Source: Magnetococcales bacterium (GTDB lineage Bacteria > Pseudomonadota > Magnetococcia > Magnetococcales > DC0425bin3). Taken from it: a stretch of DNA of 51,970 nt. Shown here one piece after another: positions 1-51,970 of this stretch. The notes under the pieces were generated by a model. That model did no database searches and was not told the origin of the DNA. It worked only from the letters and a program-made list of their open reading frames with translations. How positions within the stretch are numbered: the first letter of the stretch is position 1; each line of letters starts with the position of its first letter. Where the stretch lies: NCBI GenBank assembly GCA_015228935.1, contig JADGCO010000020.1, forward strand, positions 1-51,970, in the 5' to 3' direction. The translations under genes were made by a program, and so were the position numbers.

Positions 1-59
1 TCCAGGAGGAAGGGCTGTGCCCTTCCTCCTGGTGGGGTTTGGGGCGAAGCCCCAATAAA
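1..59 (+). repeat. Dispersed two-hairpin repeat, copy 1
   Basis: Two adjacent perfect hairpins are visible: a 13-bp stem with a 5-nt loop at 2-32 (arms CCAGGAGGAAGGG and its complement) and a shorter one at 39-55 (TTGGGGC, GAA loop, GCCCCAA). The same block recurs in opposite orientation at 49111-49195 and in a shortened form at 21702-21750. It resembles a REP-type element. The window starts inside or at its edge, so its true left end is unknown. Confidence 0.8.
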
Positions 60-174
60 GTCTTTCTTCCTGATTTGTTTTATCCGAGAGTTTATGGACA
101 GCCTCGGAAAAACTCATGGGTGGTGTTCCTACCCGGCCCGGAATTTTGTCACACATGGATGGCTTGCATCGTTA

Positions 175-1326
175 TCAAGCCAACAAGGTTCGAACGGTCG
201 CGATGACCTGTTCCTGGTCTTTTTCAAGGAGACCTGTCGAACAGGGTAAGGTCAGAATGCGCGGGGCAATCGATTCGCTGACGGGTTGGGGTGTGCGTGG
301 CGCGTGCCGATAGGGAAGCTGTCCGTGGATGGGCTTCCAGAAGGAGCGGGCGGCGACACCGGCCTCTCGAAAAGCTTGATACAATTGTCGAATCGCTGCG
401 CCATCCAGCGTTTCGGGCAGTAGATATCCGGAAAACCAGCAGGCGCTTTCCGCCCACTCCGGCACCGGAAAAGGGGTGATTCCGGGGAGTTCATGACAAA
501 CGGCGTTGTAGCGGGCGCGAATGCGCTGTTTGGCGGCCACCAGGGTGGGCAGGCGTTCCATCTGGGCGCACCCCACGGCGGCCTGGAGATTGGTCAGGCG
601 ATAGTTGAATCCCACCCGGTCATGGTCATACTCTTCGCCATGGCGGGCGGTGGTGGTGAGATGCCGGACCAGGTCCAGCAAGGCCGGATCATCGCCGGCC
701 ACGGCCCCGCCACCGCCACAGGTGATGGTTTTGTTGCCATTGAAGGAAAAAACCGTCAAATCGGCTCCCAATGCCCCAATTGCCCGTCCATGACTGCGTG
801 CCCCCAGGGCTGCCGCGCCGTCGGCCACCACCGGCAAGCCATGCTTTCGTGCCAGGGCCACGATGGCATCCATGTCTGCCGGCGTTCCCAGGACATGGAC
901 CGGCATGATGGCGGCCACCCGGCGTCCGGTGGGTTTATGGATCACGAGGTTGTCTCCCCGGCGTTCCGTGCGTTGGCACAGTTCGATTTCCAGCAATTCC
1001 GGATCCAGATTCCACCCTTCCTGGTCCACGTCCAGCAACCAGGGCAGCGCCCCGCAATGGGCCACGGCATTGGCACTGCCAATGAATGTATAGGACGGCA
1101 GGATCACGAGATCGTCCCGTCCTACCCCGACCGCTGTCAGGGCGGCATGCAGGCCGGTGGTTCCTGCCGAAGTCGCCACGGCCCGTGCCGTCCCGGCGGC
1201 GGCAGCCACCAGGGTTTCAAAACGATCCACAAAGGGTCCTACCGACGACACAAACGTCGATTCCATGCACTCTTGTAAATATTTTGCTTCGTTTCCCGTG
1301 AGATCCGGCACGGCAAGAGGTATCAT
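175..1326 (-). CDS. DegT/DnrJ/EryC1/StrS aminotransferase, LegC-like
   Basis: This 383-aa protein is a PLP-dependent sugar-nucleotide aminotransferase of the DegT/DnrJ/EryC1/StrS family. These enzymes install an amino group on a nucleotide-linked keto sugar for O-antigen, capsule or flagellin glycans. The start MIPLAVPDLTGNE, the VADGAAALGA segment (Asp169, expected to pair with the PLP ring nitrogen) and FNGNKT with the Schiff-base Lys199 followed by a glycine run resemble LegC, the legionaminic-acid branch, but substrate cannot be fixed from sequence. The ATG is preceded by a purine-rich stretch. It is divergent from the TPR-glycosyltransferase gene, with only 38 bp between the two starts, so the two probably share a control region. 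No neuB/legI-type partner lies in the window; it may lie beyond the left edge. Confidence 0.88.
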   Translation of the reverse strand: MIPLAVPDLTGNEAKYLQECMESTFVSSVGPFVDRFETLVAAAAGTARAVATSAGTTGLHAALTAVGVGRDDLVILPSYTFIGSANAVAHCGALPWLLDVDQEGWNLDPELLEIELCQRTERRGDNLVIHKPTGRRVAAIMPVHVLGTPADMDAIVALARKHGLPVVADGAAALGARSHGRAIGALGADLTVFSFNGNKTITCGGGGAVAGDDPALLDLVRHLTTTARHGEEYDHDRVGFNYRLTNLQAAVGCAQMERLPTLVAAKQRIRARYNAVCHELPGITPFPVPEWAESACWFSGYLLPETLDGAAIRQLYQAFREAGVAARSFWKPIHGQLPYRHAPRTPQPVSESIAPRILTLPCSTGLLEKDQEQVIATVRTLLA

Positions 1327-1364
1327 GACCTTTTCCCCTGATTCGGCTCGCTGAATGGTCGCGC

Positions 1365-2843
1365 ATGGACTCTGCCACGCTCAAAAATCTTTTGGCCCAG
1401 GGAATAAATTCGCAAAAAGCAGGCCAACATCAGGAAGCCGTGACCCTCTTCCACTCCATTCTCAAAGAGGTTCCCGGACATCCCTATGCCTGTTATTTCC
1501 TTGGCTTGTCGCTCATGGAGACCGGGGATCCGGACCGGGCCATGGAGGTACTCAGCCGGGCCATCGTCGGTTATCCCGAGGAGGCCCTGTTCCATCAGGC
1601 CCTTGGGACCCTGCTCCAGAAACAGGGTCTTTACCACCCTGCCCTGGAACGGTTGCACGACGCCATCCGCCTCGCTCCGCAGGATGCGAATAATTATTTC
1701 CTGGCTGGCGACGCCCACATGGATCTGGGGCAATTGCCGGAAGCCACCACCCGGTTTCGGGAGGCTTTGCGCCTGCAACCGGATTTCAAGGAAGCCGCCG
1801 TCAATCTTGGTTTGTGCCTGAAGGCTTTGGGGGATCTCGATGCGGCCCTGGGTCTTTTTGACTTTGCCCTGACCCTGGATGCCGATCATCTGCCGGCCCA
1901 GCTCAACCGTGCCCTGACCCTGCTCATGGCCGAGCGGTATGCCGAAGGGTGGCAGGCCTACGCTTGTCGTTTTCATCTGCCCGAGATTCGGGAACAGATG
2001 CAACGCCTTCCGGCGGATCTTCCTCTCTGGCGGGGCGAACCCCTGATCGGCAAAAAACTCCTCGTCGTCGCCGAGCAGGGATTTGGTGACAATATTCAGT
2101 TTGTCCGCTACCTGCCCCTGGTCAAGCAGCTTGGGGGGGAAACGCTCCTGGAGTGCCCCGTTGTTCTGGAATCCCTGTTTCGGCAGCTTCCCGGCATCGA
2201 CGCTTTCACGAATCGCATCCACGTTGCCCAGGATGGTCAGGGGTGTGATTATTATTGTCCATTATTGAGTCTGCCCGGCTTGTTGGGTACGACCCCCGCT
2301 ACCATTCCGGCCTCGGTACCCTATCTCCATCCAGATCCGGAATTGCTCGAACTCTGGCGTCCCCGCATTCCTGGGGAGGGTTTCAGGGTGGGGCTTTTCT
2401 GGGAGGGAAAGCCCCTGCACCGCAACGATCTGGCCCGGCGGCGCTCCTGCCGTCCCAAAGACCTGGAACCTTTGCTGGCCTTGCCGGGAATCACCTTTTT
2501 CAGTTTTCAGATGGCCGATTCGACTGCGCCGACCCGTTTTCGAGCCAAGGTGAAGCAACCCATCGACCTGGCGGAACATTTTACCAATTTTGCCGAGACT
2601 GCTTCGGCCCTTTCCCTGATGGATCTTTTGATCACCATCGACACCTCCATGGCCCACCTGGCCGGAGCCATGGGCAAGCCCGTCTGGCTTCTGACCCCGT
2701 TTGCCCCGGATTGGCGCTGGCGTCTTTATGGCTCCGACAATCCCTGGTATCCCACCATGACCCTGTTCCGCCAACAACAACCCGGACGCTGGGATCAACC
2801 TGTCCAGGAGATGGTTGAATGTTTGCAAACCCGAAAAGCATGA
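1365..2843 (+). CDS. TPR protein with glycosyltransferase-like C-terminal domain
   Basis: This 492-aa protein has a chain of tetratricopeptide repeats (about residues 5-205, with recurring A..LF...L and P.....L elements). A C-terminal domain follows (about 225-490) resembling the GT9/GT41-like fold of heptosyltransferase or O-GlcNAc-transferase-like bacterial proteins, with GDNIQFVRYLPL and, near the end, an IDTSMAHLAGAMGKPVW nucleotide-sugar-binding-type segment. No signal peptide is seen, so it is cytoplasmic. It likely transfers a sugar to a protein or glycan acceptor; the acceptor is unknown. The gene overlaps the following acyl-AMP ligase by 25 bp, and with the LegC-like gene opposite it suggests a surface-glycan cluster. 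The ATG lacks a strong Shine-Dalgarno sequence. Confidence 0.8.
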   Translation: MDSATLKNLLAQGINSQKAGQHQEAVTLFHSILKEVPGHPYACYFLGLSLMETGDPDRAMEVLSRAIVGYPEEALFHQALGTLLQKQGLYHPALERLHDAIRLAPQDANNYFLAGDAHMDLGQLPEATTRFREALRLQPDFKEAAVNLGLCLKALGDLDAALGLFDFALTLDADHLPAQLNRALTLLMAERYAEGWQAYACRFHLPEIREQMQRLPADLPLWRGEPLIGKKLLVVAEQGFGDNIQFVRYLPLVKQLGGETLLECPVVLESLFRQLPGIDAFTNRIHVAQDGQGCDYYCPLLSLPGLLGTTPATIPASVPYLHPDPELLELWRPRIPGEGFRVGLFWEGKPLHRNDLARRRSCRPKDLEPLLALPGITFFSFQMADSTAPTRFRAKVKQPIDLAEHFTNFAETASALSLMDLLITIDTSMAHLAGAMGKPVWLLTPFAPDWRWRLYGSDNPWYPTMTLFRQQQPGRWDQPVQEMVECLQTRKA

Positions 2844-4480
2844 GTGTTCCCACAATCACATCCATCGTTCAGGAACATGGACAGCAGTTTCCGGAGAAAA
2901 TTTTCTGCCGCCTGTTACAGGAAGGGAGTGAGACAACCCTGACCTATGGTGCCTTGCTGGAGCGGGCCGGGTCTTTTGCCGGACTGTATCAGGCCCATGG
3001 TGCCCTGCCCGGAGAGATCATTCCCATTTTTCTGCCCCACAGCCTGGATCTTTACCCGGCCTTTCTGGGAGCCATGTTGGCCGGCTGCATTCCCTCTTTC
3101 ATGCCGCCTTTGACCGTCAAACAAGAACCCGGACTTTACTGGGAAGCGCATCAAAAACTGTTGCAGCGCATGGAAATACGCCTGCTGCTCGCCGACCAGC
3201 GGTTGGCCGATGATGCGGATAAACTGCACTTTCCCCGCGACAAAATCCTCCAACCCGGACAGGCGCAAACGTTGACCCAGCCACCGGTTGCGGTCACCCG
3301 TCAGGCCGAAGAGATTGCCTTTTTGCAGCACAGTTCCGGGACAACCGGCCTGAAAAAAGGGGTGGCCCTTTCCCATGCAGCCGTGTTGCGGCAGGCCGCC
3401 GCTTATCGTCGGGCGATTGACCTCGGCCCGGAAGATGTTGTCGCTTCCTGGTTGCCTCTTTACCATGACATGGGGTTGCTGGCCTGTTTCATTATTCCCC
3501 TGCTGGCCGGGGCGACCCTGGTGACCATGGACCCGTTGGCGTGGGTCATCCACCCCGAATCGTTGTTCGAGGCCGTGGAACAGCATCGTTGCACGCATCT
3601 CTGGATGCCCAATTTTGCCTTTCACCATCTCTGTCGCACGGTGGATCCTGCCCGACGCTCGTTTGATTTATCAAGCCTGAAGGCCATCATCAATTGTTCG
3701 GAGCCGTGCAAGGCGGAAACCTTTGCCTTGTTCAGCCGGACTTTTGCCCCATTCGGCATCACGCCGGAAAAATTGCAGATCAGTTACGCCATGGCCGAAA
3801 CCGTCTTTGCCGCCACGCAAACCCCCCTGGGCAAAGCCGTACAACCCCTGGCCGTCGATCAACAATCCCTGCTCGAACAATCATGTTATCATCCACCCTC
3901 GGATTCCCGCCCAATCCAATACCTGATGCCGGTCGGAGCCACCCTGGAAGGATTGGCAATCTGCATCATGGCAGCGGATACGCCTTTGGCGGATGGACAG
4001 ATTGGTGAGGTGGCCATCCGGGGCGATTTTCTTTTTTCAGGCTATTTCAGGCTGCCCGAGATGACCGCCCAGCGACTCAGGAATGGCTGGTATCATACCC
4101 GGGATTGTGGCTTCATCCTGAATGGGGAACTCTACATTACGGGTCGCCAGGATGACCTTTTGATCATTCATGGCAAAAATATTTATGCCCACGATGTGGA
4201 GCAGGCCATCAACCCCATACCCGGCATCAAACCGGGGCGGGTCGTCGCCGTCGCCCGATTTGACCCGCTCCTGGGCAGTCAGGAGCTGATCATCCTGGCC
4301 GAAACCATCACGACCGAGGCCGAAGTTCATAAAAAAATCAAAAAAGAGATCGCCGCCACCCTGGGTGCGATCTTCAACATCACCTCCCCAAAAATCCGGT
4401 TGGTGGCCCAGGGGTGGCTGGTCAAAACCACAAGTGGCAAGATCAGCCGGGAGAAAAATTTGGAGAAATTGAATCAATAA
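2819..4480 (+). CDS. Fatty-acyl-AMP ligase-like AMP-binding protein
   Basis: This 553-aa member of the adenylate-forming (ANL) superfamily activates a carboxylic acid with ATP. The P-loop SSGTTGLKKG lies at about 172-181, YHDMGLL at about 215, and SYAMAETVFA follows, a combination resembling fatty-acyl-AMP ligases (FAAL). The C-terminal SGKISR contains the conserved Lys541 needed for adenylation. The ATG at 2819 has AGGAG eight bases upstream, inside the 3' end of the preceding gene, and is preferred over the ATG at 2840, which would give an ATGA overlap. Either way the two genes are translationally coupled. FAALs usually hand the acyl group to a carrier protein or PKS; none is present nearby, so the acceptor is unknown. 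Confidence 0.85.
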   Translation: MFANPKSMSVPTITSIVQEHGQQFPEKIFCRLLQEGSETTLTYGALLERAGSFAGLYQAHGALPGEIIPIFLPHSLDLYPAFLGAMLAGCIPSFMPPLTVKQEPGLYWEAHQKLLQRMEIRLLLADQRLADDADKLHFPRDKILQPGQAQTLTQPPVAVTRQAEEIAFLQHSSGTTGLKKGVALSHAAVLRQAAAYRRAIDLGPEDVVASWLPLYHDMGLLACFIIPLLAGATLVTMDPLAWVIHPESLFEAVEQHRCTHLWMPNFAFHHLCRTVDPARRSFDLSSLKAIINCSEPCKAETFALFSRTFAPFGITPEKLQISYAMAETVFAATQTPLGKAVQPLAVDQQSLLEQSCYHPPSDSRPIQYLMPVGATLEGLAICIMAADTPLADGQIGEVAIRGDFLFSGYFRLPEMTAQRLRNGWYHTRDCGFILNGELYITGRQDDLLIIHGKNIYAHDVEQAINPIPGIKPGRVVAVARFDPLLGSQELIILAETITTEAEVHKKIKKEIAATLGAIFNITSPKIRLVAQGWLVKTTSGKISREKNLEKLNQ

Positions 4481-4561
4481 ATTGTTCCTGTTTTTCTGCG
4501 TCAAGTGTAAAATAGTGGGTTGGACAGCGTTTATCAAAGTTTACCATGTTGAGTAAAAAAT

Positions 4562-5263
4562 ATGAATATACCTACACCGGTTGCTAACGATGCGGCGATT
4601 CATTTATTAAACAATATCGCAGAATTCAAGCCTGGCATGCCAGTTTATGATATTCATGTTGAAGGGTGGAAAGCAAAAATCAGAAGATTGTATCGAGAAA
4701 ACAAAACAGACAGAACCAATTTTCATATTGTACTTGGAATGTCGGCTTTGCATCAAAAAGATGAGCAGGAGGCTTACAATAATCTAAGAAGCGCAATTCA
4801 ACTAAAGCATAATTCTTGGTATGTTCATCAGTGTTATTTAATTATGCTTTTTGCTTTCGGGCGCATAGAAGATGTGGTGGATCACATACTTCTTGTTCGT
4901 GATAGTTTTCCAATGGAGGGACATTCTATTTATAATTGGTTATTAAATACAGGGTATATAGATAATGAAAAATTAGGAAATCATCTATTTCCTAACGTGT
5001 GCAAGCTGGCGCATATATGCAAGAGGAACAATATACTTTTGAGTATGGTTAAGCTTGGGCATTTAGAAGATGATCACGACAGGTGGTTTAGGTATAGTTT
5101 TCTACTAAATGAATCACCAGAGACGACAAGGAAAATTCAGGAAGAATGGCATGATTTTATGATTGATCAAGATATTAATGTTCTTGGAGATCATAAAATT
5201 AGTATTAGCGTTGAATCTACTGATCTGTCAGTAAAAATGGTGTCTGATCAATACCATTATTAG
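4562..5263 (+). CDS. Hypothetical protein upstream of a HEPN gene
   Basis: This 233-aa protein is not recognised as a known family. Helix-rich segments such as HIVLGMSALHQKDEQEAYNN and the following RSAIQLKHNSWYVHQCYLIM look like two or three tetratricopeptide-like helical hairpins (about residues 58-110). The remainder is polar and mixed. No signal peptide or membrane helix is seen. The coding sequence is much richer in A+T than the flanking glycan genes, indicating acquisition. It ends 10 bp before the HEPN gene and probably forms an operon with it. It could be a scaffold, substrate sensor or antitoxin for the HEPN protein, but that is inference from position only. Confidence 0.75.
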   Translation: MNIPTPVANDAAIHLLNNIAEFKPGMPVYDIHVEGWKAKIRRLYRENKTDRTNFHIVLGMSALHQKDEQEAYNNLRSAIQLKHNSWYVHQCYLIMLFAFGRIEDVVDHILLVRDSFPMEGHSIYNWLLNTGYIDNEKLGNHLFPNVCKLAHICKRNNILLSMVKLGHLEDDHDRWFRYSFLLNESPETTRKIQEEWHDFMIDQDINVLGDHKISISVESTDLSVKMVSDQYHY

Positions 5264-5273
5264 GAAAATAATA

Positions 5274-5678
5274 GTGAAACCGTCTGAATTTCTTAAGCAT
5301 GCAGAAAAAATATTTGAAATGAAAGGTGATGAAGCTGCGATGCGTAGCGCATGTAGCCGTGCATATTATGCGGCTTATCATTCTTGCAGAATCCTTATGA
5401 GGTATATAGATGCCAAACCATATAATACAGAAACGGGAGAGCATCAGAAACTTATAAGCCATTTTACTAATTGCATATCTCTTTCCGAGCCTATGAACAC
5501 AAAGGATAATGTTAAATCAATAAAGAAAATCGGACATATGCTGGGAGATTGCCGAAATTTACGACATGATGCTGATTATCATTTAGAAAGTGTCTTTTTA
5601 GAGGTAAATGCCGAGTCGGTTATTGTGAACGCGCAAAATATCATCAATAAAATAAAAGAGTTAAATTCAAGCAGGTAG
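5274..5678 (+). CDS. HEPN domain protein
   Basis: This 134-aa protein has the two-part signature of HEPN domains: an N-terminal helix SRAYYAAYHSCR (about residues 26-37) and a C-terminal RHDADYHL segment (about 101-108). HEPN proteins are often RNases acting as toxins or defence effectors, although some are inactive helpers. The start is a GTG at 5274 with AGGAA seven bases upstream. It follows the 233-aa unknown gene by 10 bp, in the same A+T-rich composition. No nucleotidyltransferase (MNT) antitoxin partner is adjacent, so the upstream protein may take that place. The HEPN fold is seen with good confidence; RNase activity is inferred only. Confidence 0.82.
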   Translation: MKPSEFLKHAEKIFEMKGDEAAMRSACSRAYYAAYHSCRILMRYIDAKPYNTETGEHQKLISHFTNCISLSEPMNTKDNVKSIKKIGHMLGDCRNLRHDADYHLESVFLEVNAESVIVNAQNIINKIKELNSSR

Positions 5679-5706
5679 TGCTGAATTCAAGGTTGTGGTA
5701 TCAATT

Positions 5707-5931
5707 TCAGGCCTTGATCGTTATTTTGGCCACAGGGTGAAATATCCGCTCTCCTGCTGTAAATTCAGGATCAAGACGCAAGGTGACAATCTCCCTGGTT
5801 CGTGGCGCGACAAGCCGGGCATTTGCGAACCAATGGGCCTCGGGCATAAAGGTATCAGGATCAGCAGTGATGGAGGATTCTATTTCGGTGTCGGTCATTG
5901 GTTCTACCGATTGAGGCAATTCGTGTGGCAT
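5707..5931 (-). CDS. BrnA-like antitoxin, apparently shortened
   Basis: This 74-aa protein resembles the BrnA antitoxin family in its middle: an acidic N-terminus, EAHWFANARLVAP, then VTLRLDPE as the start of a ribbon-helix-helix domain. In BrnA that strand is followed by two helices. Here the sequence instead runs GERIFHPVAKITIKA and stops, so the DNA-binding part seems lost or replaced. The ATG at 5931 is four bases after the stop of the upstream RHH gene, implying one operon. No BrnT toxin is adjacent. It may be a decaying or repurposed antitoxin. Gene reality is moderately supported by the conserved segment and the spacing. Confidence 0.5.
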   Translation of the reverse strand: MPHELPQSVEPMTDTEIESSITADPDTFMPEAHWFANARLVAPRTREIVTLRLDPEFTAGERIFHPVAKITIKA

Positions 5932-5935
5932 GGAT

Positions 5936-6193
5936 TTAATCTTCACTGGTTCCAGTCCTTCTTGCGCTAAATCCAAGCTCTTGGACAAATTCATCCAAAG
6001 AGACTCCTCCCCCATCCCGTTCATATTCCTCCAGGGCAAGGCGAGCTGCGGCGATGTCTTGTCGATCCTCTTCCATTTCCTGCAAATACCGCTCAATGGC
6101 ATGCACCACCAACTCGGTGATGGTCCCACCGGTCTCTTCCACCATCGCATGTAACTGTTTTTCCATGGTGTCTGGCAACGTGACAGCAAGCAC
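5936..6193 (-). CDS. Ribbon-helix-helix antitoxin-like protein
   Basis: This 85-aa protein begins MLAVTLPDTMEKQLHAMVEE, a ribbon-helix-helix strand-helix start, followed by GGTITELVVHAIERYLQEME as the second helix. Its tail, ALEEYERDGGGVSLDEFV, is typical of RelB/ParD-type antitoxins, where the C-terminus binds a toxin. The start is GTG with AGGAAG about eight bases upstream. In such operons a RelE/ParE toxin normally follows, but here the next gene is the short BrnA-like protein and no toxin is present, so this looks like an orphan antitoxin. It may autoregulate the short operon by binding its own promoter. Confidence 0.72.
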   Translation of the reverse strand: MLAVTLPDTMEKQLHAMVEETGGTITELVVHAIERYLQEMEEDRQDIAAARLALEEYERDGGGVSLDEFVQELGFSARRTGTSED

Positions 6194-6270
6194 GATTCAT
6201 TCTTCCTGGCTGGCGTGAAACCCATTTGGTGCGAAGATAGCACATTTTTTTCATTCGTTCTGTACTCCAT

Positions 6271-6757
6271 GAGGTTTGCACAGGATGTCCCCGGTTTGAA
6301 AGAAGTAATTTAGGCAATTTGCAGTTTTTCTTGTTAATATTAAATTATATTAATAATTATATGCATCCAATGTTGGATTTTCAGCGCGATTTTTTTGATT
6401 TTGCTTTCGTTCAATATATTGAAATTGTTAGATATTATTGCATAATTTTATTGCGCGACGCAATTCATTGGTTACAAATGGTTTATAGTTTAATAATTTT
6501 TATTTGTAAGATTAAATTTTTGTTGCAAATGCAATTATTATTTGGTAATCTAAATCAAATACTAGATTATTTAGTTAATAAGGTTTTTCAGTAGTGTTCT
6601 CTCTGTATAAGGTTTAATCTATGGGTGTGGTTTTTTATATATGAGAAAGCCTGTTTTTCTAATGGTCTAGGTGGTATGTTATTAAATACATTTAATTTTT
6701 TTCCGGGTTTAGAAGTTTCTCTGTTTGTCATGTGTCCAACGTTATGGAGATTCAATT
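6271..6757. other. A+T-rich region without a convincing gene
   Basis: About 490 bp between the GTG of the antitoxin operon and the HEPN-like gene. It is very rich in A+T and holds an open frame of 91 codons at 6319-6594 with no Shine-Dalgarno sequence and a composition expected of random A+T-rich DNA. It probably contains the promoters of the two divergent transcription units. No repeat or RNA structure was recognised. Confidence 0.5.
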
Positions 6758-7357
6758 ATGGCATCTGCCTTTACTCATATATTTGAGAACTTTGATAAAA
6801 CTCTTGACAGTGCAACGATAGATTTGTTCAGGATGTCTTTTGAAGGCTCATTAAAGCATCGTGAGGATGATTTGGTAAATGAGTTATCATCTCTTACCAA
6901 AGACAACTATGAAGATCATCCGGATATAAATGGTTACGAAATGCACCTTGAGGATTTAATAGGTGAAGTTTATACAGTAAGAAAACTTGGTTATGAGCTA
7001 TGCGTGGTTGCCCTGTATAAACAGATTGAAATTCACTGCAAAAAAGTAGTAAAACATAGTGGGTTATATGGTGATAAACAGACGTTAAATATGCGTGAAC
7101 TAGAGAAAATGCTTCCTTTTAAATTTAATGTGCTTCCAGAATTTTCGGCATATGAGGAGCTGCGCCTACTTAATAACATCATAAAACATAATGGTTGTGT
7201 GACAGCAATGTTGGCTAAAAAACTCTCGTCATGGAAAAGAGACGCGGAATTAACCGATCTTGATAAAAGCTATGACCGACTCTTGCCACTTGTCAAACTG
7301 TTTGTGAAAGGGTTTGCATTAGAGATTCATAAAATTGCAAAAACAAGCAATAAATAG
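6758..7357 (+). CDS. HEPN-like hypothetical protein
   Basis: This 199-aa, entirely helical protein is of uncertain function. A segment ELRLLNNIIKHNG (about residues 143-155) matches the R..N...KH pattern seen in several HEPN-like families, where the Arg and His can form an RNase site. The helix LGYELCVVALYKQIEIHCKK (about 78-97) would be the other half of the fold. The ATG at 6758 has GGAGA seven bases upstream and is chosen over a frame extension to 6725. Base composition matches the A+T-rich island. No partner gene is next to it. The coding call is good; the HEPN assignment is an inference from two motifs. Confidence 0.7.
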   Translation: MASAFTHIFENFDKTLDSATIDLFRMSFEGSLKHREDDLVNELSSLTKDNYEDHPDINGYEMHLEDLIGEVYTVRKLGYELCVVALYKQIEIHCKKVVKHSGLYGDKQTLNMRELEKMLPFKFNVLPEFSAYEELRLLNNIIKHNGCVTAMLAKKLSSWKRDAELTDLDKSYDRLLPLVKLFVKGFALEIHKIAKTSNK

Positions 7358-7516
7358 GAATCCGGAATTTGGGCACTATACCGATTTAACTTTACAGCTA
7401 TAAGGTAAATAGGTGTGGTGTACCAAGATTTATGGAAATGAATGCTCCAGGAAGTTGTCAAATGTGGTTGGTCAGGACATCAGGAAATGCAACCCATTTT
7501 TCCACTTGGCTTTTAA

Positions 7517-7987
7517 TCACGGAACCTCCTCGTCTGAAGTGTATTCACACCACGTCTTGATTTTTCGTTTACCATCATAGGGAACCGCCAAACCATCCTT
7601 GATCAGCGAATCACCCAAGTCTATTCCGTCTGCCACGACCCTGGCCACAATGCGAAAGTATTTATCTCGTCCGGTTTCCTTCAGGGTGATGCGTTCTGCT
7701 TTTCCCAGCAACTGTTGTATCCTCTCTTTTGTTTTTATGGCGACCATTTTTTCCATTGGGCACTTGGCACGAATTTCCGGGGCATCAATGCCGCGCATGC
7801 GCACGGGGATGTTTTGCCCCAGAAGAGGATGCACACCAGGAATGTCAAACCGTATGGTGTCTCCATCATAATTGCGCAGATAGATGACGCCTTCCATGTC
7901 ACCATAGGTTTGTTTTCCGTTGCCGGAAAATGCTTTCAGAGATGGGGAAAATATCAATATTTCCAATATGATGATCATGATACGCAT
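7517..7987 (-). CDS. Secreted thermonuclease-like (SNase) protein
   Basis: This 156-aa protein has an N-terminal hydrophobic stretch (MRIMIIILEILIFSPSLKA) likely to be a signal peptide, then a staphylococcal-nuclease domain. Visible motifs are YDGDT (41-44), RMRGIDAPE with Arg63, Asp68 and Glu71 at the positions of catalytic Arg35, Asp40 and Glu43, and KYFR with Arg112 at the position of Arg87. These enzymes cut DNA and RNA in a calcium-dependent way, here in the periplasm or outside. An upstream in-frame ATG at 8005 is possible but would bury the signal sequence. It faces an XRE regulator across two palindromes that may control both. Confidence 0.88.
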   Translation of the reverse strand: MRIMIIILEILIFSPSLKAFSGNGKQTYGDMEGVIYLRNYDGDTIRFDIPGVHPLLGQNIPVRMRGIDAPEIRAKCPMEKMVAIKTKERIQQLLGKAERITLKETGRDKYFRIVARVVADGIDLGDSLIKDGLAVPYDGKRKIKTWCEYTSDEEVP

Positions 7988-8032
7988 TCGAGACCAACCT
8001 TGCAACTGCCGCGAGCCATGGGTCTGGTCTCT

Positions 8033-8053
8033 ATACTAAGGACTCCTTAGTAT
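8033..8053. promoter_or_regulatory. Perfect 21-bp palindrome, probable operator
   Basis: ATACTAAGGA and TCCTTAGTAT flank a single C. It lies 46 bp upstream of the nuclease start and 68 bp upstream of the XRE regulator start. The half-site core CTAAG recurs in a second inverted repeat 34 bp away, which argues for a dimeric regulator, most simply the adjacent XRE protein. Confidence 0.65.
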
Positions 8054-8069
8054 CCTTGCAACAGGTAAA

Positions 8070-8084
8070 CTAAGAAAATCTTAG
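8070..8084. promoter_or_regulatory. Second inverted repeat, probable operator
   Basis: CTAAGA and TCTTAG flank AAA. It shares the CTAAG core with the 21-bp palindrome at 8033-8053, and the centres are about 34 bp apart, close to three helical turns, which would put bound dimers on the same face of the DNA. Confidence 0.55.
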
Positions 8085-8120
8085 CCCACGTCAACGAACA
8101 GGACATGGGCTGGACTGGGG

Positions 8121-8459
8121 ATGGCAAAAACACCGATACCAGAGCGACTCAAGGAAGCCAGAAAGCGGGCGGAATTCTCCCAGACCGAGCTGGGGGTGGC
8201 TGCTGGAATGGATCCATCCGGGGCAAGTGCCAGGATGAACCAGTATGAGCGGGACAAACATGTACCGGATTATCAAACGTTGAAAAGGATTGCCGGTGTC
8301 CTGGGGTGTCCTGTTCCCTACTTTTACGCCGAGGATGACACCCTTGCTGAAATCCTGTTGCATCTGGGACGGTTGGACGAATCCGGCAAGGCTGCGCTGC
8401 TGGAGGAGTTGAGAAAGGCGTCCCGGAAGGCGTCTTGTCTTCAGCCTGATACCGCGTGA
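8121..8459 (+). CDS. XRE-family transcriptional regulator
   Basis: This 112-aa protein has a Cro/C1-type helix-turn-helix (about residues 7-65): IPERLKEARKRAEFSQTELG, then MNQYERDKHVPDYQTL as the recognition and following helices. The C-terminal 45 residues are helical and probably mediate dimerisation. It is divergent from the secreted nuclease gene, and two CTAAG-type inverted repeats lie between them, so it likely represses itself and perhaps the nuclease. The ATG has only a G-rich stretch just upstream. A 35-bp piece of its 3' coding part is repeated about 85 bp after the gene. Confidence 0.88.
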   Translation: MAKTPIPERLKEARKRAEFSQTELGVAAGMDPSGASARMNQYERDKHVPDYQTLKRIAGVLGCPVPYFYAEDDTLAEILLHLGRLDESGKAALLEELRKASRKASCLQPDTA

Positions 8460-8491
8460 TTGATGGATGCGTTCATTATGACGAAGTGGAA

Positions 8492-8526
8492 TTGGACGAG
8501 TCCGGCAAGGCTGCGATGTTGGAGGA
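8492..8526 (+). repeat. Partial copy of the XRE gene 3' region
   Basis: This 35-bp segment matches 8373-8407 inside the XRE gene at 32 of 35 positions by eye (TTGGACGA...GGAGGA). It lies in the non-coding gap between the regulator and the PIN gene, so it is a relic of a local duplication or of a second, lost regulator gene. Confidence 0.65.
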
Positions 8527-8649
8527 TAGGTGATTCGCTTCTTCTGTCCTTTGATTTTGACAAATTGACTCAATCGGCCAATTGGACTTGTTTTACCTCT
8601 ATATTTGAATGTACAATGACGGTGTACTTTATTGAAAGGTATGCGCCTG

Positions 8650-9099
8650 ATGTTGGTTTATCTCGATCTGTGCTGTTTTAATCGGCCTTTTGATGACCAG
8701 GCGCGGTTGCTGGTTCGTTTGCAGACCGAGGCCAAGCTGCATGTACAGTCCATGATTCGCGAAGGGAATCTGAAATTGGTGTGGTCGGCTGTAATCGACC
8801 TGGAAAATGCGGCCAATCCCGACGTGGAACGCCGCATGGCAGTAGCATACTGGAAACGATTGGCGAATGTTGATATATCACCTTGTGAGGATGTCGAAAA
8901 AATGGCTACGGCATTTTCCCTCAAGGGAGTGAAACCCATGGATGCCCTGCATGTGGCCTGTGCCATCAAAGCCGGTTCGGATTATTTTCTGACAACGGAC
9001 AAGGCATTGCTGCGAAAATTGGCGTCGGAAACGTGCGTGCGTAGCATTGATCCCACAGATTTTGTGCGTAACCTGTCAGGAGAAACACATGCGAACTGA
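8650..9099 (+). CDS. PIN-domain protein, probable toxin
   Basis: This 149-aa PIN-domain protein has the expected acidic residues: Asp6 in LVYLDLCCFNRP, a Glu in DLENAANPD, Asp in VKPMDALHVACA and Asp in TTDKALL. PIN proteins are metal-dependent RNases, commonly toxins of type II systems. The ATG at 8650 has AAAGG ten bases upstream and fits the usual family start; earlier in-frame starts at 8641 (ATG) or 8632 (TTG) would add a few residues. Its last 11 bp overlap the start of the next small gene, which probably encodes its partner. Toxin function is inferred from family and context. Confidence 0.85.
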   Translation: MLVYLDLCCFNRPFDDQARLLVRLQTEAKLHVQSMIREGNLKLVWSAVIDLENAANPDVERRMAVAYWKRLANVDISPCEDVEKMATAFSLKGVKPMDALHVACAIKAGSDYFLTTDKALLRKLASETCVRSIDPTDFVRNLSGETHAN

Positions 9100-9307
9100 T
9101 TCCGAAATCCGTGTTCATGGGATCCAGGTATTGGTGACTGCCATGGGAGAGGTGGAAGCCGAAAGATTCATCACTTTGCTCAATCGGGGGCGTTTTGATT
9201 ACACGGAGTGGCGTAAAAGTCAATGGGCCGGCGAAACTGTCGCGACCCTGATTGAGTCTGTGCGCATGCTTCAGCAGAAGCAAAATCCAGAATTGGATCA
9301 AAACTGA
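9089..9307 (+). CDS. Small partner protein of the PIN gene
   Basis: This 72-aa protein starts at an ATG with AGGAGA five bases upstream, inside the PIN gene, giving an 11-bp overlap. It contains VHGIQVLVTAMGEVEAERFI and a RFDYTEWR segment, a pattern that I recall in small proteins encoded beside PIN-domain genes. It has no obvious DNA-binding motif. Position and coupling suggest an antitoxin or co-factor, placed after rather than before the toxin, which is the reverse of the usual order. Function is not proven. Confidence 0.7.
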   Translation: MRTDSEIRVHGIQVLVTAMGEVEAERFITLLNRGRFDYTEWRKSQWAGETVATLIESVRMLQQKQNPELDQN

Positions 9308-9470
9308 ATCGAAACAAGTTGCATCGCATGGGCAAGGAAACCGGAGCGGCCTGGTTTGCCAAGTTGATGTTATTTTGGAGACTATTATAGTCGTTTTGGA
9401 TTTACTTTTTTTATAATGAAAGTGGACGGGATGATTTATTGATGATGGCTTCCTCTTTCCTGGGATTTGA

Positions 9471-9479
9471 TGGTATAAT
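9471..9479 (+). promoter_or_regulatory. Extended -10 promoter candidate
   Basis: TGG followed by a consensus TATAAT (9474-9479) forms an extended -10 element, with no strong -35 box about 17 bp upstream. Transcription would start near 9486, just ahead of the GGDEF-EAL gene. A TGATCGCTTGATCA inverted repeat directly downstream (9478-9491) could be an operator. Confidence 0.45.
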
Positions 9480-9541
9480 GATCGCTTGATCACTATAGCA
9501 CCATGCCAGACAGAATTCAGGAGGAGAAAGAGCGAACCGCC

Positions 9542-12478
9542 ATGTCAAAGTTTGTCGTCAAGTCGGTCAAAACAAAGTTTATATCTTTGTTTTTATTTAT
9601 GCTTTTGCTGACCTTGTCCGGAAGTGCCCTGGTATCTTTCAAGGTGACCGAGGATGCCATGGTGGAGAGTGCCCTGGCGGCCATGGACAATGTGAATCTG
9701 GAACTGGCACATCGGGCAGCAACGTTTCACAACAAGGCCAGGAGTGATCTGCTTCTTTCGGTAGAGAACGAGGTTTTCAAGGAATACTTTTCCCATCCGG
9801 ATTTTTTGGCGGGGGTGCGTCGTGATGCCAAAGGCGTCATTCAATTCTCCGAGGCGCAAAAATCGCTGAGAAACAGGATAAACTCCTGGTTGTTGTCGTT
9901 GCAGAAGCGGCTTCCCATTGTCGAATCCTGCCTGATTGACCGGACGGGTCAGGAACACACGCGCGTGACCTATGGCAAGATTGCCCTGGATGAGGATTAT
10001 TCGGACCGTGAGAACACTTTGCCATTTTTCCAGTCTGCCATGAATCTCAGAGCTGGTGAGGTCCATATACAGTATCCTTACATGTCCCCGGAAGCCAAAA
10101 AGTGGGTTTTTGCCTATGTTACCCCGATCATTCTGGAAAATGGGGAGAAACCGGGAATTTTACATTATGAATTGCCGGTATCGCTGTTTCAGGATCTGCT
10201 GCGGGGTGGGGATATCCATGACAGGAGTGAACAGGATCGGAGTCGATTGTTGATTTTGGATCCTGCGGGCCTGATCGTGGCGGACAGTCGCCAGAAAATT
10301 TCCCTGGACCAAAGATCCGATGCTGTGGTGGGCAAGGAAGATCCGCTGGCAAGCTCTCTTCCCAACGTCAGCACCATTGATACATCGGAACGTTTCCAGG
10401 CTCTTTTTGCCCGCATTCGGCAGGGTGAAACCGGCTCCGGCTGGTTCGAGGCACAGGGTGAACGACAATTCATGGTGTTTCGGCCTCTGACAACCTTTGG
10501 CTGGAGCGTGGTCCATATGCGTCCCTACCATGCCCTGTTGCAGGGGAAAAGGTCCCTGAATGAATTGAGATTTTATTTTGCTCTTGCCGCAATTTTGTCG
10601 CTGTTGGTGGCTGCGGGTGTCATATGGTATTTTTCGCGCCGGATTACGGAACCCTTGCACAGTCTGACTGGTTTTGCCCGGAAGATCGCCTCGGGCAACC
10701 TGGACTTTACCATGCGGGTCAGGGAGGAGACCCAGGATGAACTGGGTCTTTTGGCCCGCACCTTCAACCAGATGGTGGAAACCCTCGCCAGAACGACCGA
10801 TTCCAAGGAGTTTACCGAGGGTGTCCTGATGGGCATGGTGGATGGGTTGCTGGTCCTGGATATCGAGAACAAAATTCATCGTCTGAACCCGGCCATTCTG
10901 GAGATACTTGGTGAGAGTGAATCCGGACTCATGGGACGGCACTTTGATCAGTTGCTGCCCGATCCGGTATTTGCTGCCGAAATGTTTCGGGATTTGTTGG
11001 CCGGCAATCCGGTACGGGCGCGGGAAAGCGTGTTTGCCACGACAGACAGGCGGGTTGTTCCGGTTGCCATTTCGAGCAGTTTGTTGCACAAGGAAAATGG
11101 CGCAATTGCCGGGGTGGTCATCCTGGTGCAAAACATCAGTCAACGCAAGGCCGACGAAGAACGCCTGTATTTTCTGGCCAATTACGACCCCCTGACCGGA
11201 TTGCCCAACCGGATCCTGATGCAGGAACGTCTGGGACAGGCGCTCACCCGCATTCCCTGGCGCAAGAAAAGGCTCGGGGTCATGTTTTGTGATCTGGATC
11301 GTTTCAAGATCATCAATGATACCCTGGGCCATCGGGCTGGCGACGAATTGCTGAAAACCACGGCCAGCCGCCTGCTGACCTGTGTCCGGGACGGTGATAC
11401 CGTGGCACGCCTGGGGGGGGATGAATTTGTCATTCTATTGCAGGATGTCGAAAAGCAGGAGGATATTGTCCAGATTGCCGACAAGATCATTCAAGCCGTC
11501 TCCCGACCCATGATCCTGGAAAAAGGGGGGGAAGTCGTTGTCACGACAAGCATCGGTATCAGTTTTTCCCCCGATGATGGCAATACCGAAGAAATATTGC
11601 TGAAAAATGCCGATATTGCCATGTATCATGCCAAGGATGAAGGGAAAAACAAATATTGCTGCTACTCTGCGGATCTGCACAAAAAATCCTCGACCCGTCT
11701 GGGACTCGAAGCCGACCTGCGCCGTGCCGTCGAACAGGGAGGGTTTCTGGTTTATTACCAGCCACGTCTTGATCTGGGCAGGGGCCGGATCATGGGGGCC
11801 GAGGCCCTGGTGCGTTGGCAGCATCCAGAGAGGGGCATTGTACCGCCCGGGGATTTTCTCTCCCTGGCCGAAGAGTTGGGCGTAATCGAAGAGATCGACC
11901 GCTGGGTATTGAAGGAAGCCTGTCGGCAAAACCGGGTGTGGCGCAGACAGGGGTTTCCTGCCATTCGCATTTCCGTCAACATGTCCCATCGGCTGTTTCG
12001 GACCCCGGGACTGGTGCAGGTCGTTGCCCAGATGCTGGATGATCATGAACTGGAAGCGGATGCCCTGGAGCTGGAGCTGACCGAGTCCATTGCCATGGAC
12101 GAAATTTCCAATTCCATCCAAATTCTCCAAAGCTTGCGGAAAATGTGGATTCATCTGGCAGTCGATGATTTCGGTACGGGCTACTCTTCATTTGCCCATT
12201 TGCGGAAACTGCCCGTGCATGTTTTGAAGATTGACCGCTCCTTCATTCGTGATATTGCTGCCGATACCCAGGATGCGGCCATTGCCAAGGCCATCATCGA
12301 CATGGGACACACGCTCAACCTGCGTATCACGGCAGAAGGGGTGGAGACCGAGGATCAACTGCGCATCCTGACCGCACAAGGGTGCGATGAAATTCAGGGA
12401 TACCTGATCAGTCGGCCTGTCATGGCCGCCGATTTTGAAAAATTATTCCACCTCTCCCACCCGCCCCGGAAAATATGA
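9542..12478 (+). CDS. Membrane-bound GGDEF-EAL c-di-GMP signalling protein
   Basis: This 978-aa protein has a first membrane helix (about 13-33), a large periplasmic Cache-like sensor (to about 345), a second membrane helix, HAMP (about 365-420), a PAS domain (about 430-545), then GGDEF and EAL domains. The synthase site RLGGDEF (near 623) is intact, with an RDGD inhibitory site five residues before it. The EAL part keeps EALVRW, ELTES, DDFGTGYSS and LKIDRSF. Both synthesis and breakdown of c-di-GMP are therefore possible. The ATG at 9542 gives a natural membrane start, but AGGAGGAG lies 15 bases upstream; an ATG at 9503 is the alternative. Its last codons are repeated just downstream. Confidence 0.92.
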   Translation: MSKFVVKSVKTKFISLFLFMLLLTLSGSALVSFKVTEDAMVESALAAMDNVNLELAHRAATFHNKARSDLLLSVENEVFKEYFSHPDFLAGVRRDAKGVIQFSEAQKSLRNRINSWLLSLQKRLPIVESCLIDRTGQEHTRVTYGKIALDEDYSDRENTLPFFQSAMNLRAGEVHIQYPYMSPEAKKWVFAYVTPIILENGEKPGILHYELPVSLFQDLLRGGDIHDRSEQDRSRLLILDPAGLIVADSRQKISLDQRSDAVVGKEDPLASSLPNVSTIDTSERFQALFARIRQGETGSGWFEAQGERQFMVFRPLTTFGWSVVHMRPYHALLQGKRSLNELRFYFALAAILSLLVAAGVIWYFSRRITEPLHSLTGFARKIASGNLDFTMRVREETQDELGLLARTFNQMVETLARTTDSKEFTEGVLMGMVDGLLVLDIENKIHRLNPAILEILGESESGLMGRHFDQLLPDPVFAAEMFRDLLAGNPVRARESVFATTDRRVVPVAISSSLLHKENGAIAGVVILVQNISQRKADEERLYFLANYDPLTGLPNRILMQERLGQALTRIPWRKKRLGVMFCDLDRFKIINDTLGHRAGDELLKTTASRLLTCVRDGDTVARLGGDEFVILLQDVEKQEDIVQIADKIIQAVSRPMILEKGGEVVVTTSIGISFSPDDGNTEEILLKNADIAMYHAKDEGKNKYCCYSADLHKKSSTRLGLEADLRRAVEQGGFLVYYQPRLDLGRGRIMGAEALVRWQHPERGIVPPGDFLSLAEELGVIEEIDRWVLKEACRQNRVWRRQGFPAIRISVNMSHRLFRTPGLVQVVAQMLDDHELEADALELELTESIAMDEISNSIQILQSLRKMWIHLAVDDFGTGYSSFAHLRKLPVHVLKIDRSFIRDIAADTQDAAIAKAIIDMGHTLNLRITAEGVETEDQLRILTAQGCDEIQGYLISRPVMAADFEKLFHLSHPPRKI

Positions 12479-12524
12479 ATCCGTACCGGGATTTATTCCA
12501 CCTGTCCCGCCCGCCCCGGAAATA
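12443..12524 (+). repeat. Direct repeat duplicating the end of the GGDEF-EAL gene
   Basis: TTATTCCACCTCTCCC... at 12443-12474 is repeated as TTATTCCACCTGTCCC... at 12493-12524, about 30 of 32 positions alike, 50 bp apart. The first copy encodes the last residues (FHLSHPPRK) before the stop; the second lies in the short gap before the convergent lipoprotein gene. Confidence 0.75.
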
Positions 12525-12557
12525 AAGACCGATGACGGGTTTGTTTTCAACCAGGGC

Positions 12558-13181
12558 TTATTTTTTTTGCCAATTTCCTCCGGCGCTTTGCAACCACCAG
12601 CCGCTTCTGGCTTCCTGCCGCCATTTTTCGGCAAACACGCCACGGACTTCGCCGGCCCATTCCGGATGGTCATTGGCCTTGGCAATTTCCTGGTAGAGTT
12701 CTTCCCGGTCACGATTTTCCGCTTCGAGCAGACGCCGGACCTCGGCCCGGTCGTGGATGGACAACCCTTCCTCGGAGCGCAGGACCAGTTTACCGTGGGC
12801 ATCGATTCCCACGGCACCGTTGTCCATGAAGGGAATAATCCGCCCGGAACGTTCCCGGATACGCTCTTTCAGGCTGCGGATGGCGGCTGTCGAGACATTG
12901 ATGTCGGCGGCCTGGACCGGAGCGACCAGGATATCCAGAAAGGCCGTCAACAGGCTGGCCGGGTTCAAACGGCTGTGGGGAGGGGGAGGGGAGGCAGGAG
13001 GCGAAGCCGGAGATTTTTCCCTGGCAGGTGGTTTCTGCCCCTCGCTGCCCCAGACCTCTTTGACAATTTTTTCAGCGGCATCCTGCATGGCGGGAGCCGG
13101 AAAATAAATGTTGACTGTGACACATGCTGCCAACAAGAGACCAAGAGCCGTCAGGCCCACTTGCAACACACGTTTGTTCAT
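12558..13181 (-). CDS. YdbL-like DUF1318 lipoprotein
   Basis: This 207-aa protein starts with a lipoprotein signal (MNKRVLQVGLTALGLLLAAC, Cys20 as the lipidated residue), then VTVNIYFPAP. A proline-rich linker (about 50-70) leads to a DUF1318 domain, in which IRSLKERIRERSGRI and the VGIDAHGKLVLR segment are recognisable. In E. coli, YdbL acts with YdbH and lipoprotein YnbE in an inner-to-outer-membrane bridge for phospholipid transport. Here the start overlaps the ydbH-like gene by 4 bp (ATGA). No separate ynbE is present, and this protein joins a lipid anchor to the YdbL-type domain, so it may combine both roles. That last point is inference. Confidence 0.85.
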   Translation of the reverse strand: MNKRVLQVGLTALGLLLAACVTVNIYFPAPAMQDAAEKIVKEVWGSEGQKPPAREKSPASPPASPPPPHSRLNPASLLTAFLDILVAPVQAADINVSTAAIRSLKERIRERSGRIIPFMDNGAVGIDAHGKLVLRSEEGLSIHDRAEVRRLLEAENRDREELYQEIAKANDHPEWAGEVRGVFAEKWRQEARSGWWLQSAGGNWQKK

Positions 13182-15394
13182 TGGTTTTTCTCCTCATTGT
13201 TTTTCATGTCGTCAGCCTGACGGATGCGTTGCAAGCGATTCATCATGTCTTTCCAACCAATCACCGAACTGTGGATGACCACATTCACCCTGGGAGGCAG
13301 GAGCGATCCGGCAACCAGATGCTGTTCATCGCCATCTGCCTGGGGCATGCCGTGCAGATGGAAGGTATCGTGACGCAGTTGGCAACGAAATCCCAGGGCA
13401 CGATAGCCATAATCCTTGAACATCGACAACAGGCCGCGTTGTAAAAACCCGCTGCTGCCGGAGCCGAGAAGATTGATTTGCTCGATGGCACGCACACTGA
13501 TCCGTTGCGGGGCGGAACTTTCCACCGAGGCCATTTCGGCCTTGAAGGCCACCGGCTCGCTGCCAGCCATGATCAATTCCTGCACCGATCCGGACAGGGT
13601 TCCCTCGATACGGCCCACTTCCATGAACTGGGTCAATTCACCCAAATCCATGCGATCCAGATCCATTCGTGCCCGCCATTCGGGAAGCGTGGAAGAGAGT
13701 CGATCCCCTCCCAGATCCGACAGACGGACCTTGCCCCCGAACAGGTGTGCCGTCAAGTCGCCTGTCGTCGTCAGCTTGCCGCGTTCAAGAACGATTTCTG
13801 GAAATTGACCTGTCACCTGTCCCTGGACCAGAGGTTTGTCAGCCTGGGCGACCACAAGTTGGCCCAAATCCAGATGGTCGATCTCCAGGGCAAGGGAGAG
13901 GCGTGCCCGGTCCAAGCCGACTGCGTCCAGACGGGCTTTTGCGAGGGTCAAACTGCCTCCGGCCAGCGGCACCACGACATCCCTCGCCAGCCGCAGGTCA
14001 TCGCCCACCATGCCGGGTTGGGCGGTGATTGCAGGAATGACCAGCCTCCCCAGGTGAATATCGCGCAGATGCAGGGAGCCATAAAGCGGTTGGGTGGCAA
14101 ACGGCAGGTCAAAATCCACTCCACCCACGCGGAAATCGTCGCCCGCCCCGGCAAAAAAACCGTTTTCCAGGCGGAGATTTCCCTGTAACTCCGGGCGTTC
14201 ACGGGTTGGCAGGAGACGCCAGGCCAATTCACCGGACAGAAGCCCCTGCATCTCACCCCTGGCCAATACCGGCAGGGTCTCTGCCAGGGGTTCGCGCAAA
14301 TAATCATGCAACACCTTGCCGAGATCCAGGCCGCTGAAACGGGTCCACCCTTGCAGAGGTTCGTGTGGCTGCACATCGACGCCCGCATGAATTTCTCCCA
14401 GGGTGGCACTGGTCAAAACGCCCGAGCCGGACCAGGTGCCTTTTTTGATCTGACGCCAGGCAAGATCCGCGACCACATGTTCGGCGTGCAGGTTGCCATA
14501 GAACTTGTCCGCCAGCCACTCCCCGGCCTGCACCTGCAAGCGGCTTTTCAGGTTCCAGGATGTTTTTCCATCCCCGTTCAAGGTTCCGGACAACCCACCT
14601 GCCAGCCCCTCCACCAGGGCATCGCCGGAACCGCCCGAGTGCCACACGACATCCCGAAACTGGACGGCGAATTGCCCTTTCCAGATGGCAGCCGGGGTTT
14701 GTGCGGCGGAAAATGTACCGGTCAGTTTGCCGGATCCCCTGGCGGGTACCTGTTCCGGGGTTGTGGCGGCAGCCTGGAAATGGTTGACATCCAGGTGCAG
14801 GGAGCCGGAAATTTTTCCGGATGTCGTTTGTTGCACATGCAAGGAGGTGCGGATGTGAATATTTTCCAGGTGCCACGGTCCCTGGGTCAGGCTGGCATCC
14901 CGGATGTGTATCCGGTCTATTCCCACCGGCAGGCCTGGCCAAACGGGCTGTGTGACTTTGGGGGCAGAGGTTTTACTGGTGTCTTTTGCATGTGGCAGAG
15001 TGATCCGGAGCTGATCCAATTCGAGGTTGGAGAGAATTCCTTGCAGCAATAAACCGGGCTGCATTCCCAGATGCAAGGCGGCCAGGGTCAGGGTTGTGCC
15101 ATCGGGTGCCACGCCGGTTACCTCACCCAGATGCAGAGTCGGCCAGGGCTGCATCCAGCCGACCTTGTTGACCGTGACCCGCCAACCCGTTTTTTCCGCC
15201 AGTTTTTCCAACACCCATTCCCGTCCCCAGGTGCTGAACAGACCCGCGCCGATCAGGATGACCGACAAGGAGAGGAGCAGCCCGCCGATTCCCAGGAGAG
15301 TGGCCAATATTCGCCAGGTTTGGTACCTGAATCTGTTCGAGCCTGTGCCTATTTTACGCACTTTGACCTTTCCAATCCCGTCCGCCATCCCCAT
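13178..15394 (-). CDS. YdbH-like AsmA-type intermembrane transport protein
   Basis: This 738-aa protein has one N-terminal membrane helix (about 27-50) and a long repetitive beta-rich periplasmic part ending in a DUF-type C-terminus with MFKDYGYRALGFRCQLRHD. This matches the YdbH/AsmA-like superfamily, elongated periplasmic bridges that carry phospholipids to the outer membrane. The gene overlaps the DUF1318 lipoprotein by 4 bp, as expected for a ydbH-ydbL type operon. I favour ATG starts at 15394 or 15388 over a TTG at 15421. The opposite neighbour, a cytochrome c gene, is divergent. Confidence 0.85.
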   Translation of the reverse strand: MGMADGIGKVKVRKIGTGSNRFRYQTWRILATLLGIGGLLLSLSVILIGAGLFSTWGREWVLEKLAEKTGWRVTVNKVGWMQPWPTLHLGEVTGVAPDGTTLTLAALHLGMQPGLLLQGILSNLELDQLRITLPHAKDTSKTSAPKVTQPVWPGLPVGIDRIHIRDASLTQGPWHLENIHIRTSLHVQQTTSGKISGSLHLDVNHFQAAATTPEQVPARGSGKLTGTFSAAQTPAAIWKGQFAVQFRDVVWHSGGSGDALVEGLAGGLSGTLNGDGKTSWNLKSRLQVQAGEWLADKFYGNLHAEHVVADLAWRQIKKGTWSGSGVLTSATLGEIHAGVDVQPHEPLQGWTRFSGLDLGKVLHDYLREPLAETLPVLARGEMQGLLSGELAWRLLPTRERPELQGNLRLENGFFAGAGDDFRVGGVDFDLPFATQPLYGSLHLRDIHLGRLVIPAITAQPGMVGDDLRLARDVVVPLAGGSLTLAKARLDAVGLDRARLSLALEIDHLDLGQLVVAQADKPLVQGQVTGQFPEIVLERGKLTTTGDLTAHLFGGKVRLSDLGGDRLSSTLPEWRARMDLDRMDLGELTQFMEVGRIEGTLSGSVQELIMAGSEPVAFKAEMASVESSAPQRISVRAIEQINLLGSGSSGFLQRGLLSMFKDYGYRALGFRCQLRHDTFHLHGMPQADGDEQHLVAGSLLPPRVNVVIHSSVIGWKDMMNRLQRIRQADDMKNNEEKNQ

Positions 15395-15558
15395 AAAATA
15401 CCCGATCAGGATGGCATCCAACCTGCCTGACGCAACTGTGCCAGCAATCCCGAGTCGAAAAAAACCAAAAAAAGGGATTGCATTGGAAAAAAATTGGACT
15501 AGATTGGCACCATGATCTTTTTGGAGAGATTGGCCCGGTGCGGAGGAATCCCTTTGCC

Positions 15559-15993
15559 ATGGATAAACTGATCAAGCCAACCACCTTTGCCATGTTGTTG
15601 ATTGCCGCAGGGGCGACGGTGGCCATCATTTTTTGGAGATTGCACGGCGATGTCATGATTGGTCGGCGGTTGGTGGAAAATCATTGTGGCGTCTGTCACG
15701 ATATCACACCGAACAAGAAAAACGAAAAGGGGCCTTATCTGTGGGGCATTGTCAATCGACCCGTGGGCGCTGCCCAGGGCTATAAGTACAGCCAGGCCTT
15801 CATGCGCCATGCCCAGGAACACCCCTTCATCTGGACCGAGGACAACCTGAACCTGTTTTTGACCAATCCCCAACGTTTTATTCCCAACGTCCGCATGTCC
15901 GAACATCGGGTGGAGCATCAAATCTCCTTTGACGGCATTGAAGACCCGGCCAACCGCCGCGACCTGATTGCCTATCTGAAGAGACTGCAATAA
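15559..15993 (+). CDS. Membrane-anchored class I cytochrome c
   Basis: This 144-aa protein has an N-terminal membrane helix (about 8-27, uncleaved or signal anchor) and a single haem c site CGVCH (Cys43, Cys46, His47). The likely sixth ligand is Met113 in NVRMSEH, placed as in mitochondrial-type cytochromes with KGPYLWGIVNRPVG in between. It would shuttle electrons in the periplasm. The ATG at 15559 has GGAGGAA ten bases upstream and is preferred over longer frames. It is the first gene before mfd, with a 46-bp gap, and is divergent from the ydbH-like gene. Confidence 0.9.
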   Translation: MDKLIKPTTFAMLLIAAGATVAIIFWRLHGDVMIGRRLVENHCGVCHDITPNKKNEKGPYLWGIVNRPVGAAQGYKYSQAFMRHAQEHPFIWTEDNLNLFLTNPQRFIPNVRMSEHRVEHQISFDGIEDPANRRDLIAYLKRLQ

Positions 15994-16039
15994 ATGTAAT
16001 ATAATTTTTTGCCACAGTTTTTTTCAACACTCCAGCAGA

Positions 16040-19000
16040 ATGGCCAACCCTGGCATGAAGCCCGCAGATCTTTCCCGACTTTTTTCAGATATCATCCAAC
16101 CACTTCTGGAAAAAACCACCCCCCCGTTCCCCGGGCTTTCCGGTCTTTCCGGGAGTTCGTTGTCGTGGGTGGTTTCACTCCTGGCGCGTCACCGGAAAAA
16201 ACCTCTGGTATTGGTGGTCGAATCGGCCACCCGGGCCGAGACTGTTTATCGGGAGCTGCTGTTTTTTTTGCAAAAGGCCATGCCGGCGCCGGAGCTGCTT
16301 TTGTTTCCGGCCTGGGAGATTTTGCCGTTTGAGCCTTTGTCGCCGTTTGGTCCCCTGGTGGGAGAACGGATCGCATCCCTGTACCGGTTGACGCAGATGT
16401 GCGGGATGGGACCGGTCCAGGCCGGCGAGGAAGCAGGGACCACTTCCGGTGTTGTCATTACCACGGTCAACGCGGTCATGCAGCGGCTGTTGCCGGCACC
16501 TGTTCTGGCCCGCCATGGTTTTACCATTGCCGTGGGTGATCGGATCGATTTGCCCCTGTTTCGGACTTTTCTGGCCGAGGCCGGCTATCGGGCGACATCC
16601 CAGGTCGCCGAGGCCGGAGAGTTTGCCGTGCGGGGCGGCATTCTTGATTTTCACCCGCCCGGCCATGAAGAGGCCGTTCGCATCGAATTGTTTGGTGACA
16701 ACGTTGAAACGATGCGCCTTTTCGATCCGGTCACCCAGCGTTCGACCGATGATATTCCCCACATTCGCGCCCTTCCCGTCCGGGAAGTGATCCTGAACGA
16801 AGAGACCATCAGCCGCTTTCGGACCAACTATCGCAAACATTTCGGCAACGCCGCCACAGAGGGTGAAATCTACCGGCAGGTATCGCAAGGCATTCCATAC
16901 CCGGGAATGGAACAGTATCTGCCATTTTTTTACGAAACCACGGCCACGTTGTTCGATTATCTGCCGGAAGGGAGCCTCTTTTTTCTTGACCCGGAGTTTG
17001 ATGCCCTGGTCAGGGAACGCCACAACGAAATCATGGAGCGTCATGCCCATGCCCGGGTGGATCAATATCCCTGTGTGCCGCCGGAACAGTTTTATCTGCA
17101 ACCGGAAATTCTGCCAAAGCTCCTGGGCGGATTTCCGGTTCTGGCCCTGCAACATGGGGACCAACCCTCGGCCAATCACCTCAGTTTCGGGTTTGAGCTG
17201 ATTCCGGAATTTTTCCGTGGCCTGGAGGCGGAAACCAAGCCGGTCATGGAAAAAGTGGCGGAATATCTGCACCAGTTGTGGAGCGAAGATATTCGGGTCG
17301 GCATGGTGGTGCGGACCATCGGCCAGAAGGAACGTTTGCGGGAGCTGTTGGAGGACAAGAAAATCCGGGTGCGGGACATTCCGGACTGGGAGGCGATGCT
17401 CAATGCCAGTCCGGGGGTGGTCTATCTTTCCGTAGGCGATCTGATCGACTGTTTTTTGCATCGGCGTCTGCGCCTGGCCATCATCACGGAGGAGGCCATA
17501 TTCGGCCTGCGCGTGCGGCGGCGGCAACTCGATCAACGCTATCTGGACCAGTTGATCGCCGGTTTTGCCGAGTTGAACGATGGCGATCTCGTGGTGCATG
17601 CCGATCATGGCATCGGACGTTTTGGCGGGTTGGTCACCCTGGCGGTGGGGTCGATCAAGAACGATTTTCTGGTCATTCTCTACGCCGATGACGACAAGCT
17701 TTATGTCCCGGTGGAAAATCTGGATCGGGTTGGCAAATATTCTGGTGGCGACCACGCCGTTCTCGACAAACTGGGCAGCGGCAAATGGGAAAAGGTCACG
17801 CAACGCGCCCGCATCCGCATCATGGAAATGGCCGCCGAGCTGGTGCAACTCCAGGCCCAACGCGAATCTGGACAGGGTTTTGCCTTTTCGCCGCCAGACC
17901 CCCTGTATCAGGAATTTGCTGCCTCCTTTCCCTTTGAGGAGACCCCCGATCAGGCGCAGGCCATTCAGACCGTCCTGGAAGACATGGCCTCCAAAAAACC
18001 CATGGATCGGCTGGTCTGTGGGGATGTGGGGTTTGGCAAGACCGAGGTGGCCTTGCGGGCGACGTTCCGGGCGGTGATGGATGGCAAGCAGGTGGCGGTT
18101 CTGGTGCCAACGACCATTCTGGCGCAGCAACATTTCGAAACCTTTTCCCGCCGGCTTGCGCCCTATCCGGTCAAGGTGGCCCTGCTCTCCCGCTTTCGGA
18201 CTCCGGCCCAGCAGAGGGTCGCCATCGACGACCTGGCCAAAGGTGAGGTGGATGTGGTCATCGGTACCCACCGCCTGCTCCAGGATGACATTGAATTCAA
18301 GGATCTGGGGTTGCTGGTCGTCGATGAGGAACAGCGGTTCGGGGTGGCCCACAAGGAGCAGATCAAAAAATTGCGGGCCACGCTCGATATTCTCACCCTG
18401 ACGGCCACCCCGATTCCCCGGACCCTCAATCTGGCCATGTCCGGCGTGCGCGATATTTCCATCATCGCCTCGCCGCCCACCAACCGCCTGTCGATTCGCA
18501 CCATTGTGACCCAGTTTGACCGGCAAAAGGTGCGCGAGGCCATCATTCGGGAAATTTATCGGGGTGGGCAGGTTTTCTATCTGTTCAACCGGGTTCAGGA
18601 TATCGACAAGGCCGCCACCATGATTACCGAACTGGTCCCCGAGGCCAAGGTCGGGGTGGCGCACGGCCAGATGCGCGAAAGCCGCCTGGAACGGGTCATG
18701 ATGTCCTTCTATCGCCAGGAATTCAATGTCCTGGTCTGCACGACCATCATTGAAAACGGTGTCGATATTCCCTCGGCCAACACCATCATCATCCATCGGG
18801 CGGACAAGTTCGGTCTGGGGCAGTTGCACCAGTTGCGGGGACGGGTGGGACGCTCCCGGCATCGGGCCTATGCCTACCTGCTGATCCCGCCGCCGCAAAC
18901 CCTCTCCGCCGATGCCCAAAAACGCCTGGAAGCCATCGAAAATTTGGGTGATCTCGGGGCCGGCTTCATGCTGGCCACCCATGACCTGGAAATCCGGGGA

Positions 19001-19729
19001 GCCGGCAACATTCTGGGCGATGAACAATCCGGGGAAATTCGTGAAGTCGGCTTCGACCTCTATCACCAAATGCTCCGGGAGGCCATCACCGCTCTCAAGG
19101 CCAACCCAGAGGGAGAGCAGGCCAACGATTCACCCCAGGAAATCTCCACCATCATCAATCTCCATCTCTCGACCTATATTCCGGAAAATTACATTCCCGA
19201 CGTGCATCAGCGGCTCTCCATGTACAAACGGATTGCCCAACTGGCCACGCCGGATGACATTCTCGACATGCGCAGTGAACTGCAAGACCGTTTTGGTTCC
19301 CTGCCCGATTCTGTTGAGAATCTGCTCAAGATTGTGCGGATCAAGGGTCTGTGTCGTATCATGAAAATCGTCAAGCTGGAGGCCGGTCCCAAGGGGGGTG
19401 TCATCCATTTTCATGCCGAACCCAATATTGAACCTTCTGCCATTCTGGTCATGTTGCAGGGGGGAGCCGGCAACATTCGTTTCAACCAGAAAAATCGTAC
19501 CTTGAGCCTGAAAAACCGGGATTGGGAAGAGACCGGTCGCCGCTTGACGGAGCTGCGGCAGTCTTTGGAAAGTCTTCTGCCCCACAACCAGACCGGGCGT
19601 TCCGATGCTGGCATGCCTGGTGTTGCTCCAGCCCCAACGGTTGGCGATCCGCGACAATTTTCTGGAAAACCACCAGCCAACCCCGCAGCCCGGCCCGCCG
19701 GCAAAACACCTGCAAAGAGATCAGGATAA
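16040..19729 (+). CDS. mfd: Transcription-repair coupling factor Mfd
   Basis: This 1229-aa protein recognises RNA polymerase stalled at DNA lesions, removes it and recruits UvrA. The N-terminal third is UvrB-like (GGILDFHPPG near 212). A CarD-like RNA-polymerase-interacting domain follows (about 515-590, LVVHADHGIGRFGG), then a RecG-type translocase with Walker A GDVGFGKTE near 662, a DEEQRFG box, a TATPIPRT motif and QLRGRVGRSRHRAYAYL. The C-terminal TRCF domain ends in a proline/alanine-rich tail of about 45 residues that is longer than usual. The start lacks a strong Shine-Dalgarno sequence; Met6 is an alternative. speA begins 8 bp after its stop. Confidence 0.97.
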   Translation: MANPGMKPADLSRLFSDIIQPLLEKTTPPFPGLSGLSGSSLSWVVSLLARHRKKPLVLVVESATRAETVYRELLFFLQKAMPAPELLLFPAWEILPFEPLSPFGPLVGERIASLYRLTQMCGMGPVQAGEEAGTTSGVVITTVNAVMQRLLPAPVLARHGFTIAVGDRIDLPLFRTFLAEAGYRATSQVAEAGEFAVRGGILDFHPPGHEEAVRIELFGDNVETMRLFDPVTQRSTDDIPHIRALPVREVILNEETISRFRTNYRKHFGNAATEGEIYRQVSQGIPYPGMEQYLPFFYETTATLFDYLPEGSLFFLDPEFDALVRERHNEIMERHAHARVDQYPCVPPEQFYLQPEILPKLLGGFPVLALQHGDQPSANHLSFGFELIPEFFRGLEAETKPVMEKVAEYLHQLWSEDIRVGMVVRTIGQKERLRELLEDKKIRVRDIPDWEAMLNASPGVVYLSVGDLIDCFLHRRLRLAIITEEAIFGLRVRRRQLDQRYLDQLIAGFAELNDGDLVVHADHGIGRFGGLVTLAVGSIKNDFLVILYADDDKLYVPVENLDRVGKYSGGDHAVLDKLGSGKWEKVTQRARIRIMEMAAELVQLQAQRESGQGFAFSPPDPLYQEFAASFPFEETPDQAQAIQTVLEDMASKKPMDRLVCGDVGFGKTEVALRATFRAVMDGKQVAVLVPTTILAQQHFETFSRRLAPYPVKVALLSRFRTPAQQRVAIDDLAKGEVDVVIGTHRLLQDDIEFKDLGLLVVDEEQRFGVAHKEQIKKLRATLDILTLTATPIPRTLNLAMSGVRDISIIASPPTNRLSIRTIVTQFDRQKVREAIIREIYRGGQVFYLFNRVQDIDKAATMITELVPEAKVGVAHGQMRESRLERVMMSFYRQEFNVLVCTTIIENGVDIPSANTIIIHRADKFGLGQLHQLRGRVGRSRHRAYAYLLIPPPQTLSADAQKRLEAIENLGDLGAGFMLATHDLEIRGAGNILGDEQSGEIREVGFDLYHQMLREAITALKANPEGEQANDSPQEISTIINLHLSTYIPENYIPDVHQRLSMYKRIAQLATPDDILDMRSELQDRFGSLPDSVENLLKIVRIKGLCRIMKIVKLEAGPKGGVIHFHAEPNIEPSAILVMLQGGAGNIRFNQKNRTLSLKNRDWEETGRRLTELRQSLESLLPHNQTGRSDAGMPGVAPAPTVGDPRQFSGKPPANPAARPAGKTPAKRSG

Positions 19730-19737
19730 GACAATCA

Positions 19738-21660
19738 ATGGCAACTGAACCGGACAACGACTGGACCATTGCGGATTCTCTCAACCTGTACAATGTGCAG
19801 GGGTGGGGAATCGGTTTTTTTGGTGCCAACGATCTGGGGCATTTGACGGTCGCCCCGCTCCTGGACAGGGGTCCCACGCTCGACCTGATGGAGCTTGTTG
19901 AAAACATTCAGAGTCGTGGCATATCCCTGCCGGTTTTGATCCGTTTTTCGGACATTTTGCGGGTTCGCATCCAGACCCTCCATGCCTGTTTTCAAAAGGC
20001 CAGGGAAGATTATGAATATACGGGACATTATTTAGGGGTATACCCGATCAAGGTCAATCAGCAGCGACAGGTTGTGGAAGAGCTGGTCCAGTTTGGTCAC
20101 AGCGTCGATATGGGGTTGGAGGCCGGTTCGCGTCCGGAACTCCAGATCGTCCTGGCCATGCTCGACAATCCCGACGCCCTGATCATTTGTAACGGCTACA
20201 AGGATGATGAATTCATCCGTCTGGCGCTCATGGGGCAGCAAATGGGTCGCCATATCCATGTCGTGGTTGAAAAGCCCCAGGAGCTGACCAAACTTCTCCA
20301 GATTGCCGATGAATTGAATATCCGCCCCAATATTGGCCTGCGCGTCAAACTGGAGGCAAGTGGTTCGGGCAAATGGGAGGCTTCCGGGGGGTTGTTTTCC
20401 AAATTTGGCTTGACGGCCATGGAAATTCTTGAAGCCGTGGAAGCTGTGCAGTCCCGGGGCATGCTGGATTGTGTCCGCCTGTTGCACTTTCACATCGGCT
20501 CGCAAATCACGAACATTCGCAAATTCAAGAATGGGTTGCGGGAGGCCGCCCGTTTTTATGCCGAACTGCGTCGTCTGGGGTGTGCGGTTCAATACGTGGA
20601 CATTGGCGGGGGCCTGGGGGTTGATTACGACGGCTCGCAAACCACCCAGGATTCGTCGGTCAACTATTCCATTCAGGAATATGCCAATGACGTGGTCGCC
20701 TATCTGCATGAGGTGTGCGAAAACGAAGAGTTGCCCCATCCCGACATTATTTCCGAGAGTGGCCGTGCCCTGACCGCCCATCATGCCATGCTCGTCATCA
20801 ACGTTCTGGAAGTGGCCCGTTCGGTTCCTTTCGACAGACCGGTCACCACAGACCCCGATGATGCCCCGGAGATTCAGGAACTCTCCGAAATGCTGCACGA
20901 CCTCAACCCCAAAAATGCCCTTGAGGTGTGGCATGATACCCTGGAACTCAAGGACGATTTTCAAAAAATGTTTGCTCTGGGTGCCCTGGATCTTGTCCAG
21001 AGGTCGAAAGGGGAACGTTTGATCCGGCAGATAGCTTTCCGTATTGAAGAGATGATCCGGACCATGGAAAAACCTCCACCGGAACTTCTTTCCACCATGG
21101 AGTATCTGATCGACAAATATTACTGCAACTTTTCCATTTTTCAGTCGCTGCCGGACCATTGGGCCATTGATCAACTGTTTCCGGTGGTTCCCATTCATCG
21201 TCTCAACGAACGTCCTTTGCGCATGGGGACGCTTCAGGATATCACCTGCGATTCCGATGGCAGCATGGATCGCTTCATTCATCGGGAGGGAGGGGCGCAA
21301 AATTCCCTGGAACTGCATGCCCTGAACCCGGGCGAAACCTATCTGCTGGGTGCCTTTTTGACTGGTGCTTATCAGGAAATTCTGGGTGATCTGCACAATC
21401 TGTTTGGGGACACCAACGTGGTTCATGTGTCGGTGGCCGAAACCGCCAAAGGGTGGGAGTTCCGGCAGATTCAGGCGGGTGAACTGGTACGGGATGTTCT
21501 CCGGTATGTTTCGTATGATCCTGAAGAGCTGGTGCGCCGTGTGGGGCGTTTTACCCGCAAGGCCGTCAGTGAAGGTCGGGCCAATCCAGACCAGGCACGC
21601 GCTTTTGTTCGTGCCTACGCTGCGGCCCTGAATGACTACACCTACCTGGAAACCAGTTAG
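19738..21660 (+). CDS. speA: Biosynthetic arginine decarboxylase SpeA
   Basis: This 640-aa PLP enzyme converts arginine to agmatine for polyamine synthesis. Family signatures are YPIKVNQQRQVVEELV (PLP lysine in the alanine-racemase-type barrel), LLHFHIGSQITNIR, DIGGGLGVDYDGS and ISESGRALTAHHAM. Length and domain order match SpeA. The ATG at 19738 follows mfd by 8 bp with AGGA about 11 bases upstream; the frame stays open backwards into mfd, which is not taken as coding. The gene is followed by a shortened copy of the dispersed hairpin repeat and then the DUF6932 cassette. Confidence 0.97.
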   Translation: MATEPDNDWTIADSLNLYNVQGWGIGFFGANDLGHLTVAPLLDRGPTLDLMELVENIQSRGISLPVLIRFSDILRVRIQTLHACFQKAREDYEYTGHYLGVYPIKVNQQRQVVEELVQFGHSVDMGLEAGSRPELQIVLAMLDNPDALIICNGYKDDEFIRLALMGQQMGRHIHVVVEKPQELTKLLQIADELNIRPNIGLRVKLEASGSGKWEASGGLFSKFGLTAMEILEAVEAVQSRGMLDCVRLLHFHIGSQITNIRKFKNGLREAARFYAELRRLGCAVQYVDIGGGLGVDYDGSQTTQDSSVNYSIQEYANDVVAYLHEVCENEELPHPDIISESGRALTAHHAMLVINVLEVARSVPFDRPVTTDPDDAPEIQELSEMLHDLNPKNALEVWHDTLELKDDFQKMFALGALDLVQRSKGERLIRQIAFRIEEMIRTMEKPPPELLSTMEYLIDKYYCNFSIFQSLPDHWAIDQLFPVVPIHRLNERPLRMGTLQDITCDSDGSMDRFIHREGGAQNSLELHALNPGETYLLGAFLTGAYQEILGDLHNLFGDTNVVHVSVAETAKGWEFRQIQAGELVRDVLRYVSYDPEELVRRVGRFTRKAVSEGRANPDQARAFVRAYAAALNDYTYLETS

Positions 21661-21701
21661 AGGCTGTCTAATAACATGTTAATTTCAAAAAAAAAACGAA
21701 T

Positions 21702-21750
21702 GAAAAACTGGGATGGAGGTCCAGGAGGAAGCGGCTCTGCCCTTCCTCGA
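21702..21750 (+). repeat. Dispersed two-hairpin repeat, shortened copy 2
   Basis: The segment from GAAAAACTGGGATGGAGG through CCAGGAGGAAGCGG and CCCTTCCTCG matches the reverse complement of the copy near 49.1 kb and copy 1 at the window start. Its first hairpin is damaged and the second is missing. It lies between speA and the DUF6932 gene. Confidence 0.7.
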
Positions 21751-21848
21751 AAATACTTGGAGGATTTATCCATGTCGCGGTGACTATGGATCACTGGATG
21801 TGAGTTTGATCAGTAATTTGTTCTGGACGGAATGTTGCGAGAGTTGCC

Positions 21849-22415
21849 ATGACCCGTGTTGCGATCCCACATTGGAATATTGCCGGCGTGATACCACCAG
21901 TCAACTCGGCAAGGGGAAATTCTTCTGACCGTTCCCCATATCCGGTTTCCCTTTTGGATCTGGTAGAACGCTTTTCTACATCTCCGGAACGGATGAAGAT
22001 TCTGGATGGTTTGTTGCGCTGCCGCGCAGCACTTCATGGTCTCGGTTTGACACAGGGTTTCCAATGGTTGAATGGCAGTTTTCTGGAGCATGTGGAAAAA
22101 CTGGAAAAACGTTCCCCAAGGGATATCGATGTGGTGACGTTCTACCATTTGCCTCCTGGAGAGACACAGCGATCTTTGATCGAAAAAAATGCCACTCTGT
22201 TTGATTTACAGCAGTCCAAAAATATTTACTTTGTTGATCATTATTTACAACAAATGCGTTCAGATCAATTGGAACGCCTGGTAACCAAATCTGTCTACTG
22301 GTATAGCATGTGGTCACACCGACGTGACAAAAGCTGGAAGGGATATCTGCAAATCAATCTGGCTCCGGACGAAGATGCAGCAGCAAGAACCGGTCTTGAT
22401 GAATCAAGTTTGTGA
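21849..22415 (+). CDS. DUF6932-type nucleotidyltransferase-fold protein
   Basis: This 188-aa protein resembles the DUF6932 family. The visible signature is WLNGSFLEHVEKLEKRSP followed by RDIDVV: Gly76-Ser77 and Asp92/Asp94 have the spacing of the GS...DxD metal site of small nucleotidyltransferases of the MNT type. Such proteins often modify a partner protein or tRNA, and several are antitoxins of HEPN toxins. There is no membrane segment. It is the first of three closely spaced genes between speA and parA. Catalytic competence is inferred from motif only, and the substrate is unknown. Confidence 0.75.
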   Translation: MTRVAIPHWNIAGVIPPVNSARGNSSDRSPYPVSLLDLVERFSTSPERMKILDGLLRCRAALHGLGLTQGFQWLNGSFLEHVEKLEKRSPRDIDVVTFYHLPPGETQRSLIEKNATLFDLQQSKNIYFVDHYLQQMRSDQLERLVTKSVYWYSMWSHRRDKSWKGYLQINLAPDEDAAARTGLDESSL

Positions 22416-22427
22416 GGATGTGTTGCC

Positions 22428-23432
22428 ATGAACATGGATGAACAACTGTTCCTCCTTGCCGAGCGGGGTGAATTGGAGCGAATGTTGGCCATGACATCGG
22501 AGGAGGATGTCATTGATCGTATAAGTCTCCAAAGGCGTCTGGAATTGGTCAATGCAGAACTGGAAAAGATTCCGGATTCCAGGCGAAATCCCTTTTGTGT
22601 CCAACTGACCTTCCGGGGAAAACCGGTGGTGGGCAGTCATGGCATCGATGCAGAGTTTGGTGTGGTCGCAGTACAAAGATTCACGGATGCCGTTGCGGCT
22701 TTTACGGCCAATTTTGCCAATCAGGCGGGTTTTCTCGGACAGCCTTTGACCCTCGGACAACCTTTGCCGGATCGTACCCAACGCCGTCTTTTGATCACAG
22801 GCACGGCCATTGGATCTTTCGGGTTTGAACTGGAAGAGCCGTTTCCAAGTCAAGATCCAGACCCGACCGTTTCAGCCACCCTTGCAACGGTCATGAAACA
22901 TATTCAAACCGACCTGGATCTTGTTTCCCCAACTGAAACCGCCGTGAGACAAATGTGTGCCCTGATGCAGGCATCCGTTGCAAGTGACGATGACGGATTG
23001 GCCGATGTCATGGCTGAAGCGGATCCTTCCGCCATAAAAAAATTGCATGAATTTATCAAGTTTCTGGCAGATCGGGAAGCGGTTTGTGCTATTGCTTTTG
23101 AGCAACACGCTTTTCAATTTCGTGATGCAGAGGAGGTGCTTCGCAGTGTAGAACGGTTGAGTCAGGGCAATCTGCACGAACAGGAGCAAACCTTTTCTGG
23201 TCTTTTCATGGGTGTCTTGCCGGAAAAACGGGACTTTGAATTTCGTGTGCTGCCCGCCGACCGGGTCATTCGTGGCAAGGTGGGAAAATCGATCAATAAT
23301 GTCTCTGCAATCAATCAATGTTTACACGGGCCAAGCCGGATCACGGTCCAGGCAATCCGGCTAGGCAAGGGCAGGCCACACTACCTTTTGTTGGACTATG
23401 CCGCAGAACCCCAAACCGGAGATGGATCATGA
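22428..23432 (+). CDS. Hypothetical protein, second gene of DUF6932 cassette
   Basis: This 334-aa cytoplasmic protein is unrecognised. Its first third is helical and acidic, the middle has CVQLTFRGKPVVGSHGID and a RFTDAVAAFTANFA stretch, and the last part looks beta-rich (RVLPADRVIRGKVGKSIN). It starts 12 bp after the DUF6932 gene and ends in an ATGA overlap with the next gene, so the three products are very likely made together. It may be the partner or target of the nucleotidyltransferase-fold protein. Confidence 0.78.
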   Translation: MNMDEQLFLLAERGELERMLAMTSEEDVIDRISLQRRLELVNAELEKIPDSRRNPFCVQLTFRGKPVVGSHGIDAEFGVVAVQRFTDAVAAFTANFANQAGFLGQPLTLGQPLPDRTQRRLLITGTAIGSFGFELEEPFPSQDPDPTVSATLATVMKHIQTDLDLVSPTETAVRQMCALMQASVASDDDGLADVMAEADPSAIKKLHEFIKFLADREAVCAIAFEQHAFQFRDAEEVLRSVERLSQGNLHEQEQTFSGLFMGVLPEKRDFEFRVLPADRVIRGKVGKSINNVSAINQCLHGPSRITVQAIRLGKGRPHYLLLDYAAEPQTGDGS

Positions 23433-24253
23433 GTGACGAGGAACCGTTCAATCCTTTGCAGCGCCGTGGCACTCTGGACGAAATCCTGCTACGCCAACTC
23501 GATTCCGAGCAGCATTATTTTCGCGTCATTGGCGAATTGCGGTATTTGCTGAGAGGAATGCTTCAGGCTGATTCCACCGAGGCGGGTCGGGAGGAATTCA
23601 CTCTGCGTTCCAGGATTTATCTGGGGGATCCCAGAATCCTGGACAAGGTGACGGCCCAACGACTGCTGCGGGAAAACTACAGAGATATGATGGGAGACCG
23701 GGAAAGGCTGGTCTGGTTGGAGGATAAGTTCAGGGAGATGGATCCTGCCGATTCCCAATGGCTGGGCATGCGGAATCAATGCATGCATGAGGATCCGGCC
23801 AATGAAGCGCCCATTCCCAAGCCTGGATCCGCCACGGCCTGTCTGATTTTCATCGAGCTTTGCCACGAGTGCGACAAGAAAGAAAAAACCCTGGATCTGC
23901 TCGTGAAACATGCGGCCCCGGTGTTGCTTGATCAAGGGATGAACGCGCCTCCGGTTCCCCCCCCCAAGATGGATGCCCGTCTGCGGCACATGCAAAAACT
24001 GGAGGAAGATCCAGAGTATCGGGACATGGTGGAGTCTTCTTTGGGAACGCTGAAAAAGATTGTGACCGAAAATCCCGAACTGATATCGGCCCTGCGCGAT
24101 TCGCTCCGGATGACCCAATTCATCGGTTTTCCCGATGCGGCCAGAGTCAAAGAAGACCATGCCGTGATGCAGGAGGAGGTCGAGGCCCTGCTGCATGCCG
24201 TGGAGAGCGGCGAGATCGGCAAAAAGGATTCCGTCAATAAAACCAGGCATTGA
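23429..24253 (+). CDS. Hypothetical protein, third gene of DUF6932 cassette
   Basis: This 274-aa, mostly helical and highly charged protein has no recognised domain. It starts with ATG in an ATGA overlap with the preceding gene (MSDEEPFNPLQRRGTLDEIL). Features include a Cys-containing region (CLIFIELCHECDKKEKTLDL, about 144-163) and a proline run followed by helical segments to the end. It has no signal or membrane segment. The tight overlap links it functionally to the two preceding genes, but its role cannot be told from sequence. Confidence 0.75.
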   Translation: MSDEEPFNPLQRRGTLDEILLRQLDSEQHYFRVIGELRYLLRGMLQADSTEAGREEFTLRSRIYLGDPRILDKVTAQRLLRENYRDMMGDRERLVWLEDKFREMDPADSQWLGMRNQCMHEDPANEAPIPKPGSATACLIFIELCHECDKKEKTLDLLVKHAAPVLLDQGMNAPPVPPPKMDARLRHMQKLEEDPEYRDMVESSLGTLKKIVTENPELISALRDSLRMTQFIGFPDAARVKEDHAVMQEEVEALLHAVESGEIGKKDSVNKTRH

Positions 24254-24335
24254 TTGGGCCGACCTGGAAGAAGCTCAACATCAGGCGCGTCTGAGCGGCA
24301 GGGCTGCCTGAGAGGCTGGTTCAAGGGACGGGTTG

Positions 24336-24370
24336 TTGTTTGTTCAAGAAGATCATCAATGAACAAACAA
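24336..24370 (-). promoter_or_regulatory. 11-bp inverted repeat at the 3' end of parA
   Basis: TTGTTTGTTCA (24336-24346) and TGAACAAACAA (24360-24370) form a perfect inverted repeat with a 13-bp loop, covering the parA stop codon. There is no T-run after it, so it is not a classic terminator. It could be a transcript-end stabiliser or a protein site between the convergent cassette and parA. Confidence 0.5.
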
Positions 24371-25126
24371 TGCCTTGGAAAGCTCTTCAGCGAGTTCGGT
24401 ATAGGCGACGGACCCTTTGGCCTGCCGGTCGAACCATACGGCGGGTTTGCCGTGGCTTTGGGACTCGCCAATACGGACATTACGGGGAATCATGGTCCGG
24501 AAAACCTTGTCGGGGAAAAATTTGCGAACTTCTTCTGCCACCTGCCGGGTCAGGTTGGACCGGCCATCGTACATGGTGAAGAGAATGCCTTCGACGGTGA
24601 GTTTGGGATTGAGGCGTCGCCGGATGATTTCAATGATCTGGAGGAGCTGATTCAGCCCGACCATGGGGAGAAATTCACAGGGCATGGGAATCAGGATGGT
24701 GTCCGCCACGACCAGGGCATTGACCGTCAAAAGTCCCAGGGAGGGGGGGCAATCGATGAGGACCAGGTCATAATCACCCAGGGCCGTTTCCAATCCCTCT
24801 TGCAGACGGTATTCGCGGCCAATTTCGCTGACCAGTTCCACTTCGGCACCACTCAGGTCCGGTGTGGCCGGGATGATGTGGGGGTAGGGGGGAAAAGGGA
24901 TGGTGATGGCATCGGTCATGGTGCAGGAGCCGATCAAAACGTGATAGATCGAGTTTCGGCTTTCGCGGGTGTCGATGCCGAAAGCCGTGGTGGCATTTCC
25001 CTGGGGATCCAGATCCACGAGCAATACCTTGCGCCCGCTATCGGCAAAGGCTGCCCCAAGATTCACGGCTGTGGAGGTCTTGCCAACACCCCCCTTTTGA
25101 TTGGCAATGGCCAAAATTTTTGCCAT
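24356..25126 (-). CDS. parA: ParA/Soj-type chromosome partition ATPase
   Basis: This 256-aa deviant Walker ATPase has NQKGGVGKTSTAVNLG at the N-terminus, DLDPQGNATTAFGID, and DCPPSLGLLTVNALV. It should polymerise or dimerise on DNA and move ParB-parS complexes or act in a related positioning system. The start at 25126 has GGAG 11 bases upstream; an ATG at 25135 lies too close to it. In most genomes parB follows directly, but here the downstream side is occupied by the convergent DUF6932 cassette and no parB is in the window. An orphan ParA homologue used for another cargo remains possible. Confidence 0.9.
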   Translation of the reverse strand: MAKILAIANQKGGVGKTSTAVNLGAAFADSGRKVLLVDLDPQGNATTAFGIDTRESRNSIYHVLIGSCTMTDAITIPFPPYPHIIPATPDLSGAEVELVSEIGREYRLQEGLETALGDYDLVLIDCPPSLGLLTVNALVVADTILIPMPCEFLPMVGLNQLLQIIEIIRRRLNPKLTVEGILFTMYDGRSNLTRQVAEEVRKFFPDKVFRTMIPRNVRIGESQSHGKPAVWFDRQAKGSVAYTELAEELSKALFVH

Positions 25127-25166
25127 AACGTGCATCTCTCCTTAATTCCTGAACAGGTTGACGACA

Positions 25167-27056
25167 TTACAAGATGATGCGTGTCCCGATATCCATCACC
25201 TGTTGCGGGGGAAGCTTGAAAAACGACGCGGGACTTTCAGCAGCATTGGTCAGGCTGAGAAAGAGACGCAGGCGCCAATTGGCCATGACGGCGTTGCCAC
25301 CGGGTACGAAGGTGGCCTTGCCCAGGAAGAACGTGGCTTCTTCGATGGCAAAAGGCTCATTTCCCAGTTTGAGGGGTTTCATGGCCAGTGGAATATCCGG
25401 TTTTTCCATGAAGCCGAAGCGCAGGACGACCTGATAAAACCGGTTTGTCAACGGGGTGACTGTGAGACGTTCTTCGGTTGCGACATAGGGGGTGGGGGCG
25501 TTGCGCACGACCAGGATGATCACCGTCTCGCGCAGTGAACCAAACTTGCTGATGATCTGCACCAGGGGCATGGGGGTCAGATCCGGGTTGGAGGTCATGA
25601 ATATGGCAATGCCGGGCACCCAGACAGGCCCTTCTTTCTCGAAACCACGCAAGAATGGAGCCAGGGGAATGCTTTCCTGGCGCACGGCATGTTCGGTGAT
25701 GGTCCGGCCCTGACTCCAGGTGGACATCAGGAAATAGATGACGCCGCCCATGACCAGGGGGAACCATCCGCCATCCATGATTTTCATGACGTTGGCCGAG
25801 AAGAAAGCCAGATCAATGGTGAAAAAGAAACTGAACAACAGCAAGGTACGCAGCCAACCCCAGGCAAACATGGAGCGCAGCACAATCCCGAAGGCCAGGA
25901 TGGTCACTGCGAGCATGTCCCCGGTGACCGCAATCCCATAGGCAGAAGCCAGATTGGATGAACTCCCAAACCCGACAACCACGCCCATGACCGCCACCAG
26001 CAAGGTCCAATTGATGGCGGGAATATAAATCTGTCCCTTTTCCCGATCCGAGGTGTGAATGACCGTGAGGCGCGGCAACAAGCCCAGTTGCATGGCCTGC
26101 TGCCCGGCCGAGAAAGCCCCCGAAATCACGGCCTGTGAGGCAATGACCGTGGCCATGGTGGCCAGCGCGACCAGGGGATAGAGACCCCAGGAGGGTGCGG
26201 AGAGATAGAAGGATTGGGAGGCCGCAGTCGGAACCCGCAGGACCAGGGCACCCTGGCCCAGATAGTTGAGAATCAATGCGGGAAAAACAAAATAAGTCCA
26301 GGCCCGGTTGATGGTCAGCTTGCCAAAATGGCCCATGTCCGCATACAGGGCTTCGGCACCGGTCACGGCCAGAAAGACCATTCCCAGCACCATCAGGGCA
26401 TGGTGGCCTTGCGACAGGAGGTAGCGCACACCGAACCATGGGTTGAAGGCCTGCAATATTTCCGTATTCTGAATGATGTTGAACACCCCCAGCAAGGCCA
26501 GGGTGGTAAACCAGAGACACATGACCGGACCGAACAGGGCACCGACCTTCGATGTGCCTTTGTGCTGAAAGAAAAAAAGTATGAACAGTACGGTCAGGGT
26601 GATTGGAATGACGTAAGGTTTCAAGGCCGGAGTGGCCACTTCCAGTCCCTCGACGGCGCTCAGGACCGAGATGGCTGGTGTGATGACGCCATCGCCAAAG
26701 AAAAGCGACACCCCGAACATGCCAATACCCAGGACAATTTTATTGAAATGCGGGGAATTGGCGACGCGCTTCATGGCCAGGGTGGTCAGGGCCAAGGTTC
26801 CTCCCTCACCCTGACTGTCGGCGCGCATGATGAAAAATTGATATTTCAGGGAAAGGACGATGGCCATCGACCAAATGATGAGGGAGATCACACCCAGCAC
26901 ATTTTCCGGCGCAGGAACCGCTGAACCGTCTCGTCCGCCAAGGGCTTCCTGAACAGCGTAGAGTGGGCTGGTGCCAATGTCACCAAAAACCACACCAATC
27001 GAGGCAATGATTCCCTGCATCAGCCGCTCACGTCGCTGCGGCGAAAAATCGTTCAT
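25167..27056 (-). CDS. kup: Kup potassium uptake permease
   Basis: This 629-aa inner-membrane protein is a proton-coupled potassium importer of the KUP/HAK/KT family. The N-terminal GVVFGDIGTSPLYAVQEAL is diagnostic, followed by around 12 hydrophobic helices (to about 440) and a soluble C-terminal domain. The ATG at 27056 has an AGGAG 11 bases upstream and fits the family start; a GTG at 27107 would add 17 residues without support. It lies 40 bp upstream of parA on the same strand, so co-transcription is possible. Confidence 0.95.
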   Translation of the reverse strand: MNDFSPQRRERLMQGIIASIGVVFGDIGTSPLYAVQEALGGRDGSAVPAPENVLGVISLIIWSMAIVLSLKYQFFIMRADSQGEGGTLALTTLAMKRVANSPHFNKIVLGIGMFGVSLFFGDGVITPAISVLSAVEGLEVATPALKPYVIPITLTVLFILFFFQHKGTSKVGALFGPVMCLWFTTLALLGVFNIIQNTEILQAFNPWFGVRYLLSQGHHALMVLGMVFLAVTGAEALYADMGHFGKLTINRAWTYFVFPALILNYLGQGALVLRVPTAASQSFYLSAPSWGLYPLVALATMATVIASQAVISGAFSAGQQAMQLGLLPRLTVIHTSDREKGQIYIPAINWTLLVAVMGVVVGFGSSSNLASAYGIAVTGDMLAVTILAFGIVLRSMFAWGWLRTLLLFSFFFTIDLAFFSANVMKIMDGGWFPLVMGGVIYFLMSTWSQGRTITEHAVRQESIPLAPFLRGFEKEGPVWVPGIAIFMTSNPDLTPMPLVQIISKFGSLRETVIILVVRNAPTPYVATEERLTVTPLTNRFYQVVLRFGFMEKPDIPLAMKPLKLGNEPFAIEEATFFLGKATFVPGGNAVMANWRLRLFLSLTNAAESPASFFKLPPQQVMDIGTRIIL

Positions 27057-27204
27057 CTCCTGGTCCACTCCTGTACATGCCGTCAAGACTGTCGTTTCTG
27101 CTTGCACAGAATGCGCAGGACGGTACCCCTCAATGGCGCTCAGGTCAATGGACCACTTTGACCCCGTTCGCCAACTGACTGGAAATGCGGGTGTTTCAGA
27201 TGGA

Positions 27205-27375
27205 TTCTTGCCCGCCAGAGGGCATGGCCGGCAGCACGACGAAATGCCATTGGGGTTTGGACAGACGTTGCACGATGGTCATCCAGATGACGGCGATTGA
27301 GATACAAAACAGGGTCAGGGGTTTGCCTGCCACATGGCAGATGGCACGGGATGCCTTCGCAACCAGGCCAGGGTG
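27205..27375 (-). pseudogene. Deleted copy of the methyltransferase 3' end
   Basis: This block matches the 3' end of the intact methyltransferase gene at 29323-29396 and 29550-29647, with about 150 bp between these parts missing. The translation still reads CHVAGKPLTLF...QRLSKPQWHFVVLPAMPSGG to a stop, so the deletion is in frame; a one-base loss near 27361 breaks it farther upstream. The fragment abuts the stop codon of the VapC-like gene. The two copies are direct repeats bracketing the ImmA-PIN module. Confidence 0.88.
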
Positions 27376-27383
27376 TGGCGCTT

Positions 27384-27842
27384 CTACGATCCGGACTGGG
27401 AAGTAAAAGGATTACAAATATCAAGCCCGCAGACGGCCATTTCCGAGAAATCCTTGTCATTTCTTGTCGCAAGTGTCATATCTTTCACGAAGGCAGTCGC
27501 CCCGATGACGATATCTGCAAGCCCTCGGCTGCGACCACGGGCCATGAGTTCACCCCGCCACTGGCCTGCCTGAATGGCAATATCTTTTGTGACATCATGG
27601 ATTACAGAAACCGCTTGCAGGTGAGAAAACCATGCACTCAAATCTTTGACATTTTTCCCTTGCGCGGTATCCTTTGCGATGCCAGATTGGATTTCGGTGA
27701 GTGTGATAACGCTGATGTTTGTGATGCGCAACCCCATGAAAAAGCGAGAAACGGCTTCATCAGGTTTACGTTTAGTCAGTTCGCTGACAATGTTTGTGTC
27801 CAGTAAATAGTCTTGTCCATAATCCTGACTTGTGTCACTCAT
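27384..27842 (-). CDS. VapC-like PIN-domain toxin
   Basis: This 152-aa PIN-domain RNase has YLLDTNIVSELTK (Asp15), LTEIQSG (Glu50), GLADIVIGATA and TRNDKDFSE, the four-acid set of VapC toxins. It starts in a 4-bp ATGA overlap with the upstream ImmA/IrrE-like gene, so the latter probably takes the place of a conventional antitoxin. Its stop codon lies within 10 bp of the deleted methyltransferase copy. VapC toxins typically cut tRNA or rRNA; the actual target here is unknown. Confidence 0.88.
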   Translation of the reverse strand: MSDTSQDYGQDYLLDTNIVSELTKRKPDEAVSRFFMGLRITNISVITLTEIQSGIAKDTAQGKNVKDLSAWFSHLQAVSVIHDVTKDIAIQAGQWRGELMARGRSRGLADIVIGATAFVKDMTLATRNDKDFSEMAVCGLDICNPFTSQSGS

Positions 27843-29098
27843 GTTCTTGAAAAATCAATTTCGATATTATTGGCGACAAGTATTTCACGCAGCTCGGAAA
27901 ACAACACCGCAGGACAGCCGGGTCCGAACAAAAGTCTTGGTAATTCTATGACGACGGAACTGTCAGAGTCCAGCCCCAATGTCCATGCGTATTGATCGCG
28001 GGTGATTGATGCCAGTAAAAACAGTTCTGTTGCCATCCGGGCCATGTTTGAGCGATATTCCATGGGAATCTGGTTCAGGGGAAATTCTTCAAGACTTGGC
28101 TCGGACTCCATCTGCTGCCATCTGTCAAGATCAAGTTCGGATGCCGGTTGGGGAGGAACCTCAAGATTAGCAACGTTTTTCAAAATAGTTCGCACGGTTG
28201 TGTAAGGCAATCCGTAGTTGACAACGACATGTTCAACGGCTTTCCGGGAATCCTGGAATTGATCAACAAAATCGAGCAACACATTTCTGGGACACAGGAA
28301 ATAGGCGGCAAAGGCATTGGCGCGTTGCTCGACCTCGAATTGGGAATCGCTCATATGGCGGGAGACGTGTGCCATGGGACGACGCAGCCCGATGTCGGTC
28401 AGGGCATGACCCAACTCGTGGGCCAGATTAAAACGGCGTACCCATGGCAGCCTGTTTTTGGGAATTGCCTGGTTCAGGACAACCGTGACACCTCGGCTCT
28501 TGTCTGCGAACAGAATGCCTTCTGGTCCATTATGTCCGAGCAGACCGTCCAGCAGGGTCAAACCGGGAAAATGGTTTTTTACCAGATTCCGCATGGATGC
28601 AACGGGTTGATTGCCCAAGTTCAGGGTCCGCCGCAGGGCAATGGCCAACTTTTCCCCTTGTTGCCAGGGCAGCAGGGTTGCATCAGGGCGCGGAAGGTCA
28701 AGTTTATCGCGAGCCTCGATAAAGCGTTCCCACGAACTGGATTGGGACAAACTGTACTGGAGAGATTCCAGATTGCGGGCATCCTGGGAAAGCTGGAAAA
28801 CCCGCAGTCGGGACTCTTCGTCCAGCTCTATGAATTCCCGTCGCAACGTCAACATGCGGACTGGTTCATCGTCGGTTGGTGTTTCATACAGCCCGGCAGA
28901 GTGTGGTTCCTTGGCCAAACGCAAGGTCCGCAATAGTCGATCTGTTTCTTGATTGCCGAGCGGTTTTCCCGCTGCGATTTCCTCCAGATTTTGGATGGTT
29001 ATTCCTGCATCAGCGGCAACGGCAGCGGGGGTGATACCGAAGCCCTGGTACACCGTTCGCAGTGCGGTCGCAATCAATTTGCCTGCCGTTGAGTCCAT
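27839..29098 (-). CDS. ImmA/IrrE-type metallopeptidase with HTH-like N-terminus
   Basis: This 419-aa protein has an N-terminal helical segment (about 10-62) that looks like a Cro/C1-type helix-turn-helix, then a long linker, and an ImmA/IrrE metallopeptidase core with HELGH at 227-231 and EQRANAFAAYFLCP downstream supplying the third zinc ligand. ImmA-type peptidases cut repressors or antitoxins under stress. The ATG has GGAGG four bases upstream. It overlaps the PIN gene by 4 bp, and four 10-bp direct repeats lie about 65 bp upstream of the start, possibly its operator. Confidence 0.87.
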   Translation of the reverse strand: MDSTAGKLIATALRTVYQGFGITPAAVAADAGITIQNLEEIAAGKPLGNQETDRLLRTLRLAKEPHSAGLYETPTDDEPVRMLTLRREFIELDEESRLRVFQLSQDARNLESLQYSLSQSSSWERFIEARDKLDLPRPDATLLPWQQGEKLAIALRRTLNLGNQPVASMRNLVKNHFPGLTLLDGLLGHNGPEGILFADKSRGVTVVLNQAIPKNRLPWVRRFNLAHELGHALTDIGLRRPMAHVSRHMSDSQFEVEQRANAFAAYFLCPRNVLLDFVDQFQDSRKAVEHVVVNYGLPYTTVRTILKNVANLEVPPQPASELDLDRWQQMESEPSLEEFPLNQIPMEYRSNMARMATELFLLASITRDQYAWTLGLDSDSSVVIELPRLLFGPGCPAVLFSELREILVANNIEIDFSRT

Positions 29099-29163
29099 AC
29101 ATCCTCCAAACGATGCTCATACGGTACACATCAAGAGCCAACTCAGTTTGGCACCATCCTGAA

Positions 29164-29203
29164 AGAATCAGCAAGAATCAGCAAGAATCAGCAAGAATCA
29201 GCA
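29164..29203. repeat. Four tandem 10-bp repeats (AGAATCAGCA)
   Basis: AGAATCAGCA is repeated four times without change, followed by AGATTCTGCC, which gives an inverted half (AGAATC/GATTCT) at the end. It lies in the 215-bp gap between the ImmA-like gene and the methyltransferase gene, upstream of the former. Ten-bp spacing equals one helical turn, which suits an array of binding sites. Confidence 0.85.
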
Positions 29204-29313
29204 AGATTCTGCCATGACGGACATTCATCCGTCAAACAGAAAACAGCTTTGTGCATGTCCGGCAGGCCATGAGACTGTGTTTGAGCTGTGCAACCAAAGG
29301 ATATTCAAGGAAT

Positions 29314-30519
29314 TCAGAAAATTTCTTGCCCGCCAGAGGGCATGGCCGGCAGCACGACGAAACGCCATTGGGGTTTGGACAGACGTTGTACGATGGGTGC
29401 GGACTGTTCCGGGAGGAATGGCATGAACAGGGTTGTGCCAACCGGAATATCCAGGGAGCGGATGGGACGCCCCAGATGGTGTCGGCCAAACTGGCGCGGG
29501 TCTTCATCGACAAAAAAATCGATATCTCCCACCCGGGTTCGTTCTTGAAACATCCAGGTGGCGGCGATTGAGGTGCCAAACAGGGCCAGGGGTTTGCCTT
29601 CCACATGGCAGATGGCACGCGATGCTTTCTGCAACCAGGTCAGGCTGTCATGAAACAGACTCTTTTGCTGCGCCACGCTCTCCCCTGCATCGGGATTCTG
29701 GACATCATTCCTGGCAGGTTGTGCAATCAAGGACAACTCTTTGGTCACCCAGCGGTTGGTGAGGTGCCGGATGGTGAAGCCGCTTGCAGCAAGAACAGGA
29801 CGCAAGGTGGCGGCGGTAAAATGGGTGCAATGATCCGCCACCACGAGATCGAAGGGATTGCGGCGCAGATTGGGAACCTGGACAAACAAAATGCCGTTGG
29901 GGGTCAGTTTTGGCATCAAACGGCGCAAAAAGGCAACGGGATTGGGAACATGTTCCAGCACATGCACCACCGTGATCAGGTCGAAGCGGCCCGGGGCCTG
30001 TTCCGGGTCTCCGACAAAAAATCCTTTGACACCCGGGATGGCCTCAATGGTGCGGCGGTGTTGATCGTTCCATTCGGTGCCATACAACTGCCAGTCGGGC
30101 TGAATTCTGGAAAAACTTTCCAGGAGACTCCCATTGCCGCAGCCGATATCCAACAGGCTACCGCTTGCAGGGAGTGGAACGGCTTGCAGGAGATTGTGCA
30201 GGAGTTTTTCCGAACGATTGATGATGTGTCCCTGGGATTCAAAGACGGGATGTTCACCGCTGCCGGTTTGGGCGTAAATCTGGTAGGCTGCATAGATTTG
30301 GCGCGTCTCCGCCTGCCAGTGGCGGTCGGGATTTTTTTGAATGGTGCCACACCGGGTGCAGCAATGGACCATGCCGCCGGCAGGGAAGGGTTGACAATCG
30401 GAGGTTACCCGATAATGGGAGGCAAAATCAGGGGCACCGGTCATGATCGTGTGTTGACAGAGATGACACCCGACCAGGGATGGTTGGGGGGGGAGGGAAG
30501 ACGGATCTGGTTCAGACAT
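29314..30519 (-). CDS. Class I SAM methyltransferase with zinc-binding N-terminus
   Basis: This 401-aa protein has an N-terminal zinc-ribbon-like part (CHLC and CTRC pairs), a Rossmann methyltransferase domain with LLDIGCGNGSLL and HVLEHVPNPVAFLRRL, and a C-terminal domain with GKPLALFGTSIAATWMF and IPVGTTLF. This layout is that of sugar C-methyltransferase-like enzymes with a second Rossmann-like module. The substrate is unknown, possibly a nucleotide sugar or glycan. The ATG at 30519 has AGGA eight bases upstream; an ATG at 30525 is close to it. A deleted copy of its 3' end sits at 27205-27375. The gene is divergent from the radical SAM gene. Confidence 0.87.
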   Translation of the reverse strand: MSEPDPSSLPPQPSLVGCHLCQHTIMTGAPDFASHYRVTSDCQPFPAGGMVHCCTRCGTIQKNPDRHWQAETRQIYAAYQIYAQTGSGEHPVFESQGHIINRSEKLLHNLLQAVPLPASGSLLDIGCGNGSLLESFSRIQPDWQLYGTEWNDQHRRTIEAIPGVKGFFVGDPEQAPGRFDLITVVHVLEHVPNPVAFLRRLMPKLTPNGILFVQVPNLRRNPFDLVVADHCTHFTAATLRPVLAASGFTIRHLTNRWVTKELSLIAQPARNDVQNPDAGESVAQQKSLFHDSLTWLQKASRAICHVEGKPLALFGTSIAATWMFQERTRVGDIDFFVDEDPRQFGRHHLGRPIRSLDIPVGTTLFMPFLPEQSAPIVQRLSKPQWRFVVLPAMPSGGQEIF

Positions 30520-30806
30520 TGGCATGGTCCTGTGTATTTGCCGTCGGCGCGAAATGATTGCTGGTCAATGGTTCGAATCGTTGCGGGTCCATTGTTGCCA
30601 ATGCGGCAATTTTTGCCTGGATCATAACCATTTTTGTTGCTTTTCCCAAGCGTATTTACGTGACAGTCTGGCCGGGTGGGGCGTTGTTGGCCGGATTTTT
30701 TGTTGTGAGGGGGGTGCTTGCAATAAATGGTACGAATTATGCTTAGATGGGTGAGAGCTTTCCTGCCGGGACGTGACCACACTTTATTGCAGGAGTTACA
30801 GGCACC

Positions 30807-32369
30807 ATGGACAAAGGCCACAGGGATACCATCCAACGCATCCTGATCACCGTTCCCAACACCTCATGGTTTGGCAAGCGGCTCTGGGTTGTTCCACCCT
30901 ATACCCTCTCCCTGCTCAGTGCGGTCACCCCCAAAAATTTCACGGTTCAATTGTTTGATCCGCACCTGGGCAACGTTTCCTTCGAGGATGCGGTCAACAG
31001 GATTGCTGACTTTGCCCCGGATGTGGTGGGGATCACCTGCATGTCCCTGGAATATGCCCCCACGTTCCATCGCTATGCCCTTGCCATCAAGGAGCGCCTG
31101 CCGCACACCCGAATCATCCTGGGCGGGCCTTATGTGACCACTTCCACGGAAGAGGCCATGCGGGATGGTGTGGCGGATTATGCGGTGTTGGGGGAGGGGG
31201 AGCGGCGCTGGCCCAGGTTGCTGCGGGCACTGGCCCAGGGCGACAAGGATTTCAGCCACTTTGATGGTCTCGGTTGGCGCAGGTCCGGCCAGGTGATCAT
31301 CAATCCCATCGTGGATTTCATTGCGGATCTGGATGAGGTGCCGTTCCCGGACTATGAAAAGGCGGCCTATCCGAGTTACTTTACGACCAACAATGCCTAC
31401 GGCAATGTGATGAATGCGCGTTACGAACCCTACGCCATGACTGTCACCAGCCGTGGTTGTCCCTATCCCTGTATCTACTGTTCCACCCAGGCCATCGATG
31501 GCCGCAAGGTGCGTTGGCGCTCGGCAGAAAACGTCTTGCGGGAAGTGGATTGGCTCGTGGAAAAATATGGCGTGAAAGAAATTCTCTTTCTCGATGACAA
31601 CCTGATCCTGAACCGACCGCGCTTCAAGAAAATTTTGCACGGATTGATCGAACGCAACCACGATTTGCACTGGAAATCGGTCAACCTGGCCACCTTTCTG
31701 CTGACAGACGATCTCCTTGAACTGATGTGGCAGGCGAAATGTTACCAACTCATCCTGCCCATTGAGTCTGGCAATCAATATGTCCTGGACGAGGTACTGA
31801 AGAAACCGGTCAAACTCGACAAAATATCCGGTATCATGAAAAAAGCACGGGAACTCGGTTTCGAAACGGCCAGCGATTTTATCATCGGCATTCCGGGTGA
31901 AACCTGGGATCAGATTCGCGACACGTTTCGTTTTGCCGAGGAGATGGATACCGACATGACCTCGTTCCACATTGCCACACCTTTGCCCAAAACCGAAATG
32001 TATACCATTGCCCGTGACCGGGGTTATCTTCCGGAAGGGTTTCATTTTGGGGGCACGCAGTTTTTTGGTTTTGGCCGGGGCTGCATCACCACGGAAGAGT
32101 TTTCACCCCAGGAGTTGCACATGTTGCGTGCCATGGAATGGGATCGCATCAATTTCAAAAGCCCTGAAAAAAAGGCCCGTTTTGCGCGGATGGCCGGCAT
32201 CGGTCTGGAGGAGTTGGAACGCTGGCGCCGCAACACCATCCGCAATCTGGGTATCTATTTTCCCAATGCCGAAGGGAAGGAGACCACCACCAACCGGCCA
32301 TCACCTGTGCCACCTTTGGAAGGACTTCTGGATAAGAGTGGACGGTTTTCCCAGGTCGTCAACGGGTAG
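30807..32369 (+). CDS. Radical SAM protein with B12-binding-like domain
   Basis: This 520-aa protein has an N-terminal B12-binding-like region (about 10-145; GITCMSLEYAP and IILGGPYVTTS) and a radical SAM core with CPYPCIYC (Cys-x3-Cys-x2-Cys, near 217). Such enzymes carry out methyl transfers or ring changes on lipids, cofactors or natural products. The product here cannot be named. AGGAG lies 10 bases before the ATG. Its last codons (SQVVNG) fall inside the first unit of a 43-bp tandem repeat, so the present stop may have been set by the repeat. It is the only gene on its strand here. Confidence 0.87.
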   Translation: MDKGHRDTIQRILITVPNTSWFGKRLWVVPPYTLSLLSAVTPKNFTVQLFDPHLGNVSFEDAVNRIADFAPDVVGITCMSLEYAPTFHRYALAIKERLPHTRIILGGPYVTTSTEEAMRDGVADYAVLGEGERRWPRLLRALAQGDKDFSHFDGLGWRRSGQVIINPIVDFIADLDEVPFPDYEKAAYPSYFTTNNAYGNVMNARYEPYAMTVTSRGCPYPCIYCSTQAIDGRKVRWRSAENVLREVDWLVEKYGVKEILFLDDNLILNRPRFKKILHGLIERNHDLHWKSVNLATFLLTDDLLELMWQAKCYQLILPIESGNQYVLDEVLKKPVKLDKISGIMKKARELGFETASDFIIGIPGETWDQIRDTFRFAEEMDTDMTSFHIATPLPKTEMYTIARDRGYLPEGFHFGGTQFFGFGRGCITTEEFSPQELHMLRAMEWDRINFKSPEKKARFARMAGIGLEELERWRRNTIRNLGIYFPNAEGKETTTNRPSPVPPLEGLLDKSGRFSQVVNG

Positions 32370-32477
32370 AGAAAGCAGTGGGAATGACTGGTCCCAGGTC
32401 ATCAACGGGCAGGGAGTGCAGCGGGAAGGTCTGCTCCCAGGTCGGCAACGGGCAGGGAATACAGCGGGAACCTCAAG
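32349..32477 (+). repeat. 43-bp tandem repeat, three units
   Basis: Units start at 32349, 32392 and 32435, each with TCCCAGGTC, then TCAACGGG or GGCAACGGG, and a GGGA run near the end. The first unit overlaps the stop codon of the radical SAM gene and the third ends 4 bp before the stop of the convergent hybrid kinase. The unit is not a multiple of three, so it is not a protein repeat. Confidence 0.85.
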
Positions 32478-32480
32478 TAT

Positions 32481-35400
32481 TCAGGAGAGGGAGCTTGTTT
32501 CCGGTTGTCCATGGGCCAGGGTATCTTCAGGAATTGCCAACAGGTTGGCAATAATGGTCTGTGTCTGCCGTGCGCTTTTGAAATCGATCTTTTCGATCTG
32601 TTCTGCCATGCGCATCAGTTCTTTCTGCACGTCGGCGGAGGCACCGTTCAGGAGGGGTTTGAGGCGGTCAAACGTGCGCAGGGTTTCGAAGGCGTGGAGT
32701 CGCAGCAGTTGGGACAGCTCTGCCATCAGGGGAATGATCACGTCCATCTGCAAGGGCTTGGTGGACCCCGCCTCTGCAACATTTTTGGCAGCCTCCTTCG
32801 CCTTGACCTGACGCTGCAATTCACCGATTGTGGTGACGACTTCGGCCAGTGTCCTGGAAAAAAGGTCAAGCGTCCGGGGCAGGTTGTTTGTTTCCGAGGC
32901 CATCGCTTTTTCCAGGGCCACGGCGGTGGCAAAGAGGTCTTGTGCCGCAATATTGCCAGCCATGCCTTTGACTGTATGAACGATTCGTGCGGCAGATTGG
33001 GCATCATCCGGATTGTTGCTGGTCAACAGGGTGCGAATCGTCTGGTCTGATTGCGCATAATCACGATGGAATTCAAACAACAACGACTGAAACAAGCGGC
33101 GATTGCCATTGAGTCGCTCCAGGGCTGCGTTCACGCCCAGTCCTGGCAAATGATCGGGAATATCCGGACCAGCCTGTTCACTTTTCGGGGTACGTTCTGG
33201 AACAGCGACCAAGCCAAGCCCTGCCCGGGGGGGTATCCATTTTACCAATGTCGCATAAAGCCGGGTCCTGTTGATGGGTTTGGACACATGATCATTCATA
33301 CCGGCACGGATGCTTTTTTCCCGATCTCCCTTCATGGCGTGAGCGGTCATGGCAATAATAGGTAAATCCTTGAATTTTTCATTGTTCCGAATCTGGTGTG
33401 TGGCATTGTAGCCATCCATGACGGGCATTTGGATATCCATGAGGACAATGTCATAATCCGCCTCCATGACCTTGGCCAAGGCTTCCTTGCCATCGTGGGC
33501 CATATCCACGACGAGACCGATATTGGCCAGGATTTCCCCGGCCACTTGCCGGTTGATGGCATTATCCTCGACCAGCAGAACCCGTGCCCCGCCGATACGT
33601 TCCAGGATGTTTTTCGTGTCGATGACCTGACTTCCCTGTCGATAAGCCCTGGTGACTTCGTGGCCGAAAAGGGTCATGATCGTGTCGAACAGAATGGAAC
33701 AGTTGACCGGCTTCAGGAGGTGGGCATGCACGCCTTCCGCCTGGCCGGTTTTGCGTAACTTTTCCTCACGATCACAGGGAATCATGAGGATTGTTTTTGG
33801 AAAATGTTTTTTCGGTACCCTGGTCTTGATTTTCCGGATGGTCTGGATGCCATCCATTTCCGGCATGAGCCAATCCATCAACACCAGTTGGAAGGGAGTG
33901 CCTGCATCAACGTTTTGTTTGATGATTTCGATGGCTTCCTGTCCGGAATCAACTGCTGTGCCGGCAAAATTGAACATGCCGATCACTTTCAACATGGCGC
34001 TGCGGGCGCTCTTGTTGTCGTCCACAATCAATACCTTGAGACCTGCCATGCCCTCGGGGGCGTGCATGGTTTCATGACCCGGATTTGCATGGCGCAGGAA
34101 TCTGGCAGTAAAATAAAATTGGCTGCCTTGTCCAGGCTGGGAGGTTGCCCAGATTTTGCCGCCCATCATTTCAACCAGCTTTTTGCTGATGGAGAGTCCC
34201 AATCCTGATCCGCCATATTTGCGGGTAATGGTATTGTCGGCTTGTGAAAAGGCCTGGAAAAGCTTGCTGACCTGTTCCTCCGTCATGCCAATGCCAGTGT
34301 CCCGGATGCAAAATTCCAGGGTCAAATCGCTTTCCGATTCCAGAACCGTGTGGACCCCCACCTCAATTTCACCTTCATCGGTAAACTTGATGGCATTGCC
34401 GATCAGATTCAGCAATACCTGTTCGAGACGCAGGAAATCACCTTGTAATTCAAAGTGAAACCCTTCTGAAACACTCATGATCAGTTCAAGATTTTTTTCC
34501 GTGATTCTGGCCCGGAACAGGTCGATCAGGTGGTCAAAAACGTCCCTGAGAAAAAAATCCGCCATTTCCAGTTCGAGTTTTCCTTCCTCGATTTTGGAAA
34601 AGTCCAGAATATCGTTGATGATGCGCAACAGGGATTGCGAGGATTTGGAAATTTTGACCAGATAATCGCGCAATTTTGGCGTCACCTCCATCTGCAACGC
34701 CAGATCGGCCAGGCCGATCACTGCATTCATCGGGGTTCGAATCTCGTGGCTCATGTTGGCCAGAAAAATACTCTTGGCATGGTTCGCATTTTCCGCATCC
34801 CTTTTGGCTCTTTGCAGAACATCATCCATTTGGCGGCGATCAATGATTCCGGCCAGGGTTTGGGAAATGTCGGACAGGAGCAGATCATGCAGGGATTCCC
34901 GGCGATAACCTTCTTCGACATAGAGATTGAGTACGCCCAGGAGGGTGTCACCTTGCAGGATGGGCACGCAATAATGTCCATGCGGTTCCATGTCGTCATA
35001 ACGGACATCATGCCGGTCATCAATTTGTGTTGCAAAAACAATCTCTTTTGTCTGGGATGCTTTTCCACAGAGACAGAAGCCTGGTGAAATCCGGGCGCAG
35101 GCGGTCAATAAATATTCGGCCAGATTGCACTGCGCGGTCATGACCAGATTTCCGGTTTTTGTATCGACCAGAAAAATGCTTCCTTTGGCAAGAATGGCCA
35201 ACCAGGGAATATTCAGGATGATTTCCAGAGATCTTTGTAATTGCTGCGCCAGTGTCATGGGTTCCAGGAGGGTTTGCAGCAGGAGCTGCCGGGTGGCGCG
35301 CGATTGGGCGGACTCCTTCAGGAATGATTCAGCCTGCTTGCGGATCAAGATTTCTTTTTGCAATTCTTGATTTCTGGCGTCCAGTATCTTGGCCTGAATG

Positions 35401-35807
35401 GCCAGGGTACGTCGATGATCATGCAGTTCCAGGAAAATTTTTACCTTGGAAAGGAGGATCCGGTCATTGATGGGTTTGGTGATGTAGTCCACGGCACCGG
35501 ACTCATAACCCTTCACCTGGTAAAGCTCATCAGAATAGTAGGCGGTGATGAAAATGATCGGGATGGACCGGGTTTGACTGGAGCCATGCAAATTTTCCGC
35601 CACCTCGAAGCCATCCATCTCCGGCATGTTGACATCCAGGAGGACCAGGGCAAAATCGTGTTTCAGGCAGAGAAGCAAGGCCTCGCGCCCCGATTCAGCT
35701 TCCATGACCTCGGCATCCACGCCGGCGAGGAGTTGCCTGAGAGAGAACAGATTGGCAGGGATGTCGTCAACGATGAGAATCCTGCTTTTGGGCTGGTCTT
35801 CGGGCAC
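32481..35807 (-). CDS. Hybrid histidine kinase REC-GAF-HK-REC-REC-Hpt
   Basis: This 1108-aa cytoplasmic kinase has an N-terminal receiver (ILIVDD, LLDVNMPEMDG), a GAF-type domain (about 170-310), a HisKA with FLANMSHEIRTPMN (His near 352), an HATPase, two further receivers (LIVDDNKS near 588; VLLVEDNA near 742) and an Hpt with HTVKG near 946. The chain could pass phosphate from the kinase through receivers to the Hpt and on to a separate regulator. The start is non-ATG (GTG 35807, with GGGGAAG eight bases upstream, or TTG 35810) and overlaps cheR by about 40 bp. No membrane segment is present, so the N-terminal receiver probably takes input from another kinase. Confidence 0.9.
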   Translation of the reverse strand: MPEDQPKSRILIVDDIPANLFSLRQLLAGVDAEVMEAESGREALLLCLKHDFALVLLDVNMPEMDGFEVAENLHGSSQTRSIPIIFITAYYSDELYQVKGYESGAVDYITKPINDRILLSKVKIFLELHDHRRTLAIQAKILDARNQELQKEILIRKQAESFLKESAQSRATRQLLLQTLLEPMTLAQQLQRSLEIILNIPWLAILAKGSIFLVDTKTGNLVMTAQCNLAEYLLTACARISPGFCLCGKASQTKEIVFATQIDDRHDVRYDDMEPHGHYCVPILQGDTLLGVLNLYVEEGYRRESLHDLLLSDISQTLAGIIDRRQMDDVLQRAKRDAENANHAKSIFLANMSHEIRTPMNAVIGLADLALQMEVTPKLRDYLVKISKSSQSLLRIINDILDFSKIEEGKLELEMADFFLRDVFDHLIDLFRARITEKNLELIMSVSEGFHFELQGDFLRLEQVLLNLIGNAIKFTDEGEIEVGVHTVLESESDLTLEFCIRDTGIGMTEEQVSKLFQAFSQADNTITRKYGGSGLGLSISKKLVEMMGGKIWATSQPGQGSQFYFTARFLRHANPGHETMHAPEGMAGLKVLIVDDNKSARSAMLKVIGMFNFAGTAVDSGQEAIEIIKQNVDAGTPFQLVLMDWLMPEMDGIQTIRKIKTRVPKKHFPKTILMIPCDREEKLRKTGQAEGVHAHLLKPVNCSILFDTIMTLFGHEVTRAYRQGSQVIDTKNILERIGGARVLLVEDNAINRQVAGEILANIGLVVDMAHDGKEALAKVMEADYDIVLMDIQMPVMDGYNATHQIRNNEKFKDLPIIAMTAHAMKGDREKSIRAGMNDHVSKPINRTRLYATLVKWIPPRAGLGLVAVPERTPKSEQAGPDIPDHLPGLGVNAALERLNGNRRLFQSLLFEFHRDYAQSDQTIRTLLTSNNPDDAQSAARIVHTVKGMAGNIAAQDLFATAVALEKAMASETNNLPRTLDLFSRTLAEVVTTIGELQRQVKAKEAAKNVAEAGSTKPLQMDVIIPLMAELSQLLRLHAFETLRTFDRLKPLLNGASADVQKELMRMAEQIEKIDFKSARQTQTIIANLLAIPEDTLAHGQPETSSLS

Positions 35808-36648
35808 CAATTTTTCTTCCCCTTTTGAACCCCGTCATGAATATTCGATGCCTGTCTGATACGGTCTTGAAATCGTGGCTGGCCTGACAACACATGAGGC
35901 TTTCCGAGGTGCCAAGGCAGAGATGTCCTCCGCGGCTCAGGCTCTCATGGAACAGCGTGAACACTTTTTTTTGCAAAGATTCATCAAAATAGATGAGAAC
36001 ATTTCGACAAAGAATCAGGTTCATTTCGGCAAATGTGCCATCCGTAGCCAGGTTATGATTGGAAAACACCACATTCTTTTTTAGTTCAGGATCCATCTGG
36101 ATCTGATCATGGTCCACTTTGCAATAGTTCAGGAGCGACTCCCGGCCCCCTGCACTTTTATAGTTCAGTTCGAATTCTTTCCATCGGTCTGCCCCATAGA
36201 TGCCTTCGCGGGCAGAGTGGATGGACTCTTCGTTGATGTCCGTGGCAAAAATTTGTGCCCGTTCATAGATCCCTTCTTCCTGCAACAGGATGGCCATTGT
36301 ATAGACTTCTTCCCCGGTGGCACAACCCGCGATCCAGATGTTGACGAAATGGTGCGTTTTTAACATGGGTACAGTCAGTTCCCGCAAGGCCAGAAACACG
36401 GGCGGGTCCCGGAAAAGAGAGGTGACCGAGACGGTCAGGACACCCAGCAAACGCTCCAGAAACAATCCTTCATGCAACAGTCTGGGGATGATTTCCGAAA
36501 TGTGCGTCAAATGGCATACGGCGAGACATTGGAGGATTCGGCGGCGCAACGAGGTTGCAACATAGTTGCGAAAATCGTAACCGTATCGCAGGCGCAATGC
36601 TTCCAGCAACAGTTGTATTTCAATATCCTGGATCTCTTCCCGAGTCAT
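35767..36648 (-). CDS. cheR: CheR-type methyltransferase
   Basis: This 293-aa protein is a SAM-dependent glutamate methyltransferase of the chemotaxis type. It has a helical N-terminus (REEIQDIEIQLLLEALRLRYGYDF), an SAM-binding IWIAGCATGEEVYTMAILL motif and GRNVLIYFD-type downstream elements (LCRNVLIYFDESLQ). The ATG at 36648 is four bases after the stop of the upstream kinase. It lies between two hybrid kinases with no cheA, cheB or MCP gene in the window, so it may methylate one of the kinases or a distant receptor. Confidence 0.93.
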   Translation of the reverse strand: MTREEIQDIEIQLLLEALRLRYGYDFRNYVATSLRRRILQCLAVCHLTHISEIIPRLLHEGLFLERLLGVLTVSVTSLFRDPPVFLALRELTVPMLKTHHFVNIWIAGCATGEEVYTMAILLQEEGIYERAQIFATDINEESIHSAREGIYGADRWKEFELNYKSAGGRESLLNYCKVDHDQIQMDPELKKNVVFSNHNLATDGTFAEMNLILCRNVLIYFDESLQKKVFTLFHESLSRGGHLCLGTSESLMCCQASHDFKTVSDRHRIFMTGFKRGRKIGARRPAQKQDSHR

Positions 36649-36652
36649 GGAA

Positions 36653-39600
36653 TCACTGTTGTTCCCTGAAGATGAGATCCTGTAATTGTCCGAGGAGATG
36701 TTCGATATCCACGGGCTTGGAGAGGAAGCGATCCATGCCGGCTGCCAGGGATTTTTGTCGATCTTCTTCCATGGTCTTGGCACTCAGGCCAATGATGGGT
36801 ATGGCCTGGAAACCTTCTTTTTCCCGGATGCGGCGGGTGACTTCATGACCATCCAGACCGGGCATCATGACATCCATCAACACGGCATCGACAGGCCGTG
36901 CAGCGTGATTCAAAAGATCCAGGGCGGTCAATCCATCCGGGGCCATGATGACGTTGATTCCCCTTTTTTCCAGGGTTCGGGAGAGGGAAAAAGTATTGCG
37001 GACATCGTCATCCACCAGGAGGATGCTGGTGTTGCTGAAGACTTTTTTCCAATCCTGAAACGACGTTGTTCCGGTTGAGGACTCTTCTGGCGGCGTCACC
37101 ACGGCCTGATGTAAAAACGCACCAACCTCCCTGGCAAGGCGTTCTCCAGAATCCGGTGTTCCCTTGGTTACCAGGGCATCCGTGTAGTGGCGCAGGCGGA
37201 AATACTCTTCCCGTGACAAATCCCGGCCCGAATGGATCACAACCGGCAGTTTTTGGATCGACAGGTCGTGTGCCATGTGTTCCAGCAGTTCAAAGCCGCT
37301 GCAATCCGGGAGACTCAGATCCAGGATCATGCAATCAAAGGGTTCCGTGCGCAGCAACTGCATGGCTTCGTGACAGTTTTTCGCCACGGCCATTGCAATA
37401 CCATCCTTTTTCAGAATTTTGGCTGTCACCTTGCAGGAATCGGGATCGTCTTCCACCAAAAGAAGCCTGGCTTGTTTATCTTTTGGGTGACAATCCAGCT
37501 CCTCCAGGACCTTCTGGATTTTTTCTCTGGTCACGGGCCTGTCCAGAATTCCCAGGACGCCTTTTCCCGGTTTGCCCAGCTCCTGTTGTGGTTCCAGACC
37601 GTCTGTCGCAGGGATACCATCAAGTGGTGGGGTGGCAGGGGAGGGGGGAGGGGATCCTGGACCAGGATCCGTACTGGAGTTTCCAGCCCCGGCAGGCAGC
37701 AGAAGGCTGAAGGTACTCCCTTTGCCAACCTCGCTGTCCAGACGGATTTCCCCGCCCAACAGGCGGGCCAGCTCCCGGACGATGGAAAGGCCAAGGCCGG
37801 TACCGCCGAATTTTCGGCTGGTCCCGCCATCGGCTTGCTGAAAGGCCTCGAAAATCATGCGATGTTTATTTTTGGGGATGCCAATTCCGGTGTCCACCAC
37901 GGAAAAAATCAATCCACCCTCTTCCCGATGTGCAAACACCACCGAGACGCTGCCTTTTTCGGTAAATTTAAAAGAATTGGCGAGAAAATTTTTGGCGATT
38001 TGTTTGACCTTGCCCACATCCGTCCATATTTTTTCAGGGGCATCCTTGTGGACCGTGACGTTCCAATCCAGATTTTTAGCCTGCGCCACATGCTTGAACT
38101 GTGTGCGAATGCTGTCTGCAAAATCGACAACATGCATGGCCGTGACATGAAGATCCATTTTGCCGGCCTCAATTTTGGAAAGATCCAGGATGTCATTGAT
38201 CAATTCCAACAAATCGGCTCCACTGCCATGCATGATCCGGGCAGCTTCCACCTGATCCCGGGTCAGATTGCCATCCTCGTTGTCAGCAAAACCTTTGGCG
38301 AGAATGAGAAGACTGTTCAGGGGGGTGCGCAATTCATGGGACATATTGGCCAGAAACTGGGATTTGTAACGGTTTGCCGCATCCAGGTCCGCTGCTTTGA
38401 GTTCAATTTCCTTGCGCGTTTTCATCAGGTCTGCATAGGCTTGTTCCAGGGCAGCCTGCTGGGTGCGTAATTCCTCCTCATTTTTAACGAGAACCTGGGA
38501 CTGTTCTTCCAGTTCTTCATTGGCACGTCGCACTTTTTCATTCTGGCTTTGCAGCTCTTCATTGGCCTGCCGGACTTTTTCACTCTGAACCTGAAGTTCT
38601 TCATTGGCACGCCGCATCTCTTCGCTCTGACTGTCCAACTCCTCGGCTTGGCGTTGCGTTTTTTGCAATAATTGCGTGGTCCGTTGATTGCGCTTCAGGT
38701 TTTCCAGGCCAAGACCCAGGGTCGAAACCAGTTCTTCCAGGAGCATCTTGTGGCTTGGAGAGAAGGGCTGGGGGGAGGCCAGTTCGATGACGGCTAAGAC
38801 ATGGTCCTGGAAAATCAATGGGATGGCCATGATGGCCAGGGGTGCCGATTCGCCCAGACCCGTGGTGATTCGGACATGATCGCCCGCAACGCCACTCAGC
38901 AGGATGGATTTTTTCTCCAGGGCACACTGACCGACCAGTCCCTCTCCCAAGGCAAAAACATGGCTGAGATTTTTCCGCTCCTTGTAGCCATAGCTTCCCA
39001 GCAGATGAAAATGCCGATCTTCGTCATCGAGAACGAACATGACACCGTGACCACATCCCAGGAGGGGGGTCAATTTGCGAATCAATGCCGCAGCAAAACT
39101 CTCCGGGGAGTCGGATGTCTGGATGATGGTGGTCATTTCGGAGAGGGAGGATTTGACCCAGAATTGCTCTTCATTGTTGATGGCCATCCGGTTGAAAGCT
39201 GTGGCCAGTTGGCCCAATTCATCGGTTCCATCCACAGCCACCCGGGTTGACCAGTCTCCTGTTGAAATTTTGTCGGCGGCCTTGTTCATGTCCAGCAGAG
39301 GGTTGGCAAAACTTCTGGAGATCAAGAAAGCGGCCCCGGTGACCAGACCTGACAGAAAGAGCCCCAGCACGATGGTGACCAGGTTCAAATTTCGAATCGG
39401 TTCCTCGACCTCTTCCAGTTCCATGGCACCAATGATGGCCCATTGCAGGCCAGGGAGTTCGAGGGGCAGGTACGACAGCAACTGCGTCTTGCCAATGCTG
39501 CCCAGGCCCACTTCCTGACCACCTTTGCCCAGGAACACTTTTTCAAAAAACGGTCCCAGTGCATGTTGTCCGATTTTGCCGTGATGGACGGGTCGATCAC

Positions 39601-40330
39601 TTCGATAGGAGATGATCCCTTCATGCTTGCCAACCAGAAAAGTTTCGCCGGTTTTTCCCATGCCGACCCGGGCGGTCATGATGGTATTGATTGGATCGGT
39701 TGGCAGTTGAAAAACCAATACCCCGATGCGTTGCCCATCCTTTTTTACGGGTGCCCCGATAAACGCCGCATGACGATAATCGGACGGGGCATAGGGTTCG
39801 AAATCCTGGAACGCCTTGTCGATTTGTGCTTGGACAAATATCTTGCCTAATGGAGAGTTTTTCATTGCCTTTTGGGTGACATTGGTCCCCAGATCGGCTT
39901 CCCCGGCTGCGGTATAAACAACGTCTCCATCATTGCTCAAGAACAAAATATCATGGTAACCATAATATTTATTGATTCTCAGAATCTGGGTAACAAATCG
40001 TTGATCCAGGCTTTTTTCCCATTTTTGATCACCAATTCCCTGCTTTTCTTTATCAAAATCATTGAAAACTTTACGAAAATGTTCCATGGTGGCGATGGTT
40101 GTTTCGTCGCTGGCCATGTTGACAAGATCGGCCATGCGTTCAGCCATATAGGATTCGATTTGGGCTTTTTTGGCTTGTTGGACTGTTTCAAGTTGCCGGA
40201 ATGTTTTGTCCAACAGGGCACTGCCGGCAATATGATTGGAAAACCACGTTGTCAAGACCAATGGCAGCAGGCCGATCAACAAAAACATGGCGATCAGCCT
40301 GGGCCTGATGGAAATATTTCTCAACTTCAC
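36653..40330 (-). CDS. Membrane hybrid histidine kinase Cache-HAMP-GAF-HK-REC-REC
   Basis: This 1225-aa kinase starts MKLRNISIRPRLIAM with a membrane helix (about 10-30), a large periplasmic Cache domain (to about 300), a second helix, HAMP, GAF (about 415-550), a long coiled coil of three 14-residue repeats, HisKA with FLANMSHELRTPLN (near 663), HATPase and two receivers (LLLVEDD near 952; ILLVDDD near 1103). The GTG at 40330 has AGGGAG eight bases upstream and gives the natural membrane start; a TTG at 40456 is unlikely. It is the first gene of an operon with cheR and the second kinase. The periplasmic ligand is unknown. Confidence 0.92.
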   Translation of the reverse strand: MKLRNISIRPRLIAMFLLIGLLPLVLTTWFSNHIAGSALLDKTFRQLETVQQAKKAQIESYMAERMADLVNMASDETTIATMEHFRKVFNDFDKEKQGIGDQKWEKSLDQRFVTQILRINKYYGYHDILFLSNDGDVVYTAAGEADLGTNVTQKAMKNSPLGKIFVQAQIDKAFQDFEPYAPSDYRHAAFIGAPVKKDGQRIGVLVFQLPTDPINTIMTARVGMGKTGETFLVGKHEGIISYRSDRPVHHGKIGQHALGPFFEKVFLGKGGQEVGLGSIGKTQLLSYLPLELPGLQWAIIGAMELEEVEEPIRNLNLVTIVLGLFLSGLVTGAAFLISRSFANPLLDMNKAADKISTGDWSTRVAVDGTDELGQLATAFNRMAINNEEQFWVKSSLSEMTTIIQTSDSPESFAAALIRKLTPLLGCGHGVMFVLDDEDRHFHLLGSYGYKERKNLSHVFALGEGLVGQCALEKKSILLSGVAGDHVRITTGLGESAPLAIMAIPLIFQDHVLAVIELASPQPFSPSHKMLLEELVSTLGLGLENLKRNQRTTQLLQKTQRQAEELDSQSEEMRRANEELQVQSEKVRQANEELQSQNEKVRRANEELEEQSQVLVKNEEELRTQQAALEQAYADLMKTRKEIELKAADLDAANRYKSQFLANMSHELRTPLNSLLILAKGFADNEDGNLTRDQVEAARIMHGSGADLLELINDILDLSKIEAGKMDLHVTAMHVVDFADSIRTQFKHVAQAKNLDWNVTVHKDAPEKIWTDVGKVKQIAKNFLANSFKFTEKGSVSVVFAHREEGGLIFSVVDTGIGIPKNKHRMIFEAFQQADGGTSRKFGGTGLGLSIVRELARLLGGEIRLDSEVGKGSTFSLLLPAGAGNSSTDPGPGSPPPSPATPPLDGIPATDGLEPQQELGKPGKGVLGILDRPVTREKIQKVLEELDCHPKDKQARLLLVEDDPDSCKVTAKILKKDGIAMAVAKNCHEAMQLLRTEPFDCMILDLSLPDCSGFELLEHMAHDLSIQKLPVVIHSGRDLSREEYFRLRHYTDALVTKGTPDSGERLAREVGAFLHQAVVTPPEESSTGTTSFQDWKKVFSNTSILLVDDDVRNTFSLSRTLEKRGINVIMAPDGLTALDLLNHAARPVDAVLMDVMMPGLDGHEVTRRIREKEGFQAIPIIGLSAKTMEEDRQKSLAAGMDRFLSKPVDIEHLLGQLQDLIFREQQ
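38509..38632 (-). repeat. 42-bp coding repeat, signalling helix
   Basis: Three near-identical 42-bp units encode RRANEELQVQSEKV-type 14-residue blocks in the coiled coil before the HisKA of the first hybrid kinase. Fourteen residues are two heptads, so copy number changes would keep helix phase. Confidence 0.8.
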
Positions 40331-40592
40331 CACGACCACTCCCTTATCGGCATGACTGCACGGAACACGCCGTGCCGACTCACCAGCCATGACCTTGGAG
40401 TTCAAATTTGGATTTCCAGTTCCCTGAAATATAGCAACTGAATCGGGTAAATTCAATATTTTTTGAAGATTTTATAGTTTCAGGCCGTTCCGGAAAAGAG
40501 TGAATAATTATGCAACTGATTGAAATATAATTAAAAAAATAATCAATTCCACAAATGTGGCGGTCTTTCACTCTGAAGGATTTGAAAAGATG

Positions 40593-40626
40593 AAAAAAAA
40601 AGCCGGAATCCTTTGGAGATTCCGGC
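40593..40626 (-). terminator. Rho-independent terminator for the minus strand
   Basis: Read on the minus strand, GCCGGAATC and GATTCCGGC form a perfect 9-bp stem with a 7-nt loop, followed by a run of nine T. It lies 36 bp after the stop of the proline-rich gene at 40663-41250. Confidence 0.85.
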
Positions 40627-40662
40627 CCTTTTCAGGAAAATCTGGATTTCTGGATTTATTTT

Positions 40663-41250
40663 TCAGGCATAGCGATCCACCGACACGGCCTGTTTCCGTG
40701 CCAGAATGGCTGGGTTGGTTCCATAATGCGGTTTGGGGTGGGAAGGAACCCGTTCGGCATGTTTTTCGGAACCGCCGTTTGGATAGACCTTGAACAGATT
40801 GTCCACCTTTTCCTTGATGGCCCGCATCACGGGTTCGGCTTTGGTTTGCGTATCGATCTGTTCCCTGGCTGCGGCAACTTCCTTTGCGTTGCCTTGGGAG
40901 TTGGCCGAGTCGTTCCACGGACGCAGGATGCCATCCGGGGCCGGTTTGGCTGGGACCGGGCGATCACCGGTCACCTTTTGGCCACCCCGCAAAAGGGGTG
41001 GGAGAGTTTTATCTTCGGCACCCCTGCCGTCGCGGTTACTTCCTGCATCACGCCAAGCGGGTGGTGTTGGTGAAGATTTCCCGGCGGCAACCGCTTTGCC
41101 GTCACCGAGAGAGAGGGTCGAGGCCGGTTCTTGCCACGCAGACCGCCCGGCATCCGTCTGACGGGGTTCTGGCCGCTCAACGGCTTGATCGTTCACTTCT
41201 GGTTGAATTTGTTGCAAGGCTTGCAAGCCTTGCAGATGGGTGATTTCCAT
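40663..41250 (-). CDS. Proline/alanine-rich hypothetical protein
   Basis: This 195-aa protein is not recognised. It begins MEITHLQGLQALQQIQPE, has a long disordered middle rich in Pro, Ala, Gly and charges, then a short helical part (REQIDTQTKAEPVMRAIKE and DNLFKVYPNG, about 136-160) and a basic tail. It has no signal peptide. The ATG at 41250 has AGGAGG eight bases upstream, and a strong terminator follows the gene, so it is a real, separately transcribed gene. Flagellar hook-length-type proteins also have such composition, but no conserved motif supports that. Confidence 0.72.
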   Translation of the reverse strand: MEITHLQGLQALQQIQPEVNDQAVERPEPRQTDAGRSAWQEPASTLSLGDGKAVAAGKSSPTPPAWRDAGSNRDGRGAEDKTLPPLLRGGQKVTGDRPVPAKPAPDGILRPWNDSANSQGNAKEVAAAREQIDTQTKAEPVMRAIKEKVDNLFKVYPNGGSEKHAERVPSHPKPHYGTNPAILARKQAVSVDRYA

Positions 41251-41405
41251 GTCTTTGACCTCCTGCACTCAATTTCGGTCGCCAACCCGAATACCTTCCC
41301 TGGCGGAGGTGAGCTGTTCATTTTTACAGAGCCAGCCCGTACCCGTGGCTTGCTTCATGGATCGGCAAAAAGGGGGGCGGAGTTGAGGAGTTTTTTGTGC
41401 CTCGT

Positions 41406-42263
41406 TCAGGAAAACAGGATGGTCGAAAGTTTGGAGCGGTAGGCCCGGACCAGGGGATGGGTTGGTCCCAGCATGTCGAAGGCCTGCAACAAGGCCTTGC
41501 GACCGGCGTCTTCCTGGAATGTTCGATCCCGCCTGACCACCTCCAGGAACTGATCCATGCCGGATTCATACTGTTGCTGGGCGATCAGGGCGCGGCCCAG
41601 ATCGAGAAGCAGGGACAAATCGTTGGGGTTGGCCTGAATTTTTTTTTGGAGCTTGCCAATATCGATGCCATCATTCTGGAAGGTCAGGCGGGCCAGAATG
41701 GTCTTGGCCTCGGGACGGTCGGCATCCTGCGGAGAAAGATTGCCAAGGGTGGCACGGGCCTCGTCATTCTTGCCCATGGCCATCAGAACCTGTGCCAGTC
41801 CCAGGATGGAATTGACGTGCCGTGGATCCTTTTCCAAGGCGGCACGAAACTGCGTCTGTGCCCCTTTGAAATTACCCTGGCGAGCGAGTTGGATGCCCTG
41901 GGTTGCCAGCTTTTCCGCAGCCGATGGAAGGGCCTTGTCGAGAAACTTGCGCACCGCCGACTCCGGCAGGGCACCCGTAAACCGGTCCGCCACCTGTCCA
42001 TCGACAAACAGCAGCACTGCCGGGATTCCCTGGATACCAAACTCCTTGCCCAATTGTGGATTTTGATCGGAATTGATTTTGGCCAGGACAAACCGGCCAT
42101 CCATTTCGATGGCCAATTTTTCCAGCAAAGGACCCAAGGTCCGGCATGGTCCGCACCAGGGTGCCCAAAAATCCACCAGTACCGGCACATCCAGTGAACC
42201 GTCCAACACCAACTTTGCAAAGCTCCCGTCGTCTACATCAATGATCCATTTGGATTTAGCCAT
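41406..42263 (-). CDS. cnoX: CnoX-like thioredoxin-TPR co-chaperone
   Basis: This 285-aa protein has a thioredoxin domain (residues 1-110) with WCGPC (Cys37 and Cys40) followed by a TPR-like C-terminal part (about 125-285). This is the YbbN/CnoX layout, a chaperedoxin that protects proteins under oxidative stress and passes them to GroEL and DnaK. The CXXC is complete, unlike the E. coli protein, so disulfide activity is plausible. It is cytoplasmic. It is divergent from the DUF1640-like gene. Confidence 0.92.
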   Translation of the reverse strand: MAKSKWIIDVDDGSFAKLVLDGSLDVPVLVDFWAPWCGPCRTLGPLLEKLAIEMDGRFVLAKINSDQNPQLGKEFGIQGIPAVLLFVDGQVADRFTGALPESAVRKFLDKALPSAAEKLATQGIQLARQGNFKGAQTQFRAALEKDPRHVNSILGLAQVLMAMGKNDEARATLGNLSPQDADRPEAKTILARLTFQNDGIDIGKLQKKIQANPNDLSLLLDLGRALIAQQQYESGMDQFLEVVRRDRTFQEDAGRKALLQAFDMLGPTHPLVRAYRSKLSTILFS

Positions 42264-42534
42264 GATCGTCCGTCACCCTTCATCATCTTGTCTGGTCAGG
42301 ATTTTTCATCGCAGAACTTTTTGCGACTCCGCATGTCCATCAGGCTGGACATACTCGACTATTTTTCTGCAAAATGCAACGTGTGCCGGGCGTGGTTGGA
42401 AGTGGGACCTGCTGCTTGCAAAGAGCGGAAAAGGTTGACATCACCCGTGCCGGGACGGTAGAAGAGAGAAGCAGAAGCAGCAGCAGCAGGATGAGCAGTG
42501 GAGCAGAGTGGACAAAGGACCAAAGGGGAGAGCC

Positions 42535-42828
42535 ATGAGTATTGCCACGACTTTCGACACGCATGCCTTCATCAAACGCTTCAAGGCTGTTGGGTTTTCT
42601 GAACAACAGGCCGAGGAGGTTGCGACTGCGCTGCGCGAGGTGCGTGATGCACGCATGGAAGATTTGGCCACCAGGGGGGATTTGGAACACACCATCGAAC
42701 TTGCCAAGGCGGAATTGCGCAAGGACATCGAGGCATCCAAGGCCGAAATTATCAAGTGGATGTTTGGTGTGGCCGCTGGGCAGTGCGTGTTCATCTTCAC
42801 CATCCTCAAGATGCTTCCCCTGCGCTGA
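42535..42828 (+). CDS. DUF1640-like coiled-coil membrane protein
   Basis: This 97-aa protein has a helical head (MSIATTFDTHAFIKRF), a coiled coil (about 22-72: EVATALREVRDAR, DLEHTIELAKAELRKDIEAS) and one C-terminal membrane helix (about 76-93). This head-coil-anchor layout is that of bacterial DUF1640 proteins related to mitochondrial CCDC90/MCUR1. GGGGAG precedes the ATG. Its stop codon overlaps the start of the next gene (TGATG), so the two are coupled. Upstream, 42467-42491 contains a run of AGC triplets without known role. Confidence 0.82.
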   Translation: MSIATTFDTHAFIKRFKAVGFSEQQAEEVATALREVRDARMEDLATRGDLEHTIELAKAELRKDIEASKAEIIKWMFGVAAGQCVFIFTILKMLPLR

Positions 42829-43553
42829 TGTTTCATTTCATCTTCGGCCTTGTTGCCTACGCTGCGTTCAATGTTGTTTTCATGTATTTTGCCGGATTTC
42901 TGGCCAACTTTTATGTGCCAAAATCCATCGATGCCCCGCTGACCGGTAGCGACCTGTCACTGGCGCTCACAATCAACTTGGTATTGTTGGCCGTTTTTGC
43001 CCTGCATCACAGCATCACACCACGCCATTTTTTCAAAAAATGGCTGTTGCGGCATCTTCCCGCCCATCTTGAGCGAAGCGTGTATGTTTTGTTGGCTTCG
43101 GTGTTGCTGGCCCTGGTCATGTGGCAATGGCAACCCATGCCGCAGATGCTTTGGCAGGTGGAAAACATATGGGGAAAGACGATCCTCCTGGCCTTGTATC
43201 TTGTGGGTGTCGTGGCTCCCCTGGTGGCCTCTTTCCATATTGATCATTATGACTTGTTTGGTCTGCGGCAGGTCCAGTGCTATTTGTTGAATCGCCCCTA
43301 TGTATCCCCCCCGTTTGATGAAAAAGGGCTGTACAGGCTCGTGCGTCATCCCATCATGCTGGGCACCTTGATTGTGCTTTGGGCAACCCCGGCCATGACC
43401 ATGGGACATTTTTTGTTGGCCCTGTTTTTGACGGGATATATTTTTGTCGGTATCTTTTTCGAGGAGCGGGATTTGTTGCGCACCATCGGTAAACCCTATG
43501 ACTCGTACCGAAAGAGGGTGCCAATGCTGTTTCCGTTCCTGAAGCGCCCATGA
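42828..43553 (+). CDS. mddA: MddA-like membrane methyltransferase
   Basis: This 241-aa protein has five or six hydrophobic helices and the C-terminal signature LYRLVRHPIMLGTLIVLWA, then FEERDLLRTIGKPYDSYR. This pattern belongs to the isoprenylcysteine methyltransferase-like family, and the N-terminal helices best fit MddA, which methylates methanethiol to dimethyl sulfide with SAM. NnrU-like or other family members cannot be ruled out. The ATG overlaps the stop of the DUF1640-like gene. Confidence 0.8.
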   Translation: MFHFIFGLVAYAAFNVVFMYFAGFLANFYVPKSIDAPLTGSDLSLALTINLVLLAVFALHHSITPRHFFKKWLLRHLPAHLERSVYVLLASVLLALVMWQWQPMPQMLWQVENIWGKTILLALYLVGVVAPLVASFHIDHYDLFGLRQVQCYLLNRPYVSPPFDEKGLYRLVRHPIMLGTLIVLWATPAMTMGHFLLALFLTGYIFVGIFFEERDLLRTIGKPYDSYRKRVPMLFPFLKRP

Positions 43554-43710
43554 TCTTCGACCATGGAAAAAATAAAAGCGTCCGTCTTCTCCGTAAAAAT
43601 CCATGCAGAGCGAAATCCGGAATCTACCCCTCCCTGTGGCTGATTCACGTATTTTTTACAAGATTTCTCGACGAGCATGCTTTTCAGGTCTGAATATTTC
43701 CCGAAAACAT

Positions 43711-44109
43711 TCATGCTTTGATGAGGCGATAGGTCCGTAGTTTTTCAATCACCTTGTCTTTCTTGACGGGTTTGACAAGATAGTCAGTACATCCTCCTTC
43801 AAGGAAGGCTTTGACCATGTGTCCTTCGGTGTCCAAAGCCGTTACCATCATGATGATCGTCTCGCGGTCATTGGGACGCAGGGTGGTTTCCAGCTCGCGC
43901 ATTTTCTTCAAGGCCATGTGACCATCGAATTTTGGCATCATGATGTCCAGACAGACCAGGCTGTAAGGTTCACCATGAACCAGGGCCATTTCGAAGATTT
44001 CGAAGGCCTCGCGGCCATTGGTGGCATGATCGCATCGTCCATACGGCGAGAGAATATGGTCCATCAGTAACCGGTTATGGGCGTTATCATCTGCGATCAG
44101 GAATTTCAT
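43711..44109 (-). CDS. Single-domain response regulator
   Basis: This 132-aa protein is a bare receiver: MKFLIADDNAHNRL (acidic pair), LVCLDIMMPKFDGHMALKK (phospho-acceptor Asp), a Thr in MMVTALD and Lys in DYLVKPV. It has no output domain, so it works by protein contact or as a phosphate sink. No kinase is adjacent; the hybrid kinases at 32-40 kb are candidates for phosphate source. Confidence 0.92.
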   Translation of the reverse strand: MKFLIADDNAHNRLLMDHILSPYGRCDHATNGREAFEIFEMALVHGEPYSLVCLDIMMPKFDGHMALKKMRELETTLRPNDRETIIMMVTALDTEGHMVKAFLEGGCTDYLVKPVKKDKVIEKLRTYRLIKA

Positions 44110-44336
44110 GTCCGTGGCTTTCCCGGTTCAGAAAGGTCAGTGGCATTTCGTGCAAAGTTATCTAAGAGAATTCTAGCGATCTTGGCAGAATAAAGCAATC
44201 ATGAAACATGCCGTTTGATGGTTTCTGGATTTAAATAGTTTCAGATGGAAATCCAACAAAGTTCCTGGTGTCAAATGTATTTCGAAATGGTTTTGATGGG
44301 TTGCAAAATTTTAAGAAATATTCAGAATGGATTTCA

Positions 44337-46934
44337 TCATTGGTACCAGTAGGGGGTTTTTTGTGTCCATGGGGAGTTGGGATAGTGTTTGTGGAGGAGG
44401 TTCCAGGCCTGTCGGGGCTGATCCCCTTTTTGATGGCTGAAACGGCCACAACGCACCAGAAGATGGAGTGCCTCCGGGGCCAGAGGTTCTTCCGGGTGGG
44501 AACGCACCCAGGGCAGGATACGGGCTGCGGTCCAGGCCAGAACACCTGGCAAACGGGACAGGCGATCCTGCTCCCGGATGGCCTGCTGCATCTCCTTTTT
44601 CTGGATAAAAATGGGAGGTTGCACACTGAATTCATGAAACACACATGTGGGGCAGAGGATATGGTGCAGACGGGTATGATCCCTGGCCATATCGGGATCA
44701 TCTTGCTGGGCAGGGAACTCATCCTGGGCGGGGGTCACGGGATCGGCCCACCAGCGTCCGTGATGATGACCGATTTCATTTCTGGGATGGAAGTAACCAA
44801 ATCCGGGCCTGAAATCGAGATTGGCACCAGGCAGCCGCAAGATTGCCAGAGCAGCCAGAAACGCACGTTCATTTTCTTCCTGGCTGGCCGTAAAACGGGT
44901 GAAAATGGGGTTTGTTTCCGGAAAATGGTGGGCCAGTTCCGGGGCCAGATCGGTGGCCAGATCCAGGCGGTTCAGGACGATGGCTCTGACCCAGGCCAGC
45001 AGAATCGTATCGCGATGCAAGTGGCGTGGAAAAGGGTTTTTCAAGGCGATGTCGTGCAGGCGTTTGATGGGAATGCTGGTATTGAAAATTGAGACGACAT
45101 CCGAATCAAAATATCGGGGGTCCTGTTGCAACTCTTTTCTGATATTCAATAACCGTTGGGTAAAATATTTATTGTAATCCTCTGGAAGCAGGGGAACGGC
45201 AATCCGGCTTTCCGGATCGGAAATTTCATTGAAATTGGCCACGTAGGCCGCCCGACGGGTGGCATCCAGCAGCCAGAGATGTTGCGTGGGTGCCGTTGCC
45301 AGGCGCTCGACGAGAAACAGATTGCGGGAGATGGTATCCAGGTCGGGCAGGGCCAGCACGTCATCAAGCATGGAACGGGCTTCGACGAGGCGATTGTCCT
45401 GGATCAGGAGACGTGCCAGGTGCCATCTGACAGTCAGATAGGCTGGAGATTCTGGCGGAAGATACTGCCCGGCTTGTTCCACCTCGGAACGCCAGGGGTC
45501 ATCCACCCGGGTCATTGCCAGGGCAACCACCAGCCAGGGCAGGGTGCCTTTTTTCTGCCAGAGATGAAACATGGCTTGGGGGTCAAGAGGTGGTTTTTCC
45601 GTTGTTACAGGTTGCTGCATTTTGTTGGAAGTGGGGCCTGTCTGGCAGGTCCCGTATTTGCGAGGATTCGTGATCTGTCTGTGCAAATAATTGGTTTGCG
45701 ACCGGCGGATCCGGCTTTGGCAGGTTTGATCATAAAGTTGCAACCATGTGCCCAGATCGGTCTTTTGTTTTTTTCTGGTCAGCAATAATATAAAATCGTG
45801 AAATTCAATGGCGGCATCCGGAGAGAGTTGCGGAGCCAGCAGACGGTGTTCCAGGGTTGTGGCCAGGGTCTCTGGTTGCAGCAGATAATCGATGCGATTG
45901 AGGGTCAGGGATGCGGTCCTCTGATAGGCCGTTTGGCGGGAATCTTTCAACATGGACTCCAGAATGAGACGGGCCTGGGCCAGTTTTTCCCGCGCCGGCC
46001 CGGACAGGGGAGGTGGTGAAAAATCGCCAGGAGGATCAAACTCCCGTTCCCTTCGCCAGGAGGTTTCGGCTTCTCTCTGGCAGAGTTTGGCCATGTGAAT
46101 CAGGGTTCTGGCCTGAAGATAAATGGCCAGAGCCTGCCACGGAGATGTGGTATCGGCAGCAATTTCCTGAAAAGCTGCCAGGGCCTGGGGCAAACGGTTT
46201 TGGTAAAACAAAGCCGCCGCCCGTTGATAGGCCCGGTCAGCCTGAAGCCAGGGGGAAACTGTGCCAGGCAGGAGATCCGGCGTCTGGTTGGCGTTGTTGC
46301 AGTTGGCGAAAACCATCTCCTGTCCGCGAACCCATTCCCGAACTTCAGGGTGATCCGCACCGTGGGACCGGATACGCTCCTGCAAGGTTTCGGCAGCCAC
46401 CTTGAAGGCATCCGGGTGACAGATGCGCATCACCGTGTCGTCATCATCAACATAATAATTTTCATCGGATCGATAGTATTTAAAGGGTTTTCTGGACCTG
46501 GATGCCTGCGAAAAGTCTTTGACCGGTTCGTTCACCAGGGCACGCACGGTGTTCCACAGTTTGTTTCCATCCGTTTCTGGTGCCCTTGATTGTTGAGGGG
46601 CTTCAGGTGCAATCCAGGTGGTGGCAGGCCCCAGCAGGAACAACTCATGGTCGCTGCGGCTGACCGACAGCCCCAGCAACTGCCGATAAAAAACAAATCG
46701 TTGGCTCAATGACCAATCGGAACGCAGGATGCCCGGTCGGGTGGCCGTCAGGCGCGTTGGCCAGCCAGGGTCCAATCCCTCCCTGCCAACCATGACCACT
46801 TCAGGAACACCCACGCCAGAGGCGTGAACAGACATTGCGATGCCCAATCCGACCAGCATGAGAGCAACAGATGAAAACAGGGACCATGATCGTCTTTGCC
46901 GGGAGTGTACGGAAAGATGCGGGGTGTGGTGCAT
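44337..46934 (-). CDS. Large exported protein of unknown function
   Basis: This 865-aa protein has an N-terminal signal peptide (RRSWSLFSSVALMLVGLGIA then a small-residue cleavage site near HASG). The rest is helical, with weak repeat-like segments (AYQRAAALFYQNRLPQALAAF) that suggest TPR or Sel1-type solenoid structure. No enzyme motif was recognised. It follows the DUF3142 gene on the same strand. The ATG at 46934 is chosen because it gives a signal peptide; a longer frame to 47054 would add a repeat-encoded LRLTT stretch ahead of it. Confidence 0.78.
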   Translation of the reverse strand: MHHTPHLSVHSRQRRSWSLFSSVALMLVGLGIAMSVHASGVGVPEVVMVGREGLDPGWPTRLTATRPGILRSDWSLSQRFVFYRQLLGLSVSRSDHELFLLGPATTWIAPEAPQQSRAPETDGNKLWNTVRALVNEPVKDFSQASRSRKPFKYYRSDENYYVDDDDTVMRICHPDAFKVAAETLQERIRSHGADHPEVREWVRGQEMVFANCNNANQTPDLLPGTVSPWLQADRAYQRAAALFYQNRLPQALAAFQEIAADTTSPWQALAIYLQARTLIHMAKLCQREAETSWRREREFDPPGDFSPPPLSGPAREKLAQARLILESMLKDSRQTAYQRTASLTLNRIDYLLQPETLATTLEHRLLAPQLSPDAAIEFHDFILLLTRKKQKTDLGTWLQLYDQTCQSRIRRSQTNYLHRQITNPRKYGTCQTGPTSNKMQQPVTTEKPPLDPQAMFHLWQKKGTLPWLVVALAMTRVDDPWRSEVEQAGQYLPPESPAYLTVRWHLARLLIQDNRLVEARSMLDDVLALPDLDTISRNLFLVERLATAPTQHLWLLDATRRAAYVANFNEISDPESRIAVPLLPEDYNKYFTQRLLNIRKELQQDPRYFDSDVVSIFNTSIPIKRLHDIALKNPFPRHLHRDTILLAWVRAIVLNRLDLATDLAPELAHHFPETNPIFTRFTASQEENERAFLAALAILRLPGANLDFRPGFGYFHPRNEIGHHHGRWWADPVTPAQDEFPAQQDDPDMARDHTRLHHILCPTCVFHEFSVQPPIFIQKKEMQQAIREQDRLSRLPGVLAWTAARILPWVRSHPEEPLAPEALHLLVRCGRFSHQKGDQPRQAWNLLHKHYPNSPWTQKTPYWYQ

Positions 46935-46988
46935 GGGGTTGTCCAAGAAAATAGGGTGTTCATGAAGGTGTAAATCCAGATTATACAA

Positions 46989-47063
46989 GGTCAAGCGCAG
47001 AGTGGTCAAGCGCAGAGTGGTCAAGCGCAGGGTGGTCAAGCGCAGGGTGGTCAAGCGGGGTTC
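46989..47063 (-). repeat. 15-bp tandem repeat, five units
   Basis: GGTCAAGCGCAGAGT units start at 46989, 47004, 47019, 47034 and 47049, the last degenerate. The array fills the gap between the DUF3142 gene stop and the start of the large exported protein. It is in frame with the latter and would encode LRLTT repeats if translated from an upstream start. Confidence 0.88.
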
Positions 47064-47069
47064 CGGGTC

Positions 47070-47852
47070 TCATGAAGTGATCCGGGAAAGCATGGTGTGC
47101 AACAAGGTTGGAGTCCAGGGTTGGGGAGCGAAAAGATAGATGCGCCGACCTGCTTTGGGAAGAGACAGGGGTTCATCGGTGGCCAAACCAAGGCTTTGAT
47201 GGCAGACTGGTTGCCGAAATTGGCCCCCTGCTGCCAGCCATGCTCGCAAAAGGGGGGTGGCTTCGCTGCCCATGCGATAGGCCATGGGGACAATTTCGTC
47301 TACCGGCAATTTTTCCAGCCACTGCTGTTCCATGCACCAGGATGCCAGTGCCGTAATGGAAAGGGGGATCTCCGTCGGCCACTGACGGCGCAACTCGTTC
47401 AACAGGGCACGGTAAAACGGGCGTTGGGACAGGGAGGCTTCAAAATCAAGCTGCATGGCTGCCAGACGGGGATGACGCCATATTCCCAGGATGGCCTCGG
47501 TCGTGGCGAGCAGGTGCGATTCCTGGAGCGTGGTGCCCGGTCGAACCTCCAGGCGGACCACCGCCACCCGAATGGTATTGGTCGGAACCCACAAGGGATT
47601 ACCCCGGGGTTGTTCGCGAATTCCCCGCTTGTCCACCAGGATATGCGTGGCGAGAAATGCCACCCCCACCTGGGCGGGATTGATAAAATCCAAATCTTCC
47701 GGACGATCCCAGGCCCAGATCATGACGGGTGGCAGGGGGAGGGGAGAGATGGGATGGTACCGCGCCGCGTCCGTGACCAGGGTGAATGGCAACAGCAGAA
47801 TGAAAACCCATCCACCCACCTGCCGCCGGCAGGTCATTAAAACATTGGGCAT
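47070..47852 (-). CDS. DUF3142 family exported protein
   Basis: This 260-aa protein has an N-terminal hydrophobic segment (about 14-30) that may be a signal peptide or anchor, then PVMIWAWDRPEDLDFINP, VGVAFLATHIL, QLDFEASLSQRPFY and DEIVPMAYRMG. These match DUF3142, which has a glycoside-hydrolase-like barrel. No catalytic activity is established. It is the first gene before the large exported protein, separated by the 15-bp repeat array, and the two are likely made together. Confidence 0.85.
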   Translation of the reverse strand: MPNVLMTCRRQVGGWVFILLLPFTLVTDAARYHPISPLPLPPVMIWAWDRPEDLDFINPAQVGVAFLATHILVDKRGIREQPRGNPLWVPTNTIRVAVVRLEVRPGTTLQESHLLATTEAILGIWRHPRLAAMQLDFEASLSQRPFYRALLNELRRQWPTEIPLSITALASWCMEQQWLEKLPVDEIVPMAYRMGSEATPLLRAWLAAGGQFRQPVCHQSLGLATDEPLSLPKAGRRIYLFAPQPWTPTLLHTMLSRITS

Positions 47853-48055
47853 GACATTTAATTTTTCCTTCGCCGGTCACGGGAAAGAATTTACAATACC
47901 TTCCCAGTGAATGATTGGTTATAAAATTTGATGATGGACCACGGAACAATTGTATCGCGAAAGAGGCGTGTGGCACGGGACAGAAGCGTATATTGAATTG
48001 CCGATGGTTTGCAAATGGTTTACACTGCTTTTGCGCCAAGAAAGGATCCAGGATC

Positions 48056-48613
48056 ATGGTCGCTCAAGAGTTGTTGCGTTTTCGCAACATGTTGCAGGAC
48101 GAAGGGGTCATGTTTTGCTACAGCGGCTATGTCACCGAGGATGTGTTGTCGGGCATGGGCAAGGCTCTGCGCAGCAAGCTGACCATCGACACCGGTGACA
48201 AAAAAATGGTCCGGAATTTGTTCTCTCTGTTTGTCGAACAGGTACAAAACATCATCCGCTATTCGACGGAGCGCGAACAAGATACGAGTGGCGACAAACC
48301 AGAAGAAATCTCTTTTGGCGTCGTCGTGGTTGGAAAAGCTGCCGACGGACGCTACTATGTCAATTGTGGCAATCTGGTTCATTTGACGGATGTGCCGCGT
48401 TTACGAGGGAAGCTGGATCACTTGCGTTCTCTGGATCAGGATGGCATCCGTGCCCTTTACAAACAGGTTCTTAAAGGAGATGTTCCCGAAGGGAGCAAGG
48501 GAGCCGGCGTGGGATTCATAGACATGGTCCGCCTGGCTACCCAAGGCTTCGAGTATGAATTCATCGAGGTCAATGCTGACAGCGCATTTTTTTCATTCAA
48601 GGCTTACGTTTAA
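48056..48613 (+). CDS. SiaB-like protein kinase
   Basis: This 185-aa protein (MVAQELLRFRNMLQDEGVMF) resembles SiaB, the kinase that phosphorylates SiaC in the SiaABCD partner-switching pathway of Pseudomonas. Its YYVNCGNLVHLTDVPRLRGKL segment and AGVGFIDMVRLAT are shared with DUF6272-type proteins. It would keep SiaC phosphorylated and unable to activate its target. The ATG has AAAGGA nine bases upstream. siaC-like follows 25 bp later. The SiaA phosphatase is not in the window. Confidence 0.85.
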   Translation: MVAQELLRFRNMLQDEGVMFCYSGYVTEDVLSGMGKALRSKLTIDTGDKKMVRNLFSLFVEQVQNIIRYSTEREQDTSGDKPEEISFGVVVVGKAADGRYYVNCGNLVHLTDVPRLRGKLDHLRSLDQDGIRALYKQVLKGDVPEGSKGAGVGFIDMVRLATQGFEYEFIEVNADSAFFSFKAYV

Positions 48614-48638
48614 CGACACCTGCATGGGACACCAACAT

Positions 48639-49028
48639 ATGGACAATATTCATATCAAATCCTCCGAACGGGCACCCGCCATTGATTTTGACTTTTCAAG
48701 CAACCAATTTGCCTTGCAGGGCGAGTCCTATCCCGAGAATGTCGCGGAATTTTATGGTCCGATCCTGAACAAGTTCAAGGAACATGTCACCGGACTTGCC
48801 GGAGCCAGTCTGATCTTTGACTTTGATCTGATCTATTTCAACAGCTCCAGTGCCAAAGTACTCATGGGATTGTTCGACACCCTGGACCAGGTTGCTGCCA
48901 AAGGCAACAAGGTGGTGATCAACTGGCATTTTGAGGCGGACGATGACAACATGCAAGAACTGGGTGAAGAGTTTGGCGAGGAACTGTCCAACGCCGAATT
49001 CAATCTGGTGCCCAAAACCGCACCTTGA
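48639..49028 (+). CDS. SiaC-like partner-switch protein
   Basis: This 129-aa protein belongs to the DUF1987/SiaC family: FDFSSNQFALQGESYPENVAEFYGP at the N-terminus in two blocks, then DLIYFNSSSAKVLMGLFDTL. In Pseudomonas the unphosphorylated form binds and activates the diguanylate cyclase SiaD, and phosphorylation by SiaB at a Thr in an NTSS motif turns it off. Here the site reads NSSS (Ser69), so the acceptor would be Ser. The ATG at 48639 follows GGGA at nine bases; an ATG at 48624 is less supported. An HD-GYP gene follows instead of siaD. Confidence 0.87.
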   Translation: MDNIHIKSSERAPAIDFDFSSNQFALQGESYPENVAEFYGPILNKFKEHVTGLAGASLIFDFDLIYFNSSSAKVLMGLFDTLDQVAAKGNKVVINWHFEADDDNMQELGEEFGEELSNAEFNLVPKTAP

Positions 49029-49110
49029 ATATACCTGGAACTTCCTGGACTGCTTGCAGGCATGTCCCATTGTATCTATTCAGAACCCCTGCAAAAAAAG
49101 AGTTTGATAT

Positions 49111-49195
49111 GAAAGACTTTGTTGGGGCTCCGCTTCAAACCCCGCCAGGAGGAAGGGCACAGCCCTTCCTCCTGGACCTCCATCCCTGTTTTTCA
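49111..49195 (-). repeat. Dispersed two-hairpin repeat, copy 3
   Basis: The minus-strand copy contains the 13-bp stem (49145-49175) and a degenerate second hairpin, plus the GGGATGGAGG flank found in copy 2. It separates the siaC-like gene from the HD-GYP gene. Read together with the other copies, it shows the element is about 80 bp long. Confidence 0.82.
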
Positions 49196-49295
49196 AACGT
49201 TTTTTAGCAGGGAAGCTGAATAGTTACGTCCCATTCAAGTCTGAAGGGTGCAAAACCAGGATGGGTGCCACCGGATACCGTCGGGAGTCGCATGC

Positions 49296-51386
49296 ATGAG
49301 TTATGATGCTTTTGAAGAGGAACAACAGATCCTGGATGCCGGTGATGCCCTGCTGGAGCGGTCCGATTTGACGACGGAGGCGTTGCGCCAGGCGTTCTTG
49401 GTCCATCATGCGGCCTACCGCAAACTGATCAAGACAACCAGACGGTTGGTCAAGGTAAACGACCGCAACGAAGAGTCTCTCAAGGATGCCAACCTTCAGG
49501 TCAGAAAACAGCAAACCGAGTTGCAGGAAGCCCATGCCGAACTCGGTCGCCACGCCGAAGTGCTGGAAGCCAAGGTGCGTGATCGTACCAAGGCGCTGGT
49601 CTACTCCCAGGACAAACTGCAAAAACTGGTCGAATTGGGCATAGCCCTTTCTGCCGAGCAGGATTTGAATGTATTGCTCAAGCGCATTTTATGGAGTGGC
49701 AAGGAGATCAGTCAGGCCGATGCGGCCACGCTCTATCTGCGCACCGAAGACAATCATCTGCGTTTTGCCCTGCGTTCCAAGACGGATGAAATGCCCAGTT
49801 TTACCATTCCCTTGTACGATCCGGTCACGGGTCAGCCCAACCTGAACTATGTGTCCACCTGTGTGGCCTTGAGCGGGGAGTCGGTGCGGATTGATGATGT
49901 CTATCAGGAGACCCGATTCGATTTGTCCGGCACCCGGAAAGTGGATGCCGAAACTGGTTATCGCACCGTTTCCATGTTGACCGTATCGCTTAAATCCCGC
50001 AAAGGGGAGTGTATCGGAGTCTTGCAACTGATCAATTCCCTCGACCAGGAAACCGGTGCTGTCCAGCCGTTCGATGCCAATCTGACCGGATTTGTCGAAG
50101 CCCTGGGAGCCCAGGCTGCCATTGCCCTGGATAATCTGTATCTCATCAAGGCCCAGGCAGAACTGTTCGATTCCGTGATCAAGATCATTGCAGCAGCCAT
50201 CGATGCCAAATCCCCGTATACCGGCGGCCATTGCGAGCGGGTGCCGGAATTGGGTCGCATGCTGGCTGAGGCCGCCTGTCAGGAAACCACGGGACCATTT
50301 GCCGAATTCAGCATGGATACCGATGCCTGGCGGGAATTTCATCTGGCGGGTTGGTTGCACGACTGCGGCAAGGTCACCACGCCGGAATATGTCGTGGACA
50401 AGGCCACCAAGCTGGAGACCATCTACAACCGTATCCATGAAATCCGGACCCGTTTCGAGGTGTTGCGCCGGGATCGTATCATTGATTTTCAGGAACGCCT
50501 CCTCGCCGGTGGCCAGCGGGATCTTTTGCAGGCAGAACTCGATCAGCAGTTGCAGAAACTGAACGAAGATTTTGCTTTTGTTGCCGAAAGCAATGTCGGT
50601 GGAGAGTTCATGAGTCCCAGCCGCCTGGCGCGCCTGGAGCAGATTGCCGCCATTGAATGGACACGGTATTTTGATGACCGTCTGGGAATCTCCGAGGGTG
50701 AACTGGAGCGGTTGCGGGATGTGCCCAAAACACCGTTACCAAACCGGGAAAAGTTGCTGGCCGACAAGCCGGACATGATCGTGCCACGCAAGACACACCC
50801 CCTGTCGTATGATCCGGCCCACTGGGGCTTCAAGGTGACCGTCCCGGAGGCGTTGTACAACTATGGAGAATTGTACAATCTGCGCATTGCCCGGGGAACC
50901 TTGACCGAAGAAGAACGCTTCAAGATCGTCGAGCATGTCATCAATACCATCGTCATGCTCGACAAGCTGCCGTTCCCCAAAAACATGCAGCGGGTCAGTG
51001 CCTTTGCCGGTGCCCACCACGAGACCATGATCGGCACCGGTTATCCGCGCCGCCTCAAGCGCGATGACATGCCGGTGCAGGCCCGCATCCTGGCCATTGC
51101 CGATATTTTCGAGGCCCTGACGGCCTCGGATCGCCCCTATAAAAAGGCCAAAACCGTCAACGAGGCTTTGCGCATCATGAAATTCATGTGCAAGGATCAG
51201 CATATCGATCCGGATTTGTTTGAACTGTTCGTCAAGAGCCAGGTCTGGAAAAGTTACGCCGATATTTATCTTCATCCACACCAGATCGATAAGGTGGATT
51301 TGGCTGCCTATCTGACCTTGCCGGAGAAATGTGTTTTGCCTCAGTTGAAATCCGACAATTCCATCTTTTGGTTAAGCTATATATGA
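49296..51386 (+). CDS. GAF/HD-GYP c-di-GMP phosphodiesterase
   Basis: This 696-aa cytoplasmic protein has a coiled coil (about 60-110), a GAF domain (about 130-290) and an HD-GYP domain. HDCGK lies near 354 and HHETMIGTGYP near 573; HD-GYP enzymes usually have these motifs about 60 residues apart, so an insert of about 150 residues sits between them. HD-GYP proteins hydrolyse c-di-GMP. GGGAG is eight bases before the ATG. It follows siaB- and siaC-like genes, so it may be the switch's output. The IS element begins just after its stop, and its last residues could have been altered by that insertion. Confidence 0.9.
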   Translation: MSYDAFEEEQQILDAGDALLERSDLTTEALRQAFLVHHAAYRKLIKTTRRLVKVNDRNEESLKDANLQVRKQQTELQEAHAELGRHAEVLEAKVRDRTKALVYSQDKLQKLVELGIALSAEQDLNVLLKRILWSGKEISQADAATLYLRTEDNHLRFALRSKTDEMPSFTIPLYDPVTGQPNLNYVSTCVALSGESVRIDDVYQETRFDLSGTRKVDAETGYRTVSMLTVSLKSRKGECIGVLQLINSLDQETGAVQPFDANLTGFVEALGAQAAIALDNLYLIKAQAELFDSVIKIIAAAIDAKSPYTGGHCERVPELGRMLAEAACQETTGPFAEFSMDTDAWREFHLAGWLHDCGKVTTPEYVVDKATKLETIYNRIHEIRTRFEVLRRDRIIDFQERLLAGGQRDLLQAELDQQLQKLNEDFAFVAESNVGGEFMSPSRLARLEQIAAIEWTRYFDDRLGISEGELERLRDVPKTPLPNREKLLADKPDMIVPRKTHPLSYDPAHWGFKVTVPEALYNYGELYNLRIARGTLTEEERFKIVEHVINTIVMLDKLPFPKNMQRVSAFAGAHHETMIGTGYPRRLKRDDMPVQARILAIADIFEALTASDRPYKKAKTVNEALRIMKFMCKDQHIDPDLFELFVKSQVWKSYADIYLHPHQIDKVDLAAYLTLPEKCVLPQLKSDNSIFWLSYI

Positions 51387-51411
51387 TGGCTGCCAATCGG
51401 AGGAACAAGTC

Positions 51412-51720
51412 GTGTCCAAAAGACGAAAAAATTACTCACCCCAGGAAAAGGCCAGCATCCTACGGGAGCATTTGATCAACAAGGTTCCGGTCTCGGATCT
51501 CTGTGATCAACATGGCATCCATCCCACACTTTTTTACAAGTGGCAAAAGGTCATGTTCGAGGGTATGAACTCACTTTTTGAACCAAAACAAGATGTTGAT
51601 GCATCAAAACACCGAAAACAGATTGAGACGTTGAAAGAGAAATTAGCCAACAAAGACATGGTGATAGCTCAGATCATGGAGGATTACGTTGCGGTAAAAA
51701 AAAGTCTTGGGGAAATCTGA
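51412..51720 (+). CDS. IS3-family transposase orfA
   Basis: This 102-aa protein starts at GTG with GGAGG eight bases upstream. It has an HTH (YSPQEKASILREHLI, then VSDLCDQHGIHPTLFYKWQK) and a C-terminal leucine-zipper-like coil (QIETLKEKLANKDMVIAQI). This is the DNA-binding orfA of IS3-type elements. Its stop overlaps the orfB start (TGATG), an arrangement that lets ribosomes reach orfB. Confidence 0.88.
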   Translation: MSKRRKNYSPQEKASILREHLINKVPVSDLCDQHGIHPTLFYKWQKVMFEGMNSLFEPKQDVDASKHRKQIETLKEKLANKDMVIAQIMEDYVAVKKSLGEI

Positions 51721-51970
51721 TGCGCTCCTGGATTTCCCCAGAGACCCGTGATGAAGTGGTTGTTTTCATAAGGCGTTATGCTGAGTTGACTGAAATTCCC
51801 GTTATCCGTCTCATTGGTTGGATTGGAATTGGCCGCGACAAATTCTATGCTTGGTGCCATCGCCATGGTCAGGTCAATTGTCACAACGGTGCCATTCCTC
51901 GGGACTTTTGGCTTGACCCATGTTCGTCATCTGTAGTGCAAAATCTGATTTATTTCAATATTTTACTAAA
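51720..51970 (+). pseudogene. IS3-family transposase orfB, broken
   Basis: The frame reads MRSWISPETRDEVVVFIRRY, then KFYAWCHRHGQVN and GAIPRDFWLDP, as in the N-terminal part of IS3-type orfB. After 51920 the expected WE...AIIDF integrase region is replaced by unrelated residues, with the frame open to the window end. The DDE catalytic core is not reached, so this copy is not functional as seen. Confidence 0.7.

Follow-up and report, generated by a model that had tools for sequence, protein, structure and literature searches.

Which output does a SiaB/SiaC switch control when the gene beside it encodes an HD-GYP protein in the place of SiaD? In Pseudomonas, SiaC has been studied as an activator of one diguanylate cyclase, SiaD (PMC8457831). 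The authors of that work also asked why a separate binding protein is used at all, and put forward the idea that proteins of the SiaC type modulate their neighbours (PMC8457831). The locus considered here lies in a stretch of 51,970 nucleotides from a magnetotactic-type bacterium of the Magnetococcales (the window), which makes up one whole contig in a 4.7-Mb genome with an estimated completeness of 100%. Its relevant features, each with the evidence used, are the following:

48056..48613, + strand: siaB-like gene, Ser/Thr switch kinase of 185 aa (Pfam, NCBIfam, phmmer)
48639..49028, + strand: siaC-like gene, phosphoprotein of 129 aa (Pfam, phmmer)
49118..49199, no strand: REP-like dispersed palindrome between siaC and the HD-GYP gene, no component of the switch (copy number, hairpin)
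49296..51386, + strand: gene of a stalk-GAF-HD-GYP protein of 696 aa, the predicted SiaC client (Pfam, AlphaFold2, fold match)
49296..49580, + strand: putative N-terminal SiaC-docking stalk domain, residues 1-95 (profile A2, alignment, model helix)
49443..49472, + strand: putative core docking motif RLVKVNDRNE, residues 50-59, corresponding to SiaD K77-Q86 KVARISDRYQ (alignment)
49662..50129, + strand: GAF domain (PF01590, residues 124-279 in the translation from 49293)
50202..51242, + strand: HD-GYP catalytic domain (conserved residues) with an insertion at about 50421-50897 (gap in the PmGH alignment)

An earlier note on this DNA had described a SiaB-like and a SiaC-like gene followed by one for an HD-GYP protein with a GAF domain, and all three families were confirmed by Pfam, NCBIfam and phmmer against the PDB. 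Its statement that the HD-GYP gene takes the place of siaD holds as well, since Pfam assigns GAF and HD-GYP domains and no GGDEF gene adjoins the siaB/siaC pair in an ORF and Pfam survey of the window. The SiaB-like protein matches DUF6272 (PF19788, the SiaB family) in Pfam with 137 bits and NCBIfam NF038262 ('SiaB family protein kinase') with 185.5 bits (cut-off 85). It is further matched to SiaB 6kko_A at E 1.5e-17 (phmmer against the PDB) and keeps E-x-x-x-N ('FVEQVQNIIRY' vs. 'YIEMTQNIRHY' in SiaB 6kko_A). The SiaC-like protein, the only SiaC copy in a search of the genome, scores 134.5 bits against PF09345 in Pfam (cut-off 24.5) and E 1.3e-19 against P. aeruginosa SiaC (phmmer against solved structures). 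Both window proteins fall short of the equivalog cut-offs that NCBIfam sets for SiaB and SiaC of Pseudomonas. At the position of the P. aeruginosa phosphosite Thr68 the SiaC-like protein carries Ser69 (YFNSSSAK vs. YLNTSSIK), and Ser is also found there in aligned relatives of the order. The SiaD-contact residues of SiaC are mostly retained (QDYYNTSIMDRLED in P. aeruginosa, EEYYNSSAMDNLEE in the window), with identity at Y31, Y65, N67, S69, M75, D79, L107 and E110 and the replacement of T68 by Ser. The spacing between siaB and siaC is 25 bp. The SiaC start is either 48639 or 48624, within a mechanically longer ORF, and the HD-GYP gene starts at ATG 49296, not at GTG 49248. Transposase-type genes come after the HD-GYP gene, and no Rfam families were found in the window.

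The locus thus shares with P. aeruginosa SiaABCD the SiaB and SiaC families, with the SiaB family kinase adjoining SiaC, the order B-C-output enzyme, a phosphorylatable residue at the Thr68 position and an output protein with what appears to be a SiaC-binding-type helical stalk motif (K/R-x-x-R/K-x-S/N-D-R-x-Q/E). It differs in having GAF/HD-GYP instead of a GGDEF diguanylate cyclase as output, Ser instead of Thr as phosphosite, and no SiaA PP2C in the operon. With respect to the last point, the earlier note had seen no SiaA phosphatase. This stands for the locus, where the ORF and Pfam survey of the window found no SiaA-type phosphatase adjoining the siaB/siaC pair, but neither for the genome nor for relatives, in which SiaA lies upstream in SiaA-SiaB-SiaC-HD-GYP operons. 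Elsewhere in the genome there are 12 PP2C matches, among them a receiver-PP2C protein on contig C39, which aligns at 46% over nearly the full length with the operon-borne SiaA-type protein of locus L069 and at 59% over 227 residues with that of a congener. A second one, on contig C21, is a solute-binding/PAS/PP2C protein of 1229 aa that aligns at 57% end to end with its counterparts of loci L076 and L081. NCBIfam SiaA is the top match of both proteins, although under the equivalog cut-off, and a loss of SiaA at genome level was rejected on account of these two SiaA-like PP2C proteins.

Whether the HD-GYP gene is a chance neighbour can be judged from related genomes. Searching 61 genomes (that of the window and its relatives) gave 37 with SiaC, and 51 further SiaC loci were compared with the window, making 52 loci of the order Magnetococcales. 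A large HD-GYP gene adjoins SiaC in 23 of these 52, in nine families, usually at most 62 bp downstream or overlapping, and this adjacency is far above chance. The earlier note had named a lack of conserved linkage in related genomes among the grounds for abandoning its proposal; the neighbourhood survey found the linkage conserved. Four-gene runs of SiaA-SiaB-SiaC-HD-GYP occur at L054, L065, L069, L075 (from the genus of the window) and L079, in which a single ORF spans PP2C and SiaB. With this order PP2C-SiaB-SiaC-HD-GYP, the runs resemble a siaABCD operon in which an HD-GYP gene stands where siaD would be. Outside the order, one case was found in the Desulfobacterota, with SiaB-SiaC-HD-GYP in Solidesulfovibrio aerotolerans (L149). 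In the window, siaC and the HD-GYP gene are separated by 267 bp containing the repetitive palindrome, as compared to -37 to +62 bp in 20 of 21 same-strand relatives. The palindrome is present in about 46 copies in the genome and forms a strong hairpin (z -3.7). A role as terminator was rejected, as a terminator scan found none there. With such a gap, co-transcription of siaC and the HD-GYP gene is not assured.

In the SiaC-SiaD crystal structure (7E6G), SiaC grips the stalk of SiaD through contacts including R74, K77, V78, R80, I81, S82, D83, R84, Y85 and Q86 of SiaD; Thr68 of SiaC bonds S82 and Q86, and its phosphorylation blocks binding (PMC8457831). The window HD-GYP protein begins with a helical stalk of about 95 residues which, judged by sequence comparison, is homologous to this SiaC-gripped stalk. 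Its N-terminus (AYRKLIKTTRRLVKVNDRNEESLKDAN) aligns gap-free and in register with SiaD 7e6g (RYHKQLRRLEKVARISDRYQQMMRDLN), the core reads KVNDRNE where SiaD has RISDRYQ, and AlphaFold2 predicts that residues 28-121, which precede the GAF domain, form one unbroken helix. Among stalk-bearing proteins, which are the predicted clients, a K/R-x-x-R/K-x-S-D-R-x-Q/E core is nearly invariant. Unlike SiaD with its two docking motifs, the window protein has one clear motif. At the two Thr68-binding positions it carries Asn55 for Ser82 and Glu59 for Gln86, of which Asn55 is rare in the family and Glu59 normal for HD-GYP clients; hence, its affinity for SiaC may differ from that of SiaD.

Nothing useful was found when the HD-GYP N-terminus alone was searched against the PDB. 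A profile of HD-GYP stalks only reached SiaD at E 3.9, and a mixed stalk profile did so at a weak E of 0.04, with some other coiled coils scoring higher. Given these weak PDB values, homology rests on out-of-order searches of loci and whole genomes with profile A2, together with the in-register alignment. Profile A2 combines 20 Magnetococcales stalks, taken from HD-GYP, cyclase, kinase and PP2C proteins, and includes no GGDEF protein. Applied to 28 SiaC loci of other orders, it matches the gene beside SiaC with E down to 3e-17; these are mostly SiaD-like GGDEF proteins, and there is no other gene among the matches listed. The stalk is likewise found in front of histidine kinases, a PP2C phosphatase, diguanylate cyclases and class III nucleotide cyclases, which together with the HD-GYP phosphodiesterases makes five kinds of output. 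In a Rhodospirillaceae MAG (L158), one SiaC is surrounded by three stalk-bearing proteins, namely an HD-GYP protein, a class III cyclase and a histidine kinase.

That coiled-coil profiles match unrelated proteins, and that 29 of the 52 SiaC loci of the order lack an adjacent HD-GYP gene, would fit a situation in which SiaC and the HD-GYP protein are neighbours only, the stalk being a generic coiled coil and the target of SiaC lying elsewhere. The distribution of the stalk makes this very improbable, since it is almost confined to SiaC genomes and mostly lies beside SiaC. With Fisher tests that ignore relatedness throughout, 35 Magnetococcales genomes have both stalk and SiaC, 2 SiaC only, 1 the stalk only and 10 neither (p 1e-7); outside the order the numbers are 19, 9, 0 and 339 (p 3e-25; E 1e-4, scoring at most 12 candidates per genome, so that misses are possible); and within the HD-GYP subfamily, among its best 80 loci, SiaC adjoins 8 of 11 genes with the stalk vs. 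none of the 69 without (p 6e-9). The exceptions are few: SiaC without a detected stalk in genomes G028 and G005, the latter cut at a contig end, the stalk without SiaC in G032, a genome 88% complete, and three stalk-bearing HD-GYP proteins without SiaC in the stretch examined, namely L140 as well as L141 and L211 on short contigs. In the genome of the window, the stalk profile search identified exactly one stalk protein, the HD-GYP protein itself, and no stalk-bearing GGDEF protein as an equivalent of SiaD. Taken together, the linkage, the SiaD-like stalk, the kept SiaC contacts and the genome-wide co-occurrence argue strongly for the partnership that the earlier note had proposed, and it is much better supported than that note could show. 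By our own judgement rather than by calculation, the HD-GYP protein is very probably a client of SiaC.

A tree was also built of the HD-GYP catalytic region, from which the stalk was excluded. On this tree the stalk label has to change five times or more, and the HD-GYP proteins of the window and of its congener (L075), both beside SiaC, fall into different parts. Placing all stalk-bearing HD-GYPs in one clade was rejected (p-AU 1.7e-4), with gain indistinguishable from loss. In every one of five independent pairs, a change in SiaC adjacency goes with the change of the stalk; this number of pairs cannot reach p 0.05.

The output enzyme itself matches Pfam GAF (43.7 bits) and HD_5 (157.5 bits), its AlphaFold2 model has a mean pLDDT of 80, and its best PDB fold match is PmGH, a phosphodiesterase from Persephonella marina (4mcw, E 3.1e-17), with which it shares the GAF-HD-GYP order and most catalytic residues. 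The long stalk and the large insertion, the latter inferred from a gap in the alignment, are missing from PmGH. Counted from ATG 49296, the putative metal ligands H312, H355, D356, H547, H574, H575 and D603 are invariant in 15 relatives, as are K359 (HDxGK), G582-Y583-P584, R613 and K616, and the PmGH equivalents of this Arg and Lys contact guanine (PMC4159591). With metal ligands, HDxGK and GYP in place, the protein has the sequence marks of an HD-GYP phosphodiesterase, although the full HHExxDGxGYP consensus is not matched, since the window reads HHETMIGTGYP with Ile for Asp, a position taken by Thr, Ala, Leu, Asn or Asp in relatives. Unlike PmGH, it has Tyr for Glu185, which marks the Y/F subfamily, probably dinuclear (PMC4159591), and so places it in this group, and Ser for Asp183 within 'DAKSPYTGGH'. 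The latter stretch resembles 'DAKSPYTAGH' of V-cGAP3 (VCA0931, 5Z7C), an HD-GYP protein of V. cholerae that is listed among the 3'3'-cGAMP-hydrolysing enzymes of this species (PMC8177086) and that differs in domain layout and showed no SiaC-docking stalk in PDB profile searches. Both the variable Asp position and the Asp183 replacement would suit a SiaC client that acts chiefly on 3'3'-cGAMP or pGpG, or as a protein partner, a reading compatible with either sign of control; what speaks against it is that none of the seven metal ligands of the dinuclear class varies, nor do the HDxGK Lys, GYP or the Arg and Lys equivalent to those contacting guanine in PmGH, and we regard it as rather unlikely. 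Likely, again as a judgement and not a computed value, c-di-GMP is the main substrate, and the GAF domain is possibly a second input.

The reading we favour, somewhat better than an even bet as a whole, is that of a SiaABC partner switch acting through a SiaC-docked and SiaC-activated HD-GYP phosphodiesterase, which replaces SiaD as output, where binding, phosphosite, sign and substrate are what we infer. SiaB would phosphorylate SiaC, most likely on Ser69, and a SiaA-type PP2C encoded elsewhere in the genome would dephosphorylate it. With its alpha2/alpha3 face, unphosphorylated SiaC would then dock on the HD-GYP dimer at RLVKVNDRNE, within the N-terminal coiled-coil stalk, in the same way as on SiaD. 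Docking would alter GAF/HD-GYP activity and, by analogy to SiaD, most likely hold the dimer in its active form, so that signals dephosphorylating SiaC would lower the cyclic dinucleotide level. The sign is the point at which another outcome has to be weighed. SiaC might dock on the same stalk and inhibit, in which case dephosphorylated SiaC would raise the messenger as in Pseudomonas and the logic would not be inverted. Nothing in the sequence sets the sign, the interface being common to SiaD and the HD-GYP protein, and the HD-GYP protein is unlike SiaD in its output domain and in the GAF domain that follows the stalk ahead of the catalytic domain. Yet docking stabilises the active dimer of SiaD (PMC8457831), and in HD-GYP enzymes of the PmGH type a long inter-domain helix holds the dimer together (PMC4159591), so that a stabilised stalk dimer more simply predicts activation. 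Inhibition is hence considered improbable, whereas activation of the HD-GYP protein by SiaC is, by judgement and not by computation, a good prospect on the SiaD analogy. With activation, the inverted logic proposed in the earlier note, a SiaC switch driving messenger breakdown instead of synthesis, would follow as a hypothesis.

Phosphorylation-controlled regulation of c-di-GMP enzymes by a STAS-like protein is also reported for HsbA-HsbD and BgrV-BgrR (PMC8457831). Unlike the window, these systems use STAS proteins, not SiaC (PF09345), and their enzymes are diguanylate cyclases. A literature search, the scope of which left most subscription journals and preprints aside, found no published link between SiaC and an HD-GYP client. 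The Sia switch and HD-GYP enzymes as such are already known, and the stalk common to several output classes is the wider result. An HD-GYP enzyme with a Pseudomonas-type docking stretch makes it appear that one switch has been re-plugged into a different output, and the same stalk on several output classes makes SiaC docking look like a general plug. Probably, the stalk is such an exchangeable plug, through whose shared motif one SiaB/SiaC switch controls the five output kinds and which has joined HD-GYP proteins more than once. A portable docking site would predict the client of each SiaC, including HD-GYP enzymes expected to degrade the messenger, and both this client prediction and the sign of control can be put to a direct test, as the proteins needed are small and soluble. 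Additionally, a portable stalk would be a concrete, sequence-level answer to the question why a separate binding protein is kept.

Besides the HD-GYP gene and its SiaB/SiaC neighbours, the window carries the following genes and repeats:

9503-12478, dCache-HAMP-GGDEF-EAL protein, another c-di-GMP enzyme on the contig
46989-47057, tandem repeat (15-bp unit, 4.6 copies) at the start of a 905-aa minus-strand ORF
49118-49199, REP-like palindromic element of 82 bp
51412-51968, transposase with HTH_Tnp_1, then another ORF, at the contig end

The docking stalk, i.e., the N-terminal helical stretch homologous to the SiaD stalk gripped by SiaC, is absent from the dCache-HAMP-GGDEF-EAL protein. The REP-like element has approximately 46 genomic copies, most of them with 93-97% identity. 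The transposase lies directly 3' of the HD-GYP gene, where the contig breaks.

Among loci from other genomes (L-numbers), the following proteins are relevant:

L179:5011-7911, HD-GYP protein of 966-aa layout, closest to the window's HD-GYP on the catalytic-region tree
L050:15010-16038, stalk-bearing PP2C phosphatase, ~5.7 kb from SiaC
L043:1528-2580, L074:8804-9805, L042:5250-7508 and L158:8518-9366, stalk-bearing histidine kinases near SiaC
L058:7486-8523 and L158:10463-11488, stalk-bearing class III cyclases near SiaC

In the L179 protein, the stalk is reduced to a weak remnant and no SiaC is found in its vicinity; perhaps the docking site has been lost. Locus L050 combines its stalk-bearing PP2C with a stalk-bearing HD-GYP protein, and this PP2C could be either a client docked by SiaC or a SiaC phosphatase.

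Stalk-bearing histidine kinases near SiaC, which also occur in L115 and L122, suggest a two-component kinase under Ser/Thr-switch control. Likewise, the stalk is found on class III adenylate/guanylate cyclases near SiaC in L070, L080, L085 (here with an additional PilZ domain), L086, L063, L084 and L125. Since these cyclases share the docking stalk, the output of SiaC may also be cAMP or cGMP synthesis.
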